DNA from: Stappia indica
GTDB lineage: Bacteria > Pseudomonadota > Alphaproteobacteria > Rhizobiales > Stappiaceae
DNA: 64,000 bases
Direction: 5' to 3'
NCBI RefSeq assembly: GCF_020177335.1
Contig: NZ_JAIVMG010000003.1
Coordinates: 186,001 to 250,000 of the forward strand
The first letter of the stretch is position 1. Each line of letters opens with the position of its first letter. Shown piece after piece: positions 1 to 64,000 of this stretch. Below the pieces are notes generated by a model that saw only the letters and a list, made by a program, of their open reading frames with translations, was not told the DNA's origin and did not search any database. Position numbers and translations under genes: made by a program.

Positions 1-2
1 AC

Positions 3-1049
3 CTGCTGATCCTGCATCCGGCGGGCTGGATTCCCTTGCGGGCGATCTCCGGTTTCTGCTTCGCCGGCGCGGCGATGGTGGTGGAAAGCTGGCTGAACGA
101 ACGGGCCACCCCGGAAACCCGGGGGCGGATCTTCGGCCTCTACACCATGATTAATCTGGGCGCGACAACTGCCGGCCAGATGCTGCTGACCATGGGCGAT
201 CCGGCCGGCTATTTCTTCTTCGTGCTGGGCTCGATCGTCTATTCCATGGCGCTGCTGCCCACGGCGCTGTCGACGGCGGCCGCGCCGACGCCGCTGGCGC
301 AGGCCCGGCTCGACCTCAGGGCCCTGTGGCGCAACTCGCCGGTGGCGGTGACCGGCGTGTTCCTCGTGGGCATCTCCAACAGCGCCTTCGGCACCCTTGG
401 CGCGGTCTACGGGCGCCAGATCGGGCTGTCGGTAACCAGCATCGCCAGCATGATGTCGATCGCGCTGCTCGCCGGCGCGCTGATCCAGCTTCCCATCGGC
501 ATGCTGTCCGACCGCATGGACCGCCGTTTCGTGCTGATCGGCCTGGCCGCCTGCGGCTGCCTGATCGGCGCCCTTCTCAGTCTGGGGTCGGGCTTTCCCG
601 TTCTCCTGACCATTGCCCTGGTCGGCGCCTTCGGCGGCATGGTCTATTCGATGTACCCGGTGATCGTTGCCCATGCCAATGACCACTCCCCGCCGGGCGA
701 GTTCCTGAAAACGAGTGGCGGGCTGCTGCTGTTGTTCGGGGCGGGCTCGGTGGTTGGCCCGCTGCTGGCGGCGATCCTGATGACCATGACCACGCCGAGC
801 GGCCTGTTCGGCGTTACCTCCGCCGCCCATGGCACGATCATCGCCTTCACGCTCTGGCGCATCACCCAGCGCAAGCCGGTGGCACCGGCGGAGCGGGAGG
901 ACTTCGTCGCCATGGCCTCGGCGACCCGGTTCTCGACGCCTGAGGCCCTGTCGCTCGATCCGCGCGCGGAGGAGGAGCAGGAGGACGAAAGCGCGGCCTT
1001 GCCCGACCTGCCGGAGGAGAAACTGTCGCAGCGCCCGGCAAGCACCTGA
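3..1049 (+). CDS. MFS transporter, 5' end outside window
   Basis: C-terminal 348 residues of a major facilitator superfamily permease; the frame is open to the left edge, so the start lies upstream. Alternating hydrophobic helices are visible (about nine), with the MFS-type loop GMLSDRMDRR near residue 165 between helices and a second conserved stretch around ESWLNERATPETRGRIFG. The last ~55 residues are acidic and presumably cytoplasmic. The family moves small solutes or drugs across the inner membrane by proton coupling; the YcaD-like subgroup is my best guess, and the substrate cannot be read from the sequence. It converges on the minus-strand gene that follows. Confidence 0.85.
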   Translation: MLILHPAGWIPLRAISGFCFAGAAMVVESWLNERATPETRGRIFGLYTMINLGATTAGQMLLTMGDPAGYFFFVLGSIVYSMALLPTALSTAAAPTPLAQARLDLRALWRNSPVAVTGVFLVGISNSAFGTLGAVYGRQIGLSVTSIASMMSIALLAGALIQLPIGMLSDRMDRRFVLIGLAACGCLIGALLSLGSGFPVLLTIALVGAFGGMVYSMYPVIVAHANDHSPPGEFLKTSGGLLLLFGAGSVVGPLLAAILMTMTTPSGLFGVTSAAHGTIIAFTLWRITQRKPVAPAEREDFVAMASATRFSTPEALSLDPRAEEEQEDESAALPDLPEEKLSQRPAST

Positions 1050-1080
1050 GCCAGATGGCGAGCCGCGCCGGTCCCGCCGG

Positions 1081-2334
1081 TCAGTCGCCCTGGTACCAGA
1101 TGCGGTAAAGCGCGCCGGCCCGGTCGTCGGACACCAGCAGCGAGCCATCCGGCAACTGCGCCACATCCACCGGTCGGCCGAGATAGGCACCGCTTTCATC
1201 GAGCCAGCCTTCGGCGAAGGGCATTGTTTTGGCGCTGCCGTCCTCGGCGATGGCAGTGAACATCACCCGCGCCCCGACCGGCGTCGACCGGTTCCAGGAC
1301 CCGTGCTGGGCGGAAAAGATACCGCCGCGATAGCGCTCGGGAAACATCTCCCCGGTGTAGAAACTCATGCCGAGATCCGCCGCATGGGCGATGGTCTCCA
1401 CCACCGGCATCACCACGTCCTCAGGCACTGTGTCGGCGGCATATTCGCCGGTGCGCACGGCGCCGCCGCCATACCAGGGAAAGCCGAAATGCTGGCCCGG
1501 CGCCGTCTGGCGGTTGATTTCCCCGGGCGGAATGTTGTCGCCCATACGGTCCACCTGATTGTCGGTGAACCACAGCTCGCCGGTCTCGGGGTGAAAATCA
1601 TGGCCGACCGAGTTGCGAATGCCCCGGGTGAAGACCTCGCGGCCGCTGCCATCCCGGTTAAGGCGGATGATGCCGCCGATGCCGGTCTTGTCGTAAAGCG
1701 CGAGTTTTCGGCGCGGGGGCACATTGTAGGGCTGGCCCAGGGAGATGTAGAGCCGGTCGTCGGGGCCGATGCGGCAGACCCGGGCGGAGTGGTTGCGGCT
1801 TTCCTCCGATGGCGGGATCAGCTCCCCTCTGGGGACGATGACGGTTGCCGGCGGATCGCGCTCGTCGCCGCCCGTTCCGGCACCGGCAAAGCCGAGAACC
1901 CGGTTCCGCTCGACCACGTAGAGAACACCGTCCGGGGCGAAGCAAACCCCGTTGGGGAGGACGAAATCGACCGCCGGGGCGAATTGCCGGACCGTGTCGG
2001 CGATCCGGTCCTTGTCCCGGTCGGTGACCGCCCAGACCCGGTCGCCGCGGGTGCCGACGAAGACGCGGAGCCCTTCCGGCGACACCGCAAGATGCCGGGC
2101 TCCGGGCACCAGCGCATAGACATCGATCCGGAATCCGTCGGGCAGGGTGATGCGGTCGAGGATCTTGCGCAGGCGCGAAAGGTCCCCTGCATCCTGAACG
2201 ACGGTTTCGCTCTTTGGCGCGGGCGCCGCATCCACCGGCGCTCCCGCGCCAACGGCCAGCGTCAACATCAGGGCGGCCAGGCAGCGTCTGGGTCCGGAAG
2301 GGGAGGTGCAGACGGGACGCGAGGATACGGGCAT
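1081..2334 (-). CDS. Secreted PQQ-type sugar (glucose/sorbosone) dehydrogenase family protein
   Basis: About 417 residues. The start at 2334 is chosen because GAGGGAGAT sits just upstream; an in-frame ATG 29 codons earlier lacks this. An N-terminal Arg-rich then hydrophobic segment ending in a VDAAPA-like site looks like a Sec signal peptide, so the protein should be periplasmic. The rest is a beta-propeller of the GSDH family, with typical blocks GIRNSVGHDFHPETGELWF, GQHFGFPWYGGG and HGSWNRSTP. The family oxidises sugars or related polyols with PQQ as cofactor; the exact substrate is unknown. No PQQ synthesis genes are in view. It is divergent from the putative RNA/small ORF at 2.5-3.0 kb. 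Confidence 0.85.
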   Translation of the reverse strand: MPVSSRPVCTSPSGPRRCLAALMLTLAVGAGAPVDAAPAPKSETVVQDAGDLSRLRKILDRITLPDGFRIDVYALVPGARHLAVSPEGLRVFVGTRGDRVWAVTDRDKDRIADTVRQFAPAVDFVLPNGVCFAPDGVLYVVERNRVLGFAGAGTGGDERDPPATVIVPRGELIPPSEESRNHSARVCRIGPDDRLYISLGQPYNVPPRRKLALYDKTGIGGIIRLNRDGSGREVFTRGIRNSVGHDFHPETGELWFTDNQVDRMGDNIPPGEINRQTAPGQHFGFPWYGGGAVRTGEYAADTVPEDVVMPVVETIAHAADLGMSFYTGEMFPERYRGGIFSAQHGSWNRSTPVGARVMFTAIAEDGSAKTMPFAEGWLDESGAYLGRPVDVAQLPDGSLLVSDDRAGALYRIWYQGD

Positions 2335-2495
2335 GGCGGGATCTCCCTCTTCGGTCGGGCAGGCGACGCGGATCGCTCCGCCCGGATGCGACGGCGGGGG
2401 CTGGCGGGAAGTGTAGCCCATGGCGGTGCGGCGCGCACGTCAGGGGACGCGACGCCGTCGCGGCCCGGCCGGTTCGCAAAGGGGAAAATGTCCGC

Positions 2496-2524
2496 TTGCC
2501 CCGCTTCCGCCACCGTGGCATAAG
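2496..2524 (+). promoter_or_regulatory. Candidate sigma70-type promoter for the structured RNA
   Basis: TTGCCC (2496-2501) and CATAAG (2519-2524) are separated by exactly 17 bases, giving a moderate match to the -35/-10 consensus. Initiation would fall near 2530, just before a run of hairpins ending in an intrinsic terminator. Purely sequence-based; the hexamers are imperfect. Confidence 0.35.
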
Positions 2525-2529
2525 AAAGC

Positions 2530-2682
2530 CATCATCAAGAGAAGGGCTGGCGCCCTCGCCAACCTGCCCGACCGGGCAAGGTGGTCTCCCTCAACCGGGG
2601 ATGTGGCCGGGAAACCGGCAACGAAACGGTCGACTTCGTCTCTCGCGCCAGTCCTCCTCGGGAAACCGATGGAGGATTTTTT
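2530..2682 (+). ncRNA. Candidate structured leader or small RNA ending in an intrinsic terminator
   Basis: The ~150 bases after the candidate promoter fold by eye into a series of hairpins. These are AGGGC/GCCCT at 2543-2556, an ACCTGCCC/GGGC(A)AGGT stem around 2562-2582, GCCGG-GAAA-CCGGC at 2606-2619, and the terminator stem at 2652-2676 with another GAAA loop. Two of the hairpins share the core CGGGAAACCG. I do not recognise a known riboswitch class, 6S RNA, 4.5S RNA or RNase P RNA in it. It may be a cis-acting leader (attenuator) for the ORF at 2684, or an independent sRNA. Confidence 0.45.
2652..2682 (+). terminator. Intrinsic terminator overlapping the Shine-Dalgarno of the next ORF
   Basis: TCCTCCTCGG pairs with CCGA(T)GGAGGA across a GAAA loop with one bulged T, followed immediately by six T residues (2677-2682). 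The GGAGGA in the 3' arm is also the ribosome binding site for the ATG at 2684, so folding would both end transcription and hide the RBS. Confidence 0.75.
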
Positions 2683-2683
2683 A

Positions 2684-3022
2684 ATGCTCGGTCTTCGCCA
2701 ACGTCTCCAGCCGGAGGCAGATGCCCGCACGCCGCTTGCGCGGCAACAGGCAGAGCCGGTCTCTCCCTTGTCCGAGCCGTTGTCGTTTCTGGAGCTGCGG
2801 GTGCTTGCAGTTGGGGCGCTGGTGCGGCTGCGGATGCCCCGGACCGGGCGGATCACGTCGCCACTGGCGACTGCGGAACGGCTGGCGCGGCTGGAGCGGC
2901 TGCAGGCACTGTGGATGTCCGGCTGCCGGCAGGTGGTCGACGAGGGGCTTTTCCACGACATCGCCCATCGCCATCCCGGTGTTGCCCAGAGCGTCCGCGC
3001 CCGGGTCAACAGCCGCCCCTGA
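2684..3022 (+). CDS. Small protein of unknown function behind a structured leader
   Basis: 112 residues starting at an ATG seven bases after GGAGGA. I do not recognise the family. Codon choice (frequent CTG, CGG, GCG, GTC) matches the neighbours, which supports a real gene, but overlapping frames are also open on both strands. The protein is Leu/Arg/Ala-rich, with a predicted helical middle (residues ~33-85), two His pairs near the end and no signal peptide or membrane segment. Its translation start is embedded in the terminator hairpin, implying conditional expression if the gene is real. Confidence 0.5.
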   Translation: MLGLRQRLQPEADARTPLARQQAEPVSPLSEPLSFLELRVLAVGALVRLRMPRTGRITSPLATAERLARLERLQALWMSGCRQVVDEGLFHDIAHRHPGVAQSVRARVNSRP

Positions 3023-3093
3023 GCCCGATTGGGCGGTTGGGGGCGGTGCGCAGGCGGGCACCAGGCGTGCTGGCGCCCGCGCCGTGACGGCGA

Positions 3094-3291
3094 TCAGGCG
3101 GGGGTAACGTCGTAACCCGCCGCCTCGATGGCCTGCATCAGCTCCTCTTGCGGGCGCACGCTCTCGATTTCGGCAATGCCCCGCTCAAGATCGATTTCGG
3201 CGGTGGAGGTGGGATCGGCGGCGGTGAGGGCCTTGGCGACGGCGGATACACAGCCGGAACAGGCCATGCCTTCGATTTTCAGGGTGATCAT
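3094..3291 (-). CDS. copZ: CopZ-like copper chaperone (heavy-metal-associated domain)
   Basis: 65-residue single HMA domain. The metal site GMACSGC carries Cys11 and Cys14, the fold is beta-alpha-beta-beta-alpha-beta in length, and it ends AAGYDVTPA. The start at 3291 gives the canonical N-terminus MITLKIEGM; a longer reading frame upstream lacks support. The family carries Cu(I) in the cytoplasm and hands it to a CopA-type P-ATPase, which is not in this window. The promoter at 3327-3357 has a CueR-type operator, which supports copper rather than mercury or another metal. It stands alone, divergent from the EAL gene. Confidence 0.88.
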   Translation of the reverse strand: MITLKIEGMACSGCVSAVAKALTAADPTSTAEIDLERGIAEIESVRPQEELMQAIEAAGYDVTPA

Positions 3292-3326
3292 GTAACTTCC
3301 ACGCTGGTTGCTGTAGGGTGGGACGC

Positions 3327-3357
3327 ATCCTGAACCTTTCCGCAACTGGAAGGTCAA
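3327..3357 (-). promoter_or_regulatory. CueR (MerR-family) type promoter/operator for copZ
   Basis: On the minus strand TTGACC and CAGGAT are separated by 19 bases, the over-long spacer used by MerR-family activators. Inside the spacer lies the inverted repeat ACCTTCC-N7-GAAAGGT, one mismatch from the CueR/copA consensus ACCTTCC-N7-GGAAGGT. The site lies about 40 bases upstream of the copper chaperone start. Confidence 0.8.
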
Positions 3358-3503
3358 GCACGCACAAATGCGGACCGTATCTGTGCACAAGACCGGCGCG
3401 GGCGGTGGCGGGGAGCGGCTTGAACCGCTGGAGATTCGGCAGAATCAGCGTATTCAGGCACTATTGTATCTGGGCATGATTCGGCTGGAGCCGACGGAAA
3501 AGC

Positions 3504-5045
3504 ATGGCGCGCGCGACAGGCATCTTCATTTTTCTCTGCATGGTGATCATCGCCGGGTCGGTGGCGGCGATGCTGGTGTTTCAGTTCGCCCGGCCCGCCG
3601 GCGAGGCGTTGTCCCTAAGCCTGGCTCTTCTGTGCGCGATGGTCGTGATCCATCTGGTGTTCGCCCGTCAGCGCGAGCGCAGCGAAGTCAGCGAAAAAGT
3701 CGCTCAGCTGGAAGAGCGGGTTATGGAGGTCGATGAGGACATCGGCAACCTGGAAGGCCGGCTGAGCGGCCTGGAAACCAGTCTGCCGCGCCGGGCCCGG
3801 GACGAAATCGACCCGCTGTTTGCCGAGGTCGAGGTGCTTGGCAGTCTGATCAAGCAGATGGCCGAGGCCATGGCCGGCATGGAAGACCGGATCGACGAGC
3901 AGGACCGCAAGGCGCTGGAGGCGCCGCCGCCCCGTTACGTCGGTTACGAGGAGGCGCCGCGTGCCCTCGGCTATACCCAGCCGAGCGAGCCGGCGCATGC
4001 GCCACATCGGGAGGAGCCTTCGGCTCCGGCGCCCCGTATGTCCGCTCCCCCGCTGGACCATGGCTATGTGGATCGGCCCCATGGGGACCATGGTTATCCG
4101 GAGCGCGGCCTTCCCGAACGCGATCCTGGCGAACACCATCGTGCCGACCGCGCGCCCGGTCCACAGGACCACGCCAGCCGGGCACCGAGGGAAGCCGTCC
4201 CGCCGGTCGAACGCACCCGCGTTCGACATGGCACGCCGCCGGCGCGGCACGGTCGGCCCGATCTTGCCATGCGCCAGACCATTCAGGAGGCGCTCGATAC
4301 CAGCCGGGTCGATCTCTACCTGCAGCCGATGGTCACCCTGCCACAGCGGCAGGTGCGGGACTATGAGGCGCTGACCCGCATCCGCGATGCCAATGATACC
4401 ATGCTGGAGCCGGTCGACTTCATCGAGGAAGCAGTGCGCGCCCGGCTGATGCCGGCGATCGACAACCTGATGCTGTTTCGCGCCATTCAGGTGCTCAGGC
4501 GCCTGTCGAGCCGCAACCGGAGCTCCGGCCTGTTCGTCAATGTGTCTTCGCAGACACTGGTGGATGAGCGCTTCTTCCCCGGCTTCCTCGACTTCCTGCG
4601 CGGGCAGGAGGGGTATGGCGAGCACCTGACCTTCGAGTTCACCCAGCGCGACGTGGCCGATATGGGCGCGCTCGAACATGAAAGCCTTGCCGCTCTCGCC
4701 GATCTGGGCTTCCGCTTCTCCGTCGACCGGGTGACGGATCTGCGGATGGATTTCAAGGCGCTGGCCGACGTCGGCTTTCGCTATGTCAAGGTGCATGCCA
4801 ACCGCCTGATTGGCGGCGAGGCGCTACAGACAAGCCACATTCATCCGGCGGATTTCTCCGATCTGTTGCGCCGGTTCGGCATGGAACTCATCGTCGATCA
4901 CATCGAGACCGAGGCGCAGGCGCTGGAGGTGCTGGATCTCGAAGTGCGGATCGGCCAGGGCTACCTGTTCTCGCCGCCGCGCCCGGTCCGCCCGGAGGTG
5001 CTGCAGGGCCGCCCGCCGCGTCCGGCCCGCCGGGCGGCGGAGTAG
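3504..5045 (+). CDS. tipF: TipF-like membrane protein with coiled coil and degenerate EAL domain
   Basis: 513 residues. Two N-terminal membrane helices (about 6-27 and 34-53), a coiled coil (about 57-130), a Pro/His/Arg-rich linker (about 140-250) and a C-terminal EAL domain (about 255-500). This order matches Caulobacter TipF, a c-di-GMP receptor that positions the flagellar motor. EAL residues are partly kept (YEALTRI, NVSSQTL, KVHANR, IETEAQ). The catalytic DDFGTGYSSL block is replaced by SVDRVTDLRMDF and ELTES by EFTQ, so phosphodiesterase activity is unlikely. That it reads c-di-GMP for flagellar assembly is inference; no flagellar genes are adjacent. Confidence 0.7.
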   Translation: MARATGIFIFLCMVIIAGSVAAMLVFQFARPAGEALSLSLALLCAMVVIHLVFARQRERSEVSEKVAQLEERVMEVDEDIGNLEGRLSGLETSLPRRARDEIDPLFAEVEVLGSLIKQMAEAMAGMEDRIDEQDRKALEAPPPRYVGYEEAPRALGYTQPSEPAHAPHREEPSAPAPRMSAPPLDHGYVDRPHGDHGYPERGLPERDPGEHHRADRAPGPQDHASRAPREAVPPVERTRVRHGTPPARHGRPDLAMRQTIQEALDTSRVDLYLQPMVTLPQRQVRDYEALTRIRDANDTMLEPVDFIEEAVRARLMPAIDNLMLFRAIQVLRRLSSRNRSSGLFVNVSSQTLVDERFFPGFLDFLRGQEGYGEHLTFEFTQRDVADMGALEHESLAALADLGFRFSVDRVTDLRMDFKALADVGFRYVKVHANRLIGGEALQTSHIHPADFSDLLRRFGMELIVDHIETEAQALEVLDLEVRIGQGYLFSPPRPVRPEVLQGRPPRPARRAAE

Positions 5046-5371
5046 CCTTTCCTCCCGGGAACCGGCCGGCTCTCTCGGCGCCCTCCTGGCCCCCGAGTCG
5101 GGATCGGGACGCCGAAGGACGTGCGTTTTCATAGGGCTGGAGGCGAGAGGCCGTGCCTCCCCGATCCCGGATCTCCGCGTGCGCGTCGTCCGGGAGGACG
5201 CGGCGTGTGGGGCGATGGCCGGAGCAGAGAAGCCTCTGTCCATGAGGTGGCTCGTCCGGGGCGAAATCCTCTCGGCATCATCCCGGGCAAGCCTAGGCGC
5301 GACCCGGGATCGGAGGGCCGAAGAGTGTGCGTTTCCAACCTCTTGAGAACCGGCAAGCCGCGCCGTCACGC
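5046..5371. repeat. Intergenic cluster of RIME/RPE-like palindromic repeat units
   Basis: No gene seen. Two related segments recur: GGGATCGG-N2-GCCGAAG...GTGCGTTT at about 5099-5131, and again at about 5308-5336. Palindromic cores include TCCCGGATC...GTCCGGGA (around 5165-5195) and TCATCCCGGGC...ACCCGGGATC (around 5277-5313). Such GC-rich palindromes resemble the dispersed intergenic elements of rhizobia. Confidence 0.5.
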
Positions 5372-5410
5372 AAAAGGGCCGCGAGCGTTTTCCCGCTCGC
5401 GGCCCTTTTT
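5372..5410. terminator. Bidirectional intrinsic terminator between convergent genes
   Basis: A perfect 12-bp stem GGGCCGCGAGCG/CGCTCGCGGCCC with loop TTTTCC. It is preceded by AAAA and followed by TTTTT, so it can act on both strands for the converging tipF-like and M16 genes. Confidence 0.9.
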
Positions 5411-5450
5411 CGTGCTCAGCAGGTGGGGGGCTTCCCCCACCAAGGTTGGG

Positions 5451-6812
5451 TCAGGACGGCTGTTTCGGGCCGACGGTGACGATGGTCGGGCTGGCGCTGC
5501 CCAGCAGCCGGTTCGCCACCCGCTTGATGTCTTCCAGCGTAACCGCCTCGATCAGCCCGTTGCGCTTGTCGATGTAGTCGAGGCCGAGCTTTTCCATGCG
5601 GATGCCGAGAAGCTGGTTGGCGATCTTGCCCGAGGTGTCGAACCGCAAGGCATAGGAGCCGGTCAGGAAGCTCTTGGCCTTGGCAAGCTCCTCTTCCGTC
5701 GGCCCTTGCGTGGCCATGCGGCCCATCTGCTCGCCGATGATCTGCAAGGTCTCGCCGGCCCGGTCCGCGCGGGTGCCGGTGGCGGCGATCAGCATGCCGG
5801 CATGATCGTAAGGCACCAGATAGGAGCCGACCGAATAAGCAAGGCCGCGCTTTTCCCGCACCTCGTCATAAAGCCAGGAGGAGAAGGAGCCGCCGCCGAG
5901 AATGTGGTTCATCACATAGGCGGGGATGAAATCGGGGTCGTCACGCTTCAGGCCGGGCAGGCCGATGCGGATCGCGGTCTGCGGCACGTCGAGGGTGATG
6001 CTTTCCTCGATATCCATGCGCGGGGTGATCTCCGCCACCGGCGTCAGATCCGGTTCGGCAGGCAAAGCGGCGAAGACCCGGTCGAGCAGCGGGCCGAGCG
6101 TGGCCGCATCGATCGCGCCGACAACGGCGATCTGCAGGGAGCTTTGGGCGAACAGGCGTTGATGCTGCGCCTTCAGGTCCGCCGGTGTCAGCGCCGAAAC
6201 GCTCTCTTCCGTGCCACTGGCCGGCCGGCCGTACGGATGGCCCGGAAAGACGGTGCGGGCAAAGGTGCGGGCGGCGATGGCATCGGGGTCCTTCGCCTCC
6301 CGGCGCAGGCCGGCGATGATCTGGCTGCGCATCCGCTCCACCGCATCGGCGTCGAAGCGCGGTTCGGTGACCGCCAGCCGCAGCATCTCGAATGCATCCT
6401 CCGCATTGGGCGTCAGCGTGCGCAGCGAGCCGTAGAAGGCATCGCGCCCGGCATCGAAGCCGATCTTGACGGCCAGGTCCTGCATCCGTTCCTGAAAGGC
6501 GCGGGAGGTCAGGTCGCCCGCGCCCTCATCAAGGGTGGCGGAGAGGAGGTTGGTCAGCCCCTCCTTGCCGTCCGGATCCTGGGCCGAGCCGCCAGAGAAG
6601 GCGAAGTCGACGGCGATGATCGGCACCGTGTGGTCCTCCACCAGCCAGACCGACAGGCCGGCGGGGGTCTCGAACGGCTGGATGTCGACCGCCCGCGCAT
6701 GCACGATCATCGAGATCAGCGCGATCATGCTGGCGACGAACAGCAGCGACAGGCGGTTCAGCAGCAGCGCCGGGAGAGGGCGCGCCACGGCGGCGGAACG
6801 GGGTCGGGTCAT
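5451..6812 (-). CDS. M16 peptidase-like protein lacking the zinc motif
   Basis: 453 residues of M16 (insulinase/processing-peptidase) fold behind an N-terminal hydrophobic segment (about 18-40) that directs it to the cell envelope. The position of the HxxEH zinc site is occupied by TNLLSATLDEGAG, so it should be catalytically dead. C-terminal M16 features remain (HPYGRPASGTEESV, LGGGSFSSWLYDEVREKRGLAYSVGSY, including the R/Y pair that binds substrate). It lies 20 bases downstream of an M16 gene with an intact motif; such pairs act as active/inactive heterodimers in known bacterial M16B systems. Substrate unknown. Confidence 0.88.
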   Translation of the reverse strand: MTRPRSAAVARPLPALLLNRLSLLFVASMIALISMIVHARAVDIQPFETPAGLSVWLVEDHTVPIIAVDFAFSGGSAQDPDGKEGLTNLLSATLDEGAGDLTSRAFQERMQDLAVKIGFDAGRDAFYGSLRTLTPNAEDAFEMLRLAVTEPRFDADAVERMRSQIIAGLRREAKDPDAIAARTFARTVFPGHPYGRPASGTEESVSALTPADLKAQHQRLFAQSSLQIAVVGAIDAATLGPLLDRVFAALPAEPDLTPVAEITPRMDIEESITLDVPQTAIRIGLPGLKRDDPDFIPAYVMNHILGGGSFSSWLYDEVREKRGLAYSVGSYLVPYDHAGMLIAATGTRADRAGETLQIIGEQMGRMATQGPTEEELAKAKSFLTGSYALRFDTSGKIANQLLGIRMEKLGLDYIDKRNGLIEAVTLEDIKRVANRLLGSASPTIVTVGPKQPS

Positions 6813-6832
6813 AGTCTGTCGTACTCCGGCAA

Positions 6833-8317
6833 TCAGGGCTGGGCGGTCGTTGCACCGGCCTCAGAGGGGGCCGCAGCATCAGCGGTCGGCGCCGGTCCTT
6901 CGGCCACGACCTGGGGGCGCAGGTAGGCCGTCACCGGCGGCCGGACGAGATACTTCGCTGCAGCCGCCTGCACCTCCTCGGCGGTGATGGCGCTCACCTT
7001 GGCCGGCCAGTCGCGCACATCCTGAATGCTGGTCCCGGTGGTCATCGCCGCGCCGAACATGCGCGCCAGCGTGGACTGGCTGTCCTGGGCATACAGCGCA
7101 CTGGACAGGAGGCTTTTCTTTGCCCGCTCCAGCTCTTCCGCGCTGACCCCGTCGGCGACCAGCGCGTCGATCACCTTGCGGGTCGCGGTGCCAAGCTCTT
7201 CCAGTGTGTGCCCGTCGCGCGGCACCGCGTAGATCATGAAGCTGGTGTCATCCAGCGAGGTCGACTGGTACCAGCCGCCGGCCGAGGCGGCGATGGCCTC
7301 ATCGGCCACCAGTTGCCGGTAGAGCCGGCTGGTGCTGCCGCCGCCGAGGATTTCCGACAGAAGGTCGAGCGCCAGCGCATCACGCCCCTCGGCGGTGGTG
7401 TAGCTCGGCGCCAGCCAGACCTGCCGCACGTTGGGCTGGTTGACCCGGGCATCGTTGAGGGTGACCTGCCGGGTGCCCGGCACCAGTTGCGGCGCCGGGC
7501 GGTTGCGGGCCCCGGGCTCCGCGCGCCGGCGCACCGCGCCATAGGTCTTTTCGGCAAGGGCGCGCACTTCTTGTGCGTTCACATCGCCGGCGACCACCAG
7601 AATGGCGTTGTTGGGCGTGTAGAACCGGTCATAGAAGGCAATGGCGTTATCGCGGGACAGTGCCTCGATCTCCGCCGGCCAGCCGATCACCGGCGTGCCG
7701 TAGGGATGGTTTACGTAAAGCATCGCGTCGAGGGTTTCGCTGAGTCGGGCGCCCGGATCGCTGTCGACCCGCATCCGCCGTTCTTCCAGCACCACATCGC
7801 GTTCCGGCGCCACCACCTCGTCGGTCAGCACCAGGTTCTCCATCCGGTCTGCCTCCAGCGCCATCATCTCGCCGAGATGCTCCTTGGCGACGCGCTGGAA
7901 ATAGGCGGTGTAGTCATTCGAGGTGAAGGCGTTCTCCACCCCGCCGATGGCCGCGACCCGCTGGGAGAAGGCGCCATCGGGATTGGCTTTCGTGCCCTTG
8001 AACATCAGGTGTTCGAGGAAATGGGCAACACCCGACATGCCCGCCGGCTCGTCCGCCGCTCCGACCTTGTACCAGATCATATGGGTGACCACCGGCGCGC
8101 GGTGATCGGGAATGACCACGACCTGCAGGCCATTGTCGAGGGTGAAGCTGGTCATGTCGCCGCCCACGCGAATCGTCGCGAAATCGGCAGCGCTGGCCGC
8201 GCGCGTCAGCTCCGCCTGCGCCGGAAGCACAGGGGCAAGGGCCAGCACCGCTGCGCAGAGGACGGCGCCGACGCGGCGGCGCGCGGAGCGGGCTGGGAGC
8301 GTGTCGGACAGTTGCAC
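6833..8317 (-). CDS. M16 family zinc metallopeptidase, active-type subunit
   Basis: About 494 residues from a GTG start at 8317, chosen because AGGAGG lies eight bases upstream; an ATG 48 codons earlier would give an implausible N-terminus. A signal-like hydrophobic segment follows (about 16-35, ending PAQAE). The zinc motif is H99-F-L-E102-H103, with a downstream glutamate in the EADRMENL region. C-terminal domain features SEILGGGSTSRLYRQL and GWYQS are typical. Predicted periplasmic or membrane-anchored peptidase, transcribed just before its inactive homologue. The physiological substrate cannot be inferred. Confidence 0.9.
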   Translation of the reverse strand: MQLSDTLPARSARRRVGAVLCAAVLALAPVLPAQAELTRAASAADFATIRVGGDMTSFTLDNGLQVVVIPDHRAPVVTHMIWYKVGAADEPAGMSGVAHFLEHLMFKGTKANPDGAFSQRVAAIGGVENAFTSNDYTAYFQRVAKEHLGEMMALEADRMENLVLTDEVVAPERDVVLEERRMRVDSDPGARLSETLDAMLYVNHPYGTPVIGWPAEIEALSRDNAIAFYDRFYTPNNAILVVAGDVNAQEVRALAEKTYGAVRRRAEPGARNRPAPQLVPGTRQVTLNDARVNQPNVRQVWLAPSYTTAEGRDALALDLLSEILGGGSTSRLYRQLVADEAIAASAGGWYQSTSLDDTSFMIYAVPRDGHTLEELGTATRKVIDALVADGVSAEELERAKKSLLSSALYAQDSQSTLARMFGAAMTTGTSIQDVRDWPAKVSAITAEEVQAAAAKYLVRPPVTAYLRPQVVAEGPAPTADAAAPSEAGATTAQP

Positions 8318-8414
8318 GGGGGAGGCCTCCTGAGCATCGGACAGATGGATTTCGATAGATATAGGTGGGCTGTGCGAGAAAGCCCGTGAACTTTTGGTAA
8401 GGTGGACAAAATTG

Positions 8415-8450
8415 CGAAAAAAAAGCCCGCCGATTGGCGAGCTTTTTCGG
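8415..8450 (-). terminator. Intrinsic terminator after the lipoprotein gene
   Basis: On the minus strand AAGCTCGCC pairs with GGCGGGCTT around loop AATC (9 bp, one G-U), followed by a run of T. It lies directly after the stop of the gene at 8473 and so separates it from the M16 genes. Confidence 0.8.
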
Positions 8451-8472
8451 AAATTGTGCAAATTGACGCCGG

Positions 8473-9207
8473 TTATTTCAGGGTGCGGGCGGACTGGCCG
8501 TTCATAACCTTTTCCACGTCGCTGACCTCGGGCTGGCGGTCGACCCGCTTCGGTGCGGCCATCGGCGCATCGGCCGCCGGGGTGGAATACTCCGTCGGCG
8601 GCTCGATCAGATAGCGCCGCACCGGCTGGCCGTCGGCGCTCATCAGCTTGGAGGTATCCACGGTACCGACCTTCTGGGTGCGCAGCTCCGCCGGTGTCAT
8701 CCGGCCGTTCTCAAGCCGGTCTTCCAGCTTGATTTCCTGCTGCACATTGCGGGTGGAACCGTCCTTGGCAAGGGACGGCAGACCGCGCGCCTGCTGCGGC
8801 GAACTGCGCCCGGCGCCATCAAGATGCCCGCTGCCGCGGCCATCGTTGGCATAGGCCTGCTGCACCCGCTTCAGCTCCGCATCGTTGGTCTCGGGCCAGT
8901 TGGCGATCACGTCCGGGTTCTCCGGCGGCGGCAGCGTGTCCATCTTGGTGGGCATGGCCAGCGGCGCGCGCGGCTTGTATTCGATCTTCTTTTCGGTCTT
9001 GCCGTCGACGGCGCCAAGCCCTTCCATGAACGAGCGGACCATCGCCACGTCCGGCGCCTCGTCGTTGCTGGTCCCGTCGTTGAACCCGTCGGAGCCGGTC
9101 TGGCAGCCGGCCAGAAGCAGCGCGGAGGCGGAAACGCAGGCGAGCGCCCGCAGGCGGGTCAGACCACGGAAGCGGTTCGCAAGGGGGCGGGTGATGCGGC
9201 GCGGCAC
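8473..9207 (-). CDS. DUF3035-like outer-membrane lipoprotein
   Basis: 244 residues. Basic N-terminus, hydrophobic stretch and lipobox LLLAGC with the acylated Cys at residue 35, so it is a lipoprotein processed by the LspA encoded just upstream. The mature part is polar, Pro-rich and apparently largely unstructured, with the block RAPLAMPTKMDTLPPPENP characteristic of DUF3035-type proteins found next to lspA in alphaproteobacteria. Function unknown. It follows lspA with a ~120-base gap and has its own terminator. Confidence 0.75.
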   Translation of the reverse strand: MPRRITRPLANRFRGLTRLRALACVSASALLLAGCQTGSDGFNDGTSNDEAPDVAMVRSFMEGLGAVDGKTEKKIEYKPRAPLAMPTKMDTLPPPENPDVIANWPETNDAELKRVQQAYANDGRGSGHLDGAGRSSPQQARGLPSLAKDGSTRNVQQEIKLEDRLENGRMTPAELRTQKVGTVDTSKLMSADGQPVRRYLIEPPTEYSTPAADAPMAAPKRVDRQPEVSDVEKVMNGQSARTLK

Positions 9208-9329
9208 GTCGGCGGTCCTCGTTCGGTGGTGCGGGTAGCCGGTCCCAGATGGAGCGGCGCCCGTGTGTCAATTCCGGGTCGTGTCAATTCCGGGTCTCGG
9301 GCCCCGGCAGGCCAAGGCTTGCAGCAGGG

Positions 9330-9845
9330 CTACATAGACGGCGTCTTTGCGGCATCATTGGGGCCGGACCGGAAACTGTCATACAGCAACCCGGCGACCC
9401 CGGCAACGATCCACACATCCGCAAGGTTGAACACGTACCACGAGAACTCGCCAACATGGACATGGAAGAAATCGGCCACCGCGCCATAGGCGATGCGGTC
9501 GATGCCATTGCCCAGCGCGCCGCCGATGACAAGGGCAAGCGACAGCGCCTGCAGCGGCCGGTCGCTGCGCGCGCCCCAGATCCAGAAGACGATGGTGATC
9601 ACAAGAGTGGCGGCGATCAGCAGCCAGCGCCCGAGCGAGCCATCCTGCTGCAGCAGGCCATAGGAAATGCCGTAGTTCCAGATCATTACCAGATCGAGAA
9701 ACGGCGTGAGCTCGACCCGCCCGCGCGCGGCAATGTCATAGCCGAACAGCATCCACAGCTTGAACGCCTGGTCGATGGCCATGCCGATCAGCGCCACCCA
9801 CAGGATGCGGGCGCTCATCGGCCCCCAGAATGTCGGTTTGGTCAT
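9330..9845 (-). CDS. lspA: Lipoprotein signal peptidase (signal peptidase II)
   Basis: 171 residues with four membrane helices. The catalytic aspartates are Asp116 in GNGIDR and Asp143 in FNLADVW, the invariant pair of this aspartic protease family. It cleaves prolipoproteins after diacylglyceryl transfer in the inner membrane. The length is usual for the family. It precedes a lipoprotein gene. In many proteobacteria lspA directly follows ileS, but here a DMT permease lies upstream instead. Confidence 0.95.
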   Translation of the reverse strand: MTKPTFWGPMSARILWVALIGMAIDQAFKLWMLFGYDIAARGRVELTPFLDLVMIWNYGISYGLLQQDGSLGRWLLIAATLVITIVFWIWGARSDRPLQALSLALVIGGALGNGIDRIAYGAVADFFHVHVGEFSWYVFNLADVWIVAGVAGLLYDSFRSGPNDAAKTPSM

Positions 9846-9892
9846 GAAGCTTGGATCCTGGTTCTCGTCCGCGGTTTCCGGTCCACTGGGGC

Positions 9893-10849
9893 TCAGTCCG
9901 GCGGGCCTGCCCGGGTCGCGCGGGCGGCCAGATCCGTGCGGCTGCGCCGGTGCTCCCGGTGGGCGATATAGATGCCGCTGCCAACGATCAGGGCAATGCC
10001 GATCCAGGTCACGCCATCGGGAAAATCGCCGAACACCAGATAGCCGAACAGGGTCGCGCTGACGATTTCCAGGTAGTTGAACGGTGCGAGCACGGAGGCC
10101 GGCGCGGCGGCGAAGGCCTTGACGATCAGCCCGTGGGCGAAGAAGGAGATCGCGCCGATGATCGCGAGCAGCGCAAGGCCCGGCACCTTCGGGGCAACCG
10201 GAACGAAGTCGTCGAACCCGGCAAGCCCGCCGAAGACGAGCAAGGGACCGAGCAGCAGGCAGCCGCCCAGGCCGGCGGTGAACTGGACGCAGAGCATCGA
10301 TCCCTCACCGGACAGGCGCCGGGTGACGACCAGATAGAGCGCGAACAGGAAGGCGGTGCCGAGCGGCAAGAGGGCGGTGACGCCGAAGGTGGCAAAGCCC
10401 GGACGGATGATGATCATCGCCCCCACCAGCCCGACCAGCACGGCGGCCCAGCGGCGAATGCCCACCGTCTCGCGCAGGAACAGCGCCGACAGGATGGTCA
10501 GGATCATCGGTTCGACGAAGAAGATGGCGATGGCATCGGCCACCGGCATGGTCTTCAGCGCGGTGAAGAACAGCGCGGAGGCGCCGGCCAGAAAGAAGCC
10601 GCGCAGCAGATGCGGCCACAGCCTCGGCGCGCGCAGACTGGCAAGCCCGGGACCGACAGCCGCCGTCAGCAAGGCAAACAGCATCTGGAAGGCGAAGCGA
10701 CCGAAGGCGATCTGCAGCGGCGGCAGGGACGAGGAGAGATACTTGGCGCAGATGTCCATCATCGGCACCAGGAGCATTGCGCCCGACATCAGCATGATGC
10801 CGCGCATCACCGAGGCGTCGGGGGCTCCCGCGTTTGCCGTCGAGGTCAT
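9893..10849 (-). CDS. DMT superfamily (EamA) transporter
   Basis: 318 residues with about ten hydrophobic helices arranged as two EamA repeats (approximately 15-150 and 160-295). The start overlaps the ribF stop by four bases (ATGA), so the two are translationally coupled. Family members export or import metabolites; RhaT/YdcZ-type drug/metabolite carriers are the closest description. A riboflavin- or flavin-related cargo is suggested only by the overlap with ribF and is speculative. Confidence 0.85.
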   Translation of the reverse strand: MTSTANAGAPDASVMRGIMLMSGAMLLVPMMDICAKYLSSSLPPLQIAFGRFAFQMLFALLTAAVGPGLASLRAPRLWPHLLRGFFLAGASALFFTALKTMPVADAIAIFFVEPMILTILSALFLRETVGIRRWAAVLVGLVGAMIIIRPGFATFGVTALLPLGTAFLFALYLVVTRRLSGEGSMLCVQFTAGLGGCLLLGPLLVFGGLAGFDDFVPVAPKVPGLALLAIIGAISFFAHGLIVKAFAAAPASVLAPFNYLEIVSATLFGYLVFGDFPDGVTWIGIALIVGSGIYIAHREHRRSRTDLAARATRAGPPD

Positions 10850-11859
10850 GCCGGTCCGGCCCCATTGAGTGCAAGATCGAGCGGCCCGAGCGGCTGCAAC
10901 GAGGCCAGCACGGCACGTGCCTCGGCGCTGTCCCGGTTCATCTGCTCCACCAGAAGCTCGGCACTGTCGAAGGCAAGTTCCGGCCGCAGGTAGGCGGCGA
11001 AGCTCACCCGCAGGGTCTGGCCGTAGAGATCACCGCTGAAGTCGAACAGATGCACTTCCAGCAGCGGCGCGCCATTGTCGAAGGTGGGGCGTCGGCCGAA
11101 ACTGGCAACGCCGTCGATCCAGCGCTCGCCGACCAGTGTCCGCACTGCATAGATGCCATGGGCCAGGCGGGTTTCTGGGGGCAGGGCGATGTTTGCGGTC
11201 GGATAGCCGAGGTCGCGGCCGCGCTGGTCGCCCCGGCGCACCTCGCTATCCACCTGCCAGCGATAGCCGAGCAGGGCATTGGCATGGACCACATCGCCCT
11301 CTTCGAGCGCCGCGCGGATGCGGCTGGAGGACACCGCCTCGCGCCCCTCGTCGGTTTCCGCCTCGACGATGGTCACGCCAAACCCGTCGGCGGCCCCCGC
11401 CTGGCGGAGGAATTCCGGCGTGCCCCGGCGGGCACGGCCGAAGTGAAAGTCATAGCCGGTCACCGCGTGGACGATCCGCAAGCGCGCCTGCAGGACATCG
11501 GCGACGAAGGTCTCCGGCTCGATGCCGGCGAACTCCCGGGTGAAGGGAATGGTCACGGCGCCGGCAAGCCCGGCGGCGGCCAGAATGCGCATCTTCATGG
11601 CCGGCGGTGTCAGGCGGAACACGGGCTTGTTCGGGTTGAACACGCTGCGCGGATGCGGTTCGAACGTCATCGCATAGGCGGGAACCCCGGCCTTTTCGGC
11701 GATGCTCATCGCCGTTTTCAGCACAACCCGATGACCGCGATGGACGCCGTCGAAATTGCCGATGGCAACGACGCCGCCGCGCAGCCGCGCGGGCAGGGCG
11801 TCCAGATCCTCGACAATGTCGAACGGGGCGGCAACAGGCAAAGACGATTGATCGGGCAT
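10846..11859 (-). CDS. ribF: Bifunctional riboflavin kinase / FAD synthetase
   Basis: About 337 residues from the ATG at 11859 (MPDQSSLPVAAPF), which fits the family length; a start 30 codons upstream is possible. The N-terminal nucleotidyltransferase domain has GNFDGVHRGH (residues 34-43) and the SSSRIR block. The C-terminal riboflavin kinase domain has GRDLGYPTANI and a terminal E..LHLFDF-like region. It makes FMN then FAD from riboflavin in the cytoplasm. It sits between maoC and the DMT permease. Confidence 0.95.
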   Translation of the reverse strand: MPDQSSLPVAAPFDIVEDLDALPARLRGGVVAIGNFDGVHRGHRVVLKTAMSIAEKAGVPAYAMTFEPHPRSVFNPNKPVFRLTPPAMKMRILAAAGLAGAVTIPFTREFAGIEPETFVADVLQARLRIVHAVTGYDFHFGRARRGTPEFLRQAGAADGFGVTIVEAETDEGREAVSSSRIRAALEEGDVVHANALLGYRWQVDSEVRRGDQRGRDLGYPTANIALPPETRLAHGIYAVRTLVGERWIDGVASFGRRPTFDNGAPLLEVHLFDFSGDLYGQTLRVSFAAYLRPELAFDSAELLVEQMNRDSAEARAVLASLQPLGPLDLALNGAGPA

Positions 11860-12001
11860 CGGCAAGGACCACTGGCCGGTCGAAGGCGACCGGGGGAGGG
11901 AAAGAAGCGCGGGCGGACCCTGCCCATTCACCGGGAAAAGGTCAAGCATTGCCGTGCGGCCCCGCCGGGCCGGACGGGAGAATGCAAGGCCGACAAGGGC
12001 C

Positions 12002-12457
12002 TCAGTTTCGCGGGTCGACGGGATCGGCCTCGGCGCGGGTGGGCACCTTGACCACGGCCTCGCCCTCCAGCACCACCGTATCGCCGACAGAGCAGACGCA
12101 GGACAGGCGGGCCCGATTGCCCTTTTCCATCAGCTCCGCGACGGTGACGGTGACGGTGACCTCGTCGCCGATCCGCACCGGCGCTCGGAAATTCAGGGTT
12201 TGGGACAGATAGATCGCGCCCGGCCCGGGCAGCCGCGTCCCCAGGACGGCGGAAATCAGGCTGGCGGTGTAGAGTCCATGGGCGATCCGGGTGCGAAACG
12301 GGGTGCGGGCGGCGAAATGCTCGGACAGGTGAATCGGATTGCGGTCGCCGGACACTTCGGCGAAGCCGATGACGTCGGAGGAATCCACGGTCTTGGTCAG
12401 CGTCTCGCTCAAACCCGGCTTGAGGTCTTCGAAATAGAGTGTCTGCAAGACGAGCAT
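12002..12457 (-). CDS. MaoC-family (R)-specific enoyl-CoA hydratase
   Basis: 151 residues, a single hot-dog domain. The hydratase motif FAEVSGDRNPIHLSEHFA carries the catalytic Asp38 and His43, and RIAHGLYTASLISAVLG forms the overhang. The family hydrates trans-2-enoyl-CoA to (R)-3-hydroxyacyl-CoA (PhaJ-like) for PHA or lipid metabolism. Substrate chain length is not readable. It is first in the minus-strand run toward ribF, with a 140-base gap. Confidence 0.9.
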   Translation of the reverse strand: MLVLQTLYFEDLKPGLSETLTKTVDSSDVIGFAEVSGDRNPIHLSEHFAARTPFRTRIAHGLYTASLISAVLGTRLPGPGAIYLSQTLNFRAPVRIGDEVTVTVTVAELMEKGNRARLSCVCSVGDTVVLEGEAVVKVPTRAEADPVDPRN

Positions 12458-12800
12458 CGACGGTCCTTTCAGGTGTCGGGAGGAATCTGGAGCCGGCGGA
12501 GGCTAGTGCTTTTTCATGGAAAGGGGAAACCGGTTTCTGCCGGACTTCGACGGATTGCCAATGCATCGGCCGGCTTTCGGGCCGCCGACAGGTTGCGCAG
12601 GCGGTGGGGGCGGGCACCAGGCGTGCAAACGGCGCGGCAAAGAAACCCGGCTGTGCATTAACGGAGTTTTCAGGGGCTCGCCGCTAGTGTCTGCCGAAGT
12701 GGGGAGGCGGGGACACGGGGCTCGTGTCTTCCTCCTGCGATCACACCGCATCAAACGACCGGTCAGACGGGTCGGGCAAATTGACAGTATGGAGTAGACA
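12458..12800. other. 343-base divergent intergenic region (maoC / cheY)
   Basis: It must hold both promoters, but I see no clear -35/-10 pair or conserved operator. Short open frames here lack ribosome binding sites and family features. The GGAG at 12791-12794 serves cheY. Confidence 0.4.
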
Positions 12801-13184
12801 ATGGCCCTTGATGTTCAGATGCCGATCCTCGTGGTGGATGACTACAAGACGATGATCCGCATCATTCGGAACCTGCTCAAGCAGCTCGGTTTCGAGGATA
12901 TCGACGATGCCGCCGATGGCACCGAAGCGCTGGAAAAGATGAAGCAGCGCCGCTATGGGCTGGTCATTTCCGACTGGAACATGGAGCCGATGACCGGCTA
13001 CGAACTGTTGAAGCAGGTGCGTGCCGATGCGGGCCTCTGCAAGACGCCGTTCATCATGGTCACCGCCGAATCCAAGACGGAAAACGTGATTGCCGCCAAG
13101 AAGGCGGGCGTCAACAACTACATCGTCAAGCCGTTCAATGCGCAGACGCTGAAGGGCAAGATCGAGGCCGTGTTCGCCGACTAG
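12801..13184 (+). CDS. cheY: Chemotaxis response regulator CheY
   Basis: 127 residues, a stand-alone receiver domain. The acidic pair is Asp13/Asp14, the phospho-acceptor is Asp58 in VISDWNMEPM, the switch threonine is Thr88 and the conserved lysine is Lys110 in IVKPFN. These match E. coli CheY closely (SDWNMPNMDG region). Phosphorylated CheY binds the flagellar switch to change rotation. It is immediately followed by cheZ, supporting a chemotaxis role. No CheA, receptor or other che gene is in the window. Confidence 0.93.
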   Translation: MALDVQMPILVVDDYKTMIRIIRNLLKQLGFEDIDDAADGTEALEKMKQRRYGLVISDWNMEPMTGYELLKQVRADAGLCKTPFIMVTAESKTENVIAAKKAGVNNYIVKPFNAQTLKGKIEAVFAD

Positions 13185-13320
13185 GCGCGGGAACAGGTCC
13201 TTGTCGATGCGACCGCAGAAAAGACGACCGGCGGCGATCCCGCCGGCGAACGGGTCCGGTCTGTCCGAAGGGGCAGGCCCTGGCGAGGACCTTGATGCGC
13301 GGGCTGAAAAGGAGAGTGAC

Positions 13321-13998
13321 ATGGGCGCTCTGAGAAAAGAAGACGTTGCCGGCCTGATTACCTTCCTTGAGAGCAACCGCGAGCGCGACGGCAGTGTGAC
13401 GCTGAACGACGTGATCCAGCTTGCCGAGGAGATGACCGGCTCGATGCGCGCGTTCCTGACTGCGGTCCAGCCGACGGTGACCAAGGAGCTGACCGCGATC
13501 GCCGACGAGATCACCCGGCTGAAGGGGGAAATCCTGCAGCTTCGGCCGAACGACATGAAGGACAACCAGATCCCCGAAGCCGGGCGCGAACTGGATGCCA
13601 TCGTCGACTCGACCGAGCGTGCGACCGAGACGATCATGGAAGCGGCGGAAACGATCATGGAGACCGGCGAGCAGGACCCCGATGCCTATCGGAACCTGGT
13701 CAACGACAAGATGATCGAGATCTTCGAGGCCTGTGCGTTCCAGGACATCACCGGCCAGCGGATTTCCAAGGTGGTGGCGACGCTGAATGCCATCGACGCG
13801 CGGGTTTCCGCCTTCGTCGAGCGGCTGCGGATCGCCGAGGGCGACGACGCACCGGCGGAGGAAACCGATGCCGAACGGCGCAAACGCGAGTTGATCCTGC
13901 ATGGTCCGCAGCACGCGGGCGAGGGCGTGTCCCAGGACGATGTCGACAGCATGATGTCGTCCGGCGCCCAGGACGAAATCGACAAGCTGTTCGGCTGA
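13321..13998 (+). CDS. cheZ: CheZ-like CheY-P phosphatase
   Basis: 225 residues, predominantly helical. The start at 13321 has AGGAGA upstream. The catalytic signature QDITGQR lies at residues 141-147, with Asp142 and Gln146 aligning to the essential Asp143 and Gln147 of E. coli CheZ (QDLTGQ). The C-terminal SQDDVDSMMSS...IDKLFG resembles the CheY-binding tail. The enzyme speeds CheY dephosphorylation. The 136-base gap to cheY suggests co-transcription. Many alphaproteobacteria use a phosphate sink instead of CheZ, so a dedicated phosphatase is notable. Confidence 0.85.
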   Translation: MGALRKEDVAGLITFLESNRERDGSVTLNDVIQLAEEMTGSMRAFLTAVQPTVTKELTAIADEITRLKGEILQLRPNDMKDNQIPEAGRELDAIVDSTERATETIMEAAETIMETGEQDPDAYRNLVNDKMIEIFEACAFQDITGQRISKVVATLNAIDARVSAFVERLRIAEGDDAPAEETDAERRKRELILHGPQHAGEGVSQDDVDSMMSSGAQDEIDKLFG

Positions 13999-14019
13999 AA
14001 GCGGCCGAACCGGGATTTC

Positions 14020-14039
14020 GGCGCCCGTCACCGGGCGCC
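14020..14039 (+). terminator. Stem-loop after cheZ
   Basis: Perfect GGCGCCCG/CGGGCGCC hairpin with loop TCAC, but no T-run follows. It may stabilise the 3' end ahead of the true terminator at 14086. Confidence 0.4.
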
Positions 14040-14085
14040 TGACGAGCTGGCCAGCGTCCCCGCGAGAGTTGGCTGGTAACTGAAG

Positions 14086-14114
14086 GGCCGGGCACGTGAT
14101 GTGCCCGGCCTTTT
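14086..14114 (+). terminator. Intrinsic terminator of cheYZ
   Basis: Perfect 10-bp stem GGCCGGGCAC/GTGCCCGGCC with loop GTGAT, followed by TTTT. It lies between cheZ and the converging HAD gene. Confidence 0.9.
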
Positions 14115-14155
14115 CTCATCTCATGGCCCTTGATCGGGGCCTTTGTCCGCTTTTC

Positions 14156-15028
14156 CTACCACTTCAGATAGGGTGTCGCCGCACGCGCGGTCAGGCCTTC
14201 CTCGGCAAGACGACGGCGGACAAGCGCTTCCTCCGGCGCACCGACCGGACCGAAGTCGGAGCCGTGAATGCCGCCGGTGATGAACAGCACGTCGAGCTCC
14301 TGCGCCACGGCGCCGCGAATGTCGGTCGGCAGGCCGTCGCCGATCGCCAGCACCTTGCCGCGCGGCACCGGTGCGCCGGCCATCTCGTCGAGCAGGGAAA
14401 GGGCGGCCTCATAGATCGGTGCGTGCGGCTTGCCGACGATGGTCAGTTCGCCGCCGAGATCCTCGTAAAGCCGGGCCAGCGCGCCGGCGCACCAGATCAG
14501 CCGGTTGCCGCGTTCCACCACAATGTCGGGATTGGCGCAGAGGAACGGCAGCTTGCGCGCCACCAGTCGCTCCAGCATCGGCCGGTAATCGTCCGGCGTC
14601 TCGGCTTCATCCTCGACCAGTCCGGTGCAGACGATCAGCTCCGCATCTTCCTCAGTGGCAAGGTGGATGTCGAGCCCGTCGAACAGCGGGCGGTCGCGCT
14701 CCGGGCCAATATGCAGGATCGCCTTGCCGCTGTTGGCCTCAAGCCGGGCGCGGGTGACGTCGCCGGAGGTGACCAGCCCGTCATAGGCGGCGCGCGGGAC
14801 GCCGAGCCGTTCAAGCTGGGCATGGATCGGCGCGGAGGGGCGCGGCGCATTGGTGATCAGCACGACGGTGCCGCCCGCCTCTTCGCGAAAGCGCTGCAAG
14901 GCGGCGCCGGCATCGGCGAAAGCATCGACACCATTGTGCAGCACCCCCCAGACATCGCACAGCACCCCCTTGTAGGAGGGTGCGAGGTCGGCAAGGCCGG
15001 GGACGAGAAGCGGAGCGGAGGCGTTCAT
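14156..15028 (-). CDS. HAD-superfamily class IIA hydrolase (TIGR01459)
   Basis: 290 residues from the ATG at 15028. HAD motif I reads LCDVWGVLHNG with nucleophile Asp25; the second Asp is replaced by Trp, as is usual in this subfamily. Motif II is LITNAPR, the class IIA cap lies between, and motif IV is IGDGLPTDIRGA. Members are related to 4-nitrophenylphosphatase/phosphoglycolate phosphatase, with unknown natural substrate. Divergent from mutL. In relatives this gene commonly sits near ribF, as it does here once cheYZ is skipped. Confidence 0.9.
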   Translation of the reverse strand: MNASAPLLVPGLADLAPSYKGVLCDVWGVLHNGVDAFADAGAALQRFREEAGGTVVLITNAPRPSAPIHAQLERLGVPRAAYDGLVTSGDVTRARLEANSGKAILHIGPERDRPLFDGLDIHLATEEDAELIVCTGLVEDEAETPDDYRPMLERLVARKLPFLCANPDIVVERGNRLIWCAGALARLYEDLGGELTIVGKPHAPIYEAALSLLDEMAGAPVPRGKVLAIGDGLPTDIRGAVAQELDVLFITGGIHGSDFGPVGAPEEALVRRRLAEEGLTARAATPYLKW

Positions 15029-15211
15029 GCGGGAACTCTTGCTGGATGGGGGCGGTCGACGATGGGGCCGGATGTCCGGCGCGGGCGGACCATAGACGAT
15101 CCGCCGGGAAAAGGAAAAGCCGGGGGAGCAGACCTGACGCGAGCTTCCTGCATGGGGTATGGAAGGGCAGGGTGGCACGCAGGCAGGCACGATTCGGGAT
15201 AGCAGCACATC

Positions 15212-17113
15212 ATGACGATCCGGCAACTCAGCGACAGGGCGATCAACCAGATCGCCGCGGGCGAGGTGATCGAGCGGCCGGCCAGCGTCGTCAAGGAGCT
15301 GGTCGAGAACGCGCTCGATGCGGGCGCAACGCGGATCGAGGTGGCCACCGCCGCCGGCGGCAAGACCCTGCTGCGCGTCAGCGACGACGGCTCCGGCATG
15401 ACCCGCGCGGATCTGGCTCTGGCAGTCGAGCGCCATTGCACCTCCAAGCTCCGCGAGGACGATCTGTTCGACATCCGCAGCCTCGGCTTTCGCGGCGAAG
15501 CCCTGCCGTCGATCGGCGCGGTCTCGCGGCTGACGCTGACCTCGCGCCATGCCGATGAGCCGCATGCCTGGCAGATCGCGGTCGAGGGCGGGGCGAAAGA
15601 GGAGCCGCGCCCGGCCAGCCGCACCGCCGGCACCCAGGTCGAGGTGCGCGATCTCTTCTTCGCAACGCCGGCCCGGCTGAAGTTCCTGAAATCCGACCGG
15701 GCCGAGGCCGGCGCCATCGCCGATGTGGTCAAGCGGCTGGCGCTCGCCCATCCGCATGTGCGGTTCGAGCTTGGCGGCACCGATCGCCAGACCGTGACCT
15801 ATGCGGCGGCCTCCGGCGAGACGGCGCACAAGGCGCGGGTCGCTCAGGTCATCGGTGCGGAGTTCGTCGAAAACGCGCTGACCATCGACGCGCTGCGCGA
15901 AGGTGTGCGGATGACCGGCCTTGCCGGCCTGCCGACCTTTCACCGGGCCAACACCCTGTCCCAGTATTTCTTCGTCAATGGCCGGCCGGTGCGCGACAAG
16001 CTGCTGATGTCGGCGCTGCGCGGTGCCTATGCGGATGTGCTCGCCCGCGACCGTCATCCGGTGGTGGTGCTGTTCATCGACCTTGATCCGCGCCTGGTCG
16101 ATGTCAATGTCCATCCGGCCAAGGCCGATGTGCGCTTCCGCGATGCGCAGCTCGTGCGCGGTCTGGTCGTCGGCGGGTTGAAGCAGGCCTTCACCGCCGC
16201 CGGCTACCGGGCCTCCTCGCACAATGCCTCCGCCGCATTGTCGGTCTTGGGGCGGAGTGTCGCCGGTGGGCCGCAGCAACAGGCGGGCACGGTCGCCCGG
16301 CCCTATCCGCCGGCAAGTGCGCCCATGCAACATGATTGGCAGGCCTCCGCTTTCCGTCCGCTGGACGCGGGGGCGATGGCGTCCGGTGCGCCGAGCGGGC
16401 CGGAGGCCGGGACGGCCATGCCTGTGCCCGCTGCCGTGGGGCTTGCCGAGGAACAGGCGGTGATGGACCGGCTCGACGCCCCGTCCGCCGATGCCCGCGC
16501 CCATGAGGAGACGGTTCCCGATGACCGGGAGCGCCGCCCGCTCGGCGCCGCCCGGGCGCAGATCCACGAGACCTACATCATCGCCCAGACCGAGACCGGT
16601 CTGGTGATCGTCGACCAGCATGCCGCCCATGAACGGCTCGTCTATGAGCGGCTCAAGGAGGCGCTGGGCCGCCGCGAGGTGCCCCGGCAGGGACTGTTGA
16701 TCCCCGAAGTGGTGGAACTGCCGGAAGAGGATGTGGCGCGGCTGACCGAGCGGGCGGAGGAGCTGGAGGCGGTCGGTCTGGTGCTGGAAGCCTTCGGTCC
16801 CGGCGCGGTGGCGGTGCGCGAGACGCCGGCCCTGCTCGGCCAGATCGACATCAAGGGGCTGGTGCGCGATCTCGCCGACGATCTGGCCGAATGGGACAAG
16901 GCGACCCGGGTGCGCGAGCGGCTCGACCATGTCGCCGCGACCATGGCTTGCCATGGCTCGGTGCGCGCCGGCCGGCGAATGCGCCCGGCGGAGATGGACG
17001 CGCTGCTCCGCGACATGGAGGCAACGCCCCTGTCCGGACAGTGCAACCATGGCCGGCCGACCTGGATCGAGCTGAAACTGTCCGATATCGAGCGGCTTTT
17101 CGGGCGGAAGTAG
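15212..17113 (+). CDS. mutL: DNA mismatch repair protein MutL (endonuclease type)
   Basis: 633 residues. The N-terminal GHKL ATPase has [21 protein letters not shown] and [10 protein letters not shown], followed by a flexible linker (about 340-440) and a C-terminal dimerisation domain. The C-terminal domain holds the metal-dependent endonuclease motif [13 protein letters not shown] (Asp468 onward) plus [11 protein letters not shown] and QCNHGRPTW. It should therefore nick DNA itself, as expected in lineages lacking MutH. It couples MutS mismatch recognition to strand removal. Confidence 0.97.
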
Positions 17114-17164
17114 GCGGGTTCTTCGCCGCCCGTCCGGCATTGGTGCCGAGCTTCGGCGGCGCCG

Positions 17165-17722
17165 TCAGTCTGTGGTTGTCAGGAACAGGATCTGGCTGTC
17201 GCCCACGGTGCGCTGGTCGAGGACGGTCACGCCTTCGGGCAGCTCCACCTCCGCCCTGGCATCTTCCTCCAGCACGGCGATGGCGCCGGGCGCCAGCCAG
17301 CCGCCGGTGATCGCCGAGGCCAGTGCGCGCTCGCCCAGACCCTTGCGATAGGGCGGGTCGAGAAACACCAGATCGAACGGCGTCATCGTGCCGCAAGGAC
17401 CGAGCCGGGTGGCATCCCGGCGGAAGATCTTGGTCGCGCCGGTGAGGCCGAGCGTTTCCACATTGCGCCGGATGACGGCCCGGGCCCCGCTGGCCTCTTC
17501 GATGAAGACGGCAGCGCGGGCGCCTCGGCTCAGTGCTTCGAGACCGAGCGCGCCGGTGCCGGCGAAAAGATCCAGCACCCGGGTATCGGTGAGCACCCGG
17601 TCATGGCCATGGGCCAGCACGTTGAAGATCGTCTCGCGCAACCGGTCGCTGGTGGGCCGGGTGGAGGCCCCCGCCGGTGCGGCGAGGGCTTTTCCCTTGA
17701 AACGGCCGGCAACGATTCTCAC
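17165..17722 (-). CDS. rsmD: 16S rRNA (guanine(966)-N2)-methyltransferase RsmD
   Basis: 185 residues. The SAM-binding motif is DLFAGTG (51-57) and the catalytic DPPY is at 122-125, with the N-terminal MRIVAGRFKG typical of RsmD. It methylates G966 of 16S rRNA during 30S assembly. Its start overlaps the rluB stop by four bases, so the two RNA-modification genes form one coupled unit. Confidence 0.95.
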   Translation of the reverse strand: MRIVAGRFKGKALAAPAGASTRPTSDRLRETIFNVLAHGHDRVLTDTRVLDLFAGTGALGLEALSRGARAAVFIEEASGARAVIRRNVETLGLTGATKIFRRDATRLGPCGTMTPFDLVFLDPPYRKGLGERALASAITGGWLAPGAIAVLEEDARAEVELPEGVTVLDQRTVGDSQILFLTTTD

Positions 17723-19545
17723 CGCTTGCCACCCCGTGCGGGACCGCCGGGCTTACCGCCACCGGGGCGCCCACCACCGGGACGCCCACCACCGGGACGC
17801 CCACCACCAGGACGACCGCCACCGGGCTTGCCCCCGGAAGGCTGGCCACCGCCGCGCGGACCTCCGCGAGCGGGGCCTCCCGGCCTGCCGCCACCGGGCT
17901 TGCCGTCACGTGGCCCGCTGGGCTTGTCCCCGCGCGGTGACCATGCGGGGCGATCCCCACGCGGTGCGCGGTCGGGTCTGTCGCCACGCGGAGCGCGCTC
18001 GGGTCTGTCGCCACGGGGTGCGCGGTCGGGCCTGTCGCCACGCGGCGACCAAGCGGGCTTGTCGCCACGCGGTGCGCGCTCGGGTCTGTCACCACGGGGA
18101 GCACGGTCGGGCCTGTCACCACGCGGTGCGCGGTCGGGCCTGTCCCCACGGGGCGCGCGGTCGGGCCTGTCGCCACGCGGTGCGCGGTCGGGTCTGTCGC
18201 CACGGGGAGCGCGGTCAGGTCTGTCGCCACGCGGCGACCAGGCGGGCTTGTCGCCGCGCCCGCCACCCTTGCGGTCGTCCCGGTCGGTGTTTTCGTTTTG
18301 CCGCTTGTCGACGACCAGGCTGCCTTCCTCGTCCCAGATGCGGCGCGTGCGGCCTCCGCTTGCGGCTCCGCGCACCGGTTGCGGCTTAGGCTTCAGGTCA
18401 TCGGTAAAGCGGAACCGGGAGCGCGGCGAAATCTTGACCGGCTTCTCGGTGAGCGCCGCGTCGTCGTGCCGCTTCGCGCTGCGGGAGCGACCCTTGTCGG
18501 CCTTGTTGTCCCGAGCCGACACCCGCGCCCGGCCTTCGCTGGCGCTTAGATAACGGCCTTCCGTGCGTTTGCCGCCAGCCGGAGCGCTGGCGCGCTTGGC
18601 TGCCGGAGCGGACGCCTTGTCCGTTTCCGGCGTCAGCAACGGAGAGTCGAAGTCGACACCCGCCTCGTCCGCCAGCCGCGATCCGAGCTGGTCGCGCAGC
18701 ACCCGGCCCCGGATCTCGCGCACCTCGCCCTCGGCGAGATCGGCAAGCTGGAACGGCCCGAAGGAGACGCGGATCAGCCGGTTGACCGAGAGCCCGAGAT
18801 GCTCCAGCACCTTCTTGATCTCACGGTTCTTGCCTTCGCGCAGGGCGAAGGTCATCCAGACATTGTCGCCCTGTTCCTTGTCGATCTGCGCTTCGATGGC
18901 GCCATAGAGCACGCCGTCGATGGCGATGCCCTCGGCCAGGGTGTCGAGCTGCGCCTGGGTGATGCGGCCATAGGCGCGCACCCGGTAGCGGCGCAGCCAG
19001 CCGGTGGCCGGAAGTTCGAGAACCCGCGCGAGACCGCCGTCGTTGGTCAGGAGCAGCAGGCCCTCGGTGTTGATGTCGAGGCGGCCGATCGTCAGGACGC
19101 GCGGCAGATCCTTCGGCAGGCGCTCGAACACCGTCGGCCGGCCTTCCGGGTCGGAGTTGGTGGTCACGAGGCCGCGCGACTTGTGGTGGAGCCAAAGCCG
19201 GGTGCGTTCGCGCTCGGGCAGCGGCGCATCATCGACCAGAATGGTGTCGGCAGGCGTCACGGTGACCGCCGGCGTCTTCAGGACGGTGCCGTTGACGGAA
19301 ACCCGCCCGGCGATGATCCAGCTTTCCGCCATGCGGCGCGAGCACAGGCCCGCCCGGGCGATGACCTTGGCCACACGTTCGCCGGCATCCGCCTCCGGGG
19401 CGATGCGCGCCGGCGGCGGGGTCTTGTCGCGTTTGCCGCCGGCGGGGCCGGGACGGCGCTTGAGCCCGTCGCGCGGTCCGGGCTTGGCGCGGTCGCGGGA
19501 GAACGGTCGGGAGGGGCGTTTGTCTTTTGTCATGACGCGCGTCAT
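17719..19545 (-). CDS. rluB: 23S rRNA pseudouridine(2605) synthase RluB with long repetitive tail
   Basis: About 608 residues; ATG at 19545 or 19533, neither with a strong RBS. After a basic leader come an S4 RNA-binding domain (ERVAKVIARAGLCSRRMAE, about 55-110) and the catalytic domain with GRLDINTEGLLLLT holding the nucleophilic Asp. These span the usual ~250-residue enzyme. The last ~300 residues are disordered. They comprise a Lys/Arg-rich linker, twelve nine-residue repeats of type GDRPDRAPR (about 431-538) and a GGGRP tail. The tail is far longer than in E. coli RluB and probably binds RNA non-specifically; that is inference. Confidence 0.92.
   Translation of the reverse strand: MTRVMTKDKRPSRPFSRDRAKPGPRDGLKRRPGPAGGKRDKTPPPARIAPEADAGERVAKVIARAGLCSRRMAESWIIAGRVSVNGTVLKTPAVTVTPADTILVDDAPLPERERTRLWLHHKSRGLVTTNSDPEGRPTVFERLPKDLPRVLTIGRLDINTEGLLLLTNDGGLARVLELPATGWLRRYRVRAYGRITQAQLDTLAEGIAIDGVLYGAIEAQIDKEQGDNVWMTFALREGKNREIKKVLEHLGLSVNRLIRVSFGPFQLADLAEGEVREIRGRVLRDQLGSRLADEAGVDFDSPLLTPETDKASAPAAKRASAPAGGKRTEGRYLSASEGRARVSARDNKADKGRSRSAKRHDDAALTEKPVKISPRSRFRFTDDLKPKPQPVRGAASGGRTRRIWDEEGSLVVDKRQNENTDRDDRKGGGRGDKPAWSPRGDRPDRAPRGDRPDRAPRGDRPDRAPRGDRPDRAPRGDRPDRAPRGDRPERAPRGDKPAWSPRGDRPDRAPRGDRPERAPRGDRPDRAPRGDRPAWSPRGDKPSGPRDGKPGGGRPGGPARGGPRGGGQPSGGKPGGGRPGGGRPGGGRPGGGRPGGGKPGGPARGGKR
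17740..17830 (-). repeat. 15-bp tandem repeats encoding GGGRP/GGGKP
   Basis: About five near-identical 15-base units (plus-strand form CCACCACCGGGACGC) encode the extreme C-terminus of RluB. Low complexity and prone to slippage. Confidence 0.75.
17932..18255 (-). repeat. Twelve 27-bp tandem repeats within rluB
   Basis: Twelve in-frame 27-base units encode nine-residue repeats. Most read GDRPDRAPR; variants GDRPERAPR, GDKPAWSPR and GDRPAWSPR are interspersed. Third-base differences between units show that they have diverged while the protein pattern was kept. Confidence 0.9.
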
Positions 19546-19683
19546 ACCAGAGCGCCGCGCGGCGCGGAAGGCAGGTTTTCGCCGATCCTGCCCGTTGTTT
19601 GCAGGATAAACACGGGTGGAACCTGCATTTCGTCTTTCCGGTATGGATTTCCTTTTCTTCCGTGCCGGTCTAGCTTGCCGGCG

Positions 19684-20157
19684 ATGATGCAAATTGGCTC
19701 TTTTCCCCGCGCCGAAAACGGCGGTTTCATGGACGCGGCCCTCGCTGAGGCCCGCGCCGCGGCCGCGCGCGGCGAGGTGCCCATCGGCGCGGTGGTGGTG
19801 TGCGATGGCGCGATCGTCGCCGCCGATGGCAACCGCACGCTGGAACTGTCCGACCCGACCGCCCATGCGGAAATGCTGGTGCTGCGCCAGGCCTGCGCCC
19901 GTCTCGCCAGCCAGCGCCTGCCGGAGTGCGATCTTTACGTGACGCTCGAACCCTGCCCGATGTGCGCCGCCGCGATTTCCTTCGCCCGGGTGCGGCGGCT
20001 TTATTTCGGCGCCGCCGATCCCAAGGGCGGGGCGGTGGAAAGCGGCGTGCGCCTGTTCAGCCAGCCGACCTGTCACCACGCGCCGGAGGTCTATTCCGGC
20101 CTTGCCGAACAGGACGCGGCGGAACTCTTGCGCGGCTTTTTCCTGGAGCGGCGCTAA
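19684..20157 (+). CDS. tadA: tRNA-specific adenosine(34) deaminase TadA
   Basis: 157 residues. The zinc deaminase signature is complete: H61-A-E63 and P90-C91-P-M-C94. The enzyme converts A34 to inosine in tRNA-Arg(ACG), allowing decoding of CGN codons. The start at 19684 gives a short extension; ATG 19729 would also retain the whole domain. It is divergent from rluB, a pairing widely conserved in alphaproteobacteria. Confidence 0.95.
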   Translation: MMQIGSFPRAENGGFMDAALAEARAAAARGEVPIGAVVVCDGAIVAADGNRTLELSDPTAHAEMLVLRQACARLASQRLPECDLYVTLEPCPMCAAAISFARVRRLYFGAADPKGGAVESGVRLFSQPTCHHAPEVYSGLAEQDAAELLRGFFLERR

Positions 20158-20179
20158 GGTCCGGTCTCAAGGTCTGACC

Positions 20180-21037
20180 TCACCCGCCCGGCGGCAGCAC
20201 CCGGACGGTTGCCCGGGCCGGCAGTGTGCCGCGGCTGACGATCATCCCCGGCGTTTGTGACAGCTCCACCGGATAGCCCTCTTGTGCGGCACGCGCGGTG
20301 AAGCCGTCGAGCGAGCCGAAGGTATAGGCATGCATCGGGATGACAAGGCGGGGGGAGACCGCCTTCAGCACCGCCATCAGGCTGTCGAGCCGAAGGGTCG
20401 AGGCGTTGTCGACCGGGGCGAAGACAATGTCGATCTGCCCGAGCCGGGCAAGGTCTTCGTCGGTCAGGCGATGGTGCAGGTGCCCCAGATGGGCAATACA
20501 CAGATCCGCCACCTCGAACACGAAGATCGAATTGCCGAGCTGGCGCGTCTCACCGTCCCAGCCGCGCGTGTTGGTCTGGAGATTGCGGATGCGCACGTCT
20601 TCCACCATCAGGTCGTGGTTCATGGGGCCGCCCTTCGGGTTCCAGCCCAGCAAGACGTGCTCGATCTCCGGATCGGGGGAAAAGGTGAAATGGGTGGAAT
20701 GGGCACCGTTCATGGTGACGACGCGCGGCAGCCGCGCCGGCCGGTGGATGTTGTTGTAATCGGTGGCGATCCGGACCCCGCGCGGTGTCTCGATCTCGAA
20801 GGTGGAATGGCCGATGTAGCGGATGGCGACCTCGTCGCGGGCCAGCGCGGCGCGCAGCAAGGGCAGGCGGTCGGGGGCGCCGTTTCCGGCCAGAAGCTGG
20901 CAGGCGGCAAGCGCGGGACCGGGCAGGAGCAACAGGGTCAGGAGCAGGGCCGCGAGGCGGGAGACCAGCCGGTGCGCCGGCATGAGGTCGTGCGGACCGG
21001 CGGCGGCCGGCGGCGATAGGCGGCAAGATGGCGGCAT
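20180..21037 (-). CDS. Exported UlaG-like metallo-beta-lactamase-fold hydrolase
   Basis: 285 residues from ATG 21037, which has GGGAGG at good spacing; the ATG at 20983 gives a more typical signal peptide. A strong hydrophobic segment ending PGPALAA indicates export. The MBL fold of the UlaG/L-ascorbate lactonase type is recognised by YIGHSTFEIETPRGVRIATDYN, IAHLGHLHHRLTDEDL and the late IPMHAYTFGS. The usual HxHxDH is altered, as in this subgroup. Substrate unknown; it lies 72 bases downstream of the patatin gene. Confidence 0.82.
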   Translation of the reverse strand: MPPSCRLSPPAAAGPHDLMPAHRLVSRLAALLLTLLLLPGPALAACQLLAGNGAPDRLPLLRAALARDEVAIRYIGHSTFEIETPRGVRIATDYNNIHRPARLPRVVTMNGAHSTHFTFSPDPEIEHVLLGWNPKGGPMNHDLMVEDVRIRNLQTNTRGWDGETRQLGNSIFVFEVADLCIAHLGHLHHRLTDEDLARLGQIDIVFAPVDNASTLRLDSLMAVLKAVSPRLVIPMHAYTFGSLDGFTARAAQEGYPVELSQTPGMIVSRGTLPARATVRVLPPGG

Positions 21038-21065
21038 GGCGCTCCCTCCCGGACAAAGACCCTGC

Positions 21066-21113
21066 GTGACCTTGTCTCAAGGATAGCGCCGCCCGGCGCC
21101 GCTTCAAGGTCAC
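21066..21113. repeat. Inverted repeat between patatin and MBL genes
   Basis: GTGACCTTG at 21066-21074 is the exact reverse complement of CAAGGTCAC at 21105-21113. Inside the loop GCGCCG/CGGCGC forms a second stem. It overlaps the patatin stop codon and may be a 3'-end structure; no T-run follows on either strand. Confidence 0.5.
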
Positions 21114-21958
21114 CCGGCCCGGCGGGCCTCGAAGGTCTCGATGGCGGCGGAAATCTCCCGCTTGACCATGTCGCGCATCGGCTCGGCGGCGGCGAGGATC
21201 TTGTCGGTCTTGAGGAAGTCGAGCACCCGGTAGCCGGCGATATCCGGCTTGACCAGAATGTCGGGTCGCCGGTTCTTGAGCTTCTCCAGATTGATCGACT
21301 GCATCAGGATCTGGGTGGCGCCGAAGGCCGCGTCGCTGGCACCGGGCACACTGCGGCCCTTTCGCGGGATCGGTGCGCCGATCACGTCCGAGGCGACGAC
21401 AATGTCGAGATCGTCCGGCAGGGCGTCGAACGGCAGCGGGTTGACCAGACCACCATCGACCATCACCCGCCCGTCCAGCATCACCGGCTTGAACAGCGCC
21501 GGAATGGCCATTGAGGCCGCGATTGCCGGATGCAGCGGGCCGCTGGTGAGCTTGGCCTCGCAGCAGTTGAAGTAATCGGTGGCGATGATTGTCAGCGGGA
21601 TTTTGAGCTCGGCGAAATCGGCCGGGAAATGCGGCCCGACGAAATGCTCCAGCACCTTCGCCGCGTCGAACTGCAAGGGGCCGGGGCTGCCGAACAGATC
21701 GCCGATCCGCCGGGGGCGCAGCTTCCACAGGCGGGCAAGCACCGCGTTGCGGTCGCGGAAGGTCTCCTCCGACACCGCGCGCAGGTCCTCGCCCGACAGC
21801 CCGCCGGCATAGCCGGCACCGAAGATCGCGCCGATGGAGGTGCCGGCAATCGCATGCGGGACCAGGCCGAGGTCATCGAAGGCCTCGATGACCGGCACAT
21901 GCGCCAGGCCGCGCGCGCCGCCCCCGCCAAGCGCCAGTCCGATGCGTGGTGTCGACAT
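21110..21958 (-). CDS. Patatin-like phospholipase (RssA type)
   Basis: 282 residues from ATG 21958, supported by GCGAGGACAT upstream. Oxyanion loop GGGGARG (11-17), nucleophile Ser41 in GTSIG, and catalytic Asp168 in VDGG complete the patatin Ser-Asp dyad. No signal peptide, so cytoplasmic or peripheral at the inner membrane. The family hydrolyses acyl ester bonds of lipids; the physiological role is not known. Confidence 0.9.
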   Translation of the reverse strand: MSTPRIGLALGGGGARGLAHVPVIEAFDDLGLVPHAIAGTSIGAIFGAGYAGGLSGEDLRAVSEETFRDRNAVLARLWKLRPRRIGDLFGSPGPLQFDAAKVLEHFVGPHFPADFAELKIPLTIIATDYFNCCEAKLTSGPLHPAIAASMAIPALFKPVMLDGRVMVDGGLVNPLPFDALPDDLDIVVASDVIGAPIPRKGRSVPGASDAAFGATQILMQSINLEKLKNRRPDILVKPDIAGYRVLDFLKTDKILAAAEPMRDMVKREISAAIETFEARRAG

Positions 21959-22243
21959 ATGTCCTCGCTGTTGATCCGGGATCCGAAAGGCCTTGCCTTG
22001 CCTGCCGGCGATGCGAGGGAACGTAGGCGCCTTGCCGTCCCCCTTCAAGCGTCGCCGATAGCGTGTGCCGCGATTGGCTTGTCTTGCCTTTCCCCGCCGG
22101 ATGGGTCAGGAAGCAGGCGGTGCGTCTTGGCGCGGAGCGGATTTTCGGTAAGGTGCTGAAAAACGGGCTGCATCCCAGATGCCCGTGCAGTTGCCGCGCG
22201 GTCCCTCAAACCGCCCTGCCGCCGTGTCAGATGGAGAGATCGC

Positions 22244-22672
22244 ATGAGTTCACTGACGCCATTTCACCTCGCCTTTCCCGTCGACGATCTGGAAGCGGCC
22301 CGCGCCTTCTACAAGGATGTGCTGGGCTGCCGGCAGGGGCGGGAAGCCGCCTCCTGGATCGATTTCGACCTTTACGGCCACCAGATCGTCGCCCATTGCG
22401 ATGGCGAGAGGAAGGCGAAGGGGCCGATCACCAATCCGGTCGACGGCGATGCGGTGCCGGTTCCCCATTTCGGCGTGGTGCTGACCATGGACGCCTGGAC
22501 CGCCCTGGCCGAGCGCCTTTCCGCGCGCGAGGACATCCGCTGGGTGATCAAGCCCAAGGTTCGCTTCAAGGGCGAGCCGGGCGAGCAGGCGACGCTGTTC
22601 ATTCTCGACCCGGCCGGCAATGCGCTGGAATTCAAGGCGTTTGCCGACATGGAACAGCTGTTCGCGACCTGA
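22244..22672 (+). CDS. VOC (glyoxalase/bleomycin-resistance fold) protein
   Basis: 142 residues with the paired beta-alpha-beta-beta-beta modules of the vicinal oxygen chelate fold. N-terminal [23 protein letters not shown] carries the first metal-ligand His, and [16 protein letters not shown] carries the terminal Glu. A metal-dependent lyase, isomerase or dioxygenase role is possible; the substrate is unknown. RBS GGAGAG precedes the ATG. It precedes the Kef-type antiporter by 129 bases. Confidence 0.88.
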
Positions 22673-22801
22673 AACCGGATCGTTCGACCGCTCTGTCGAC
22701 CTTGATGGCGTGGGTGCATGGTGCCCCCTCGCCATTCACGATAAGGTCACCTGGTCAAGGACCTGCCGGGTGAAGAGATGCCCGACCACGTGTGAGATGC
22801 A

Positions 22802-24595
22802 ATGGCCAGCGAACTTGCCCCGCCGTTTTTTGTCGAATCGATCCTGTTCCTGTCCGCCACGGTGGTGGCCGTGCCACTGGCCAAGCGCATCGGCCTTGGG
22901 TCGGTGGTCGGCTATCTGGCCGCCGGCATGGCCATTGGTCCGTTCGGACTGGACTTCATCCAGTCCGGGGTGGAAATCCGCGGTGTCGCCGAACTGGGGG
23001 TGGTGCTGCTTCTGTTCGTGATCGGGCTGGAGCTGGAGCCGGCCCGGCTCTGGCGCATGAAGGGGGATATCTTCGGTCTCGGCACCAGCCAGGTGCTGGC
23101 CTGCGGCGCCGCGCTCGTCGGTCTGCTCCTGCTGGCCGGGCAGCCGGTGGAAATCGCGGTGATCGCCGGTCTTGGCCTCGCCTTGTCCTCAACCGCCTTC
23201 GCCTTGCAGATCCTGCAGGAACGCGGCCATTTGTCCACCGCCTACGGTCAGCGCGCCTTTGGCATCCTGCTCCTGCAGGATATGGCGATCGTGCCGCTGC
23301 TTGCCCTGATCCCGATCCTGTCGCCCACCTCCGGACCGTCGAGCGGCTCCGATATCCTGATCGAGGTGGCGACGACGGTGGCCGCCGTGGGCGGGGTGAT
23401 CGTCACCGGCCGCTATCTGCTGACGCCGTTCTTCGGCCTCTTGGCGGCAGTGCGCGCCCGCGAGGTGATGCTGGCGGCGGCGCTGCTCGTTGCGCTGGGC
23501 AGTGGCGGCATCATGCACGCCGCCGGCCTGTCCATGGCGCTGGGCGCGTTTCTTGCCGGGGTGATGCTGGCCGAATCCAGTTTCCGGCACACGCTGGAGG
23601 CGGATATCGACCCCTTCCGCTCGCTGCTGATGGGGCTGTTCTTCATCTCCGTCGGCATGGCGCTGGATCTGGGGCTGGTGGCGGCCAACTGGCAGCTCAT
23701 CGCCATTGGCGTCGCGGCGGTGATGTCGATCAAGGGCGGGCTCATCTGGGGCTTGTCGCGGCTGTTCGGCTCGACCAACTCCGACGCGCTGAAGATCGCG
23801 GTGACCCTGCCGCAGGGCGGGGAGTTCGCCTTCGTGCTGTTCACCGCAGCGGCCTCGGCGAGCATTCTGCCCTATGACCAGCTCAACCTTTTGATCGCCA
23901 TCGTCGTCCTGACCATGCTGATGACCCCGCTGGCTTGTCTCGCCCATGATTTTCTCGCCGGACGCTTGCGCAACCGGGGCGTGGAAAGCCATGCCATCGA
24001 GGGCTTTGCCGCGGCGAAACCGACGGTGCTGGTCATCGGCTTCGGGCGGTTCGGCATGATGGTGGCGCAGATGCTCACCTCCGAGGAAATCGAGATCACC
24101 GCGCTCGACATCCAGCCGGAGCGCATGGCCTATGCCCGCAAGCTCGGCTACAAGGTCTATTATGGCGATGCCACCCGCCCGGATGTGCTGAAGGCGGCGG
24201 GCGCCGATGAGGCGGTGCTGATCGCCCTCTGCATCGAAAACGATCAGGTGATGGCCCGGGCGATCGACCTGATCCGCTCCCACTTTCCCCAGGCCAAGCT
24301 CTACTGCCGGGCGACGGACCGGGCCCATGCGCTCGACCTGACCCGGCGCGGCGTCGAGTTCCAGATCCGCGAGACCTTCGAATCCAGCATCACCTTCGGG
24401 CGCGCGGCGCTGGAAGCGCTCGGCATCGCCGGCGAGCGGGTCAGCCAGATCGAGGACGACGTGCGGCGGCGGGATCGCGAGCGGCTGGAAATGCAATTGA
24501 CCGATGGCCCGTTCGCCGGGGCGGACCGGCTGCACCAGGTGACCCCGCGCGGCGCGCGTGAAAAGCCGACCAACGCGGGACCGGCGGAGGACTAA
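22802..24595 (+). CDS. CPA2 monovalent cation:proton antiporter (KefB/C type) with RCK domain
   Basis: 597 residues. Residues ~10-385 form about twelve membrane helices with the CPA2 signatures GYLAAGMAIGP, GLGLALSSTAFALQIL and LPQGGEFAFV. Residues ~395-515 are an RCK/TrkA-N Rossmann domain beginning VLVIGFGRFGMMVAQML and containing YGDATRPDVLKAAGADEA. A short acidic tail follows. The protein effluxes K+ in exchange for H+; Kef homologues are gated by NAD(H) or glutathione adducts. No KefF/KefG partner is adjacent. Confidence 0.92.
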   Translation: MASELAPPFFVESILFLSATVVAVPLAKRIGLGSVVGYLAAGMAIGPFGLDFIQSGVEIRGVAELGVVLLLFVIGLELEPARLWRMKGDIFGLGTSQVLACGAALVGLLLLAGQPVEIAVIAGLGLALSSTAFALQILQERGHLSTAYGQRAFGILLLQDMAIVPLLALIPILSPTSGPSSGSDILIEVATTVAAVGGVIVTGRYLLTPFFGLLAAVRAREVMLAAALLVALGSGGIMHAAGLSMALGAFLAGVMLAESSFRHTLEADIDPFRSLLMGLFFISVGMALDLGLVAANWQLIAIGVAAVMSIKGGLIWGLSRLFGSTNSDALKIAVTLPQGGEFAFVLFTAAASASILPYDQLNLLIAIVVLTMLMTPLACLAHDFLAGRLRNRGVESHAIEGFAAAKPTVLVIGFGRFGMMVAQMLTSEEIEITALDIQPERMAYARKLGYKVYYGDATRPDVLKAAGADEAVLIALCIENDQVMARAIDLIRSHFPQAKLYCRATDRAHALDLTRRGVEFQIRETFESSITFGRAALEALGIAGERVSQIEDDVRRRDRERLEMQLTDGPFAGADRLHQVTPRGAREKPTNAGPAED

Positions 24596-24662
24596 GGGAT
24601 GGGCGGGGATCTTCTTTCCGGCGCAGGGTGGGGCTGGTCAAGCCGCCCTGCGGTGGCTATCT

Positions 24663-24920
24663 AGGGTCCAGACTCATAAATGAGGCTGACATGGCATGGG
24701 ACATGGCAAGAGGCTGCGAGGAAGGGCGTGCGGAGCGGGCTTGTTGCCCGGGCAAACGCGCTGACGACGCAGGATGAAGCCATGTCCATGTCCTTCAGGA
24801 TTTGACCGGATTCCGCCTGCTCATGCGTCGCGAAAGGCTTGAAAATGAAACGCATTTCCTGCGCTTCCGCTTCTTGATCAGGCGCAATCCGCTTCAAGCT
24901 CATTTATGAGACTGGACCCT
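24663..24920. mobile_element. 258-bp MITE-like element with 22-bp terminal inverted repeats
   Basis: The ends at 24663-24684 and 24899-24920 are inverted repeats matching at 21 of 22 positions; each begins AGGGTCCAG and ends CTCATAAATGAG. Base use inside is less GC-biased than in flanking genes. No transposase is present. An 80-codon minus-strand reading frame fills the element but shows no recognised family. A target duplication is not clear (CT on the left, GG on the right; or TA against TG if the end is shifted by one base). Confidence 0.75.
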
Positions 24921-24967
24921 GGATGGACAATTCCCGGCGCCGCAGAACGAGACGAGGCAAGGCCATC

Positions 24968-25189
24968 ATGAACCGATACGAATCCCCGCGTACGCCGGGT
25001 GAAGCCCGCATCCGCTATCTCGATGCGGATTTCCAGATCCTCGCGCCCGGCACCTTCGTGCGCTGCGCGGTGACCGGCGAGGCGATCCCGCTCGACGAGC
25101 TGAAATACTGGAGCGTGTCGCGGCAGGAAGCCTATGTGGATGCCGAAGCGTCGATGAAGCGCTACCGGGAATCGGGCAATCAGCCGTAA
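24968..25189 (+). CDS. DUF2093 family protein
   Basis: 73 residues. The start at ATG 24968 (MNRYESPRTPGEARIRYLD) matches the family N-terminus and follows GAGGCAAGG; an upstream in-frame ATG at 24923 is less likely. Block GTFVRCAVTGEAIPLDELKYWSV is characteristic. Small cytosolic protein of alphaproteobacteria with unknown function. The MITE-like element ends 47 bases before its start and may have displaced or supplied its promoter. Confidence 0.85.
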   Translation: MNRYESPRTPGEARIRYLDADFQILAPGTFVRCAVTGEAIPLDELKYWSVSRQEAYVDAEASMKRYRESGNQP

Positions 25190-25229
25190 AGCACTGGGCC
25201 GGTCATTCGGCGCCCCTCGGTGGGCGCCG

Positions 25230-26264
25230 TCAGCCAGCGACGTTCGCGCCCGCGTCGCGAAGGCTGGGCCGAAGGAAGCGCATCAGTGCCTGCGGCTCCT
25301 CCAGCCGCATCTCCACCTCGAACACCCGCGCTTGGGTCGCCAACTCCCGAAGCGCCGGACTGGCGGCGCCCGACAGGCGCGCCATGTCCTTGGCTGTCGT
25401 CATCAGCATCAGCCCCTGGCGCTCCGCCGCCTCCAGCAGTTCGCGGGCGTCCGCCTCCGTATAGGCATGATGATCGCCGAAGGCGCGCTGCTCGACGATA
25501 TCCGCCCCAAGCGCGCGCAAGGTCTCGAAAGCCTTTTCCGGTCGGCCGATCCCGGCGAAGGCCAGGACGCGTCGGCCGGCGAGCTCCGGCTGCGGGGAGG
25601 GCGTGAGCCGGGCCCGGAACACTGGACGGGCGAGACAGCGAGCCGCTGCCTGAACCGGATCACTGGCGGCGCCCGCACCGATCACCACCAGCGCATCGGC
25701 CTGCTGCAACTGCAGGCCAAGCGGCGCGCGCAAGGGCCCTGCCGGCAGGCACAATCCGTTGCCGATCCCCGTTGTCCCATCCACCAGCACCAGGCTGACG
25801 CTCTTGTGGAGTGCCGGATTCTGGAAGCCGTCATCCATGACAATGACGTCGCCGAGGGTTTGCGCGAGCTGTGCGCCGGCGACCCGGTCGGCGGCAATCA
25901 CGGTGGGGCCATGGGCCGCCAGCAACAGCGCCTCGTCGCCCACCGCGAGGCTGTCATGCTGCGACGGGTCGACGCGAACCGGGCCGGAAAGCCGCCCGCC
26001 ATAGCCGCGCAGCAGGAACGCCGGTTGGCGTCCTTCCTGCGCAAGCTGTTCGGCCAGCGCCAGGCAGAACGGTGTCTTGCCGGTGCCGCCGGTCACGAAA
26101 TTGCCGATACAGATCACCGGCACCTTGGCCCGGCCGCGCGGCCGCGTCTGCATCCGGTACCCGGCGATCTGTCCGTAGAGCCAGCCGGCCGGCGCCAGCA
26201 GCCATGCGGCGGCCGAGCGGCTTTGACGCCACCAGAAGCCGGGGGCGGTCAGCCCGCCGCTCAT
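25230..26264 (-). CDS. lpxK: Tetraacyldisaccharide 4'-kinase LpxK
   Basis: 344 residues. One N-terminal hydrophobic anchor (about 15-35) and Walker A GNFVTGGTGKT (54-64), followed by RGYGG, DEALLLA and MDDGFQNPAL motifs of LpxK. It phosphorylates lipid A disaccharide to lipid IVA on the cytoplasmic face of the inner membrane. Its start overlaps the waaA stop by four bases, forming a coupled waaA-lpxK unit. Confidence 0.96.
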   Translation of the reverse strand: MSGGLTAPGFWWRQSRSAAAWLLAPAGWLYGQIAGYRMQTRPRGRAKVPVICIGNFVTGGTGKTPFCLALAEQLAQEGRQPAFLLRGYGGRLSGPVRVDPSQHDSLAVGDEALLLAAHGPTVIAADRVAGAQLAQTLGDVIVMDDGFQNPALHKSVSLVLVDGTTGIGNGLCLPAGPLRAPLGLQLQQADALVVIGAGAASDPVQAAARCLARPVFRARLTPSPQPELAGRRVLAFAGIGRPEKAFETLRALGADIVEQRAFGDHHAYTEADARELLEAAERQGLMLMTTAKDMARLSGAASPALRELATQARVFEVEMRLEEPQALMRFLRPSLRDAGANVAG

Positions 26265-27667
26265 CGTTCCGGTCCTTCGGGATGGGGGGCAAGATCGGAG
26301 TCGAGATAGGGGGCAAGGGCGGAAAGGGTCGCCGCCAGCGCGCCGCTCTGGGCCTCGACGAAGCGCGCCGCCCGCCGGGCCCGATCCTGCCGCGCCTCCG
26401 GGCTGTTCAAGAGCGTTTCGACCGCATCCGCCAGCGCCATGTCATCGGCGACGATTTCGATGCCGCCGGCCTCGATCAGCGGGTGGTAGATGTCTTCGAG
26501 GACCCCGAAATTGGGTCCCGCCAGCAGGGCGGTTTCCAAACGGGCCGCTTCCAACGGATTCTGGCCGCCGCCGCCAGGGATGAGGGTCTTGCCGATGAAG
26601 GCGACCGGCGCGAGCCGGTAGTAGAGGCCCATCTCGCCGATGGTATCGCCGATATAGATGTCATGCGCCTCGGTGAGGGCTTCGCCGGCCGAACGCAGCG
26701 CCACGCGCAGCCCCTTGGCGCACAGCATCTCGGCAATCTCCGGGCCGCGCTCCGGGTGGCGCGGCACGAGGATCGACAGCAATCCCGGCAACCGGTGACG
26801 GAGGTCAATATGGACCGCGCCAATGATCGCCTCTTCGCCGTCATGGGTGCTCGCCGCCAGCCACGTGGGCCTGGTGCCGATGGCCTGCTGCATCAAGGCC
26901 AGTGCCTGCGGATCGGCGGCAAGGGTGGCGCTGTCGATCTTCAGATTTCCGGCAACCTCGACCTGAGCGACACCCAGCGCGCGCAGCCGGTCGGCGTCTT
27001 CCTGCGTTTGCGCCAGGGACAAGGCGATGCGGGGGAACAGCTGGGCCGCCAGCGGGCGGAGCTTCCGCCAGCCGCGCGCCGAGCGCGGCGACATGGTGGC
27101 ACTGGCGGAGATCAGCGGAATGCCGCGCGCGGCGAGCGCGGTGATGGTGGCGGGCCAGATCTCCGATTCCATGACGATGGCAAGGTCCGGTCGCCAGTGG
27201 TTCAGAAACCGGTCAAGATTGGGCGGGGTGTCATAGGGCACGTACTGATGGAACGCACCGGCGGGAAGGCTGGCGGCGGCGATCCGCGCCGAGGTGACCG
27301 TGCCGGTGGTCACCAGCACCGGGCCATGGGTCTTGGCAAGTGTGCCGATCAGCGCGCGCGCGGCATTGAGTTCGCCCACGCTGGCGGCATGAAGCCAGAC
27401 AAGGCGTCCTTCCGGCCGGGGCAGGGACGGATGGCCGAAGCGCTCGCCGCGCCGCGCCGGATCCTCCTTGCCGCGCTCCGCGCGCCGGGCATGCACCCGC
27501 CGCAGCCCCGGGCCGGCGAGGGTGCCGAACAGCCGGTAGGCGGCCAGGAGGGCCTTGCCGATGAGTTGCGACAGCCAGCCGGCCTTGGCCGGCGGCAACG
27601 CCGGCGCGCCCGGCGGGCCGGAGGCTGCCGGCTCGGTCGCTGGACGATCTGGTGTCGGTGTGGTCAT
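26261..27667 (-). CDS. waaA: 3-deoxy-D-manno-octulosonic acid transferase WaaA (KdtA)
   Basis: About 468 residues from ATG 27667. GT-B glycosyltransferase with WLHAASVGELNAA, TTGTVTSARI, MESEIWPATI and the C-terminal GGGGQNPLEAARL donor-site loop. It transfers Kdo onto lipid IVA. The first ~35 residues are Pro/Ala-rich and longer than usual. It overlaps both neighbours by four bases: DUF374 upstream and lpxK downstream. Confidence 0.95.
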   Translation of the reverse strand: MTTPTPDRPATEPAASGPPGAPALPPAKAGWLSQLIGKALLAAYRLFGTLAGPGLRRVHARRAERGKEDPARRGERFGHPSLPRPEGRLVWLHAASVGELNAARALIGTLAKTHGPVLVTTGTVTSARIAAASLPAGAFHQYVPYDTPPNLDRFLNHWRPDLAIVMESEIWPATITALAARGIPLISASATMSPRSARGWRKLRPLAAQLFPRIALSLAQTQEDADRLRALGVAQVEVAGNLKIDSATLAADPQALALMQQAIGTRPTWLAASTHDGEEAIIGAVHIDLRHRLPGLLSILVPRHPERGPEIAEMLCAKGLRVALRSAGEALTEAHDIYIGDTIGEMGLYYRLAPVAFIGKTLIPGGGGQNPLEAARLETALLAGPNFGVLEDIYHPLIEAGGIEIVADDMALADAVETLLNSPEARQDRARRAARFVEAQSGALAATLSALAPYLDSDLAPHPEGPER

Positions 27668-28353
27668 TTTTGCCGGGCCAACTGCCACGCCCGCTCTGTC
27701 GCGGCGTTCATATTGTCTTCGAGCTGTCGCCGCAGATCCTCGCACAGCGCCTCGTCCGCGTCTTTCGGAACCGTCACCGGTTCGCCGGCGGCAATGATCA
27801 TGCGGCTGAACGGCAGGTTGATCGTCGCCCGGTCCCAGGTGCCAAGGGTGATGTGCCGGCTGGTGGCGATGGCGATCGGAAAGATCGGCCGGCCCGAATG
27901 CCGCGCCAGGGTGATGATGCCGGCCCCGGCGATCCGCGAGACCTTCGGCACATCGGCGGACATGGCGACGAAGCCGCCGGCCTTCAGCACATTGAGCGCT
28001 TCGATGAAACCGCGCAACCCGCCACGCTTGGAGATTTGATGCGCCTTGTGCGCGCCGGAGGCGCGAATCGTGCCAAGGCCGAGCTTGCGCGCGGCGATGG
28101 CGTTGATCTCGCCATCGGCGGAGCGCGAGATCATCACCCTGACATCCCAACCCTCGGGCCGGGCAAAGGGCATCAGGAAATGCTGACCGTGCCAGCTGGT
28201 GACGATCGCCGGGCGATTGTCGCCCATGATCTCGTTAAAGTTCGGCGGATCGAAGCGCAGCTTGCTGGTCCGGCGCACCAGGCGCAGGTAGCCGGCCAGG
28301 AGAGCGCCACCGGCATTGACGACGAGCGGATGCCGGCCGATGCGTTTCAGCAT
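27664..28353 (-). CDS. DUF374 lysophospholipid acyltransferase-family protein
   Basis: 229 residues. DUF374 belongs to the LPLAT superfamily; TSWHGQHFLMPFA holds an acyltransferase-like histidine, and FVAMSADVPKVSRIAGAGIITLA is the conserved substrate block. It starts the LPS operon with waaA and lpxK, each overlapping by ATGA. In other bacteria such genes acylate or modify lipid A-Kdo; that role is inferred from family and context. Confidence 0.88.
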   Translation of the reverse strand: MLKRIGRHPLVVNAGGALLAGYLRLVRRTSKLRFDPPNFNEIMGDNRPAIVTSWHGQHFLMPFARPEGWDVRVMISRSADGEINAIAARKLGLGTIRASGAHKAHQISKRGGLRGFIEALNVLKAGGFVAMSADVPKVSRIAGAGIITLARHSGRPIFPIAIATSRHITLGTWDRATINLPFSRMIIAAGEPVTVPKDADEALCEDLRRQLEDNMNAATERAWQLARQK

Positions 28354-28407
28354 GGCCGGCCTCGCTGCCGTACTGCGGTCTGTGCCGGGGAAAGCATGCC
28401 GTTCGGC

Positions 28408-28650
28408 TTATTCGCCGACCGTCTCGGGGTCGAGCAGCCGATGCATGTGAACGATGAAATACCGCATATGCGCATTGTCGACGGAGAGCTGCGCCTTCTC
28501 TTTCCAGGCTTTGTGGGCGCTGGCGTAGTTGGGGTAGATGCCGACGATGTCGAGGTCTTGCAGATCGCGGAACGTCAGGCCTTCGACGGATTCCAGCTCG
28601 CCGCCGAATACGAGGTGCAGAAGCTGCTTCGGTGTTTCTTCGCGGGTCAT
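28408..28650 (-). CDS. DUF4170 family protein
   Basis: 80 residues, no signal peptide or membrane segment. Conserved blocks LLHLVFGGEL, GIYPNYASAHKAWKEKAQLSVDNAHMRYFIVHMHRLL identify DUF4170, a small alphaproteobacterial family of unknown function that commonly sits between cysQ-like and DUF374 genes, as here. Probably part of the same minus-strand transcription unit (gaps of about 40-55 bases). Confidence 0.87.
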   Translation of the reverse strand: MTREETPKQLLHLVFGGELESVEGLTFRDLQDLDIVGIYPNYASAHKAWKEKAQLSVDNAHMRYFIVHMHRLLDPETVGE

Positions 28651-28691
28651 TCTTCAGTCTCCGAGGGACATATGCGGTGCGGCGCCGCCCA

Positions 28692-29489
28692 TTATATCAG
28701 GTCGGCCAGGATCGGGCGCAGCGGGGCTACGAGCGCCTCCGGACCGGCCAGTAGGGCTGGATGACGGACATTGGCGCGGTTGTACAGAACCGGACCGCCG
28801 TGCATGGCCTCCAGGCGCCCGCCCGCTTCCTGCACCAAAAGATCGGCTGCCGCAAGGTCCCAGTCGCAGGCGCGCTCCCGCGCCGCAGCAAGGTCGATCC
28901 GTCCGGCGGCGACAAGGGCGATGCGCAGCGCCAGCGAGGGGACATAGCCGCCGTAGACGACACCGGCCCGGCGCACCGCCTCCTGCGTGACCATCGGCTT
29001 GGGGCCGGCAAGGCGCGCGCCTTCCAGTGTCGGCATTGTGGAGACCCGCAAGGGTTGTCCATTCAGAGCCGCACCGCCGCCGACGGTGGCGGTGTACATC
29101 TCGTCGCTGGCCGGCCGGTAGACGGCGGCGGCGACCGGGCGTCCGGCCTCCACCACGGCAACGGCAACCGTCCAGTCCGGCGAGCCGGCGAGGAAGGCGC
29201 GGGTGCCGTCGATCGGATCGACAATGAAGGTGCGGGCCATGCCTAGGCGGGCAGGGTCGTCCGCCGTCTCCTCCGACAGCCAGCCGTAGCCGGTGCGCGC
29301 GCCGCGCAGCAGTTCGGCCAGATGTCGGTCGACGGCGATATCGGCCTCGGAGACCGGGGAATCATTGTCCTTGGTCCAGCGCTTCGGGTCGTTCCGGAAA
29401 AAACTGAGCGCCATCTGCCCGCCCCGGCGGGCCGCATCCACCAGAAGGGTCAGGTCATCGAGATTGGCGGTGTCGTCACTGGCCGGCAA
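28692..29489 (-). CDS. cysQ: 3'(2'),5'-bisphosphate nucleotidase / inositol monophosphatase family
   Basis: 265 residues. Metal-site motifs of the FIG superfamily: WLSEETADD (Glu73/Glu74), DPIDGTR (91-97) and CDWDLAAADLL (Asp209, Asp211). The CysQ branch recycles PAP from sulfate assimilation; inositol-1-phosphate is the alternative substrate, and sequence alone does not settle it. The start overlaps the pmbA stop by 14 bases. Confidence 0.85.
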   Translation of the reverse strand: MPASDDTANLDDLTLLVDAARRGGQMALSFFRNDPKRWTKDNDSPVSEADIAVDRHLAELLRGARTGYGWLSEETADDPARLGMARTFIVDPIDGTRAFLAGSPDWTVAVAVVEAGRPVAAAVYRPASDEMYTATVGGGAALNGQPLRVSTMPTLEGARLAGPKPMVTQEAVRRAGVVYGGYVPSLALRIALVAAGRIDLAAARERACDWDLAAADLLVQEAGGRLEAMHGGPVLYNRANVRHPALLAGPEALVAPLRPILADLI

Positions 29490-30819
29490 TGGTCATGTCC
29501 TTCACCAGAATGCTGGGCGTGGCAAAGGCCGAGCGGGTATCGAGGTCGCTGGCCGGGACGAGGCCGGCGAACATCTCCTTGAGATTGCCGGCCAGGGTGA
29601 TCTCGCTCACCGGATAGGCGATGGCCCCATCCTCGATCCAGAAGCCGGACGCGCCGCGCGAGTAATCGCCGGTGATGCCGTTGACACCATGTCCGATCAG
29701 GTCGGTGACCAAGAGACCGGTGCCGATCTCAGCCAGCATCTCTTCCTGAGACAGGGGCCCGGGGGCGAGGGTAAGATTGGTGGCGCCAGGCGCGGGGCCG
29801 GCGCCGCCGCGCGTCGCCCGTCCGTTCGGCGCAAGGCCCAGTTCGCGGGCGCTGGCGGTGTCCAGCAGCCAGTCGGTGAGCCGTCCGTCCTCCACCAGCG
29901 TCATGGGCAGGGCGGGGCAGCCCTCGCCGTCGAATGGCCGGCTGGCGGCGCCCCGGGGCAGGGTCGGGTCGTCGGTGATGCGGATGCCTTCGCCAAACAC
30001 CTGCTCGCCGCGACAGGCTTTCAGGAAGCTGGTGCCCCGGGCAATGGCCGCGCCGTTGATCGCCGAGGTGAAGTGACCGAGCAGGGAGCGCGCGGCGCGC
30101 GGCTCATACACCACTGGCGCGGTGCGGGTGGAGAGCTGCCGCGGGTTGAGCCGGGCGACGGCACGTTCCCCGGCGCGCCGGCCGATCTCCTCGCTGGCAT
30201 CCAGCTCGTCAAGATAGGTGCGGCTGTCGAAGTCGTAGTCCCGCTCCATCTTGGTGCCTTCGCCGGCGATGGCGGTCACCGAGACGCCGTGCCGGGAGAC
30301 CAGATAGCCGCCGCGAAAGCCGTGGCTGGTAGCGAGAACGAGACCGCCGAGCCGCCAGGAGGCGCTGGCGCCGCCGGATTTGGTAACGCCCGAGACCGCA
30401 AGAGCGGCAGCCTCGGCGGCGCGGGCGCGCTCGCTCAGCGCCGCCGCGTCGACGGTGGTCTCGTCAAGAAGGTCAAGCGCGGGGATCTCGGACGCCAGCG
30501 CGTCGGCATCAGCAAGACCGGCATAGGGGTCTTCCGGCGCGACCCGGGCCATCGCCACGGCCCGCTCGGCGAGCGCATCCGGATCGTTGAAGGAATTGGC
30601 GGAGACGCTGGCCACCCGGCGGCCGCTGAACACCCGCAAGGTGACATCGTCGCCTTCCGAGCGGTCGCTTTCCTCGGTCCGGCCATCGCGCACGTCGAGC
30701 GACAGGGACACACCGGTCACGGCGACGACATCGGCGGCATCGGCCCCGGCGCGTTTGGCGGCGGCAACGAGGCGTTCCGCATCGGCCATCAGTTTCGACT
30801 GGTCAATCTGCTGGAGCAT
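29476..30819 (-). CDS. pmbA: PmbA/TldE subunit of the TldD-TldE protease
   Basis: 447 residues. Full-length PmbA fold with DGRTEESDRSEGDDVTLRVF near the N-terminus, the DSRTYLDELDASEEIGRRAGERAV block and GDYSRGASGFWIEDG near the C-terminus. It lacks the HExxxH metalloprotease motif, which is supplied by TldD, also in this window at 34390-35814. The complex degrades unfolded or modified peptides such as microcin precursors and CcdA. Divergent from the DUF6101 gene. Confidence 0.93.
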   Translation of the reverse strand: MLQQIDQSKLMADAERLVAAAKRAGADAADVVAVTGVSLSLDVRDGRTEESDRSEGDDVTLRVFSGRRVASVSANSFNDPDALAERAVAMARVAPEDPYAGLADADALASEIPALDLLDETTVDAAALSERARAAEAAALAVSGVTKSGGASASWRLGGLVLATSHGFRGGYLVSRHGVSVTAIAGEGTKMERDYDFDSRTYLDELDASEEIGRRAGERAVARLNPRQLSTRTAPVVYEPRAARSLLGHFTSAINGAAIARGTSFLKACRGEQVFGEGIRITDDPTLPRGAASRPFDGEGCPALPMTLVEDGRLTDWLLDTASARELGLAPNGRATRGGAGPAPGATNLTLAPGPLSQEEMLAEIGTGLLVTDLIGHGVNGITGDYSRGASGFWIEDGAIAYPVSEITLAGNLKEMFAGLVPASDLDTRSAFATPSILVKDMTIAGQ

Positions 30820-31051
30820 GGTTCGGTCCTTGCGGGGAGAAAGAGACTGTCCGGCGCGCCGGCGACCCTATTGCCCGGCGGCGGCGGCTGCAAGGCGGTG
30901 CGAGCGGTTCGGTGAGGATTTGTTGATCCTGTTCGGTGACCTTTCCCTAACCCTCTTCGACGAGGGAAAAAGTTAACCGTGCTTGTTAAGCCGATCGCGA
31001 GCCCTGGTTGCTAGGCTACGTCCATCAGAGACCTGCAAAATAATAGGTCCG

Positions 31052-31660
31052 ATGGAGAGCGAATTGAGCCGTCAAACAGCCACTCAGGAAGCCACTGCCA
31101 CAGGATCGGGCCGCGCTACGCGGCTCGATCCGGCGCAGATGCCGCACCGCTTCGCCGCACGCGGCGAACCGCTTCGCACCGGCGCCGAGGCGCCCCCGGT
31201 CGACGTTTATATCGATCGGGACATGGTCATCGTCAAACGCCGGCTTGCCGGCCTGCCGCTGACCCTCGTTCAGCCGGTGTCGATGTTCCTCGGGGTCTTC
31301 GCCGAGGTTCTGCCCGGCGCGCTGCCGGGCGGGCTGAAGGTCCGCATCGGTCTGAAGCACCGCGATCCGGCCCTGTCGATCGAACTGGCCACCAGCGACA
31401 GCATCGAAGGTGTCGCCGACGACTGGTGTGCCTGGGGGCGGGCGCTGTCGCTGCCGCTCCTGATGATCGAGCCGGACGGAAGCTGTCAGGATCTTGGCGC
31501 CGCCACCGGCGATCTGGCCGGCCGCGCGCCCTTGCCCCGCCGCCGGGTGACGGCCCTCACCGGGCATCGTCCGCGCTTCCTGATGCGGCGCAAGCCCGGC
31601 ACTGGCGCCAACCTTCTGCGGGTTCATCGGGGCGAGCGTGAGATCATCGCCCGCACCTGA
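31052..31660 (+). CDS. DUF6101 family protein
   Basis: 202 residues from ATG 31052 (MESELSRQTATQ). Conserved centre VDVYIDRDMVIVKRRLAGLPL and VRIGLKHRDPALSIELATS; C-terminus basic (RPRFLMRRKPGT). No signal peptide or membrane helix. It is an alphaproteobacterial family without assigned function. The long divergent gap toward pmbA (230 bases) would hold its promoter; I could not assign one. Confidence 0.8.
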   Translation: MESELSRQTATQEATATGSGRATRLDPAQMPHRFAARGEPLRTGAEAPPVDVYIDRDMVIVKRRLAGLPLTLVQPVSMFLGVFAEVLPGALPGGLKVRIGLKHRDPALSIELATSDSIEGVADDWCAWGRALSLPLLMIEPDGSCQDLGAATGDLAGRAPLPRRRVTALTGHRPRFLMRRKPGTGANLLRVHRGEREIIART

Positions 31661-31693
31661 GGGCACGCGAAGAGCGCCGATGCGGGCAGGGGC

Positions 31694-32638
31694 TCAGAGC
31701 AGCCCCTGCACCAGGGCATCGGCGACAAGGCCGAGAAACAGGACCCAGCCATAGCGGCCATTGGAGCGGAACAGCTTCAGGCACTGGTCCGGATCGTCGA
31801 TATCCAGCGTCACGATCTGCCACAGAAGGTGCAGGAGCCCAAGGGCCAGCCCGGCGAAGGCGGCCGGGCCTGCATCGGCGAGCGAAAACGCCAGAGCGAA
31901 CAGCACGGTGGCGCCGCCATAGAGCAGTGCCAGCACTGGTTTGGTCCAGTCGCCGAACAGCCGGGCGGTCGAATGCACCCCGACCAGCGCATCGTCTTCC
32001 TTGTCCTGATGGGCGTAGATGGTGTCGTAGCCGATGGTCCACAGGATGCCGCCGGCATAAAGCAGGATCGGCGACCACGCGAGCGAGCCGAAATATGCCG
32101 CCCAGCCCATCAACGCCCCCCAGGAAAAGGCGAAGCCGAGGAACAACTGCGGCCAGCTGGTCACCCGCTTCATGAACGGATAGACCGCGACCACGGCGAG
32201 CGAGGCGAAGCCCAGCACGATGGTGAAGCTGTTGAACTGCACCAGCACCACAAGCCCGGTCAGCGCCTGGGCGATCATGAACAGCTTGGCTTGCAGCGGC
32301 GAGACCTGGCCGGAGGGCAGCGGCCGGGAGCGGGTGCGCGCGACCTTGGCGTCGATGTCCTGGTCGACGAGGTCGTTGTAGGTGCAGCCGGCACCGCGCA
32401 TCGCCACCGCGCCGATCAGAAACAAGAGCAGATGCCAGGGATTGGGCCAGGGGGCGCCGGCGGCAATCGCCGCAAGGGCCGAGGACCACAGGCACGGCCA
32501 CAGCAGCAGCCACCAGCCGATCGGCCGTTCCCATCTGGCAAGGCGGGCATAGGGGCGCAGCCATGCCGGGGCGCGCCTGTCGACCCAGTGTCCCTTGACC
32601 GCATCGGCGACCTGTCCGCCGTTCATGTCCTGCTGCAT
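31694..32638 (-). CDS. ubiA: 4-hydroxybenzoate octaprenyltransferase UbiA
   Basis: 314 residues with eight to nine membrane helices. The first Asp-rich motif is NDLVDQDID (88-96) and the second is DTIYAHQDKEDD near residue 215. It attaches the polyprenyl chain to 4-hydroxybenzoate in ubiquinone synthesis at the inner membrane, feeding the cytochrome oxidase chain encoded nearby. Either Met1 or Met5 may be the start. Converges on DUF6101. Confidence 0.95.
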   Translation of the reverse strand: MQQDMNGGQVADAVKGHWVDRRAPAWLRPYARLARWERPIGWWLLLWPCLWSSALAAIAAGAPWPNPWHLLLFLIGAVAMRGAGCTYNDLVDQDIDAKVARTRSRPLPSGQVSPLQAKLFMIAQALTGLVVLVQFNSFTIVLGFASLAVVAVYPFMKRVTSWPQLFLGFAFSWGALMGWAAYFGSLAWSPILLYAGGILWTIGYDTIYAHQDKEDDALVGVHSTARLFGDWTKPVLALLYGGATVLFALAFSLADAGPAAFAGLALGLLHLLWQIVTLDIDDPDQCLKLFRSNGRYGWVLFLGLVADALVQGLL

Positions 32639-33011
32639 TCTCGGTTCCCGTCAGCCTGTCGCATGTATCCGCGCAACCGCCAGAACGTTCGGCGTTCAGG
32701 GGGCATGGAAGGGGCGAACCTGCCCTTAGCATTGGCCTTGCGCAAGATCGATCCCGTTGCCCGGGTGATACGGCTTTTGCGCGGCAAGGGGAAGGGGCCG
32801 ATGCTCTCGCGCCGCCCTTGCTGCTGCCGCCGCCGCCGGAGTGCCCTGAAGGCGAAAACTCGGCGCGAAACAGGCCTGAGGGCTTGTGAACCGGCGGGAG
32901 TGCGATTAGGCAGACCGGGAACGGCGGGCCGGCAGGACTACGGCCCGATGCCTTGCGATGATGACAGCCACACGATCAAACGCCATTTGATCGGCAACTG
33001 CCGGGGACAGG
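32639..33011. other. 373-base divergent region between ubiA and purD
   Basis: No gene seen. Apart from the palindrome at 32973-32993 I recognise no promoter elements. The purD RBS is GGGGACAGG just before 33012. Confidence 0.4.
32973..32993. promoter_or_regulatory. Palindrome upstream of purD
   Basis: A perfect inverted repeat CGATCAAA-N5-TTTGATCG, 18 bases before the purD start. It has the form of a dimeric repressor operator, or it may be an RNA hairpin in the 5' leader. I cannot name the regulator. Confidence 0.45.
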
Positions 33012-34307
33012 ATGAACATACTCTTGATCGGTTCGGGCGGCCGCGAACACGCCCTTGCCTGGGCCATTGCTCGCTCGCCCCTGACCTCCATCCTCTACGC
33101 CGCGCCGGGCAATGCGGGGATCGCCGAACACGCAACCTGCGTGGCACTCGATCCGGCCGATCATGGCGCCGTGCTCGCCTTCTGCCGCGACATGCAGGTC
33201 TCGCTGGTGGTGGTCGGGCCGGAAGCGCCGCTCGTCGCCGGGCTGGTGGACGATCTGGCCGCCGCCGGCATTGCCGCCTTCGGTCCGAGCCGGGCCGCCG
33301 CCGCGCTGGAAGGGTCGAAGGGCTTCACCAAGGATCTGTGCGCCCGCGCCGGAATCCCCACCGCCGCCTATGGCCGCTTCTCCGAGGCTCAGGCCGCCCG
33401 CGACTACGTGACCCGGCAAGGCGCGCCCATCGTCGTCAAGGCCGATGGCCTGGCCGCCGGCAAGGGTGTCGTCGTCGCCGAGACCGTTGAGGCCGCACTG
33501 GCGGCGGTCGATGCCTGTTTCGACGGCGCCTTCGGCGAGGCCGGCGTCGAGGTGGTCGTGGAGGAATGCCTGGTCGGCGAGGAGGCGAGCTTCTTCGTTC
33601 TGTCCGACGGCACCAACGCGCTGCCGCTGGCCACCGCCCAGGATCACAAGCGGGTGGCCGATGGCGACACCGGCCCCAACACCGGCGGCATGGGCGCCTA
33701 TTCCCCGGCGCCGGTGATGACGCCGGAGGTGGTCGACCGCACCATGCGCGAGATCATCGAGCCGACCATCCGCACCATGGCGGCGGAAGGCACCCCGTTC
33801 CGGGGCGTCTTGTTCGCAGGGCTGATGATCACCGCCGAGGGACCGAAGCTGATCGAGTACAACACCCGGTTCGGCGATCCGGAATGTCAGGTGCTGATGA
33901 TGCGGCTCGTCGACGACATCGTGCCGCTCTTGATGGCCTCCATCGAGGGCGGGCTCGACAAGCTCACGCCGCGCTGGCGCGAGGAAGCCGCACTCTGCGT
34001 GGTGATGGCGGCCAACGGCTATCCGGGCAGCTATGAAAAGGGCACGCCGATCAACGGGCTCGATGCGCTGGGCGACATGACGGACGTGAAGGTGTTCCAC
34101 GCCGGCACCCGCCGCGACGGCGAGCAGCTTCTGGCCAATGGCGGCCGGGTGCTCAATGTCACCGCTCTGGGGGCGAGCGTCGGCGCCGCCCACGACCGCG
34201 CCTACGAGGCGGTCGGCCGGATCGACTGGCCCGGCGGCTTCTGCCGCTCCGACATCGGCTGGCGTGCGGTCGCCCGGGAGACGGACACCCGCGCGGCGGA
34301 AAGCTGA
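33012..34307 (+). CDS. purD: Phosphoribosylamine-glycine ligase PurD
   Basis: 431 residues. [13 protein letters not shown] at the N-terminus, ATP-grasp core with [28 protein letters not shown] and the metal site [11 protein letters not shown]. It catalyses the second step of purine synthesis, joining glycine to phosphoribosylamine. The length is standard. Single gene, divergent from ubiA. Confidence 0.97.
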
Positions 34308-34313
34308 CGCGAG

Positions 34314-34343
34314 AAAAAAAGAGGCGGGCTCCCGGCCCGCCTC
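34314..34343 (-). terminator. Intrinsic terminator of tldD
   Basis: On the minus strand a perfect 9-bp stem GAGGCGGGC/GCCCGCCTC with a five-base loop is followed by seven T. It also forms on the plus strand after purD but without a T-run. Confidence 0.88.
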
Positions 34344-34389
34344 GAACAAAATAATCTCGCCCCAAAAGACGTTGATCAGGCGATGTCGC

Positions 34390-35814
34390 TCAGGTGGCGG
34401 TGCCGCCAATCGTCATCTTGTTGATGCGCAAGGTCGGCTGGCCGACACCGACCGGCACGCCCTGGCCCTGCTTGCCGCAGGTGCCGATGCCCGGATCGAG
34501 CGCCATGTCGTTGCCGATCGCCTCGATGCGGGTCAGCGCGTCCGGCCCGTTGCCGATCAGCATGGCGCCCTTGATCGGCGCGCCGATCTTGCCGTTTTCC
34601 ACCCGGTACGCTTCGGTGCAGGAAAAGACGAACTTGCCGGAGGTGATGTCCACCTGACCGCCGCCGAAGGAAACGGCATAGATGCCGTCCTTGACCCCTT
34701 CGAGGATCTCCGCCGGGTCGCGGTCGCCGGCCAGCATCACCGTGTTGGTCATGCGCGGCATGGGAATATGGGCGAAGGACTGGCGCCGGCCGTTGCCGGT
34801 GGAGCCGGTGCCCATCAACCGGCCGTTCTGCCGGTCCTGCATGTAGCCGGTGAGAATGCCATCCTCGATCAGCACGGTGCGGCTCGTCGGCGTTCCCTCA
34901 TCATCGACCGTCAGCGAGCCGCGCCGCGCATGCAAGGTGCCGTCATCGACGATGGTCACGCCTTTGGACGCGACGCGCTGCCCCATCAGCCCGGCGAAGG
35001 CGGAGGTTTTCTTGCGGTTGAAGTCGCCTTCAAGTCCGTGGCCGACGGCCTCGTGCAGAAGGATGCCGGGCCAGCCATTGCCCAGAACCACGTCGAAGCT
35101 GCCGGCCGGGGCGGGGACCGCCTCCAGATTGACCAGCGCCTGCCTCAGCGCTTCATCGACGCCTGCCTTCCAGCCTTCCGGTGTGAGGAACCCTTCCAGC
35201 GCCGACCGGCCGCCGAAACCATGGGAACCCGCTTCCTGGCGGTCGCCCGAGCCCGCGACCACGGACACACCGAAGCGCACCAGTGGGCGAATGTCGCGCA
35301 CCCGATAACCGTCGGCGCGCAGGATATCGACCACCTGCCAGGAGGCGGCGAGCGAGACCGTGACCTGCCGCACCTTCGGGTCCCGGGCGCGGGCATAGGC
35401 GTCGATTTCCTGCAACAGGGCGACCTTCTCGCCAAACCCCATGGCGCCGAGCGGATTGTCGTCGGTGTAAAGATGACGGTTGGTGCGCTGCGGCGGTTCG
35501 GCATAGACGCCCGAATGGCCGCGGGCGATGGCCCCGGCCGCCTCCGCCGCACGGGTCAGGGCAGCGGCGGAAATCTCGCCGGAATGGGCGTAGCCGGCGG
35601 CCTCGCCGGCGACGGCCCGGAGGCCGAAGCCCTGGGTCGTGTCGTAATTGGCGGCGCGCAGGCGCCCGTTGTCGAAGACGAGGCTTTCCGACTGGCGGTA
35701 TTCCAGGAACAGCTCGCCATCGTCGGCGTGCCCGAGGGCGGTGTCCATGATGGCGCGGGCGTTCGCTTCGCCAAGCCCGCCCAGTTCCAGAAGATCGGTG
35801 ACGGGTTCACGCAT
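34390..35814 (-). CDS. tldD: Metalloprotease TldD
   Basis: 474 residues. The zinc site HEAVGHGLEGD contains the HExxxH motif, followed by NRKTSAF and a C-terminal GTCGKQGQGVPVGVGQPTLRI block. It is the catalytic partner of PmbA/TldE (29476-30819), though the two genes are 3.6 kb apart and separately transcribed. Start at 35814 with GGAGGT upstream on the minus strand. Confidence 0.95.
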   Translation of the reverse strand: MREPVTDLLELGGLGEANARAIMDTALGHADDGELFLEYRQSESLVFDNGRLRAANYDTTQGFGLRAVAGEAAGYAHSGEISAAALTRAAEAAGAIARGHSGVYAEPPQRTNRHLYTDDNPLGAMGFGEKVALLQEIDAYARARDPKVRQVTVSLAASWQVVDILRADGYRVRDIRPLVRFGVSVVAGSGDRQEAGSHGFGGRSALEGFLTPEGWKAGVDEALRQALVNLEAVPAPAGSFDVVLGNGWPGILLHEAVGHGLEGDFNRKKTSAFAGLMGQRVASKGVTIVDDGTLHARRGSLTVDDEGTPTSRTVLIEDGILTGYMQDRQNGRLMGTGSTGNGRRQSFAHIPMPRMTNTVMLAGDRDPAEILEGVKDGIYAVSFGGGQVDITSGKFVFSCTEAYRVENGKIGAPIKGAMLIGNGPDALTRIEAIGNDMALDPGIGTCGKQGQGVPVGVGQPTLRINKMTIGGTAT

Positions 35815-35960
35815 GCGCGGACCTCCCTGTTTGGACCTCGGGCAAGGGAACCCAGGGTCGGTTGTCGGCGCGGCAGACGGCAGGCACCATGCACCCTGTG
35901 CCAGCGCGGGGCCGCCGATGATATCCGACCGCCCCGGCGAATGGCGAGTATCGGAAGGGC

Positions 35961-36482
35961 TCAGGGCAGGGCGGCGAAGCCGTCGGAAAAGCCCTTCAGG
36001 GAGATCGGGATGCCGATGCCCTCTTCCGGCGTCTGGAAGATGACGAAGGTGGCGGCCTGTCCCTTGCGCATCTTGTCGATGAGATCGTCTTCCATGACCA
36101 CCTCGACGATGCAGCCATTCGGCAGGCAGCGGACGAAGCCGACCCGGCCGACATCGGCATCGTCGACGCGCATGCCGAGGCCCATCGGCAAAAGCACCCC
36201 GAGCGGCGCCAGGACGCGCAGCAGGCGGGACTTCTTGTCGGCGGTCTTCAGCACGATGACGGACAGGCCGACATTTTCCCGATCATCGGCGGTGACGTTC
36301 TGAATCAGCGCGCATTGCTCGCTCTGGGCACCGGCCGGCGTGTCGCATCGCATCTGCCAGTCGCCATGCACGGAGCGGACCGCGCCTTGCGCGAAGGCGG
36401 CGCTGGTGCCGGACACCGCATGGGCGAGAACAAGGACAGCGACCAGGGCGGGGCGCATCATCGACAAAAGGCGGCTGGGCAC
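35961..36482 (-). CDS. Invasion-associated locus B (IalB) family exported protein
   Basis: 173 residues from a GTG at 36482, which has GGAG eight bases upstream; ATG 36461 is an alternative. A signal peptide ends near AFAQ (residue 31). The mature domain, with two Cys pairs (MRCDT/EQCAL and VRCLPNGCIVEV), matches the IalB family named for Bartonella erythrocyte invasion but widespread in free-living rhizobia. Periplasmic, role unclear. It commonly lies upstream of the cox operon, as here. Confidence 0.85.
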   Translation of the reverse strand: MPSRLLSMMRPALVAVLVLAHAVSGTSAAFAQGAVRSVHGDWQMRCDTPAGAQSEQCALIQNVTADDRENVGLSVIVLKTADKKSRLLRVLAPLGVLLPMGLGMRVDDADVGRVGFVRCLPNGCIVEVVMEDDLIDKMRKGQAATFVIFQTPEEGIGIPISLKGFSDGFAALP

Positions 36483-36992
36483 TGGCAGGGCTCCGTTCTT
36501 TCCCGGGACGAGACGTTCAAGGGCGCGGCGACCGCAGTTTGATTCGCGGGCGCTCGCTTCCTGTCTGGTTTTCAACCCTTGAAAGGTCGATTTCAAGGCG
36601 AAAGGCCGCTCCAAGGGTTTTCTGTGGGGTGTGATTGGCGATCCGGCGGGATCCTGCGCGCATTTGACACCTTCACAGGGCGATTTGGCCCGGATTCCGG
36701 ACATTCCGGACGGGAGCCCTTGCGCGGGCGGGCCGCTTGTGGTTTTTCATCCCGGCTTTGATTTCGGTCAATCGGGGCTGCGGCGTTTTGACGCCCCTCC
36801 GGTGGGCCGCTCGCACGGTGCGTGGGAATATGCGTAAATTGCCGGATCAGGGTGCGACATCGTGACCGGGGGCTGAACGGCCCGCCGTCAGGAGGCCCCG
36901 GCCATCGGCCGGGTGACACGGTGACACCGGCAGGATTTTTTATTTGGACCCGGGGAGCAGGATTGCGCGGGTCAGACAGGGGGAGCACGGAC
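36483..36992. other. 510-base divergent region between ialB and the cox operon
   Basis: No credible gene. It holds a palindrome TTTCAA-CCC-TTGAAA at 36570-36584, a more distant repeat pair TTCAAGGG/CCCTTGAA (36516-36523 and 36576-36583), and an FNR/FixK-type box at 36758. The gap is long for this gene-dense region, consistent with complex control of the oxidase. Confidence 0.5.
36758..36771. promoter_or_regulatory. FNR/FixK-type box upstream of cox operon
   Basis: TTGATTTCGGTCAA fits TTGA-N6-TCAA, the core used by FixK/FnrL regulators, with one deviation from the strict TTGAT-N4-ATCAA. It lies 222 bases before ctaC. A chance match is possible in 510 bases. Confidence 0.45.
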
Positions 36993-37925
36993 GTGACACA
37001 GTTGGTCAGGCGTCTGAGGACGTTTGCGGCATCGGGCGCCGCGGCGATGACGGGTCTTGCGGCGGTCGCCGGACAGGCATGGGCAGCCCAGCCGACGCCG
37101 TGGCAGATGGGGCTGCAGCCAGCCGCCTCCGGTGTCATGAGCGATATTCGCTGGTTCAACGATTTCACGCTCATCATCATCACGGTGATCACGCTGTTCG
37201 TGCTGGCGCTGCTGCTCTGGTGCGTGTTCCGGTTCAACGCCAAGGCCAATCCCACCCCGTCGCGGACCTCGCATAACACCATGATCGAGGTGGTCTGGAC
37301 GCTGGTGCCGATCCTGGTGCTGGTGATGATCTCGATCCCCTCCTTCCGGCTGCTGTACAAGCAGGTCGACGTTCCCGCGTACGACATGACCATCAAGGCC
37401 ACCGGCTACCAGTGGTACTGGGGCTATGAGTATTCCGACGAGGGCATGGAGGAACTGGCCTTCGATTCCTACATGCTGCGCGGTGAGGACCGTCTGGCGC
37501 GGGCGGAGGCGTTCAAGCGCCCGGTCGAGGAATATCCGCGCCTTCTGGCCGTCGACAACGAGTTGATCGTGCCGGTCGGCAAGGTGGTGCGCATGCAGAT
37601 CACCGCCGCCGATGTGTTGCACTCCTTCGCCATGCCGGCGTTTGGCGTGAAGATCGACGCGGTGCCGGGGCGTCTCAACGAGACCTGGTTCAAGGCGGAG
37701 CAGACAGGCATCTACTACGGCCAGTGCTCTGAGCTGTGCGGCAAAGATCATGCCTTCATGCCGATCGCGATCCGTGTGGTTGAGGAGGAGCAATTCGCGG
37801 CCTGGGCGGAGGCAGCCAAATCGGACGTGGAAGAGGCGACCAAGGCGCTGATGGCGTCCCTGGCAAGTGCCAAGACCACTGCGGATGCAGGCGCGTCCGC
37901 AGCAGTTGAAGTGGCGGCCCGCTAA
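36993..37925 (+). CDS. ctaC: Cytochrome c oxidase subunit II
   Basis: 310 residues from a GTG at 36993 with GGGGGAG upstream. A signal peptide (ends AWAAQP) precedes two membrane helices, then a periplasmic cupredoxin domain. CuA ligands are His210 (LHSFAMPAF), Cys245, Cys249, His253 and Met256 in CSELCGKDHAFM. It accepts electrons from cytochrome c. The C-terminal ~40 residues are Ala/Lys-rich and dispensable-looking. First gene of the oxidase operon. Confidence 0.97.
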   Translation: MTQLVRRLRTFAASGAAAMTGLAAVAGQAWAAQPTPWQMGLQPAASGVMSDIRWFNDFTLIIITVITLFVLALLLWCVFRFNAKANPTPSRTSHNTMIEVVWTLVPILVLVMISIPSFRLLYKQVDVPAYDMTIKATGYQWYWGYEYSDEGMEELAFDSYMLRGEDRLARAEAFKRPVEEYPRLLAVDNELIVPVGKVVRMQITAADVLHSFAMPAFGVKIDAVPGRLNETWFKAEQTGIYYGQCSELCGKDHAFMPIAIRVVEEEQFAAWAEAAKSDVEEATKALMASLASAKTTADAGASAAVEVAAR

Positions 37926-37944
37926 GGTCCGGATTGAGGAATAG

Positions 37945-39618
<1,674 letters not shown>

Positions 39619-39628
39619 ACGGCACAAG

Positions 39629-39658
39629 GGGCGGCCTGCCGATGAGGCGAGGCCGCCC
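39629..39658 (+). other. Stem-loop between ctaD and ctaB
   Basis: GGGCGGCCT pairs with AGGCCGCCC (9 bp) right after the ctaD stop, with no T-run. It may protect the structural-gene mRNA or partly end transcription before the assembly genes. Confidence 0.5.
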
Positions 39659-39765
39659 GCTTCCGAACCAGGCAGCGCCGGATATCTGGCGCGGCCGCAG
39701 GCAGGCGAGCATCCTGCCGCCAGGATCGAAACACCGGCACCGCCGGGAAACCGAGAGCAGCCCTC

Positions 39766-40716
39766 ATGTCGCTGGCCGAAATTCGCGAGACATCATTTGA
39801 GGAAACCGCCGGTTTCGGCGGCCAGGGCGCCGTCGGCGACTATATCGCGCTGCTGAAGCCGCGGGTGATGTCGCTGGTGATCTTCACTGCGCTCGTTGGC
39901 GTGCTGATCGCCCCGGGCAGCCTGCATCCGGTGCTGGCCGCCGTTGCGGTCCTGTGCATCGCGGTGGGCGCCGGCGCCTCCGGCGCGCTCAACATGTGGT
40001 ACGACGCGGATATCGACCGGGTGATGTCGCGCACCCGCTCACGCCCCATTCCCGCTGGCCGGATCGAGCCGGGCGAAGCCCTTGCCTTCGGCCTGACGCT
40101 CTCTGCCTTCTCCGTCGCCGTGCTGGGCCTTGCGGTCAACTGGCTCGCGGCGGGCCTTCTTGCCTTCACCATCTTCTTCTATGCCGTGGTCTACACCATG
40201 TGGCTGAAGCGGGCGACGCCGCACAACATCGTCATTGGCGGTGCGGCCGGCGCCTTTCCGCCGATGATCGGCTGGGCGGCGGTGACCGGTACGGTCACCC
40301 TTGAGAGTGTCGTTCTGTTCCTGATCATCTTCATGTGGACGCCGCCGCATTTCTGGGCGCTGTCGCTGTTCAAGCGCGGCGACTACGAGGCGGCGCGCAT
40401 TCCGATGCTGCCGGTGGTCGCCGGCGAGGACGTGACCCGGACCCAGATCCTGGCCTACTCGGTGGCGCTCGCTCCCATCGGCGTGTTGCCGGCGGTGCTT
40501 GGTTTTGCCTCGTTGGTCTACGGCATCGCCGCCACGGTGCTGGGCATCGCGTTTGTCTTCTATGCGCTGCAGGTCTATCGCCGCCGCGAGGGCGAGGCCG
40601 CCCGCAAGGCGGCGGTCGGCCTCTTTTCCTTTTCGCTCCTCTACCTGTTCCTGATCTTCTCCCTGCTGCTTGGCGACACGCTGGTGCCCGCCGTCATCGG
40701 AGCGATCTGGGCATGA
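39766..40716 (+). CDS. ctaB: Protoheme IX farnesyltransferase (haem O synthase)
   Basis: 316 residues, nine predicted membrane helices. The UbiA-superfamily motif [19 protein letters not shown] lies in the first half, and [27 protein letters not shown] in the second. It farnesylates haem B to haem O, the precursor of haem A for subunit I. The stop overlaps the next start by four bases. Confidence 0.97.
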
Positions 40717-40883
40717 CCGGGCAGAACCTTCACGAGGACGGCATTCGCCTGACCGAGGAACAGAAGCGGCGCCAGCGCAGTCGCTCCGTTGCCATCGGTC
40801 TGGCGCTCGCCGGGCTCGTCGTGCTGTTTTTCGTCATCACGCTGGTGAAGATGGGGCCCGGTGTTTTCAACCGGCCCTTGTAA
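40713..40883 (+). CDS. Small single-pass membrane protein of the cox operon (CoxF-like)
   Basis: 56 residues, basic N-terminus ([11 protein letters not shown]) then one membrane helix (about 26-46). It overlaps ctaB by ATGA and precedes ctaG by 15 bases. Rhizobial cox operons carry an equivalent short gene, often called coxF; its function is not established, and an assembly or copper-insertion accessory is inferred. Confidence 0.8.
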
Positions 40884-40898
40884 GAGGCAGTGGCGGTC

Positions 40899-41525
40899 AT
40901 GGGTGACAGAAAGCCTTCCGAACAGCCGGTGGACACCTCCACCGGCATGGCGCGCTCCAACCGGCGGGTCGCCATTGCGGTCTGCGGCGGCGTGCTGCTG
41001 ATGGTCGGCGCGGCCTATGCGGCCGTGCCGCTCTACGAGGTCTTTTGCAAGGTGACCGGCTATGGCGGGACCACCCAGCGCGCCGCGGAGGCGACGGGGG
41101 AGATCATCGACCGCAAGATCACCGTGCGCTTCGACGGCAACGTCAACGCGGCGCTGCCCTGGGGCTTCAAGCCGAAGGTCCATGCGGTGACGCTCAGGAT
41201 GGGCGAGACCGCGCAGATGGCCTATCTGGCCACCAACAAGGGGCCTGATTCCACCGTGGGCACCTCGGTGTTCAACGTGACGCCCTTCGCCGCCGGGGCC
41301 TATTTCAACAAGATCGAATGCTTCTGTTTCACCGAACAACCGCTGAAGGCGGGCGAAACGGTGGAGATGCCGGTGCTCTTCTTCATCGATCCGGACATGG
41401 ACAAGGACGAGCACCTGAAGCACATCAAGGAGATCACCCTCTCCTACACCTTCTTCCCGGCGGAAACGCCGGAAACGCCGGTCGCCGCGCGCGGCACGGC
41501 GGAGGGAACGAAAAACCAATTGTAG
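40899..41525 (+). CDS. ctaG: Cytochrome c oxidase assembly protein CtaG (Cox11)
   Basis: 208 residues from ATG 40899; an in-frame GTG at 40890 sits too close to the RBS. One N-terminal membrane anchor (about 23-42), then a periplasmic Ig-like domain with the copper motif ECFCF and a conserved VFCKVTGYGGTTQ after the membrane helix. It inserts CuB into subunit I. Confidence 0.96.
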   Translation: MGDRKPSEQPVDTSTGMARSNRRVAIAVCGGVLLMVGAAYAAVPLYEVFCKVTGYGGTTQRAAEATGEIIDRKITVRFDGNVNAALPWGFKPKVHAVTLRMGETAQMAYLATNKGPDSTVGTSVFNVTPFAAGAYFNKIECFCFTEQPLKAGETVEMPVLFFIDPDMDKDEHLKHIKEITLSYTFFPAETPETPVAARGTAEGTKNQL

Positions 41526-41573
41526 TTGCGCAGCCCGTTTGAACCGGGCTCAACTGATCGGGGGAGACTGCCC

Positions 41574-42437
41574 ATGGCACATGCCAAGAACCACGACTAC
41601 CATCTCGTCGAGCCGAGCCCCTGGCCGTTTCTGGGCGGCATCGGTGCCTTCATCATGGCCATCGGCGCGGTCGGGCTGTTCCGTTTCACCCAGGAAAAGG
41701 ACTTCACCCTCTTCGGCATCGACCTTGCCGGTTGGGGCATCTTCGCCGTCGGCACGCTGGTCGTGCTTTATGTGATGTTCGGCTGGTGGCGCGACACGGT
41801 GCGCGAATCCCTTGCCGGCGATCATACGCCGGTGGTCCAGTTGCACCTGCGCTATGGCATGCTGCTGTTCATCGCCTCGGAAGTGATGTTCTTCGTCGCC
41901 TGGTTCTGGGCGTTCTTCGATGCCTCGCTGTTCACCAATGAGGCGCAGCAGTTCGCCCGGCTCGAGGTGACCGGCGGTGTGTGGCCGCCCGAGGGCATCC
42001 AGACCTTCGACCCCTGGCACCTGCCGCTGCTGAACACGCTGATCCTCCTGACTTCGGGCACCACGGTGACCTGGGCGCATCATTCGCTGCTGCACAACGA
42101 CCGCGACGGTCTGAAATGGGGTCTGGCGCTGACGGTGCTGCTCGGCGTGCTGTTCTCGCTGCTGCAGGCCTACGAATACAGTCACGCGGCCTTCAGCTTC
42201 TCCGGCAGCATCTACGGCTCGACCTTCTTCATGGCCACCGGTTTCCATGGCTTCCATGTGATCGTCGGCACCATCTTCCTGGCGGTCTGTCTGATCCGCG
42301 CGATGGCCGGCCAGTTCACTCCCGAGAAGCACTTCGGCTTCGAGGCTGCCGCTTGGTACTGGCATTTCGTCGACGTGGTGTGGCTGTTCCTGTTTGCCTC
42401 GATCTACGTCTGGGGCGCCGGCACCCCGGCGCACTGA
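41574..42437 (+). CDS. ctaE: Cytochrome c oxidase subunit III
   Basis: 287 residues from ATG 41574 behind GGGGGAG. Seven membrane helices, with [38 protein letters not shown] and [13 protein letters not shown] typical of subunit III. It stabilises subunit I proton uptake and oxygen delivery. Confidence 0.97.
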
Positions 42438-42776
42438 CAAGGAACGGTGCTCCGGTCGCGGCAACGCGGCCGGAAATCCTGGGACGTTTCGGGGCCGCGG
42501 ATCATCCGCGGCCCTCAGGTTGCCGACAAAGGGCAACGACGCCGCGAAGGATTTGCCCCCGGACGACACCGTTTCATGGGCAGTGGCGACACGCCCCCGG
42601 ACATCGGCCCATACTCAGCGTCCTCCCGGACGCCGCAAAGCGGCGATCCGGGACCGGAGAGCCACGGGGGGCGGTCCAGTCCGTTCGCCTTCCGCCGGGC
42701 GCCTTCACTTGGGCCGGGCGCCTTCACTTGGGAAGGGAAGGTGGGGCGCAGGAAACGGGGGAGAAGGCAAGAGCGC
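42438..42776. repeat. 339-base intergenic region with palindromes and a tandem 19-bp repeat
   Basis: No gene. A perfect 10-bp hairpin GGGCCGCGGA/TCCGCGGCCC lies at 42492-42514. A RIME/RPE-like palindrome (CGTCCTCCCGGAC...GATCCGGGACCGG) lies around 42618-42658. An exact 19-base unit beginning CCGGGCGCCTTCACTT is duplicated head to tail at 42695-42713 and 42714-42732. Confidence 0.7.
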
Positions 42777-43172
42777 ATGACGCAGGACACGAGCAAACGC
42801 GACACGGCGCATTATCCGCCGCAGGATCCCTTGCGGGTCGGCATGAAGGGGCGCTGCCCCCGCTGCGGACAGGGGCGCCTGTTCAAGGGCTTTCTCTCCA
42901 CCGCCGAGCGCTGCTCCAATTGCGGTCTTGATTTTGACTTCGCCGATTCCGGCGATGGTCCGGCCGTCTTCATCATCATGGCCGTGGGCTTCATCGTCGT
43001 TGCCCTGATGCTGGTGGTGGAGATTAGTTTCCGCCCGCCGATCTGGCTGCACATGCTGCTCTGGCTGCCGCTGACGGTGATCCTGGGCCTGGGGCTGCTG
43101 CGCCCGCTCAAGGGCGTGATGATCGCCCAGCAATACAAGCACAACGCGCGGGAGGGGAAGGTTGACGACTGA
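42777..43172 (+). CDS. DUF983 membrane protein
   Basis: 131 residues from ATG 42777. The cytoplasmic N-terminal zinc-ribbon-like pair CPRCGQG and CSNCG (Cys positions about 27-55) is followed by two membrane helices (about 63-84 and 90-110). DUF983 genes sit with surf1 and ctaE across alphaproteobacteria and are presumed oxidase accessory factors. The stop overlaps the surf1 start by 11 bases. Confidence 0.88.
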   Translation: MTQDTSKRDTAHYPPQDPLRVGMKGRCPRCGQGRLFKGFLSTAERCSNCGLDFDFADSGDGPAVFIIMAVGFIVVALMLVVEISFRPPIWLHMLLWLPLTVILGLGLLRPLKGVMIAQQYKHNAREGKVDD

Positions 43173-43938
43173 TCCCGTTACCGCCAGTCGCCCGGGGGGG
43201 CTGCGCCGTCTGCTCTGGCCGCTGATCGCCGCGCTCCTGGTGCTGGCCGCGTTGTTGGCGCTCGGAAGCTGGCAGGTGGCGCGGCTGAACTGGAAGCTCG
43301 ACCTGATCGAGCGGGTGGAGCAGCGGGTCGATGATGCGCCGGTCGCCGCTCCCGGTCCGGCGGACTGGCCGGCGCTGACCGACGACGGTTGGGACTACCG
43401 TCCGGTTCGGGTTAGCGGCCGCTTCCTGCCCGGCGAGCTTTACTACTACATCGCCCTGGCCGATCCGAAAGGAGCTCTCGGTGGTCCCGGCTACTTGGTC
43501 TATGCGCCGTTTGCCGCGCGCGAGGGCTATGTGGTGCTGGTCAATCGCGGTTTTGTGCCCGACCGGCAGCGCTTGCCGGAGAGCCGGCCCGGCAGCGCCG
43601 CACCGGAAGGCGAGCTCACCATCGAAGGGTTGTGGCGGCGCAACGAGCGCGGCAATTTCGCTACCGTCGAGGCGGATGAAAAATCCGGCATCTGGTTCGT
43701 GCGTGAACCTGCGAAGATGGCCGCAAGCCTCGGGGTGGGAGGCACCATGCCGATCGCGCCCTATACGATCGACGCGCGTGCATCGCTGACGCCGCCGTCC
43801 GGTCTGCCGCAGGCCGGCGAAACCCTGGTGAGTTTCACCAACAACCACCTGCAATACGCCGTGACCTGGTTCGGTCTGGCCGCCGTTCTGGTGGTGATCT
43901 TTCTGGTGTTCGCGCGCGGCCAGTTGCGCAAGCCCTGA
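43162..43938 (+). CDS. surf1: SURF1 family oxidase assembly factor
   Basis: 258 residues from a TTG at 43162, chosen for GGAGGGGAAGG directly upstream and overlap with DUF983. Two membrane helices flank a periplasmic domain: N-terminal LLALGSWQVARLNWK and C-terminal NNHLQYAVTWFGLAAVLVVIF are SURF1 hallmarks, plus VLVNRGFVP. It binds haem A and aids its insertion. Last gene of the cox operon. Confidence 0.94.
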   Translation: MTTDPVTASRPGGLRRLLWPLIAALLVLAALLALGSWQVARLNWKLDLIERVEQRVDDAPVAAPGPADWPALTDDGWDYRPVRVSGRFLPGELYYYIALADPKGALGGPGYLVYAPFAAREGYVVLVNRGFVPDRQRLPESRPGSAAPEGELTIEGLWRRNERGNFATVEADEKSGIWFVREPAKMAASLGVGGTMPIAPYTIDARASLTPPSGLPQAGETLVSFTNNHLQYAVTWFGLAAVLVVIFLVFARGQLRKP

Positions 43939-43944
43939 GTGCCC

Positions 43945-44025
43945 CCGACCGGAGCCTGTCCAACCCGGGGGAGCGCAAAGCGAGCTCGGGAGACCGCGCC
44001 AGCGCCCTCCCGAGCCGCGAAAACG
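43945..44025. repeat. RIME/RPE-like palindromic sequence after surf1
   Basis: CCCGGGGGAGCGCAAAGCGA followed by GCTCGGGA forms an imperfect palindrome, and CGCCCTCCCGAGCCGCG repeats the arm. Same style as the repeats at 5.1-5.3 kb and 42.6 kb. Confidence 0.4.
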
Positions 44026-44029
44026 CGCC

Positions 44030-44515
44030 TCAGAGTGCGGTGAGGATTGCCGCCGCGCCTGAGACTGTGGCCTCGCCCGGGGCGTCTTCCACGTTCAGCT
44101 CGGTTACCTTGCCGTCCTTGACGATCATGGCGTAGCGCTTCGAGCGCAGGCCCATGCCGAAGCCCGAGGCGTCCAGCTCCATGCCGATGGCCTTGGTGAA
44201 ATCGGCGCTGCCGTCGGCGAGGAACAGGATCTTGTCGCCGGCCCCGCTCGCTTTCTGCCAGGCCTCCATGACGAAGACATCGTTGACCGAGACGACGGCG
44301 ATCTGATCGACGCCCTTCGCGCGGATGGTCTGCGCATGCTCCACGAAGCCCGGCAGGTGGTTGAGGTGGCAGGTCGGGGTGAAGGCGCCGGGCACGGCGA
44401 ACAGCACCACCGTCTTGCCGGCGAACAGCTCGCCGCTCTTTACCTCGGCCGGACCGTCGGCACTCATGGTCTTGAAGCTTGCCTCGGGAAGCGTGTCGCC
44501 AACCTTGATGGTCAT
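44030..44515 (-). CDS. Peroxiredoxin (Prx5/AhpE-type, atypical)
   Basis: 161 residues from ATG 44515 (GGAG upstream). The peroxidatic Cys49 lies in PGAFTPTCHLNHLPGF, the Prx5 signature. No other Cys is visible, so it is probably a 1-Cys enzyme reduced by glutathione or glutaredoxin. It reduces hydrogen or organic peroxides in the cytoplasm. Converges on surf1. Confidence 0.93.
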   Translation of the reverse strand: MTIKVGDTLPEASFKTMSADGPAEVKSGELFAGKTVVLFAVPGAFTPTCHLNHLPGFVEHAQTIRAKGVDQIAVVSVNDVFVMEAWQKASGAGDKILFLADGSADFTKAIGMELDASGFGMGLRSKRYAMIVKDGKVTELNVEDAPGEATVSGAAAILTAL

Positions 44516-44653
44516 GGGAAAGTCTCCGCTATCGGAAAGGGTAGGGTTTGGGTCCAAGCCCCAGGGCCACGAGGTTTGCCGCGCGGCTCTGAGGAGATAG
44601 GCATGCAACCGTCCGCCGTCGAGGTGAAATTTGCAACGATGGCGGATGAAGTT

Positions 44654-45511
44654 TCATGAGCCGGGGAGGCGGGCGATGTCGATCCGATGTTCGATCGCCG
44701 TGCCGCCGGTAACGAGCACAAGCGACAGTGGCTGGCGGCCGCCGGTCTCGGCAAGGCCCCGGGTGGAGAGGGTGAAGCGCATCTGCCCGTTCTCCGTCAG
44801 TCCTTCCCGTTTCGGAACGCCATTGTACGATCCGGCCGCGCCATAGGCGAAAAGGTCAGCATCGACGGCGTTGGGCATCAGTTCGGCAGTGATCGTCAAC
44901 AGTGCTGCGCCATCCTCACCGGAGGGTTCGCGCTCCACCTTGAGAATGCGTGGCGGCACATCCGTCTGCGGGTGCGGCAGGGCGAGCCGGGCGCGCGCCA
45001 GCATCATCCGGTGGCCGATATCCGAAGCCGCCAGCGTCTCCTCGGAGACGTCGAGCTCAAGGGAGGCTTCGACCGGCACGCAGATATCGCTGCACATGCC
45101 AAGCCGGACCAGGGCGCGCAGGGTCGCGGGCGAGGTGGAGGGGACGGGCAGGTCGATGGGCAGAACCACCTGCCGCCTGTAGACAATCGAGGTGGCATAG
45201 CCGTCGTCATACCGCTCCGGAGCGGGAAACCGCAGCCGTGCCGGTTCGATGCCGGAGGAGGTGGAAAAATCCACCTCGGTCGGGATGCCCGAGTCCCCGG
45301 GGTACTTCCAGTAGGTGTGCCAGCCCGGATCGAGGTGAATTTCCAGGCCGATATCGGCGGTTCCGGTGCTCGCATCCACACCGCCGGAGATCAGCCTCAG
45401 CTTGCCGCCGGTGACCTCCTGCCAGGGACTTTCGCCGGCAAGAGCGCCCATGGGCAGGCAAAGGGCGCACAGGGCGATCAAAAAACTGCGGATCATCATC
45501 CGGAGGGGCAT
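44654..45511 (-). CDS. Exported DsbD N-terminal-domain-like protein
   Basis: 285 residues from ATG 45511, without a strong RBS. A signal peptide (about 1-25, ending GALAG) precedes an immunoglobulin-like DsbD-alpha domain with LGMCSDICVPVEASL holding the CxxxC pair and the early WHTYWKYPGDSG block. It lacks the membrane and thioredoxin parts of DsbD, so it is a stand-alone periplasmic thiol module. A role in disulfide or cytochrome maturation is likely but not provable here. Confidence 0.8.
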   Translation of the reverse strand: MPLRMMIRSFLIALCALCLPMGALAGESPWQEVTGGKLRLISGGVDASTGTADIGLEIHLDPGWHTYWKYPGDSGIPTEVDFSTSSGIEPARLRFPAPERYDDGYATSIVYRRQVVLPIDLPVPSTSPATLRALVRLGMCSDICVPVEASLELDVSEETLAASDIGHRMMLARARLALPHPQTDVPPRILKVEREPSGEDGAALLTITAELMPNAVDADLFAYGAAGSYNGVPKREGLTENGQMRFTLSTRGLAETGGRQPLSLVLVTGGTAIEHRIDIARLPGS

Positions 45512-45734
45512 GGCGATTTGGTCTTTCGTGACGGCAAGGCGCTGGCCCGGATCGTAGGGGGATCGGGCGGCGGGCGCCAAGAAAAAGCTTCGTGATCGCG
45601 CCGGCGCGGTCTGCGGTGACGGGATTGTGTCGCGACCCTGCGGTTCACAAGTGCCCGCGAGAAGCGTAATCTGGAATGAATTCAGATCTGTGGCTTGAGC
45701 GCCCAAGGCGCTGGAAAGGCGGGAACGAAGGATC

Positions 45735-46334
45735 ATGCGGAGCGGGCAACCGGAAGACACGTCCCTGACGGGGCAATTGCTGATCGCCATGCCGCAGATG
45801 GAAGACGAACGCTTTGCCCATGCCGTCGTCTATCTGTGCGCGCATTCGCCGGAAGGGGCGATGGGCATCATTCTCAACCAGCAGGCATCGAGCCTCTCCT
45901 TCCCCGAGCTGTTGCGGCAGTTGGACATCATTCCCGAGGAAGGGGACATCGTGTTGCCCGAGCCGGCGGATCGGATGCAGGTGCATCGCGGCGGGCCGGT
46001 GGAGACCGGACGCGGCTTCGTGCTCCATACCGGCGATTTCTTCATCGACAACTCGACGCTGGCGATCCAGGACGGTATTTGCCTTACCGCGACCCTCGAT
46101 ATCCTGCGGGCGATTGCGGAAGGGCGCGGCCCCAGACAGGCGATGCTGGCACTGGGCTACGCCGGATGGGGGGCCGGGCAGTTGGAGACCGAGATTCAGG
46201 CCAATGGCTGGATCACCGGTCCGGCGGATAGTGCCATCATCTTTGATGAGACGATCGACAACAAATGGGATCGGGCGCTTGCCAAGATGGGTATCTCTTC
46301 GGGGATGCTGTCGCGTGAGGCGGGGCACGCCTGA
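45735..46334 (+). CDS. YqgE/AlgH family protein
   Basis: 199 residues. [37 protein letters not shown] at the N-terminus and [16 protein letters not shown] in the centre identify the family (DUF179). No membrane segment; cytoplasmic. Named for alginate regulation in Pseudomonas, but the biochemical role is unknown. Divergent from the DsbD-like gene, with AAGG before the ATG. Confidence 0.92.
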
Positions 46335-46337
46335 ACC

Positions 46338-46366
46338 GGCCGTCGGACCTTCCGCGTCCGACGGCC
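46338..46366 (+). terminator. Stem-loop after algH
   Basis: GGCCGTCGGA pairs with TCCGACGGCC (10 bp) around a nine-base loop four bases after the algH stop; no T-run follows, so it may be Rho-assisted. Confidence 0.55.
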
Positions 46367-46834
46367 ACAAATGCAAGCCATGCACCGGAAATGCGCGCGG
46401 GGGCGGGTGTCGGTGTGTCGCATCTCGCTTGCCCGCCTATTCCTGGACCGTTAGGGTGCGCGATGGGATGCGCTTCGGTCAGGCAGGGGCCGTGCTCGGA
46501 TTCCGGCGTTGGTGGTACCCATGCCAGGGGCAGACCCGCTTGGAAAATTCTGGCGGATGGATTTCCGCGCCGATGACCGTCGGACGTGCGTCTGGGCTTG
46601 TTGTCTCATGTGCGAACGGCCGTGCCGCAAGCTTGCGAAGCGGGTGGGAAAGGCAAAGCCCTCGGTGAGTGCCGGACGCGCGTCGCGGCGACGGACAAGA
46701 TCGCCCTGCGGTGGCGGGGCGGGCAGGAGATACCTCGGGCCGTGGGGTCCGGCAAACAGATCGCGGGTCGTACCGGTGCTCCGGTGGGACACGAAATGAA
46801 ACGCTTAGAAGAACGCATCAAAGGAAGTCCTCAC
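46367..46834. other. 468-base stretch without a recognisable gene upstream of thrC
   Basis: Both strands have short open frames, but none has a ribosome binding site, family motif or plausible codon use. A second in-frame thrC start (ATG 46796) is within it. I see no leader peptide rich in Thr/Ile codons and no terminator-like hairpin before thrC, so threonine attenuation is not supported. Confidence 0.4.
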
Positions 46835-48247
46835 GTGAAATATGTCAGTACGAGAGGCGAGGCTCCGGTTCTCGGATTTTCAGATGTTCTCCTGACCGGG
46901 CTGGCTGCCGATGGCGGGCTTTACGTGCCCCAGTCCTGGCCCCGGCTTGAGCCTGAGACGATCGCTGGGTTCGCCGGGCGGTCCTATGCCGAGGTCGCCG
47001 AGACCGTGATTGCCCCCTTCGTTGGCGCCGACATCGAACGCGGCGCGTTGCAGACGATGATCCGCGAGGCCTATGCCGGCTTCCGGCATCCGGCGGTGAC
47101 GCCGCTGGTGCAGATCGCACCGCAGCGCTTCGTGCTTGAGCTGTTTCACGGGCCGACGCTGGCGTTCAAGGATGTGGCCATGCAGCTGCTCGGGCGGCTG
47201 ATGGATCATGTGCTGGCCGAGCGCGGCGGCCGGGCCACCATCGTCGGGGCAACCTCCGGGGACACCGGCGGCGCGGCGATCGAGGCGTTCCGTGGGCGCG
47301 AGCGGACCGATGTCTTCATCCTCTTTCCCGACGGTCGGGTCTCCGACGTTCAGCGCCGGCAGATGACGACGCCGACCGAGGCGAATGTTCATACGCTGGC
47401 CCTGACCGGCACCTTCGATGACTGCCAGACGATCCTCAAGGAGATGTTCGGCAACACCGCTTTCCGCGACAAGGTGCATCTGGCCGGGGTCAACTCCATC
47501 AACTGGGCGCGGATCGTCGCGCAGGTTGTCTATTACTTCGTCGCCGGCGCCGCGCTCGGCGCGCCGCACCGGCCGATCTCCTTCACCGTGCCGACCGGCA
47601 ATTTCGGCGATATCTTCGCCGCCTATGTGGCCAAGCGCATGGGGCTGCCGATCGAGCGGCTGGTGATCGCCACCAATGCCAATGACATTCTGGTGCGCAC
47701 GCTGGAGGAAGGGCGGTACGAGACCCGGGGCGTTTCGCCGACCATCTCGCCGTCGATGGATATCCAGATCTCGTCCAACTTCGAGCGGCTGCTGTTCGAG
47801 GTCCACGACCGGGATGGAGCTGCGGTGCGCCAGCTCATGGGCCGGCTCTCCCAGTCCGGCGGCTTCACGCTCGATGGGGCGGCGCTGGAGCGGATCCGCG
47901 CCGAGTTCGATGCCGGGCGCTGCGACGAGGCGGCGACGTCCAGGACCATCGAGCGGACGCTGGCGGAAGCCGGTTATCTTCTGGATCCGCATACGGCCAC
48001 CGGCGTCAAGGTGGCCGAGGAGCAGGGCGAGACGACAACGCCGATGGTGATTCTGGGCACGGCCCATCCGGCCAAGTTCCCCGACGCGGTCGAGGCCGCT
48101 TGCGGGCAGCGGCCGGAGCTGCCGCCCATGCTGCAGCCTATGATGAGCGCGCCGGAGCGGTTCAAGCCGCTTCCCGCCGACCGCGCGGCCGTCGAAGCGC
48201 ATATTCTCGATCAGGCTCGCGCCGCCCACGTTGAGGAGGTGTCCTGA
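46835..48247 (+). CDS. thrC: Threonine synthase
   Basis: 470 residues from a GTG at 46835 (VKYVSTRGEAPVLGFSDVLL) behind AAAGGAAG. PLP lysine Lys112 in PTLAFKDVAMQLL; phosphate-binding and GATSGDTGGAAIEAF motifs follow. It converts O-phosphohomoserine to threonine, using the product of thrB at 53914-54879. The stop overlaps the next start by one base (TGATG). Confidence 0.96.
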   Translation: MKYVSTRGEAPVLGFSDVLLTGLAADGGLYVPQSWPRLEPETIAGFAGRSYAEVAETVIAPFVGADIERGALQTMIREAYAGFRHPAVTPLVQIAPQRFVLELFHGPTLAFKDVAMQLLGRLMDHVLAERGGRATIVGATSGDTGGAAIEAFRGRERTDVFILFPDGRVSDVQRRQMTTPTEANVHTLALTGTFDDCQTILKEMFGNTAFRDKVHLAGVNSINWARIVAQVVYYFVAGAALGAPHRPISFTVPTGNFGDIFAAYVAKRMGLPIERLVIATNANDILVRTLEEGRYETRGVSPTISPSMDIQISSNFERLLFEVHDRDGAAVRQLMGRLSQSGGFTLDGAALERIRAEFDAGRCDEAATSRTIERTLAEAGYLLDPHTATGVKVAEEQGETTTPMVILGTAHPAKFPDAVEAACGQRPELPPMLQPMMSAPERFKPLPADRAAVEAHILDQARAAHVEEVS

Positions 48248-49530
48248 TGGAGGCTCGCGTCACCCGGCTTGCCAACGGATTGACGGTCGTCACCGACCGG
48301 ATGCCGCATCTGCGCACCGCCGCACTCGGGGTCTGGGTCGGAACCGGGTCACGCTCGGAAACGCCGGAGCAGAACGGCATTACCCATCTGCTCGAACACA
48401 TGGCGTTCAAGGGCACGCGCAGCCGGTCGGCGCGGCAGATCGCCGAGGAGATCGAGGCGGTCGGTGGTGAGCTGAACGCCTCCACCAGTGTCGAGCACAC
48501 CAACTACCACGCCCGGGTTCTGGCCGAGGATGTGCCGCTGGCGGTGGAGCTGATCGCCGACATCTTGCAGAATTCGGTGTTCGACCCGGAGGAGCTGGCG
48601 CGCGAGAAGCACGTGATCCTGCAGGAAATCGGCGCTGCCCACGACACGCCGGACGACAAGGTGTTCGACCTGTTCCAGGAAACCGCCTGGGCCAATCAGG
48701 CAATCGGCCGGCCGATCCTGGGGACACCCGAAACGGTTCTGTCGTTCCGCCCGGAGGACCTGCGAACCTATCTGTCGGAGCGCTATTCCGCACCGGAACT
48801 GGTGCTGTCGGCGGCCGGTGCCGTGGAGCATGAGGCCATCGTTGCCCTGGCTGAGGAGCATTTCTCCGGCCTGCCCAACCGTCCGGCGCCGCAGGCCAGC
48901 GGCGCGGTCTATACCGGCGGCACCAGCCATCTTGAGCGGGATCTTCTGGAGGTTCAGCTCGTCCTCGGCTTTGAGGGCAAACCCTATCGCGCACCGGACT
49001 ATTACGCGGTGCAGGTTCTCGCCTCGGTGATGGGCGGGGGCATGTCCTCGCGCCTGTTCCAGGAAATCCGCGAGCGGCGGGGCCTGTGCTACGCGATCTA
49101 TGCCTTCCACTGGGCGTTCCAGGATTCCGGCCTGTTCGGGGTTCACGCGGCCACCGGCGAGGAGGACATCGACGAGTTGTTCCCGGTGTTGGTCGATGAG
49201 CTCGGGCAGGCGGCGCAGACCATCGAGCAGGCGGATGTGGACCGGTCCAAGGCGCAGATTCGCGCCGGTCTGATGATGTCGCTGGAAAGCCCGGCGGCGC
49301 GGGCGGGGCAGATCGCCCGCCAGCTGATGATCCATGGCCATGTGCTGACCCCGGAGGAGATCCAGGCACGCATCGACAAGGTGACGCTTGAGCGGTTGCG
49401 GTCGGTGGCGGCGGAAACCTTCGCCGGTGCGCCGACCGTTTCGATCGTCGGCCCGCCCAGCGTCAAGCGGCAGGGTTCGGAAGTGTCCGCCAGGCTCAAT
49501 GATCTGGCGGTGCGCGCGGTGGAGGCCTGA
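48247..49530 (+). CDS. M16 peptidase, mitochondrial-processing-peptidase-like
   Basis: 427 residues, no signal peptide. Zinc motif H47-L-L-E50-H51 in NGITHLLEHMAFKGT, with later Glu in ELIADILQNSVFDPEE. C-terminal GGGMSSRLFQEIRERRGLCYAIYAFH matches bacterial homologues of MPP beta. Cytosolic peptidase of unknown substrate. Coupled to thrC by a one-base overlap, an arrangement common in Hyphomicrobiales. Confidence 0.94.
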   Translation: MEARVTRLANGLTVVTDRMPHLRTAALGVWVGTGSRSETPEQNGITHLLEHMAFKGTRSRSARQIAEEIEAVGGELNASTSVEHTNYHARVLAEDVPLAVELIADILQNSVFDPEELAREKHVILQEIGAAHDTPDDKVFDLFQETAWANQAIGRPILGTPETVLSFRPEDLRTYLSERYSAPELVLSAAGAVEHEAIVALAEEHFSGLPNRPAPQASGAVYTGGTSHLERDLLEVQLVLGFEGKPYRAPDYYAVQVLASVMGGGMSSRLFQEIRERRGLCYAIYAFHWAFQDSGLFGVHAATGEEDIDELFPVLVDELGQAAQTIEQADVDRSKAQIRAGLMMSLESPAARAGQIARQLMIHGHVLTPEEIQARIDKVTLERLRSVAAETFAGAPTVSIVGPPSVKRQGSEVSARLNDLAVRAVEA

Positions 49531-49651
49531 GCGGCCCCGGTCGGTCGCATCACAGCACCGATGTGACAGGTAGGTGGCTTCTCCGGCGTGTGCCGGGCGC
49601 GGACAGGGATCCGGTGGCGACAGGCGGATCAGGGGCGAAGCGGGGATCGCG

Positions 49652-50329
49652 ATGGTCTTCTTGCGTGGTTTCGGCGGAGGGGAGGACGGGCGGCGATTGT
49701 TCGCTGACGGGGTCTGGTTGCGCGCGCCCCAGCCGGGCGACTTTCCCGAATGGTCCGGCTTGCGGGAGCAGAGCCGGAGTTTTCTCCAACCCTGGGAGCC
49801 GCTCTGGCCGCGCGATGAACTGACGCGCGGCGCGTTCCGCCGGCGGTTGCGCCGTCACGCCCGGGAAATGCGCGAGGACCGTTCCTTTCCCTTCTTCATC
49901 TTTCGCAGCGGCGACGACCGGTTGCTCGGCGGCGCGACCCTGTCCAACATCCGCCGCGGCGTGGCGCAGACCTGTTCGCTGGGCTACTGGATGGCCGAGC
50001 CCTATGCCGGTCAGGGCTACATGAGCCGGGCGGTGACCGCGCTGTTGGCCTTTGCCTATTCGGATCTCAACCTGCACCGGGTCGAGGCGGCCTGCCTGCC
50101 GCACAACGGCCCGTCGATCCGTCTCCTCCAAAAAGCCGGATTTGAGAGAGAAGGCTACGCGCGCGGTTACCTGCGCATCGCCGGTGAGTGGCAGGATCAC
50201 CTGTTGTTCGCGAAACTGGCCGGCGATCCGGAAGCGTCCGGGACCCGTCTGGAGGAGCCCGCGGAGCTCAATGCCTCCATATGTTCCGCTGCCACGATGA
50301 CGTGGCGCGGCCAGAAAGAAACCTTGTGA
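49652..50329 (+). CDS. GNAT N-acetyltransferase (RimJ-like)
   Basis: 225 residues from ATG 49652. RimJ/RimL-type features: early LRAPQPGDFPEWSGLREQSRSFLQPWEP, acetyl-CoA loop in SLGYWMAEPYAGQGYMSRAV, and HRVEAACLPHNGPSIRLLQKAGFEREG. Likely acetylates an N-terminal amine of a ribosomal or other protein; the target is unknown. Runs into the GGDEF/EAL gene with one base between stop and start. Confidence 0.9.
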   Translation: MVFLRGFGGGEDGRRLFADGVWLRAPQPGDFPEWSGLREQSRSFLQPWEPLWPRDELTRGAFRRRLRRHAREMREDRSFPFFIFRSGDDRLLGGATLSNIRRGVAQTCSLGYWMAEPYAGQGYMSRAVTALLAFAYSDLNLHRVEAACLPHNGPSIRLLQKAGFEREGYARGYLRIAGEWQDHLLFAKLAGDPEASGTRLEEPAELNASICSAATMTWRGQKETL

Positions 50330-50330
50330 G

Positions 50331-53267
50331 ATGGTGCCGATGCCGATATGTGTCCGGCACGTCTTGAAAGCCGAAATTGAGTGGGTCGTGCGGTTGCGTG
50401 TTCTGAGTCTGCTGTTTCTTACCCTCATGACTTGGCTCACCCTTGTCGCGCCGGGCGCGGCGCTGGAGGCGGTGGAGGTGCCGGCCGCCGCCGATGCGAT
50501 CGATCTGACCGGCGCGGTCGAACTCTACCCCGGCGCGGGCGCCCAGCTTCAGGTGTCCACGGCGCCGGGCGCCGACGGCATCGTGCGGCGGATCGAGGTC
50601 AATTCCCGCGACAGCGCCAACACCAGCTGGGCCGTCTTCGCCCTGTCCAATCCGGGCGACGAGCAGATCGACCGGCTGATCGTCGCGCCGTTTTTCCAGC
50701 TTGTCGGCTCTCACCTGATCTGGCCGGATCTCGGTTCCTCGCGCATCGCCTCGATCACCCCGAGCCAAGGCATCGCGCCGGAGCGTCAGTCGAGCCAGGA
50801 GGCGGATGTCTTCCTGGTGACGCTCGATCCGGGGGCGGTGGTCACCTATGTGGTGGAAATGCGCAGCGATGCGCTGCCGCAGATCCGCCTGTGGGAGCCG
50901 GATGTCTACAAGGACACGGTCAACGCCTACACCCTCTACCGGGGCATCATCCTTGGTATTTCCGGCCTTCTGGCACTGTTCCTGACCATCCTGTTCGTGG
51001 TCAAGGGAACGATCATGTTCCCGGCGACCGCGGTGCTGGCCTGGTCGGTCCTGTCCTATCTGACCATCGATTTCGGCTTCTGGAACAAGGTGTTGCAGAT
51101 CACCCCGGGCGAGGAACAGCTCTATCGGGCCTGCGCCGAGGTGGCGCTGGCCGCCAGCCTGATCATCTTCCTTTACGCCTATCTCAATCTCAACCGCTGG
51201 CACATCCGCTACAGCCATCTGGCGCTGGTGACCCTGATCCTGGTGCTCGGCCTGCTTGGCGTTGCCGTCTGGGATCCGTCGGTTGCCGCCGGTATCGCCC
51301 GAATTTCGCTGGGCATCATCGGCATTCTCGGCTTCGCGGTGATCGCCGCCCTGGCCGTTCAGGGCTATGACCGGGCGATCATGCTGGTGCCGACCTGGAT
51401 CCTGCTGCTGGCCTGGGAGGTCGGCGCGGTGATGACGGTGACCGGGGCGCTGGCCAATGACATCGTCCAGCCGGCGCTGGCCGGCGGGCTGGTGCTGATC
51501 GTGCTGCTGATCGGCTTCACGGTGATGCAGCACGCCTTTGCCGGCGGTGCCATCGCCCAGGGGCTGATTTCCGATGTGGAGCGTCGGGCGCTGGCCCAGA
51601 CCGGATCCGGCGACATCATCTGGGACTGGGACATCGACCGGGACCGGATTTCGACCGGCAACGAGGTGGAAGACCTGCTCGGCCTGAAGCACGGCGTCCT
51701 GGAAGGGCCGGCGCGCGACTGGCTCGACATCCTGCACCCGCAGGACCGCGACACCTTCCGCGGTACCCTGGACGCGGTGATCGACCAGCGCCGGGGCCGG
51801 ATTTCGCAAGCCTTCCGCCTGCGCTCCGAGGACGGGCATTTCCGCTGGTTCCGTCTGCGCGCCCGGCCGATCGTCGGCTCGGACGGCGAGGTGATCCGCT
51901 GCGTCGGCACCCTGCTCGACATCACCGATCAGAAGGTGACCGAGGAACGTCTGCTGCATGACGCGGTGCATGACAACCTCACCGGCCTGCCGAACCGCGA
52001 GCTGTTCATGGACCGGCTGTCGGCGGCGCTGGCCCGTGCAAGGGCCGAAGGCCTCGGCCGCCCCTCGGTGCTGGTGATTGATCTCGACCGGTTCAAGCAG
52101 GTCAATGATTCCATCGGACTGTCCGCCGGCGACAGCATCCTCCTGACCATTGCCCGGCGCCTGTCGCGGCAGTTGAAGCCGCAGGACGCGCTGTCGCGGC
52201 TCGGCGGGGACACCTACGCGCTGCTGCTTCTGTCGGAACAATCGGCGGACCGGGTGGCGACCTTTGCCGATGCGGTGCGCCGCGCGGTGCGCTCGCCGAT
52301 CACCTTCGGCGACCAGGAGGTGTTCCTGACCGCCTCGGTGGGTGTGTCGATCTATGAGGACGAGACGATCTCCGCCGCCGACCAGGTTCGCGAGGCCGAC
52401 ATGGCGATGAACCACGCCAAGCGGATGGGCGGCGACCGGGTCGAGGTGTTCCGCCCGACCCTGCAGGGCGAGGGGGCCAATCGACTGGAGCTTGAGGCCG
52501 ATCTGCGCAAGGCGCTGAAGACCGACGGCATCTCCGTCTTCTACCAGCCGATCGTCCGCCTGGCGGACCGTTCGATCGCCGGCTTCGAGGTGCTGGCCCG
52601 CTGGAACCACCCGAGCCGTGGAGCGATTTCGCCGCTGGAGTTCATCCCGGTGGCCGAGCAATCCGGCCTGATCAACGAGCTGGGGATGTTCGTGCTCGAC
52701 CGGGGCGCGCGCCAGCTCTCCGACTGGCAGTCGAATTTCCGCCTGCCGGTGCCGCTGTTCGTCAGCGTCAACATTTCCTCGCGGCAACTGCTGCGGCACG
52801 ATCTGATCAACGACGTGAAGGCGGTGTTGTCGCGCTCGGCGCTGGCGCCGGGGACGCTCAAGCTGGAATTGACCGAATCCGTGGTGATGGCCAATCCGGA
52901 ATATTCGGCGAAGATGCTGGAGCGGCTGCGCGCGCTTGGCGCCGGTCTGTCGCTCGACGACTTCGGCACCGGCTATTCCTCGCTCAGCTACCTGCAGCGC
53001 TTCCGTTTCGACACCATCAAGGTCGACCAGTCCTTCGTGCGGCCGAACGGGCGCAGCGCCCGCCCGGTGATCCTGCGCTCGATCATCGCCCTTGGTCACG
53101 ACCTTGGCATGCAGGTGGTGGCCGAAGGGGCCGAGAGCGAATCCGACTCGCTCGAGCTGCATCAGCTTGGCTGCGAATACGCGCAAGGCTTCCTGTTCGG
53201 CCAGCCGATGGACGCGGCCCAGGCCACCAAGCTGCTGGAAACGGAAATGGCCAGCCTGCACGGCTGA
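50331..53267 (+). CDS. Membrane GGDEF-EAL protein with PAS domain; GGDEF degenerate
   Basis: 978 residues; the start is uncertain (ATG 50331 or GTG 50388). Signal-like segment, periplasmic domain (about 45-205), seven helices (about 205-410), PAS (about 425-545), GGDEF (about 550-715), EAL (about 725-970). The GGDEF signature reads GGDTY at about 625, so cyclase activity is doubtful. The EAL domain is intact: FEVLARW (Glu753), NISSRQL, ELTES, LDDFGTGYSSLSYL, KVDQSFV, AEGAES. Probably a c-di-GMP phosphodiesterase sensing an envelope signal, perhaps with GTP-binding regulation by the dead GGDEF. Confidence 0.88.
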   Translation: MVPMPICVRHVLKAEIEWVVRLRVLSLLFLTLMTWLTLVAPGAALEAVEVPAAADAIDLTGAVELYPGAGAQLQVSTAPGADGIVRRIEVNSRDSANTSWAVFALSNPGDEQIDRLIVAPFFQLVGSHLIWPDLGSSRIASITPSQGIAPERQSSQEADVFLVTLDPGAVVTYVVEMRSDALPQIRLWEPDVYKDTVNAYTLYRGIILGISGLLALFLTILFVVKGTIMFPATAVLAWSVLSYLTIDFGFWNKVLQITPGEEQLYRACAEVALAASLIIFLYAYLNLNRWHIRYSHLALVTLILVLGLLGVAVWDPSVAAGIARISLGIIGILGFAVIAALAVQGYDRAIMLVPTWILLLAWEVGAVMTVTGALANDIVQPALAGGLVLIVLLIGFTVMQHAFAGGAIAQGLISDVERRALAQTGSGDIIWDWDIDRDRISTGNEVEDLLGLKHGVLEGPARDWLDILHPQDRDTFRGTLDAVIDQRRGRISQAFRLRSEDGHFRWFRLRARPIVGSDGEVIRCVGTLLDITDQKVTEERLLHDAVHDNLTGLPNRELFMDRLSAALARARAEGLGRPSVLVIDLDRFKQVNDSIGLSAGDSILLTIARRLSRQLKPQDALSRLGGDTYALLLLSEQSADRVATFADAVRRAVRSPITFGDQEVFLTASVGVSIYEDETISAADQVREADMAMNHAKRMGGDRVEVFRPTLQGEGANRLELEADLRKALKTDGISVFYQPIVRLADRSIAGFEVLARWNHPSRGAISPLEFIPVAEQSGLINELGMFVLDRGARQLSDWQSNFRLPVPLFVSVNISSRQLLRHDLINDVKAVLSRSALAPGTLKLELTESVVMANPEYSAKMLERLRALGAGLSLDDFGTGYSSLSYLQRFRFDTIKVDQSFVRPNGRSARPVILRSIIALGHDLGMQVVAEGAESESDSLELHQLGCEYAQGFLFGQPMDAAQATKLLETEMASLHG

Positions 53268-53374
53268 GGCCGGAGCCGGAGCGGCGAGGGCTGAAACGGG
53301 CGAGGGCCGTGGCGCCACTTGCCGGCAGAGACGGTCTTCCCCGCTGCGTGTTGCCCAGCCGACCGGTCCGCTGC

Positions 53375-53848
53375 TCAGGAGGCGGTGGAGTTGCCGTTTT
53401 TCGCGGATTTTCCGGATTTGTAGGGCGCCATGCCCTCACGGGCGAGCGCATCGGCCCGCTCGTTCTCCTCGTGGCCGGCGTGGCCCTTCACCCAGTGCCA
53501 GGAGACGTCGTGCCGGCCGCGCGCCGCATCAAGCCGCTGCCACAGGTCGGCGTTCTTCACCGGCTTCTTGTCCGAGGTGCGCCAGTCGCGGCGCTTCCAG
53601 TTGGCCAGCCACTGGGTGATGCCATTGCGCACATAGGTGCTGTCGGTGTGGAGCTCGACCGTGCAGGGGCGCTTCAGCGCCTCCAGTGCCTCGATGGCGG
53701 CGGTCAGTTCCATCCGGTTGTTGGTGGTCTCGCGCGCGCCGCCGCAAAGCTCGCGCTCATGTTCGCCGAAACGCAGCAAGGCGCCCCAGCCGCCGGGGCC
53801 GGGATTGCCCGAGCACGCGCCGTCGGTGTGGATGATGACCTTGCTCAT
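53375..53848 (-). CDS. rnhA: Ribonuclease HI
   Basis: 157 residues from ATG 53848. The DEDD active site is complete: Asp9, Glu47, Asp69 and Asp133, plus His123 in [13 protein letters not shown]. Cleaves RNA in RNA-DNA hybrids. The C-terminal tail is slightly extended and Lys/Ser-rich. Part of the ispH-thrB-rnhA minus-strand unit. Confidence 0.96.
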
Positions 53849-53913
53849 GCTGTCCCTTGTAAAAATGCGAGAGGGGCCGGTGCCGGCCCCGGTCGAGGTG
53901 TCTGGTGCGGATG

Positions 53914-54879
53914 TCAGTGATCGAGGCCGTAGTCGCTCGAGGAGCTGACGCTCTGATGAAACCGCAGTTTCTTCAGATATTCGCGCGGATCCTTTGGCGT
54001 GACCAGCGCGCCTTCCGGCACCCGCAGCCAATCGTGCAGCCGGGTCAGCAGGAAGCGCAGCGCCGCGCCGCGTGCCAGAAGCGGCAGGCTGTCGAACTCG
54101 GCCGGGGTGAAGGGGCGCACAGTGGTGTAGCCATCCAGCAGGGCCCGTGCCTTGGTGACGTTGAACGACAGGTCCGGCTCGAAGCACCAGGCGTTGAGGC
54201 AGATCGCCACGTCATAGGCGAAGGCGTCATTGCAGGCGAAATAGAAGTCGATCAGCCCCGACAGCCGGTCGCCGATGAAGAACACATTGTCCGGGAAAAG
54301 ATCCGCATGGATGACACCGGACGGCAGCCCCTTCGGCCAATGCGCCTCCAGATGATCGAGTTCGGCGACAAGCTCCGCGCCAAGCCCTTCGGCGATGGTG
54401 TCCGCTTCGTCCAGGGAGCCGGCGGCCAGCGGCCGCCAGCTGTCGACGGACAGCGCATTGGGGCGGCACATGGTGAAGTCGCTGCCGGCGAGATGGAAAT
54501 GGGCGAGCGCCTCGCCGAGGGCGGCGCAATGCTCCCGCTTCGGTCGGCGCACCCACATGCCGTCGAGAAAGCCGATGATCGCCGCCGGCCGGCCCGCCAA
54601 TTCGCCCAGCATGGCGCCCTCGCGGCTGGCCACCGGGGTCGGGCAGGAGATACCGCGCGCGGCAAGGTGCTTCATCAGCTCCAGAAAGAACGGCAGGTCG
54701 GAGCGCTCCACCCGCTTCTCATAGAGCGTGAGGATGAAATAGCCCTTTTGGGTGTGCAGCAGGAAATTGGAGTTCTCGACCCCTTCCGCGATCCCCTTGC
54801 AGGCCAGGACGCCGCCAATGTCGTATTGCGCGACGAAGGCAGCGAGCTCCTCGTCGGAAACGTCGGTATAGACTGCCAT
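53914..54879 (-). CDS. thrB: Homoserine kinase, aminoglycoside-phosphotransferase type
   Basis: 321 residues. APH-fold kinase (ThrB2 type, distinct from the GHMP enzyme of E. coli): [24 protein letters not shown], Brenner motif [13 protein letters not shown] and metal site [10 protein letters not shown]. It makes O-phosphohomoserine for thrC. It lies five bases downstream of ispH and 65 bases before rnhA, the usual rhizobial order. Confidence 0.95.
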
Positions 54880-54884
54880 GATGC

Positions 54885-55877
54885 TTATTCGGCCGCCATG
54901 TCACGCAAGGCGCGCGGCAGGTTGAAGGAGATGGTCTCCTCCGCCGTGCGCACGCTGTCCACCTTTACCTCGTAGCGCTCGGCGAAGGCGGCGATGATCT
55001 CTTCCACCAGCACTTCGGGGGCCGAGGCGCCGGCGGTGATGCCCAGCCTGCCAAGCGGCGGCAGGGCGTGCCAGGGGATGTCGCTGGCCCGCTGCACCAG
55101 GATCGAGACCGGGCAGCCGGCCCGCTCGGCCACTTCCCGCAAGCGCTGCGAATTGGAGGAGTTCGGCGCGCCGACGACCAGCATGGCGTCGACCTTCGGT
55201 GCCACCGCCTTGACCGCTTCCTGGCGATTGGTGGTGGCGTAGCAGATGTCGTCCTTGTGCGGGGCGACGATGTCGGGGAAGCGCTCGGTCAACACCTCGA
55301 CGATGGCGCGGGTGTCGTCGACCGAAAGGGTGGTCTGGGTGATCCAGGCCAGCGGCTTTTCCCCGCCGGGCACGAAGGTCCGCGCGTCCTCCACCGTCTC
55401 CACCAGGCGCACCGCGCCTTCGGGCAACTGGCCCATGGTGCCGATCACCTCGGGATGACCGGCATGGCCGATCAGAATGATCTCCCGGCCGCGGCGGTGG
55501 TGCAACTCGGCTTCCTTGTGCACCTTGGAGACCAGCGGGCAGGTCGCGTCGAGATAGAACATGGCGCGCGAGCGGGCCGCCTCGGGCACGGATTTGGGCA
55601 CCCCATGGGCGGAAAACACCACCGGCCGGTCGATATCGGTTTCCGGGATCTCGTCCAGTTCCTCGATGAAGACCGCGCCCTTGGCCTTGAGGCTTTCCAC
55701 CACGAACTTGTTGTGCACGATCTCGTGGCGCACGTAGACCGGCGCGCCGAAACGCTCCAGCGCCAGTTCCACGATCTGCACGGCGCGGTCGACGCCGGCG
55801 CAAAAGCCGCGCGGCGCGCACAGGAGCACGTTGAGGGGAGGGCGCGGTGCCCCCGTGTGCTGCGGTGTCGAAGCCAA
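54885..55877 (-). CDS. ispH: 4-hydroxy-3-methylbut-2-enyl diphosphate reductase IspH
   Basis: 330 residues. The three [4Fe-4S] cysteines are Cys26 (APRGFCAGV), Cys113 (DATCPLV) and Cys212 ([11 protein letters not shown]); the active-site E/H residues lie in [10 protein letters not shown]. Last step of the MEP isoprenoid pathway, supplying IPP/DMAPP for ubiquinone and haem A side chains. A near-consensus promoter lies upstream. Confidence 0.97.
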
Positions 55878-55924
55878 GACCGGATCCCCTTGCGTATCGT
55901 TCCGCCGGTGTCGAAGTTTCCGGC

Positions 55925-55953
55925 AATAGAGATTTGCCCGCCCGCCCTGTCAA
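55925..55953 (-). promoter_or_regulatory. Predicted housekeeping promoter of ispH-thrB-rnhA
   Basis: On the minus strand a perfect TTGACA (55953-55948) is separated by 17 bases from TCTATT (55930-55925), about 50 bases before the ispH start. Confidence 0.65.
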
Positions 55954-56044
55954 GGGCGGACACCGCTCGCCAAGCGCTCATGTGCCTGATATAGACGGGC
56001 GCTGTCGATATATGGGCAATGTGAACGAATTGGGAAACGATCGA

Positions 56045-56638
56045 ATGCGACAGGCCGCGATGGTTCGCCTTGGCTCCTCCTTGGCAGTGCTCTCCCTCAC
56101 GCTGGCGCTGGCCGCTTGCGGCGGTGACGGGCTGTCGCTCGGCGGCGATGTCTCCAAGACCATCGTGTCCGGCAATGCCGCCGGCCAAGGGGTGGTCGAC
56201 GTCGATCCGGCGATCTTTGCCAAGGAAGTGCCCTGTCCGCCGCTGGAGGTGGAAGCGGGCAATTACCTGAGCGCGAGCTACGAGCGCGGCAAGGATAACG
56301 ACCCGCGCGCCCTGCGCTATCAGGCAAGCCTTGAGAAATGGGCGCGCAAATGCCGCCGCGAGGGCGGCGAGGTGAAGATGACGCTCGGCGTTTCCGGCCG
56401 TGTCACGCCGGGACCGGCATGGAAGGGCGGGGAGATCCTGCTGCCGATCCGGGTGACCTACGCGCCGCTCGCCGATGAGGGGGGCAAGTCGGAGGTGAAG
56501 ATGTTCACCGTCCCGGTCACGGTGGGTGAGGGCGCGCCGGCCGAGCAATGGGCGCTGGTCGAGCAGGGGCTGGTGATTCCCCAGGATCGCTCGATCAAGG
56601 TGCAGATCGCGCTGACCGACAAGAAGCGCCGCCGCTGA
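56045..56638 (+). CDS. Putative lipoprotein of unknown function
   Basis: 197 residues from ATG 56045; ATG 56012 and 56060 are alternatives. Signal peptide and lipobox LALAAC, with lipidated Cys25. The mature part has one region EVPCPPLEVEAGNYLSASYERGKDNDPRALRYQASLEKWARKCRR with a conserved Cys pair. A beta-rich remainder (GVSGRVTPGPAWKGGEILLPIRV) seems typical of a rhizobial lipoprotein family. Divergent from ispH. Confidence 0.78.
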   Translation: MRQAAMVRLGSSLAVLSLTLALAACGGDGLSLGGDVSKTIVSGNAAGQGVVDVDPAIFAKEVPCPPLEVEAGNYLSASYERGKDNDPRALRYQASLEKWARKCRREGGEVKMTLGVSGRVTPGPAWKGGEILLPIRVTYAPLADEGGKSEVKMFTVPVTVGEGAPAEQWALVEQGLVIPQDRSIKVQIALTDKKRRR

Positions 56639-56770
56639 GGATAGGCGCCGGCCGGGAGCGAAACCGGCCGAAACCGGCGGGCTTTCCCGGCCCGGTTGCC
56701 CGTGCCGATGAGCACGAGGCACGACGATTGACACTTCCAGCCGGCCCGGCGAGAGTGTATGGAGATTGAA

Positions 56771-56799
56771 GGCGGCGTTTTCGTTGTGCGCCGCTTTTT
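56771..56799 (+). terminator. Intrinsic terminator after the lipoprotein gene
   Basis: GCGGCG pairs with CGCCGC around an 11-base loop and is followed by TTTTT. It insulates the riboswitch from upstream transcription. Confidence 0.7.
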
Positions 56800-56855
56800 C
56801 ATTTTCCTGCGGCAGAGCCCTGGCGGCGATGCGGTGCGAAGATGAAACCATGTAC

Positions 56856-57075
56856 TGCGGGAGAGACCGGGGCGAGAAGCTCCGGCGCCGAAGGAGCAAC
56901 CGCCCCGGAAACTCTCAGGCCAAAGGACCGCAGGCCAAGCAACGCTCTGGAAAGCAGTGCGACCGGGACAATGGACCGGCCGGGCTCACCGAAGGAGTAA
57001 CCGCCGGACGGCATCGCGAAGCGCGCGATTCAGCCGCAGGGCGGGAAATCTCTCAGGTTGTCGGGACAGAGGGGG
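56856..57075 (+). promoter_or_regulatory. Tandem glycine riboswitch
   Basis: Two adjacent aptamers precede gcvT. The first has GGGAGAG, CCGAAGGAGCAA and GGAAACTCTCAGGCAAAGGAC-type elements (56860-56930). The second repeats CACCGAAGGAGTAA and GGGAAATCTCTCAGG (56985-57070) with an extended hairpin between. This is the well-known dual glycine aptamer that switches on the glycine cleavage operon. No terminator lies between it and gcvT, so control is probably at translation start. I could not assign the promoter. Confidence 0.93.
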
Positions 57076-57129
57076 CGCGTGAGCACGGATGTGTTCGCGT
57101 CGCCGCACTCGTGAGCCAGGACGCCTGAC

Positions 57130-58278
57130 ATGACCCTTGAGACCGACGGTCCTCTTCTGTCGACACCGCTGACCGACCTGCACCGGGAGCTGGGCGCGCG
57201 CCTCGTTCCCTTCGCCGGCTACGAGATGCCGGTGCAGTTTCCCGCCGGCATCATTGCCGAGCACACCCACACCCGCGAAGCGGCCGGTCTGTTCGATGTC
57301 TCGCACATGGGGCAGGCGTATCTGATCGGCCCCGACCACGAGACCACCGCCCGCGCGCTTGAGCGGATCGTCCCGTCCGACATCCTGAACCTGAAGCACG
57401 GCCGGCAGCGCTATTCGGTGCTTCTGAACGGCGAAGGGGGCATCATCGATGATCTGATGGTGACCCGCCCCGTCTCGGAGGCCGAGGACGGCCGGTTGTT
57501 CCTGGTGGTCAATGCCTCGCGCAAGGCGGTGGACTACGACTTCATCCGCGCCGCCCTGCCGGACAACGTCCGGCTGGAGACGATCGAGGATCGCGCGCTG
57601 ATCGCCGTGCAGGGGCCGCAGGCCGCCGCCGTGGTCGCCGCCCATGCGCCCGAGGCGGCGAAGCTTGCCTTCATGGCGGCCGCGCCGATGGAGTTCGACG
57701 GCATCGCCTGTCACGTCTCCCGCTGCGGCTACACCGGTGAGGATGGCTTTGAACTGTCCGTTCCCGCCGGGGCGGCGGAGGCGATCGCCCGGGCGTTGCT
57801 GGCCGATGAGCGGGTCCAGCCGATCGGTCTTGGCGCTCGCGATTCGCTGCGCCTTGAGGCCGGGCTTTGCCTTTACGGTCATGACATCGACGAGACGACC
57901 TCGCCGATCGAGGGCGCCATCACCTTTGTCCTGCAGAAGCGGCGCAAGGAAGCGGGCGATTTCCCCGGCGCGGACCGGATCCTGTCGGAGCTGGACGCGG
58001 GCCCGAAGCGGCTGCGTGTCGGCTTGCGGCCGGAGGGCCGAGCCCCGGCGCGCGAGGGCGCGGAAATCCGCGACACCTGCGGCACCGTTGTCGGCACTGT
58101 CACCTCCGGCGGCTTCGCGCCGACGCTCGGGGCGCCGATTGCCATGGGCTATGTCGATGCCGCCCATGCGGCGCCGGGCACCGCCCTCGTTCTGGTGGTG
58201 CGCGGCCGCGAATTGCCCGCTACCGTTGCCGACATGCCCTTCGTGCCGCAGCGCTACTACCGCAAACCGAAATCCTGA
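57130..58278 (+). CDS. gcvT: Glycine cleavage system T protein (aminomethyltransferase)
   Basis: 382 residues. PLTDLHRELGARLVPFAGYEMPVQFP at the N-terminus, DVSHMGQ, the folate-binding core and the C-terminal YTGEDGFELSVP block. It transfers the methylene group from aminomethyl-lipoyl GcvH to tetrahydrofolate, releasing ammonia. First gene after the riboswitch; GcvH follows 48 bases later. Confidence 0.97.
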   Translation: MTLETDGPLLSTPLTDLHRELGARLVPFAGYEMPVQFPAGIIAEHTHTREAAGLFDVSHMGQAYLIGPDHETTARALERIVPSDILNLKHGRQRYSVLLNGEGGIIDDLMVTRPVSEAEDGRLFLVVNASRKAVDYDFIRAALPDNVRLETIEDRALIAVQGPQAAAVVAAHAPEAAKLAFMAAAPMEFDGIACHVSRCGYTGEDGFELSVPAGAAEAIARALLADERVQPIGLGARDSLRLEAGLCLYGHDIDETTSPIEGAITFVLQKRRKEAGDFPGADRILSELDAGPKRLRVGLRPEGRAPAREGAEIRDTCGTVVGTVTSGGFAPTLGAPIAMGYVDAAHAAPGTALVLVVRGRELPATVADMPFVPQRYYRKPKS

Positions 58279-58326
58279 CACCTTAACCGGGACGGCACGC
58301 CCGTCCGGAGCATCTGGGAGATTGCC

Positions 58327-58698
58327 ATGACCACCCGCTACACCGAAGACCACGAATGGATCACCGTCGAGGGCGATGTCGCCACCGTCGGCATTACCAA
58401 CTACGCCCAGGAACAGCTGGGCGATGTGGTGTTCGTCGAACTGCCCGATGCCGGCAAGACGGTTGCCAAGGGCGATGAAGCCGCCGTGGTGGAAAGCGTC
58501 AAGGCCGCGTCCGAGGTCTTCGCCCCGCTCGATGGCGAGATCGTCGAGGCCAACACCGCCCTTGCCGATGAGCCGGGCAAGGTCAACGAGGATCCGGAAG
58601 GCGGCGCCTGGTTCGTCAAGATCCGCATGAGCGACAAGAGCCAGCTCGACGGCATGATGGACGCGGACGCCTACAAGGCCCATCTGGAAGGTCTTTAA
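58327..58698 (+). CDS. gcvH: Glycine cleavage system H protein
   Basis: 123 residues. Lipoylated Lys59 in [14 protein letters not shown], preceded by the family start [11 protein letters not shown]. The lipoyl arm shuttles the aminomethyl group between P, T and L proteins. RBS GGGAG precedes the ATG. The next gene begins five bases after the stop. Confidence 0.98.
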
Positions 58699-58703
58699 AG
58701 ACC

Positions 58704-59183
58704 ATGGCCCGGCACTTCTATCAGGCGGAGATCACCTGGACCTGCGAGGGCGACTTCGCGGCCAATGCCTATTCGCGCGGGCACCACTGGTCGTTCGATG
58801 GCGGAGTGCAGGTGCTAGCCTCCTCCTCGCCGTCGATGGTGCCGGTGCCCCAGTCCATCGAAGCCGCCGTCGATCCGGAGGAAGCCTTCGTCGCGGCGCT
58901 GTCGAGCTGCCACATGCTGTGGTTCCTCGATCTGGCCCGCCGCGACGGTCTGGACGTCAAGGCCTATCGGGACGCGGCCGAAGGGGTGATGGAGCGCATC
59001 GCCCCCGGCAAGATGGCGGTCACCCGCGTCATCCTGCGGCCCGAGGTCACCTTCGGCGGCGCCGAATTGCCGGAGGCGGCGCGGGTCGAGCATCTCCACC
59101 ACCGGGCCCATGAGGCGTGTTTCATCGCCAATTCCGTGACGAGCGAGATCGAACTGGCCGCGCGCCCGTCGATCCTCGCCTGA
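58704..59183 (+). CDS. OsmC-family thiol peroxidase-like protein inside gcv operon
   Basis: 159 residues. OsmC/Ohr fold with both redox cysteines: Cys69 in [11 protein letters not shown] and Cys139 in [11 protein letters not shown]. Family members reduce organic hydroperoxides, and Ohr/OsmC proteins use lipoylated proteins as electron donors. It is packed between gcvH (five-base gap) and gcvPA (19-base gap) with codon use like its neighbours, so it is a true operon member. A link to lipoyl-GcvH as reductant is an attractive inference. Confidence 0.88.
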
Positions 59184-59202
59184 GATCACAAAGGAGCACA
59201 GG

Positions 59203-60549
59203 ATGCGGTATCTGCCGCTTTCCGATACCGACCGCGCCGATATGCGCGCCCGTGTCGGCGTTTCGGACATCAACGAGATTTTTGTCGATATTCCCGAAAG
59301 TGCCCGGCTGGACGGTCTGCTCGACCTGCCGCTGCACCAGAGCGAATTCGCGGTCGAACGCGACATGGCGCGCATGGCCGCGAAGAACGTGGCGGCCTCC
59401 TCGGTGCCGTTCTTCGTCGGCGCCGGCGCCTACAAGCATCACGTGCCGGCCAGCGTCGATCACCTGATCCAGCGCTCCGAGTTTCTCACCTCCTACACGC
59501 CGTATCAGCCGGAGGTGACGCAGGGCACGCTGCAGTACCTGTTCGAGTTCCAGACCCAGGTCGCCGCCCTGACCGGCATGGAGGTGGCCAATGCCTCCAT
59601 GTATGACGGCTCGACGGCCACCGCCGAGGCGGTGCTGATGGCCCACCGGGTCACCCGGCGCAACAAGGCGGTGCTGTCCGGTGGCTTGCATCCGCAGTAC
59701 CGCTCTGTCGCCGAAGGGCTCAGCGAGATGGCAGGCGACCGGGTGGTCAGCCTCGCCGCCGATCCGCTTGGGGCGGAGGACATCCTCGCCGCCATCGACG
59801 ACGAGACCTCCTGCGTCGTCGTCCAGTCGCCGAATTTCTACGGCCAGTTGGTCGACCTCAAGCCGATCGCCGACAAGGCCCACGCCCATGGGGCGCTGCT
59901 GATCGCCGTCTTCACCGAGGTGGTGTCGCTCGGCCTGATCGAGCCGCCGGGCGCGCAAGGCGCCGATATCGTCGTCGGCGAGGGCCAGTCCATCGGCAAC
60001 GGCCTCAATTTCGGCGGCCCCTATGTGGGGCTCTTCGCCACGCGGCAGAAGTTCATCCGGCAGATGCCGGGCCGGCTCTGCGGCGAGACCGTCGATGCCA
60101 ATGGCAAGCGCGGCTACGTGCTGACGCTCTCCACCCGCGAGCAGCACATCCGCCGCGACAAGGCGACCTCGAACATCTGCACCAACTCCGGCCTGTGCTG
60201 CCTGGCCTTCACCATCCACATGACGCTTCTGGGCGGAAATGGTCTGGCGACGCTGGCGCGCATCAACCACGCCAGCGCGGTGAAGCTGAAGGCGGTGCTC
60301 GAAGAGGTGCCGGGGGTGTCGGTGCTGAACGACACGTTCTTCAACGAATTCACGGTGAAGCTGCCGAAGCCGGCGGCCGGCGTGATCGAGGAACTGGCCA
60401 AGCGCGGCGTGCTCGGCGGTGTGCCGGTGTCGCGGCTGGAGCCGGGGCAGGCGGAGCTTGAGCCCCTGCTTCTGGTGGCCGCGAGCGAGGTCAACAGCGA
60501 CGAGGACCGGGCGGCGTTTGCCGCGGCGCTGAAGGAGGTGCTGGCATGA
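59203..60549 (+). CDS. gcvPA: Glycine dehydrogenase (decarboxylating) subunit 1
   Basis: 448 residues. Equivalent to the N-terminal half of single-chain Gcv[39 protein letters not shown] and the late [15 protein letters not shown]. Lacks the PLP lysine, which is in GcvPB. Forms the heterotetrameric P protein that decarboxylates glycine. The stop overlaps gcvPB by four bases. Confidence 0.97.
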
Positions 60550-62138
60550 GCATGAACACGCAAGGACGTCCGTCCGCGCCGACAGAGGCCGGCGGCACTG
60601 CGGCGCATGAGACCTTCACCGGCAACAAGGCGTTGCAGATGGAAGAGGCGCTGATCTTCGAGATCGGCCGCAACGATGTCTGCGGTGTGGACCTTGAGGA
60701 GCCGGAGGATTTCACGCCGGCACTCGGTGGCCATGCCCGCCGCGCAGAGCTGGATCTTCCGGCCCTGACCGAGCCGGAGGCGATGCGCCACTACGTGCGC
60801 CTGTCGTCGAAGAACTACGCCATTGATGCCGGGCTCTATCCGCTCGGCTCCTGCACCATGAAGCACAATCCGCGTCTCAACGAGAAGATGGCGCGGCTTC
60901 CGGGCTTTGCCGACGTTCACCCGCTGCAGCCGCGCTCCACGGTGACCGGCGCGGTGGAAATGATCGCCGAGTTGGCCCACTGGCTGGTGACCCTGACCGG
61001 CATGGAAGCGGTGGCTATGAGCCCCAAGGCCGGCGCCCATGGCGAATTGTGCGGCATGATGGCGATCAAGGCGGCGCATACCGCCGCCGGCCGCGATCCC
61101 AAGGTGGTGCTGGTGCCGGAATCGGCCCATGGCACCAACCCGGCGACGGCGGCGCTGCTCGGCTACAAGGTGGTGTCCATCGAGGCGCGCGAAGACGGCA
61201 CGGTCGACACCCGGGCGGTGCAGGACCGGATCGCGGAACACGCGGGAAACATCGCCGGCATCATGCTGACCAACCCGAACACCTGCGGGCTGTTCGAGCG
61301 GGACATCATTGCCATCGCCGAGGCGATCCACGCCGCGGACGGCTACTTCTACTGCGACGGCGCCAATTTCAACGCCATCGTCGGCAAGGCCCGGCCCGGG
61401 GATCTCGGCGTCGATGCCATGCATATCAACCTGCACAAGACCTTCTCCACGCCTCATGGCGGCGGCGGTCCGGGCTCCGGCCCGGTGGTGCTGTCGGAGC
61501 GTCTGGCGCCCTTCGCGCCGCTGCCGTTCCTACGCAAAGGGGCGAACGGACCGGAGTGGATCGAGAGCGCGGCGGAGCTTCTGGACGGCGAGCAGCCGTT
61601 CGGTCGGATGACCGCCTTCCATGGCCAGATGGGCATGTATGTCCGTGCGCTCGCCTACATGAAGAGCCACGGCGCCGACGGCCTGCGCCAGGCCTCGGAA
61701 GACGCGGTGCTCAACGCCAATTATGTGCGTGTCGGCCTTGAGGACCTGATGAGCCTGCCGTTCGGCTCGCGCTGGTGCATGCATGAGGTGCTGTTCGATG
61801 ACAGTTTCCTCAAGGACACGGGTGTGACCACCCTCGATTTCGCCAAGGCGATGATCGACGAGGGCTACCATCCGATGACCATGTACTTCCCGCTGGTCGT
61901 CCATGGCGCGATGCTGATTGAGCCGACGGAATCGGAAAGCCGGGCCGCGCTCGACCTGTTCATCGCCACCATGCGCGATCTGGTGATGAGCGCGCAGCGG
62001 GGCGAGACCGGTCGTTTCAAGGGCGCGCCGTTCCATGCACCGCGCGCGCGCCTTGACGAAACCCGGGCCGCGCGCAAGCCGGTGCTGAAATGGGAGCGTC
62101 CGGCGGCCAGCGAGGTGCAGCCCCAGGCGGCGGAGTAG
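60546..62138 (+). CDS. gcvPB: Glycine dehydrogenase (decarboxylating) subunit 2
   Basis: 530 residues. PLP lysine Lys298 in [40 protein letters not shown] and [16 protein letters not shown] are also present. Catalytic half of P protein. Last gene of the operon; a strong terminator follows. No gcvL gene here; the pyruvate/2-oxoglutarate dehydrogenase E3 presumably serves. Confidence 0.97.
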
Positions 62139-62168
62139 GCGTCTTCCCGCAGAAATGACAAGCAGACG

Positions 62169-62200
62169 AACGCCCGGCCATCGCGCCGGGCGTTTTCGTT
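62169..62200 (+). terminator. Intrinsic terminator of the gcv operon
   Basis: Perfect 10-bp stem AACGCCCGGC/GCCGGGCGTT with a six-base loop, then TT and CGTTT. Confidence 0.9.
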
Positions 62201-62234
62201 TCGGCTGGGCGATTGCGTTTTGTCATTCCGTGTG

Positions 62235-62263
62235 TCAATTTGACATATAAGATGTCATATTGA
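62235..62263. promoter_or_regulatory. MarR-type palindromic operator
   Basis: Imperfect palindrome with inner arms TGACAT-N5-ATGTCA and outer arms TCAAT/ATTGA, one mismatched pair between them (11 of 12 positions match). AT-rich and five bases before the marR start, as expected for an autoregulated MarR operator. Confidence 0.75.
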
Positions 62264-62267
62264 GGCG

Positions 62268-62744
62268 ATGGTGATGACGGATACGACCGAGGCGGTCTAC
62301 GAGCTGCTCCAGATGGTGCGCCCGCTGCACAGGCGGGTTGCCCGGTCGGTTGCCGAACACCTGAAAGAGGCCGGCATCGGCGTGGGCGAACGCGCGGTGC
62401 TGGCGCTTCTGGTCGAGGGGGAGCCGCGCAGCGTGCCGGCGATTGGGCGCGCGCTCTTCCTGCCGCGCCAGAACGTACAGAAATGGGTGGACGGGCTGCT
62501 GCGGGCCGGGCTGGTGGAGCGCAGGCCGAACCCGGCGCACCGTCGCTCCCATCTCATCGCCGCCACGGACGAAGGGCGCGACCTCTTTGCGCAAATCCGC
62601 GCGCGCGAGACGCGGGCCATCGCCGAACTCGCCGGGCGGCTGTCGCCGTCGGATGTGAAGGTGGCCTCCGACGTGCTTGCAGCCTGCCTTGAGCATTTCT
62701 CGCCGTTCGAGGATGACCCGGACCGGCCGGGGCCGCTCGCCTGA
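62268..62744 (+). CDS. MarR-family transcriptional regulator
   Basis: 158 residues. Winged-helix domain: SVPAIGRALFLPRQNVQKWVDGLLRAGLVERRPNPAHRRSHLIAATDEG contains recognition helix and the Asn-Arg-rich wing. Flanking helices serve dimerisation. No Cys near the N-terminus, so it is not an OhrR-type redox sensor. It likely represses itself and the following hydrolase through the palindrome at 62235-62263; the ligand is unknown. Confidence 0.9.
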   Translation: MVMTDTTEAVYELLQMVRPLHRRVARSVAEHLKEAGIGVGERAVLALLVEGEPRSVPAIGRALFLPRQNVQKWVDGLLRAGLVERRPNPAHRRSHLIAATDEGRDLFAQIRARETRAIAELAGRLSPSDVKVASDVLAACLEHFSPFEDDPDRPGPLA

Positions 62745-62771
62745 CCTTCGTCGCCTGCCAGGAGGTTGCCC

Positions 62772-63443
62772 ATGTGGCCTATCATTCTTTTAGCCGTCGT
62801 CGCGGGCCTTGCCGCCCTTGCCGGTTTCTTCGTCGCGACCGCGCGGCGCATTGCCCGGCCAACGCGAGGCGAGGCCATTGCGCAAGATGCCGACCGCAGC
62901 GCGCTGCTCGTCATCGACATGCAGGAGGATTTCACAAGGTCAGAGGGCACGGGCGCCTATGACCCGGCCGACCGGGATCGGGCGATTGCCCGGATCAACA
63001 TGCTGGTCGCGCGGGCGCGCGATGCGGGTGATCCGATCGCCTTCATCCGGCAGGAGCACCGGGGCAGGGCGGTGCAGCTGGTCGCGAGCCTTCTTCTCGG
63101 CGGGGCCGGCAATCCAGGCCGGCCGGGCGGGCGTCTCGACCGGGACATCGACGCGCAAGGGGCCCCGGCCTTCGTCAAGCATGTGGCCGATGCCTTCTCC
63201 AATCCCGAGTTGGAGGCCTATTTGCGCGCGCACAACGTCGGGAGCCTCACCCTGACCGGCCTGGACCTTACTCATTGCGTGAGAGGAACGGCCCTTGGCG
63301 CGCGCAATCGCGGCTACGATGTCGTCGTGGACCGCGCCGGATCGCTGGCCGCGCGGGAACAGGCGGCCACGCGGGCGATGGACGACATGGAGGCGGCGGG
63401 CGTCGTCCTTTGTGACGGCGAAGGAACGCTCGGCCTCGGTTGA
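62772..63443 (+). CDS. Membrane-anchored isochorismatase-family cysteine hydrolase
   Basis: 223 residues from ATG 62772 behind GGAGG. An N-terminal membrane helix (about 4-23) precedes a complete isochorismatase-like domain with the triad Asp49 (LLVIDMQEDF), Lys136 (FVKHVADAF) and Cys169 (LTHCVRGTALGA). Family members hydrolyse amides, isochorismate, nicotinamide or ureido compounds; a membrane anchor is unusual. Positive residues (ARRIARPTR) after the helix suggest the domain stays cytoplasmic. It follows marR by 27 bases. Confidence 0.85.
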   Translation: MWPIILLAVVAGLAALAGFFVATARRIARPTRGEAIAQDADRSALLVIDMQEDFTRSEGTGAYDPADRDRAIARINMLVARARDAGDPIAFIRQEHRGRAVQLVASLLLGGAGNPGRPGGRLDRDIDAQGAPAFVKHVADAFSNPELEAYLRAHNVGSLTLTGLDLTHCVRGTALGARNRGYDVVVDRAGSLAAREQAATRAMDDMEAAGVVLCDGEGTLGLG

Positions 63444-63539
63444 GCGGAAGAGTCGGCCCGCCATGCGAAACCGCCCCCGGCCGGTTGTCCGGACGGAGGC
63501 GGTGACGATGCGCGGGGAACGCTTCTTGAAAGTCGAGGG

Positions 63540-64000
<461 letters not shown>

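Follow-up and report, generated by a model that had tools for sequence, protein, structure and literature searches.

Results

The leader of a small Stappia indica gene is a SAM-I/IV riboswitch

We wanted to know what a hairpin-rich leader does in front of a small gene of no known family in Stappia indica. The locus lies in a 64,000-nucleotide stretch of DNA, which was analysed whole and is called the window below; all positions refer to it (Table 1). A sequence-only reading had described here a promoter-like pair with a 17-base spacer, about 150 bases rich in hairpins, and a strong stem with six T whose 3' arm, GGAGGA, stands just ahead of an ORF of 112 codons. This last arrangement is confirmed by the sequence. 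The same reading had recognised no known RNA class and proposed an Rfam search, and that search names the class. Using cmscan on the whole window, two RNA matches were obtained, one of which was the SAM-I/IV riboswitch aptamer, Rfam RF01725, at 2527-2635 of the forward strand, with 66.4 bits for a gathering cut-off of 41.1 and an alignment covering model positions 1-99 of 99. Between 2450 and 2760, RF01725 alone was reported at E values up to 1, overlapping matches of its clan being reduced to the best, and it is the single match within the 4.66-Mb genome. The RNA is thus a SAM-I/IV riboswitch, and SAM is the probable ligand of this copy, judging from its class. For the segment 2527-2684 the folding energy is -72 kcal/mol (z = -3.37), equalled by 0 of 200 shuffles, which bears out the description of a hairpin-rich leader.

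The window copy resembles the class in its full-length covariance match, in its P2, in a pseudoknot between the P3 loop and the 3' tail, and in the P5 hairpin that follows P1 (2606-2619). Its P2 is one short undivided hairpin, GGGC-UGGC-GCCC, without internal loop. For PK-2, the complement is present by sequence, GACC 2570-2573 with GGUC 2628-2631. The constrained fold adds a short helix between P3 and P1, at the place of P4, a region that the Rfam model leaves unpaired. According to PMC2864571 (Weinberg 2010), the variants ('SAM-I-IV-variant') lack the internal loop of P2; for SAM-I/IV, PMC6890682 describes an undivided P2, a P4 and no PK-1, and a SAM-binding core common to SAM-I and SAM-I/IV, and PMC5393176 names a structure, 4L81. 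The divided P2 with kink-turn of SAM-I (S-box) was not found in the window copy. Neither is the element a SAM-II (SAM_alpha, RF00521), which by class has the same ligand and belongs to a different RNA family; one SAM-II copy is present in the genome, ahead of a Cys/Met PLP enzyme that is probably metZ.

To assess PK-2 across sequences, each P3 loop was scored with its own tail and with swapped ones. Over 115 distinct sequences the mean was 13.14 with own and 11.54 with swapped partners (0/5000 permutations), and over the 42 from outside the family it was 13.36 against 11.52 (0/5000), relatedness among the sequences not being removed. The own partner was best or tied in only 5/115 and 3/42, respectively. 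Parsing was automatic and the 3' tail was misplaced in some rows (L004, L005 and L007 in the printed sample).

The promoter-like pair also withstands comparison. TTGCCC and CATAAG are present, with a TG at 2516-2517 making an extended -10, and the columns are conserved over the 86 elements of the family (CTTG; TG.CATAA): T, T and G occupy -37 to -35 in 99, 92 and 91%, TG stands at -17/-16 in 90/97%, and A is found at -13 in 91% and at -11 in 90%. These elements reach a best promoter score of 8.0 of 12 on average, compared with 6.1 for shuffles, although single elements deviate. A stricter consensus scan listed no promoter in this stretch of the window. Transcription would start near 2530.

Table 1. 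Positions of the riboswitch, its expression platform and its target gene in the window
Feature	Position	Strand	Basis
Promoter: -35 TTGCCC (2496-2501), 17-base spacer, -10 CATAAG (2519-2524)	2496-2524	+	Columns conserved
SAM-I/IV riboswitch aptamer (RF01725)	2527-2635	+	cmscan; helices from folding
Aptamer P1	2530-2533/2600-2603	+	
Aptamer P2	2544-2547/2552-2555	+	
Aptamer P3	2562-2569/2574-2582	+	
Aptamer P5	2606-2610/2615-2619	+	
Aptamer PK-2	P3 loop 2570-2573 with 2628-2631	+	Complementarity, own vs swapped
Switch strand A, J1/2 and the P2 5' arm with its loop, GAGAAGGGCTGGCGC	2539-2553	+	Pairing, own vs swapped, shuffles
Switch strand B, GCGCCAGTCCTCCTC	2645-2659	+	Conservation; energies
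SD-sequestering hairpin, TCCTCC-TCGG-GAAA-CCGA-T-GGAGGA	2652-2676	+	-16.9 kcal/mol alone; family conservation
Shine-Dalgarno (SD) GGAGGA, hairpin 3' arm	2671-2676	+	Spacing to start conserved
T6 run, in this lineage possibly the tail of an intrinsic terminator	2677-2682	+	T-run counts
Gene of the 112-aa orphan protein, riboswitch target	2684-3022	+	dN/dS; family presence; no known family

The riboswitch is inherited together with a gene of no known family

We looked at the distribution of the riboswitch and of the protein, the latter scored by profile A1, in 87 genomes of the family. Both were present in the same 86 genomes, as one riboswitch-protein element per genome, and both were absent from the remaining one (G022), in which the flanking genes are kept on both sides. 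Among 385 class-sampled genomes the own genome was the single match to the protein (0 of the 384 others), where at most 11 candidates were scored per genome, so that distant relatives could be missed. A single-protein search of 24 genomes from other families in the order gave no match.

The sequence-only reading had called the gene small and unknown, and comparison shows it to be conserved, under selection and of no known family. The dN/dS ratio is 0.23 against the nearest relative (L003) and has a median of 0.31 over 303 pairs filtered for more than 80 codons and a dS of 0.05-1.2, 99.3% of them below 1. The 112-codon ORF is therefore a real gene under purifying selection. Its closest named relative belongs to Stappia taiwanensis (Stappiaceae), with 87% identity, and identity falls to 25% within the family. 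A strict LW...DE.L motif occurs in 75/86 ORFs; nine carry variants recognised by eye and two look broken (L045, L166). With these two left out, W77, E87 and L89 are invariant in 84/84 ORFs, G80, D86 and R96 are found in 83/84, and C81 in 79/84.

The window protein had no match over the curated cut-offs of Pfam or NCBIfam, and among 33 family members the best E values, given by one or two of them, were 0.11 (Pfam), 0.059 (NCBIfam) and 0.039 (PHROGs). A PDB sequence search returned a best E of 0.94. The AlphaFold2 model made from two sequences shows no secondary structure over residues 1-34 and only helices thereafter, with a mean pLDDT of 55.5, too poor for a structural search. A relationship to MetA was considered and rejected, profile comparison finding nothing (probability 0.1%); the own genome has no MetA match (PF04204).

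The composition of the protein was also examined. Internal methionine makes up 0.86% of the 84 intact-looking family ORFs and 2.2% of 63 conserved neighbour genes, a depletion of about 2.6-fold, and cysteine 2.5% against 0.7%, an enrichment of about 3.4-fold. No internal methionine at all is found in 31/84 family ORFs. In 19 short neighbour genes internal methionine is at 3.7%, at least one of them having none. This composition is suggestive of a protein made in methionine shortage, although the sequences are related and not independent, and the protein may serve cells short of SAM or methionine.

An operon partner was discarded in the window, where the next gene is on the opposite strand. All 14 neighbourhoods that were retrieved contain a thioesterase gene (4HBT). 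In 10/14 it follows directly, in convergent orientation; it lies behind another convergent gene in L161 and L165, and is upstream in L159 and L160, in which the next downstream gene runs in the same direction about 0.5 kb on. It was absent from the first 9.5 kb of the window.

A predicted alternative helix links the aptamer to the ribosome-binding site

The RNA by itself is an ordinary member of a known sensor class; what deserves attention at the bench is its strict pairing with an unknown protein specific to the family. Between aptamer and gene, UCCUCC 2652-2657 pairs with GGAGGA 2671-2676 and UCGG 2658-2661 with CCGA 2666-2669, with one bulged base; the T-run 2677-2682, an A and ATG 2684 follow. 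In this expression platform the 5' arm of P2 can pair with a strand of the SD hairpin, 14/15 positions pairing between 2539-2553 and 2645-2659. For the window copy without ligand, the fold with this switch helix reached -72.0 kcal/mol against -64.0 for the OFF fold with intact aptamer, and the fold with the SD hairpin alone enforced reached -71.4. Either predicted state leaves the anti-SD strand base-paired. When the aptamer was enforced (P2 in all 86 family elements, P1 in the 71 where it was placed), mean pairing of the SD hairpin went from 0.64 to 0.99. It rose by more than 0.05 in 55/86 elements and fell by more than 0.05 in none; in the other 31 it shifted by at most 0.05, presumably because the SD is already hidden there.

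The two strands co-vary between lineages, with CTGGCGC/GCGCCAG, CTGACGC/GCGTCAG, CCGACGC/GCGTCGG and ACAGATGCC/GGCATCTGT, so that the alternative pairing is kept by compensatory changes. Within the family the strands are nearly invariant (CGCCAGT[CT]CTCCT.GG, strand B, in 86/86), and the covariation therefore stems from other families. Over 40 distinct P2 sequences, the P2 arm scored 24.2 with its own downstream strand and 19.6 with swapped ones (0/5000 permutations), and an earlier cut with 39 gave 23.5 against 18.8 (0/5000), relatedness again being left in; the own partner was best or tied in only 6/40. Compared with dinucleotide shuffles, the switch helix reached p<0.05 in 22/41 distinct P2 sequences and p<0.01 in 12/41, against 3/49 and 1/49 for a P3-region control whose rows were not made distinct. 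The 19/41 that fell short of p<0.05 include SAR11-type copies.

Taken together, the element is very probably an OFF switch for a small stand-alone gene. At low SAM, J1/2 with the 5' arm and loop of P2 (2539-2553) would pair with 2645-2659, leaving the SD GGAGGA free, and the 112-aa protein would be translated (ON). With SAM bound, P1/P2 and the PK-2 pseudoknot would be held in the aptamer and strand 2645-2659 would be released; its UCCUCC would fold with GGAGGA and hide the ribosome-binding site (OFF). The six T behind the hairpin in the window genome suggest that the same hairpin could also end transcription. The gap of 8 kcal/mol to the OFF fold would need SAM binding and the pseudoknot, neither of which is counted in the fold. 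We infer both the direction of the switch and termination in vivo.

SAM-I riboswitches also follow an OFF logic, their alternative helix taking the 3' strand of P1. The alternative helix of the window copy instead takes P2 and J1/2. Four alphaproteobacterial copies of the same aptamer class that precede metA, the target being homoserine O-succinyltransferase, were compared; in these the P2-based alternative helix reached p<0.05 in L136, L137 and L152 and p=0.06 in L083, and the UCCUCC/GGAGGA hairpin was not seen by eye in any of the four.

A hairpin that would hide the ribosome-binding site is conserved more widely than its T-run

The hairpin had been called a terminator whose 3' arm buries the ribosome-binding site. 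The burial holds throughout the family, GGAGGA being the 3' arm of the hairpin in 86/86 elements (78 by the strict pattern, 8 variants by eye). Comparison between genomes likewise supports the riboswitch geometry. The terminator part holds for some of them: at least five T follow in 54/86 (six directly behind the stem in 48/86) and 0-4 in 32/86, five elements having no or one T. A start codon, TTG in 48 and ATG in 38, stands 4-7 nt past GGAGGA in 85/86 and 12 nt past it in one. In the window, ATG 2684 is the better start, because ATGGAGGA is found inside the hairpin in only 62/86. Since the GGAGGA arm is kept in 86/86 against 54/86 for a T-run of at least five, translational control by hiding of the SD seems to be what the family conserves, and termination looks, from these counts, like an addition in some lineages, the window's included. 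Here a GC-rich stem is followed by the T-run as in a terminator; a mechanical terminator scan did not list this hairpin, perhaps because of its bulged base. The sequence-only reading had also drawn attention to a core, CGGGAAACCG, shared by two hairpins. It does occur both in the P5 hairpin 2606-2619 and in the terminator loop, and was rejected as a functional repeat: only 3/86 family elements have it, the window's among them, so the likeness probably arose by chance from two GAAA tetraloops.

The same counts bear on other explanations. Purely transcriptional attenuation, a terminator against an antiterminator with the SD overlap incidental, would fit the 48 elements with six T directly behind the stem and the 54 with five or more; the invariant GGAGGA arm and the five elements with no or one T argue against it, and we hold it to be unlikely. 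In another reading the product is the short SAM-terminated transcript, which would work in trans as a SAM-responsive small RNA with the ORF secondary; the strong hairpin and T6 would end it about 150 nt from its start. Such an RNA would explain why RNA core and hairpin hardly vary within the family although identity of the protein drops to 25%, and would agree with the many different ORFs behind this RNA class outside the family and with copies that have no clear ORF in the DNA read (L146, L149). No defined short transcript is expected, however, from the 32/86 elements lacking a T-run of five, and the anti-SD strand is paired in either predicted state; the SD-to-start spacing is kept in 85/86, and purifying selection acts on the ORF. 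This explanation, less likely than a riboswitch acting on the ORF, appears improbable to us.

A relic, in which the riboswitch was duplicated from metA and the new downstream ORF is non-functional, would be in line with a second copy ahead of a metA-like gene in nine genomes of one genus and with the two broken-looking ORFs. Against this stand the retention in 86/87 genomes, the median dN/dS of 0.31 and the three residues invariant in 84/84 ORFs, and we give this origin hardly any weight.

SAM-I/IV riboswitches precede varied genes in Alphaproteobacteria

RF01725 was found in 35/385 class-sampled genomes, the own one included, and the DNA downstream of 38 matches, the window's excluded, was read. 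MetA-like ORFs follow in 7/38 (L083 and L152 were scanned and both match Pfam HTS), an OmpW-like gene in 4/38 (Pfam for L068), DUF3293 at L062 and a beta-eliminating lyase at L153. For the remaining 25/38, 11 ORFs were scanned with Pfam and none passed the cut-off, and some of the other 14 matches had no clear ORF. Among the second copies ahead of MetA-like ORFs in nine genomes of one genus of the family, the ORFs at L136 and L137 match Pfam HTS. The window copy differs from the described SAM-I/IV riboswitch in its target, an orphan small gene, and perhaps in its expression platform, in which the P2 5' arm pairs with the strand of the SD hairpin. Our literature search, in listings and excerpts, found no paper on SAM-I/IV ahead of this gene, and an earlier mention is possible.

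A riboswitch reveals which signal its gene answers to, and here low SAM is a first functional handle on this orphan protein; the finding also hints that the class has more targets of unknown kind. Tentatively, and as a possibility that we would not yet favour, alphaproteobacterial SAM-I/IV riboswitches may govern hidden lineage-specific small proteins made only at low SAM, the methionine-poor and cysteine-rich Stappiaceae member acting in SAM starvation as a regulator or effector. If true, the protein would have a hitherto undescribed part in methionine economy.

Further loci were noticed along the way. At L068, L072, L076 and L078, which we take to be SAR11-like, a second leader, strongly conserved and some 60 bases long, lies between the SAM-I/IV match and the OmpW-like gene, directly before the latter; it may be another RNA element. 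In other families (L074, L077, L079, L080, L081), SAM-I/IV lies ahead of a different group of small ORFs that share WTHLY by eye; the three tested (L074, L080, L081) had no Pfam match. One genome (G347) has four SAM-I/IV matches: the ORFs behind L065 and L145 had no Pfam family over the cut-off, and L146 and L147 had no clear target in the DNA read. Finally, the window contains a Glycine riboswitch aptamer (RF00504, 67.3 bits) at 56848-56940 on the forward strand.
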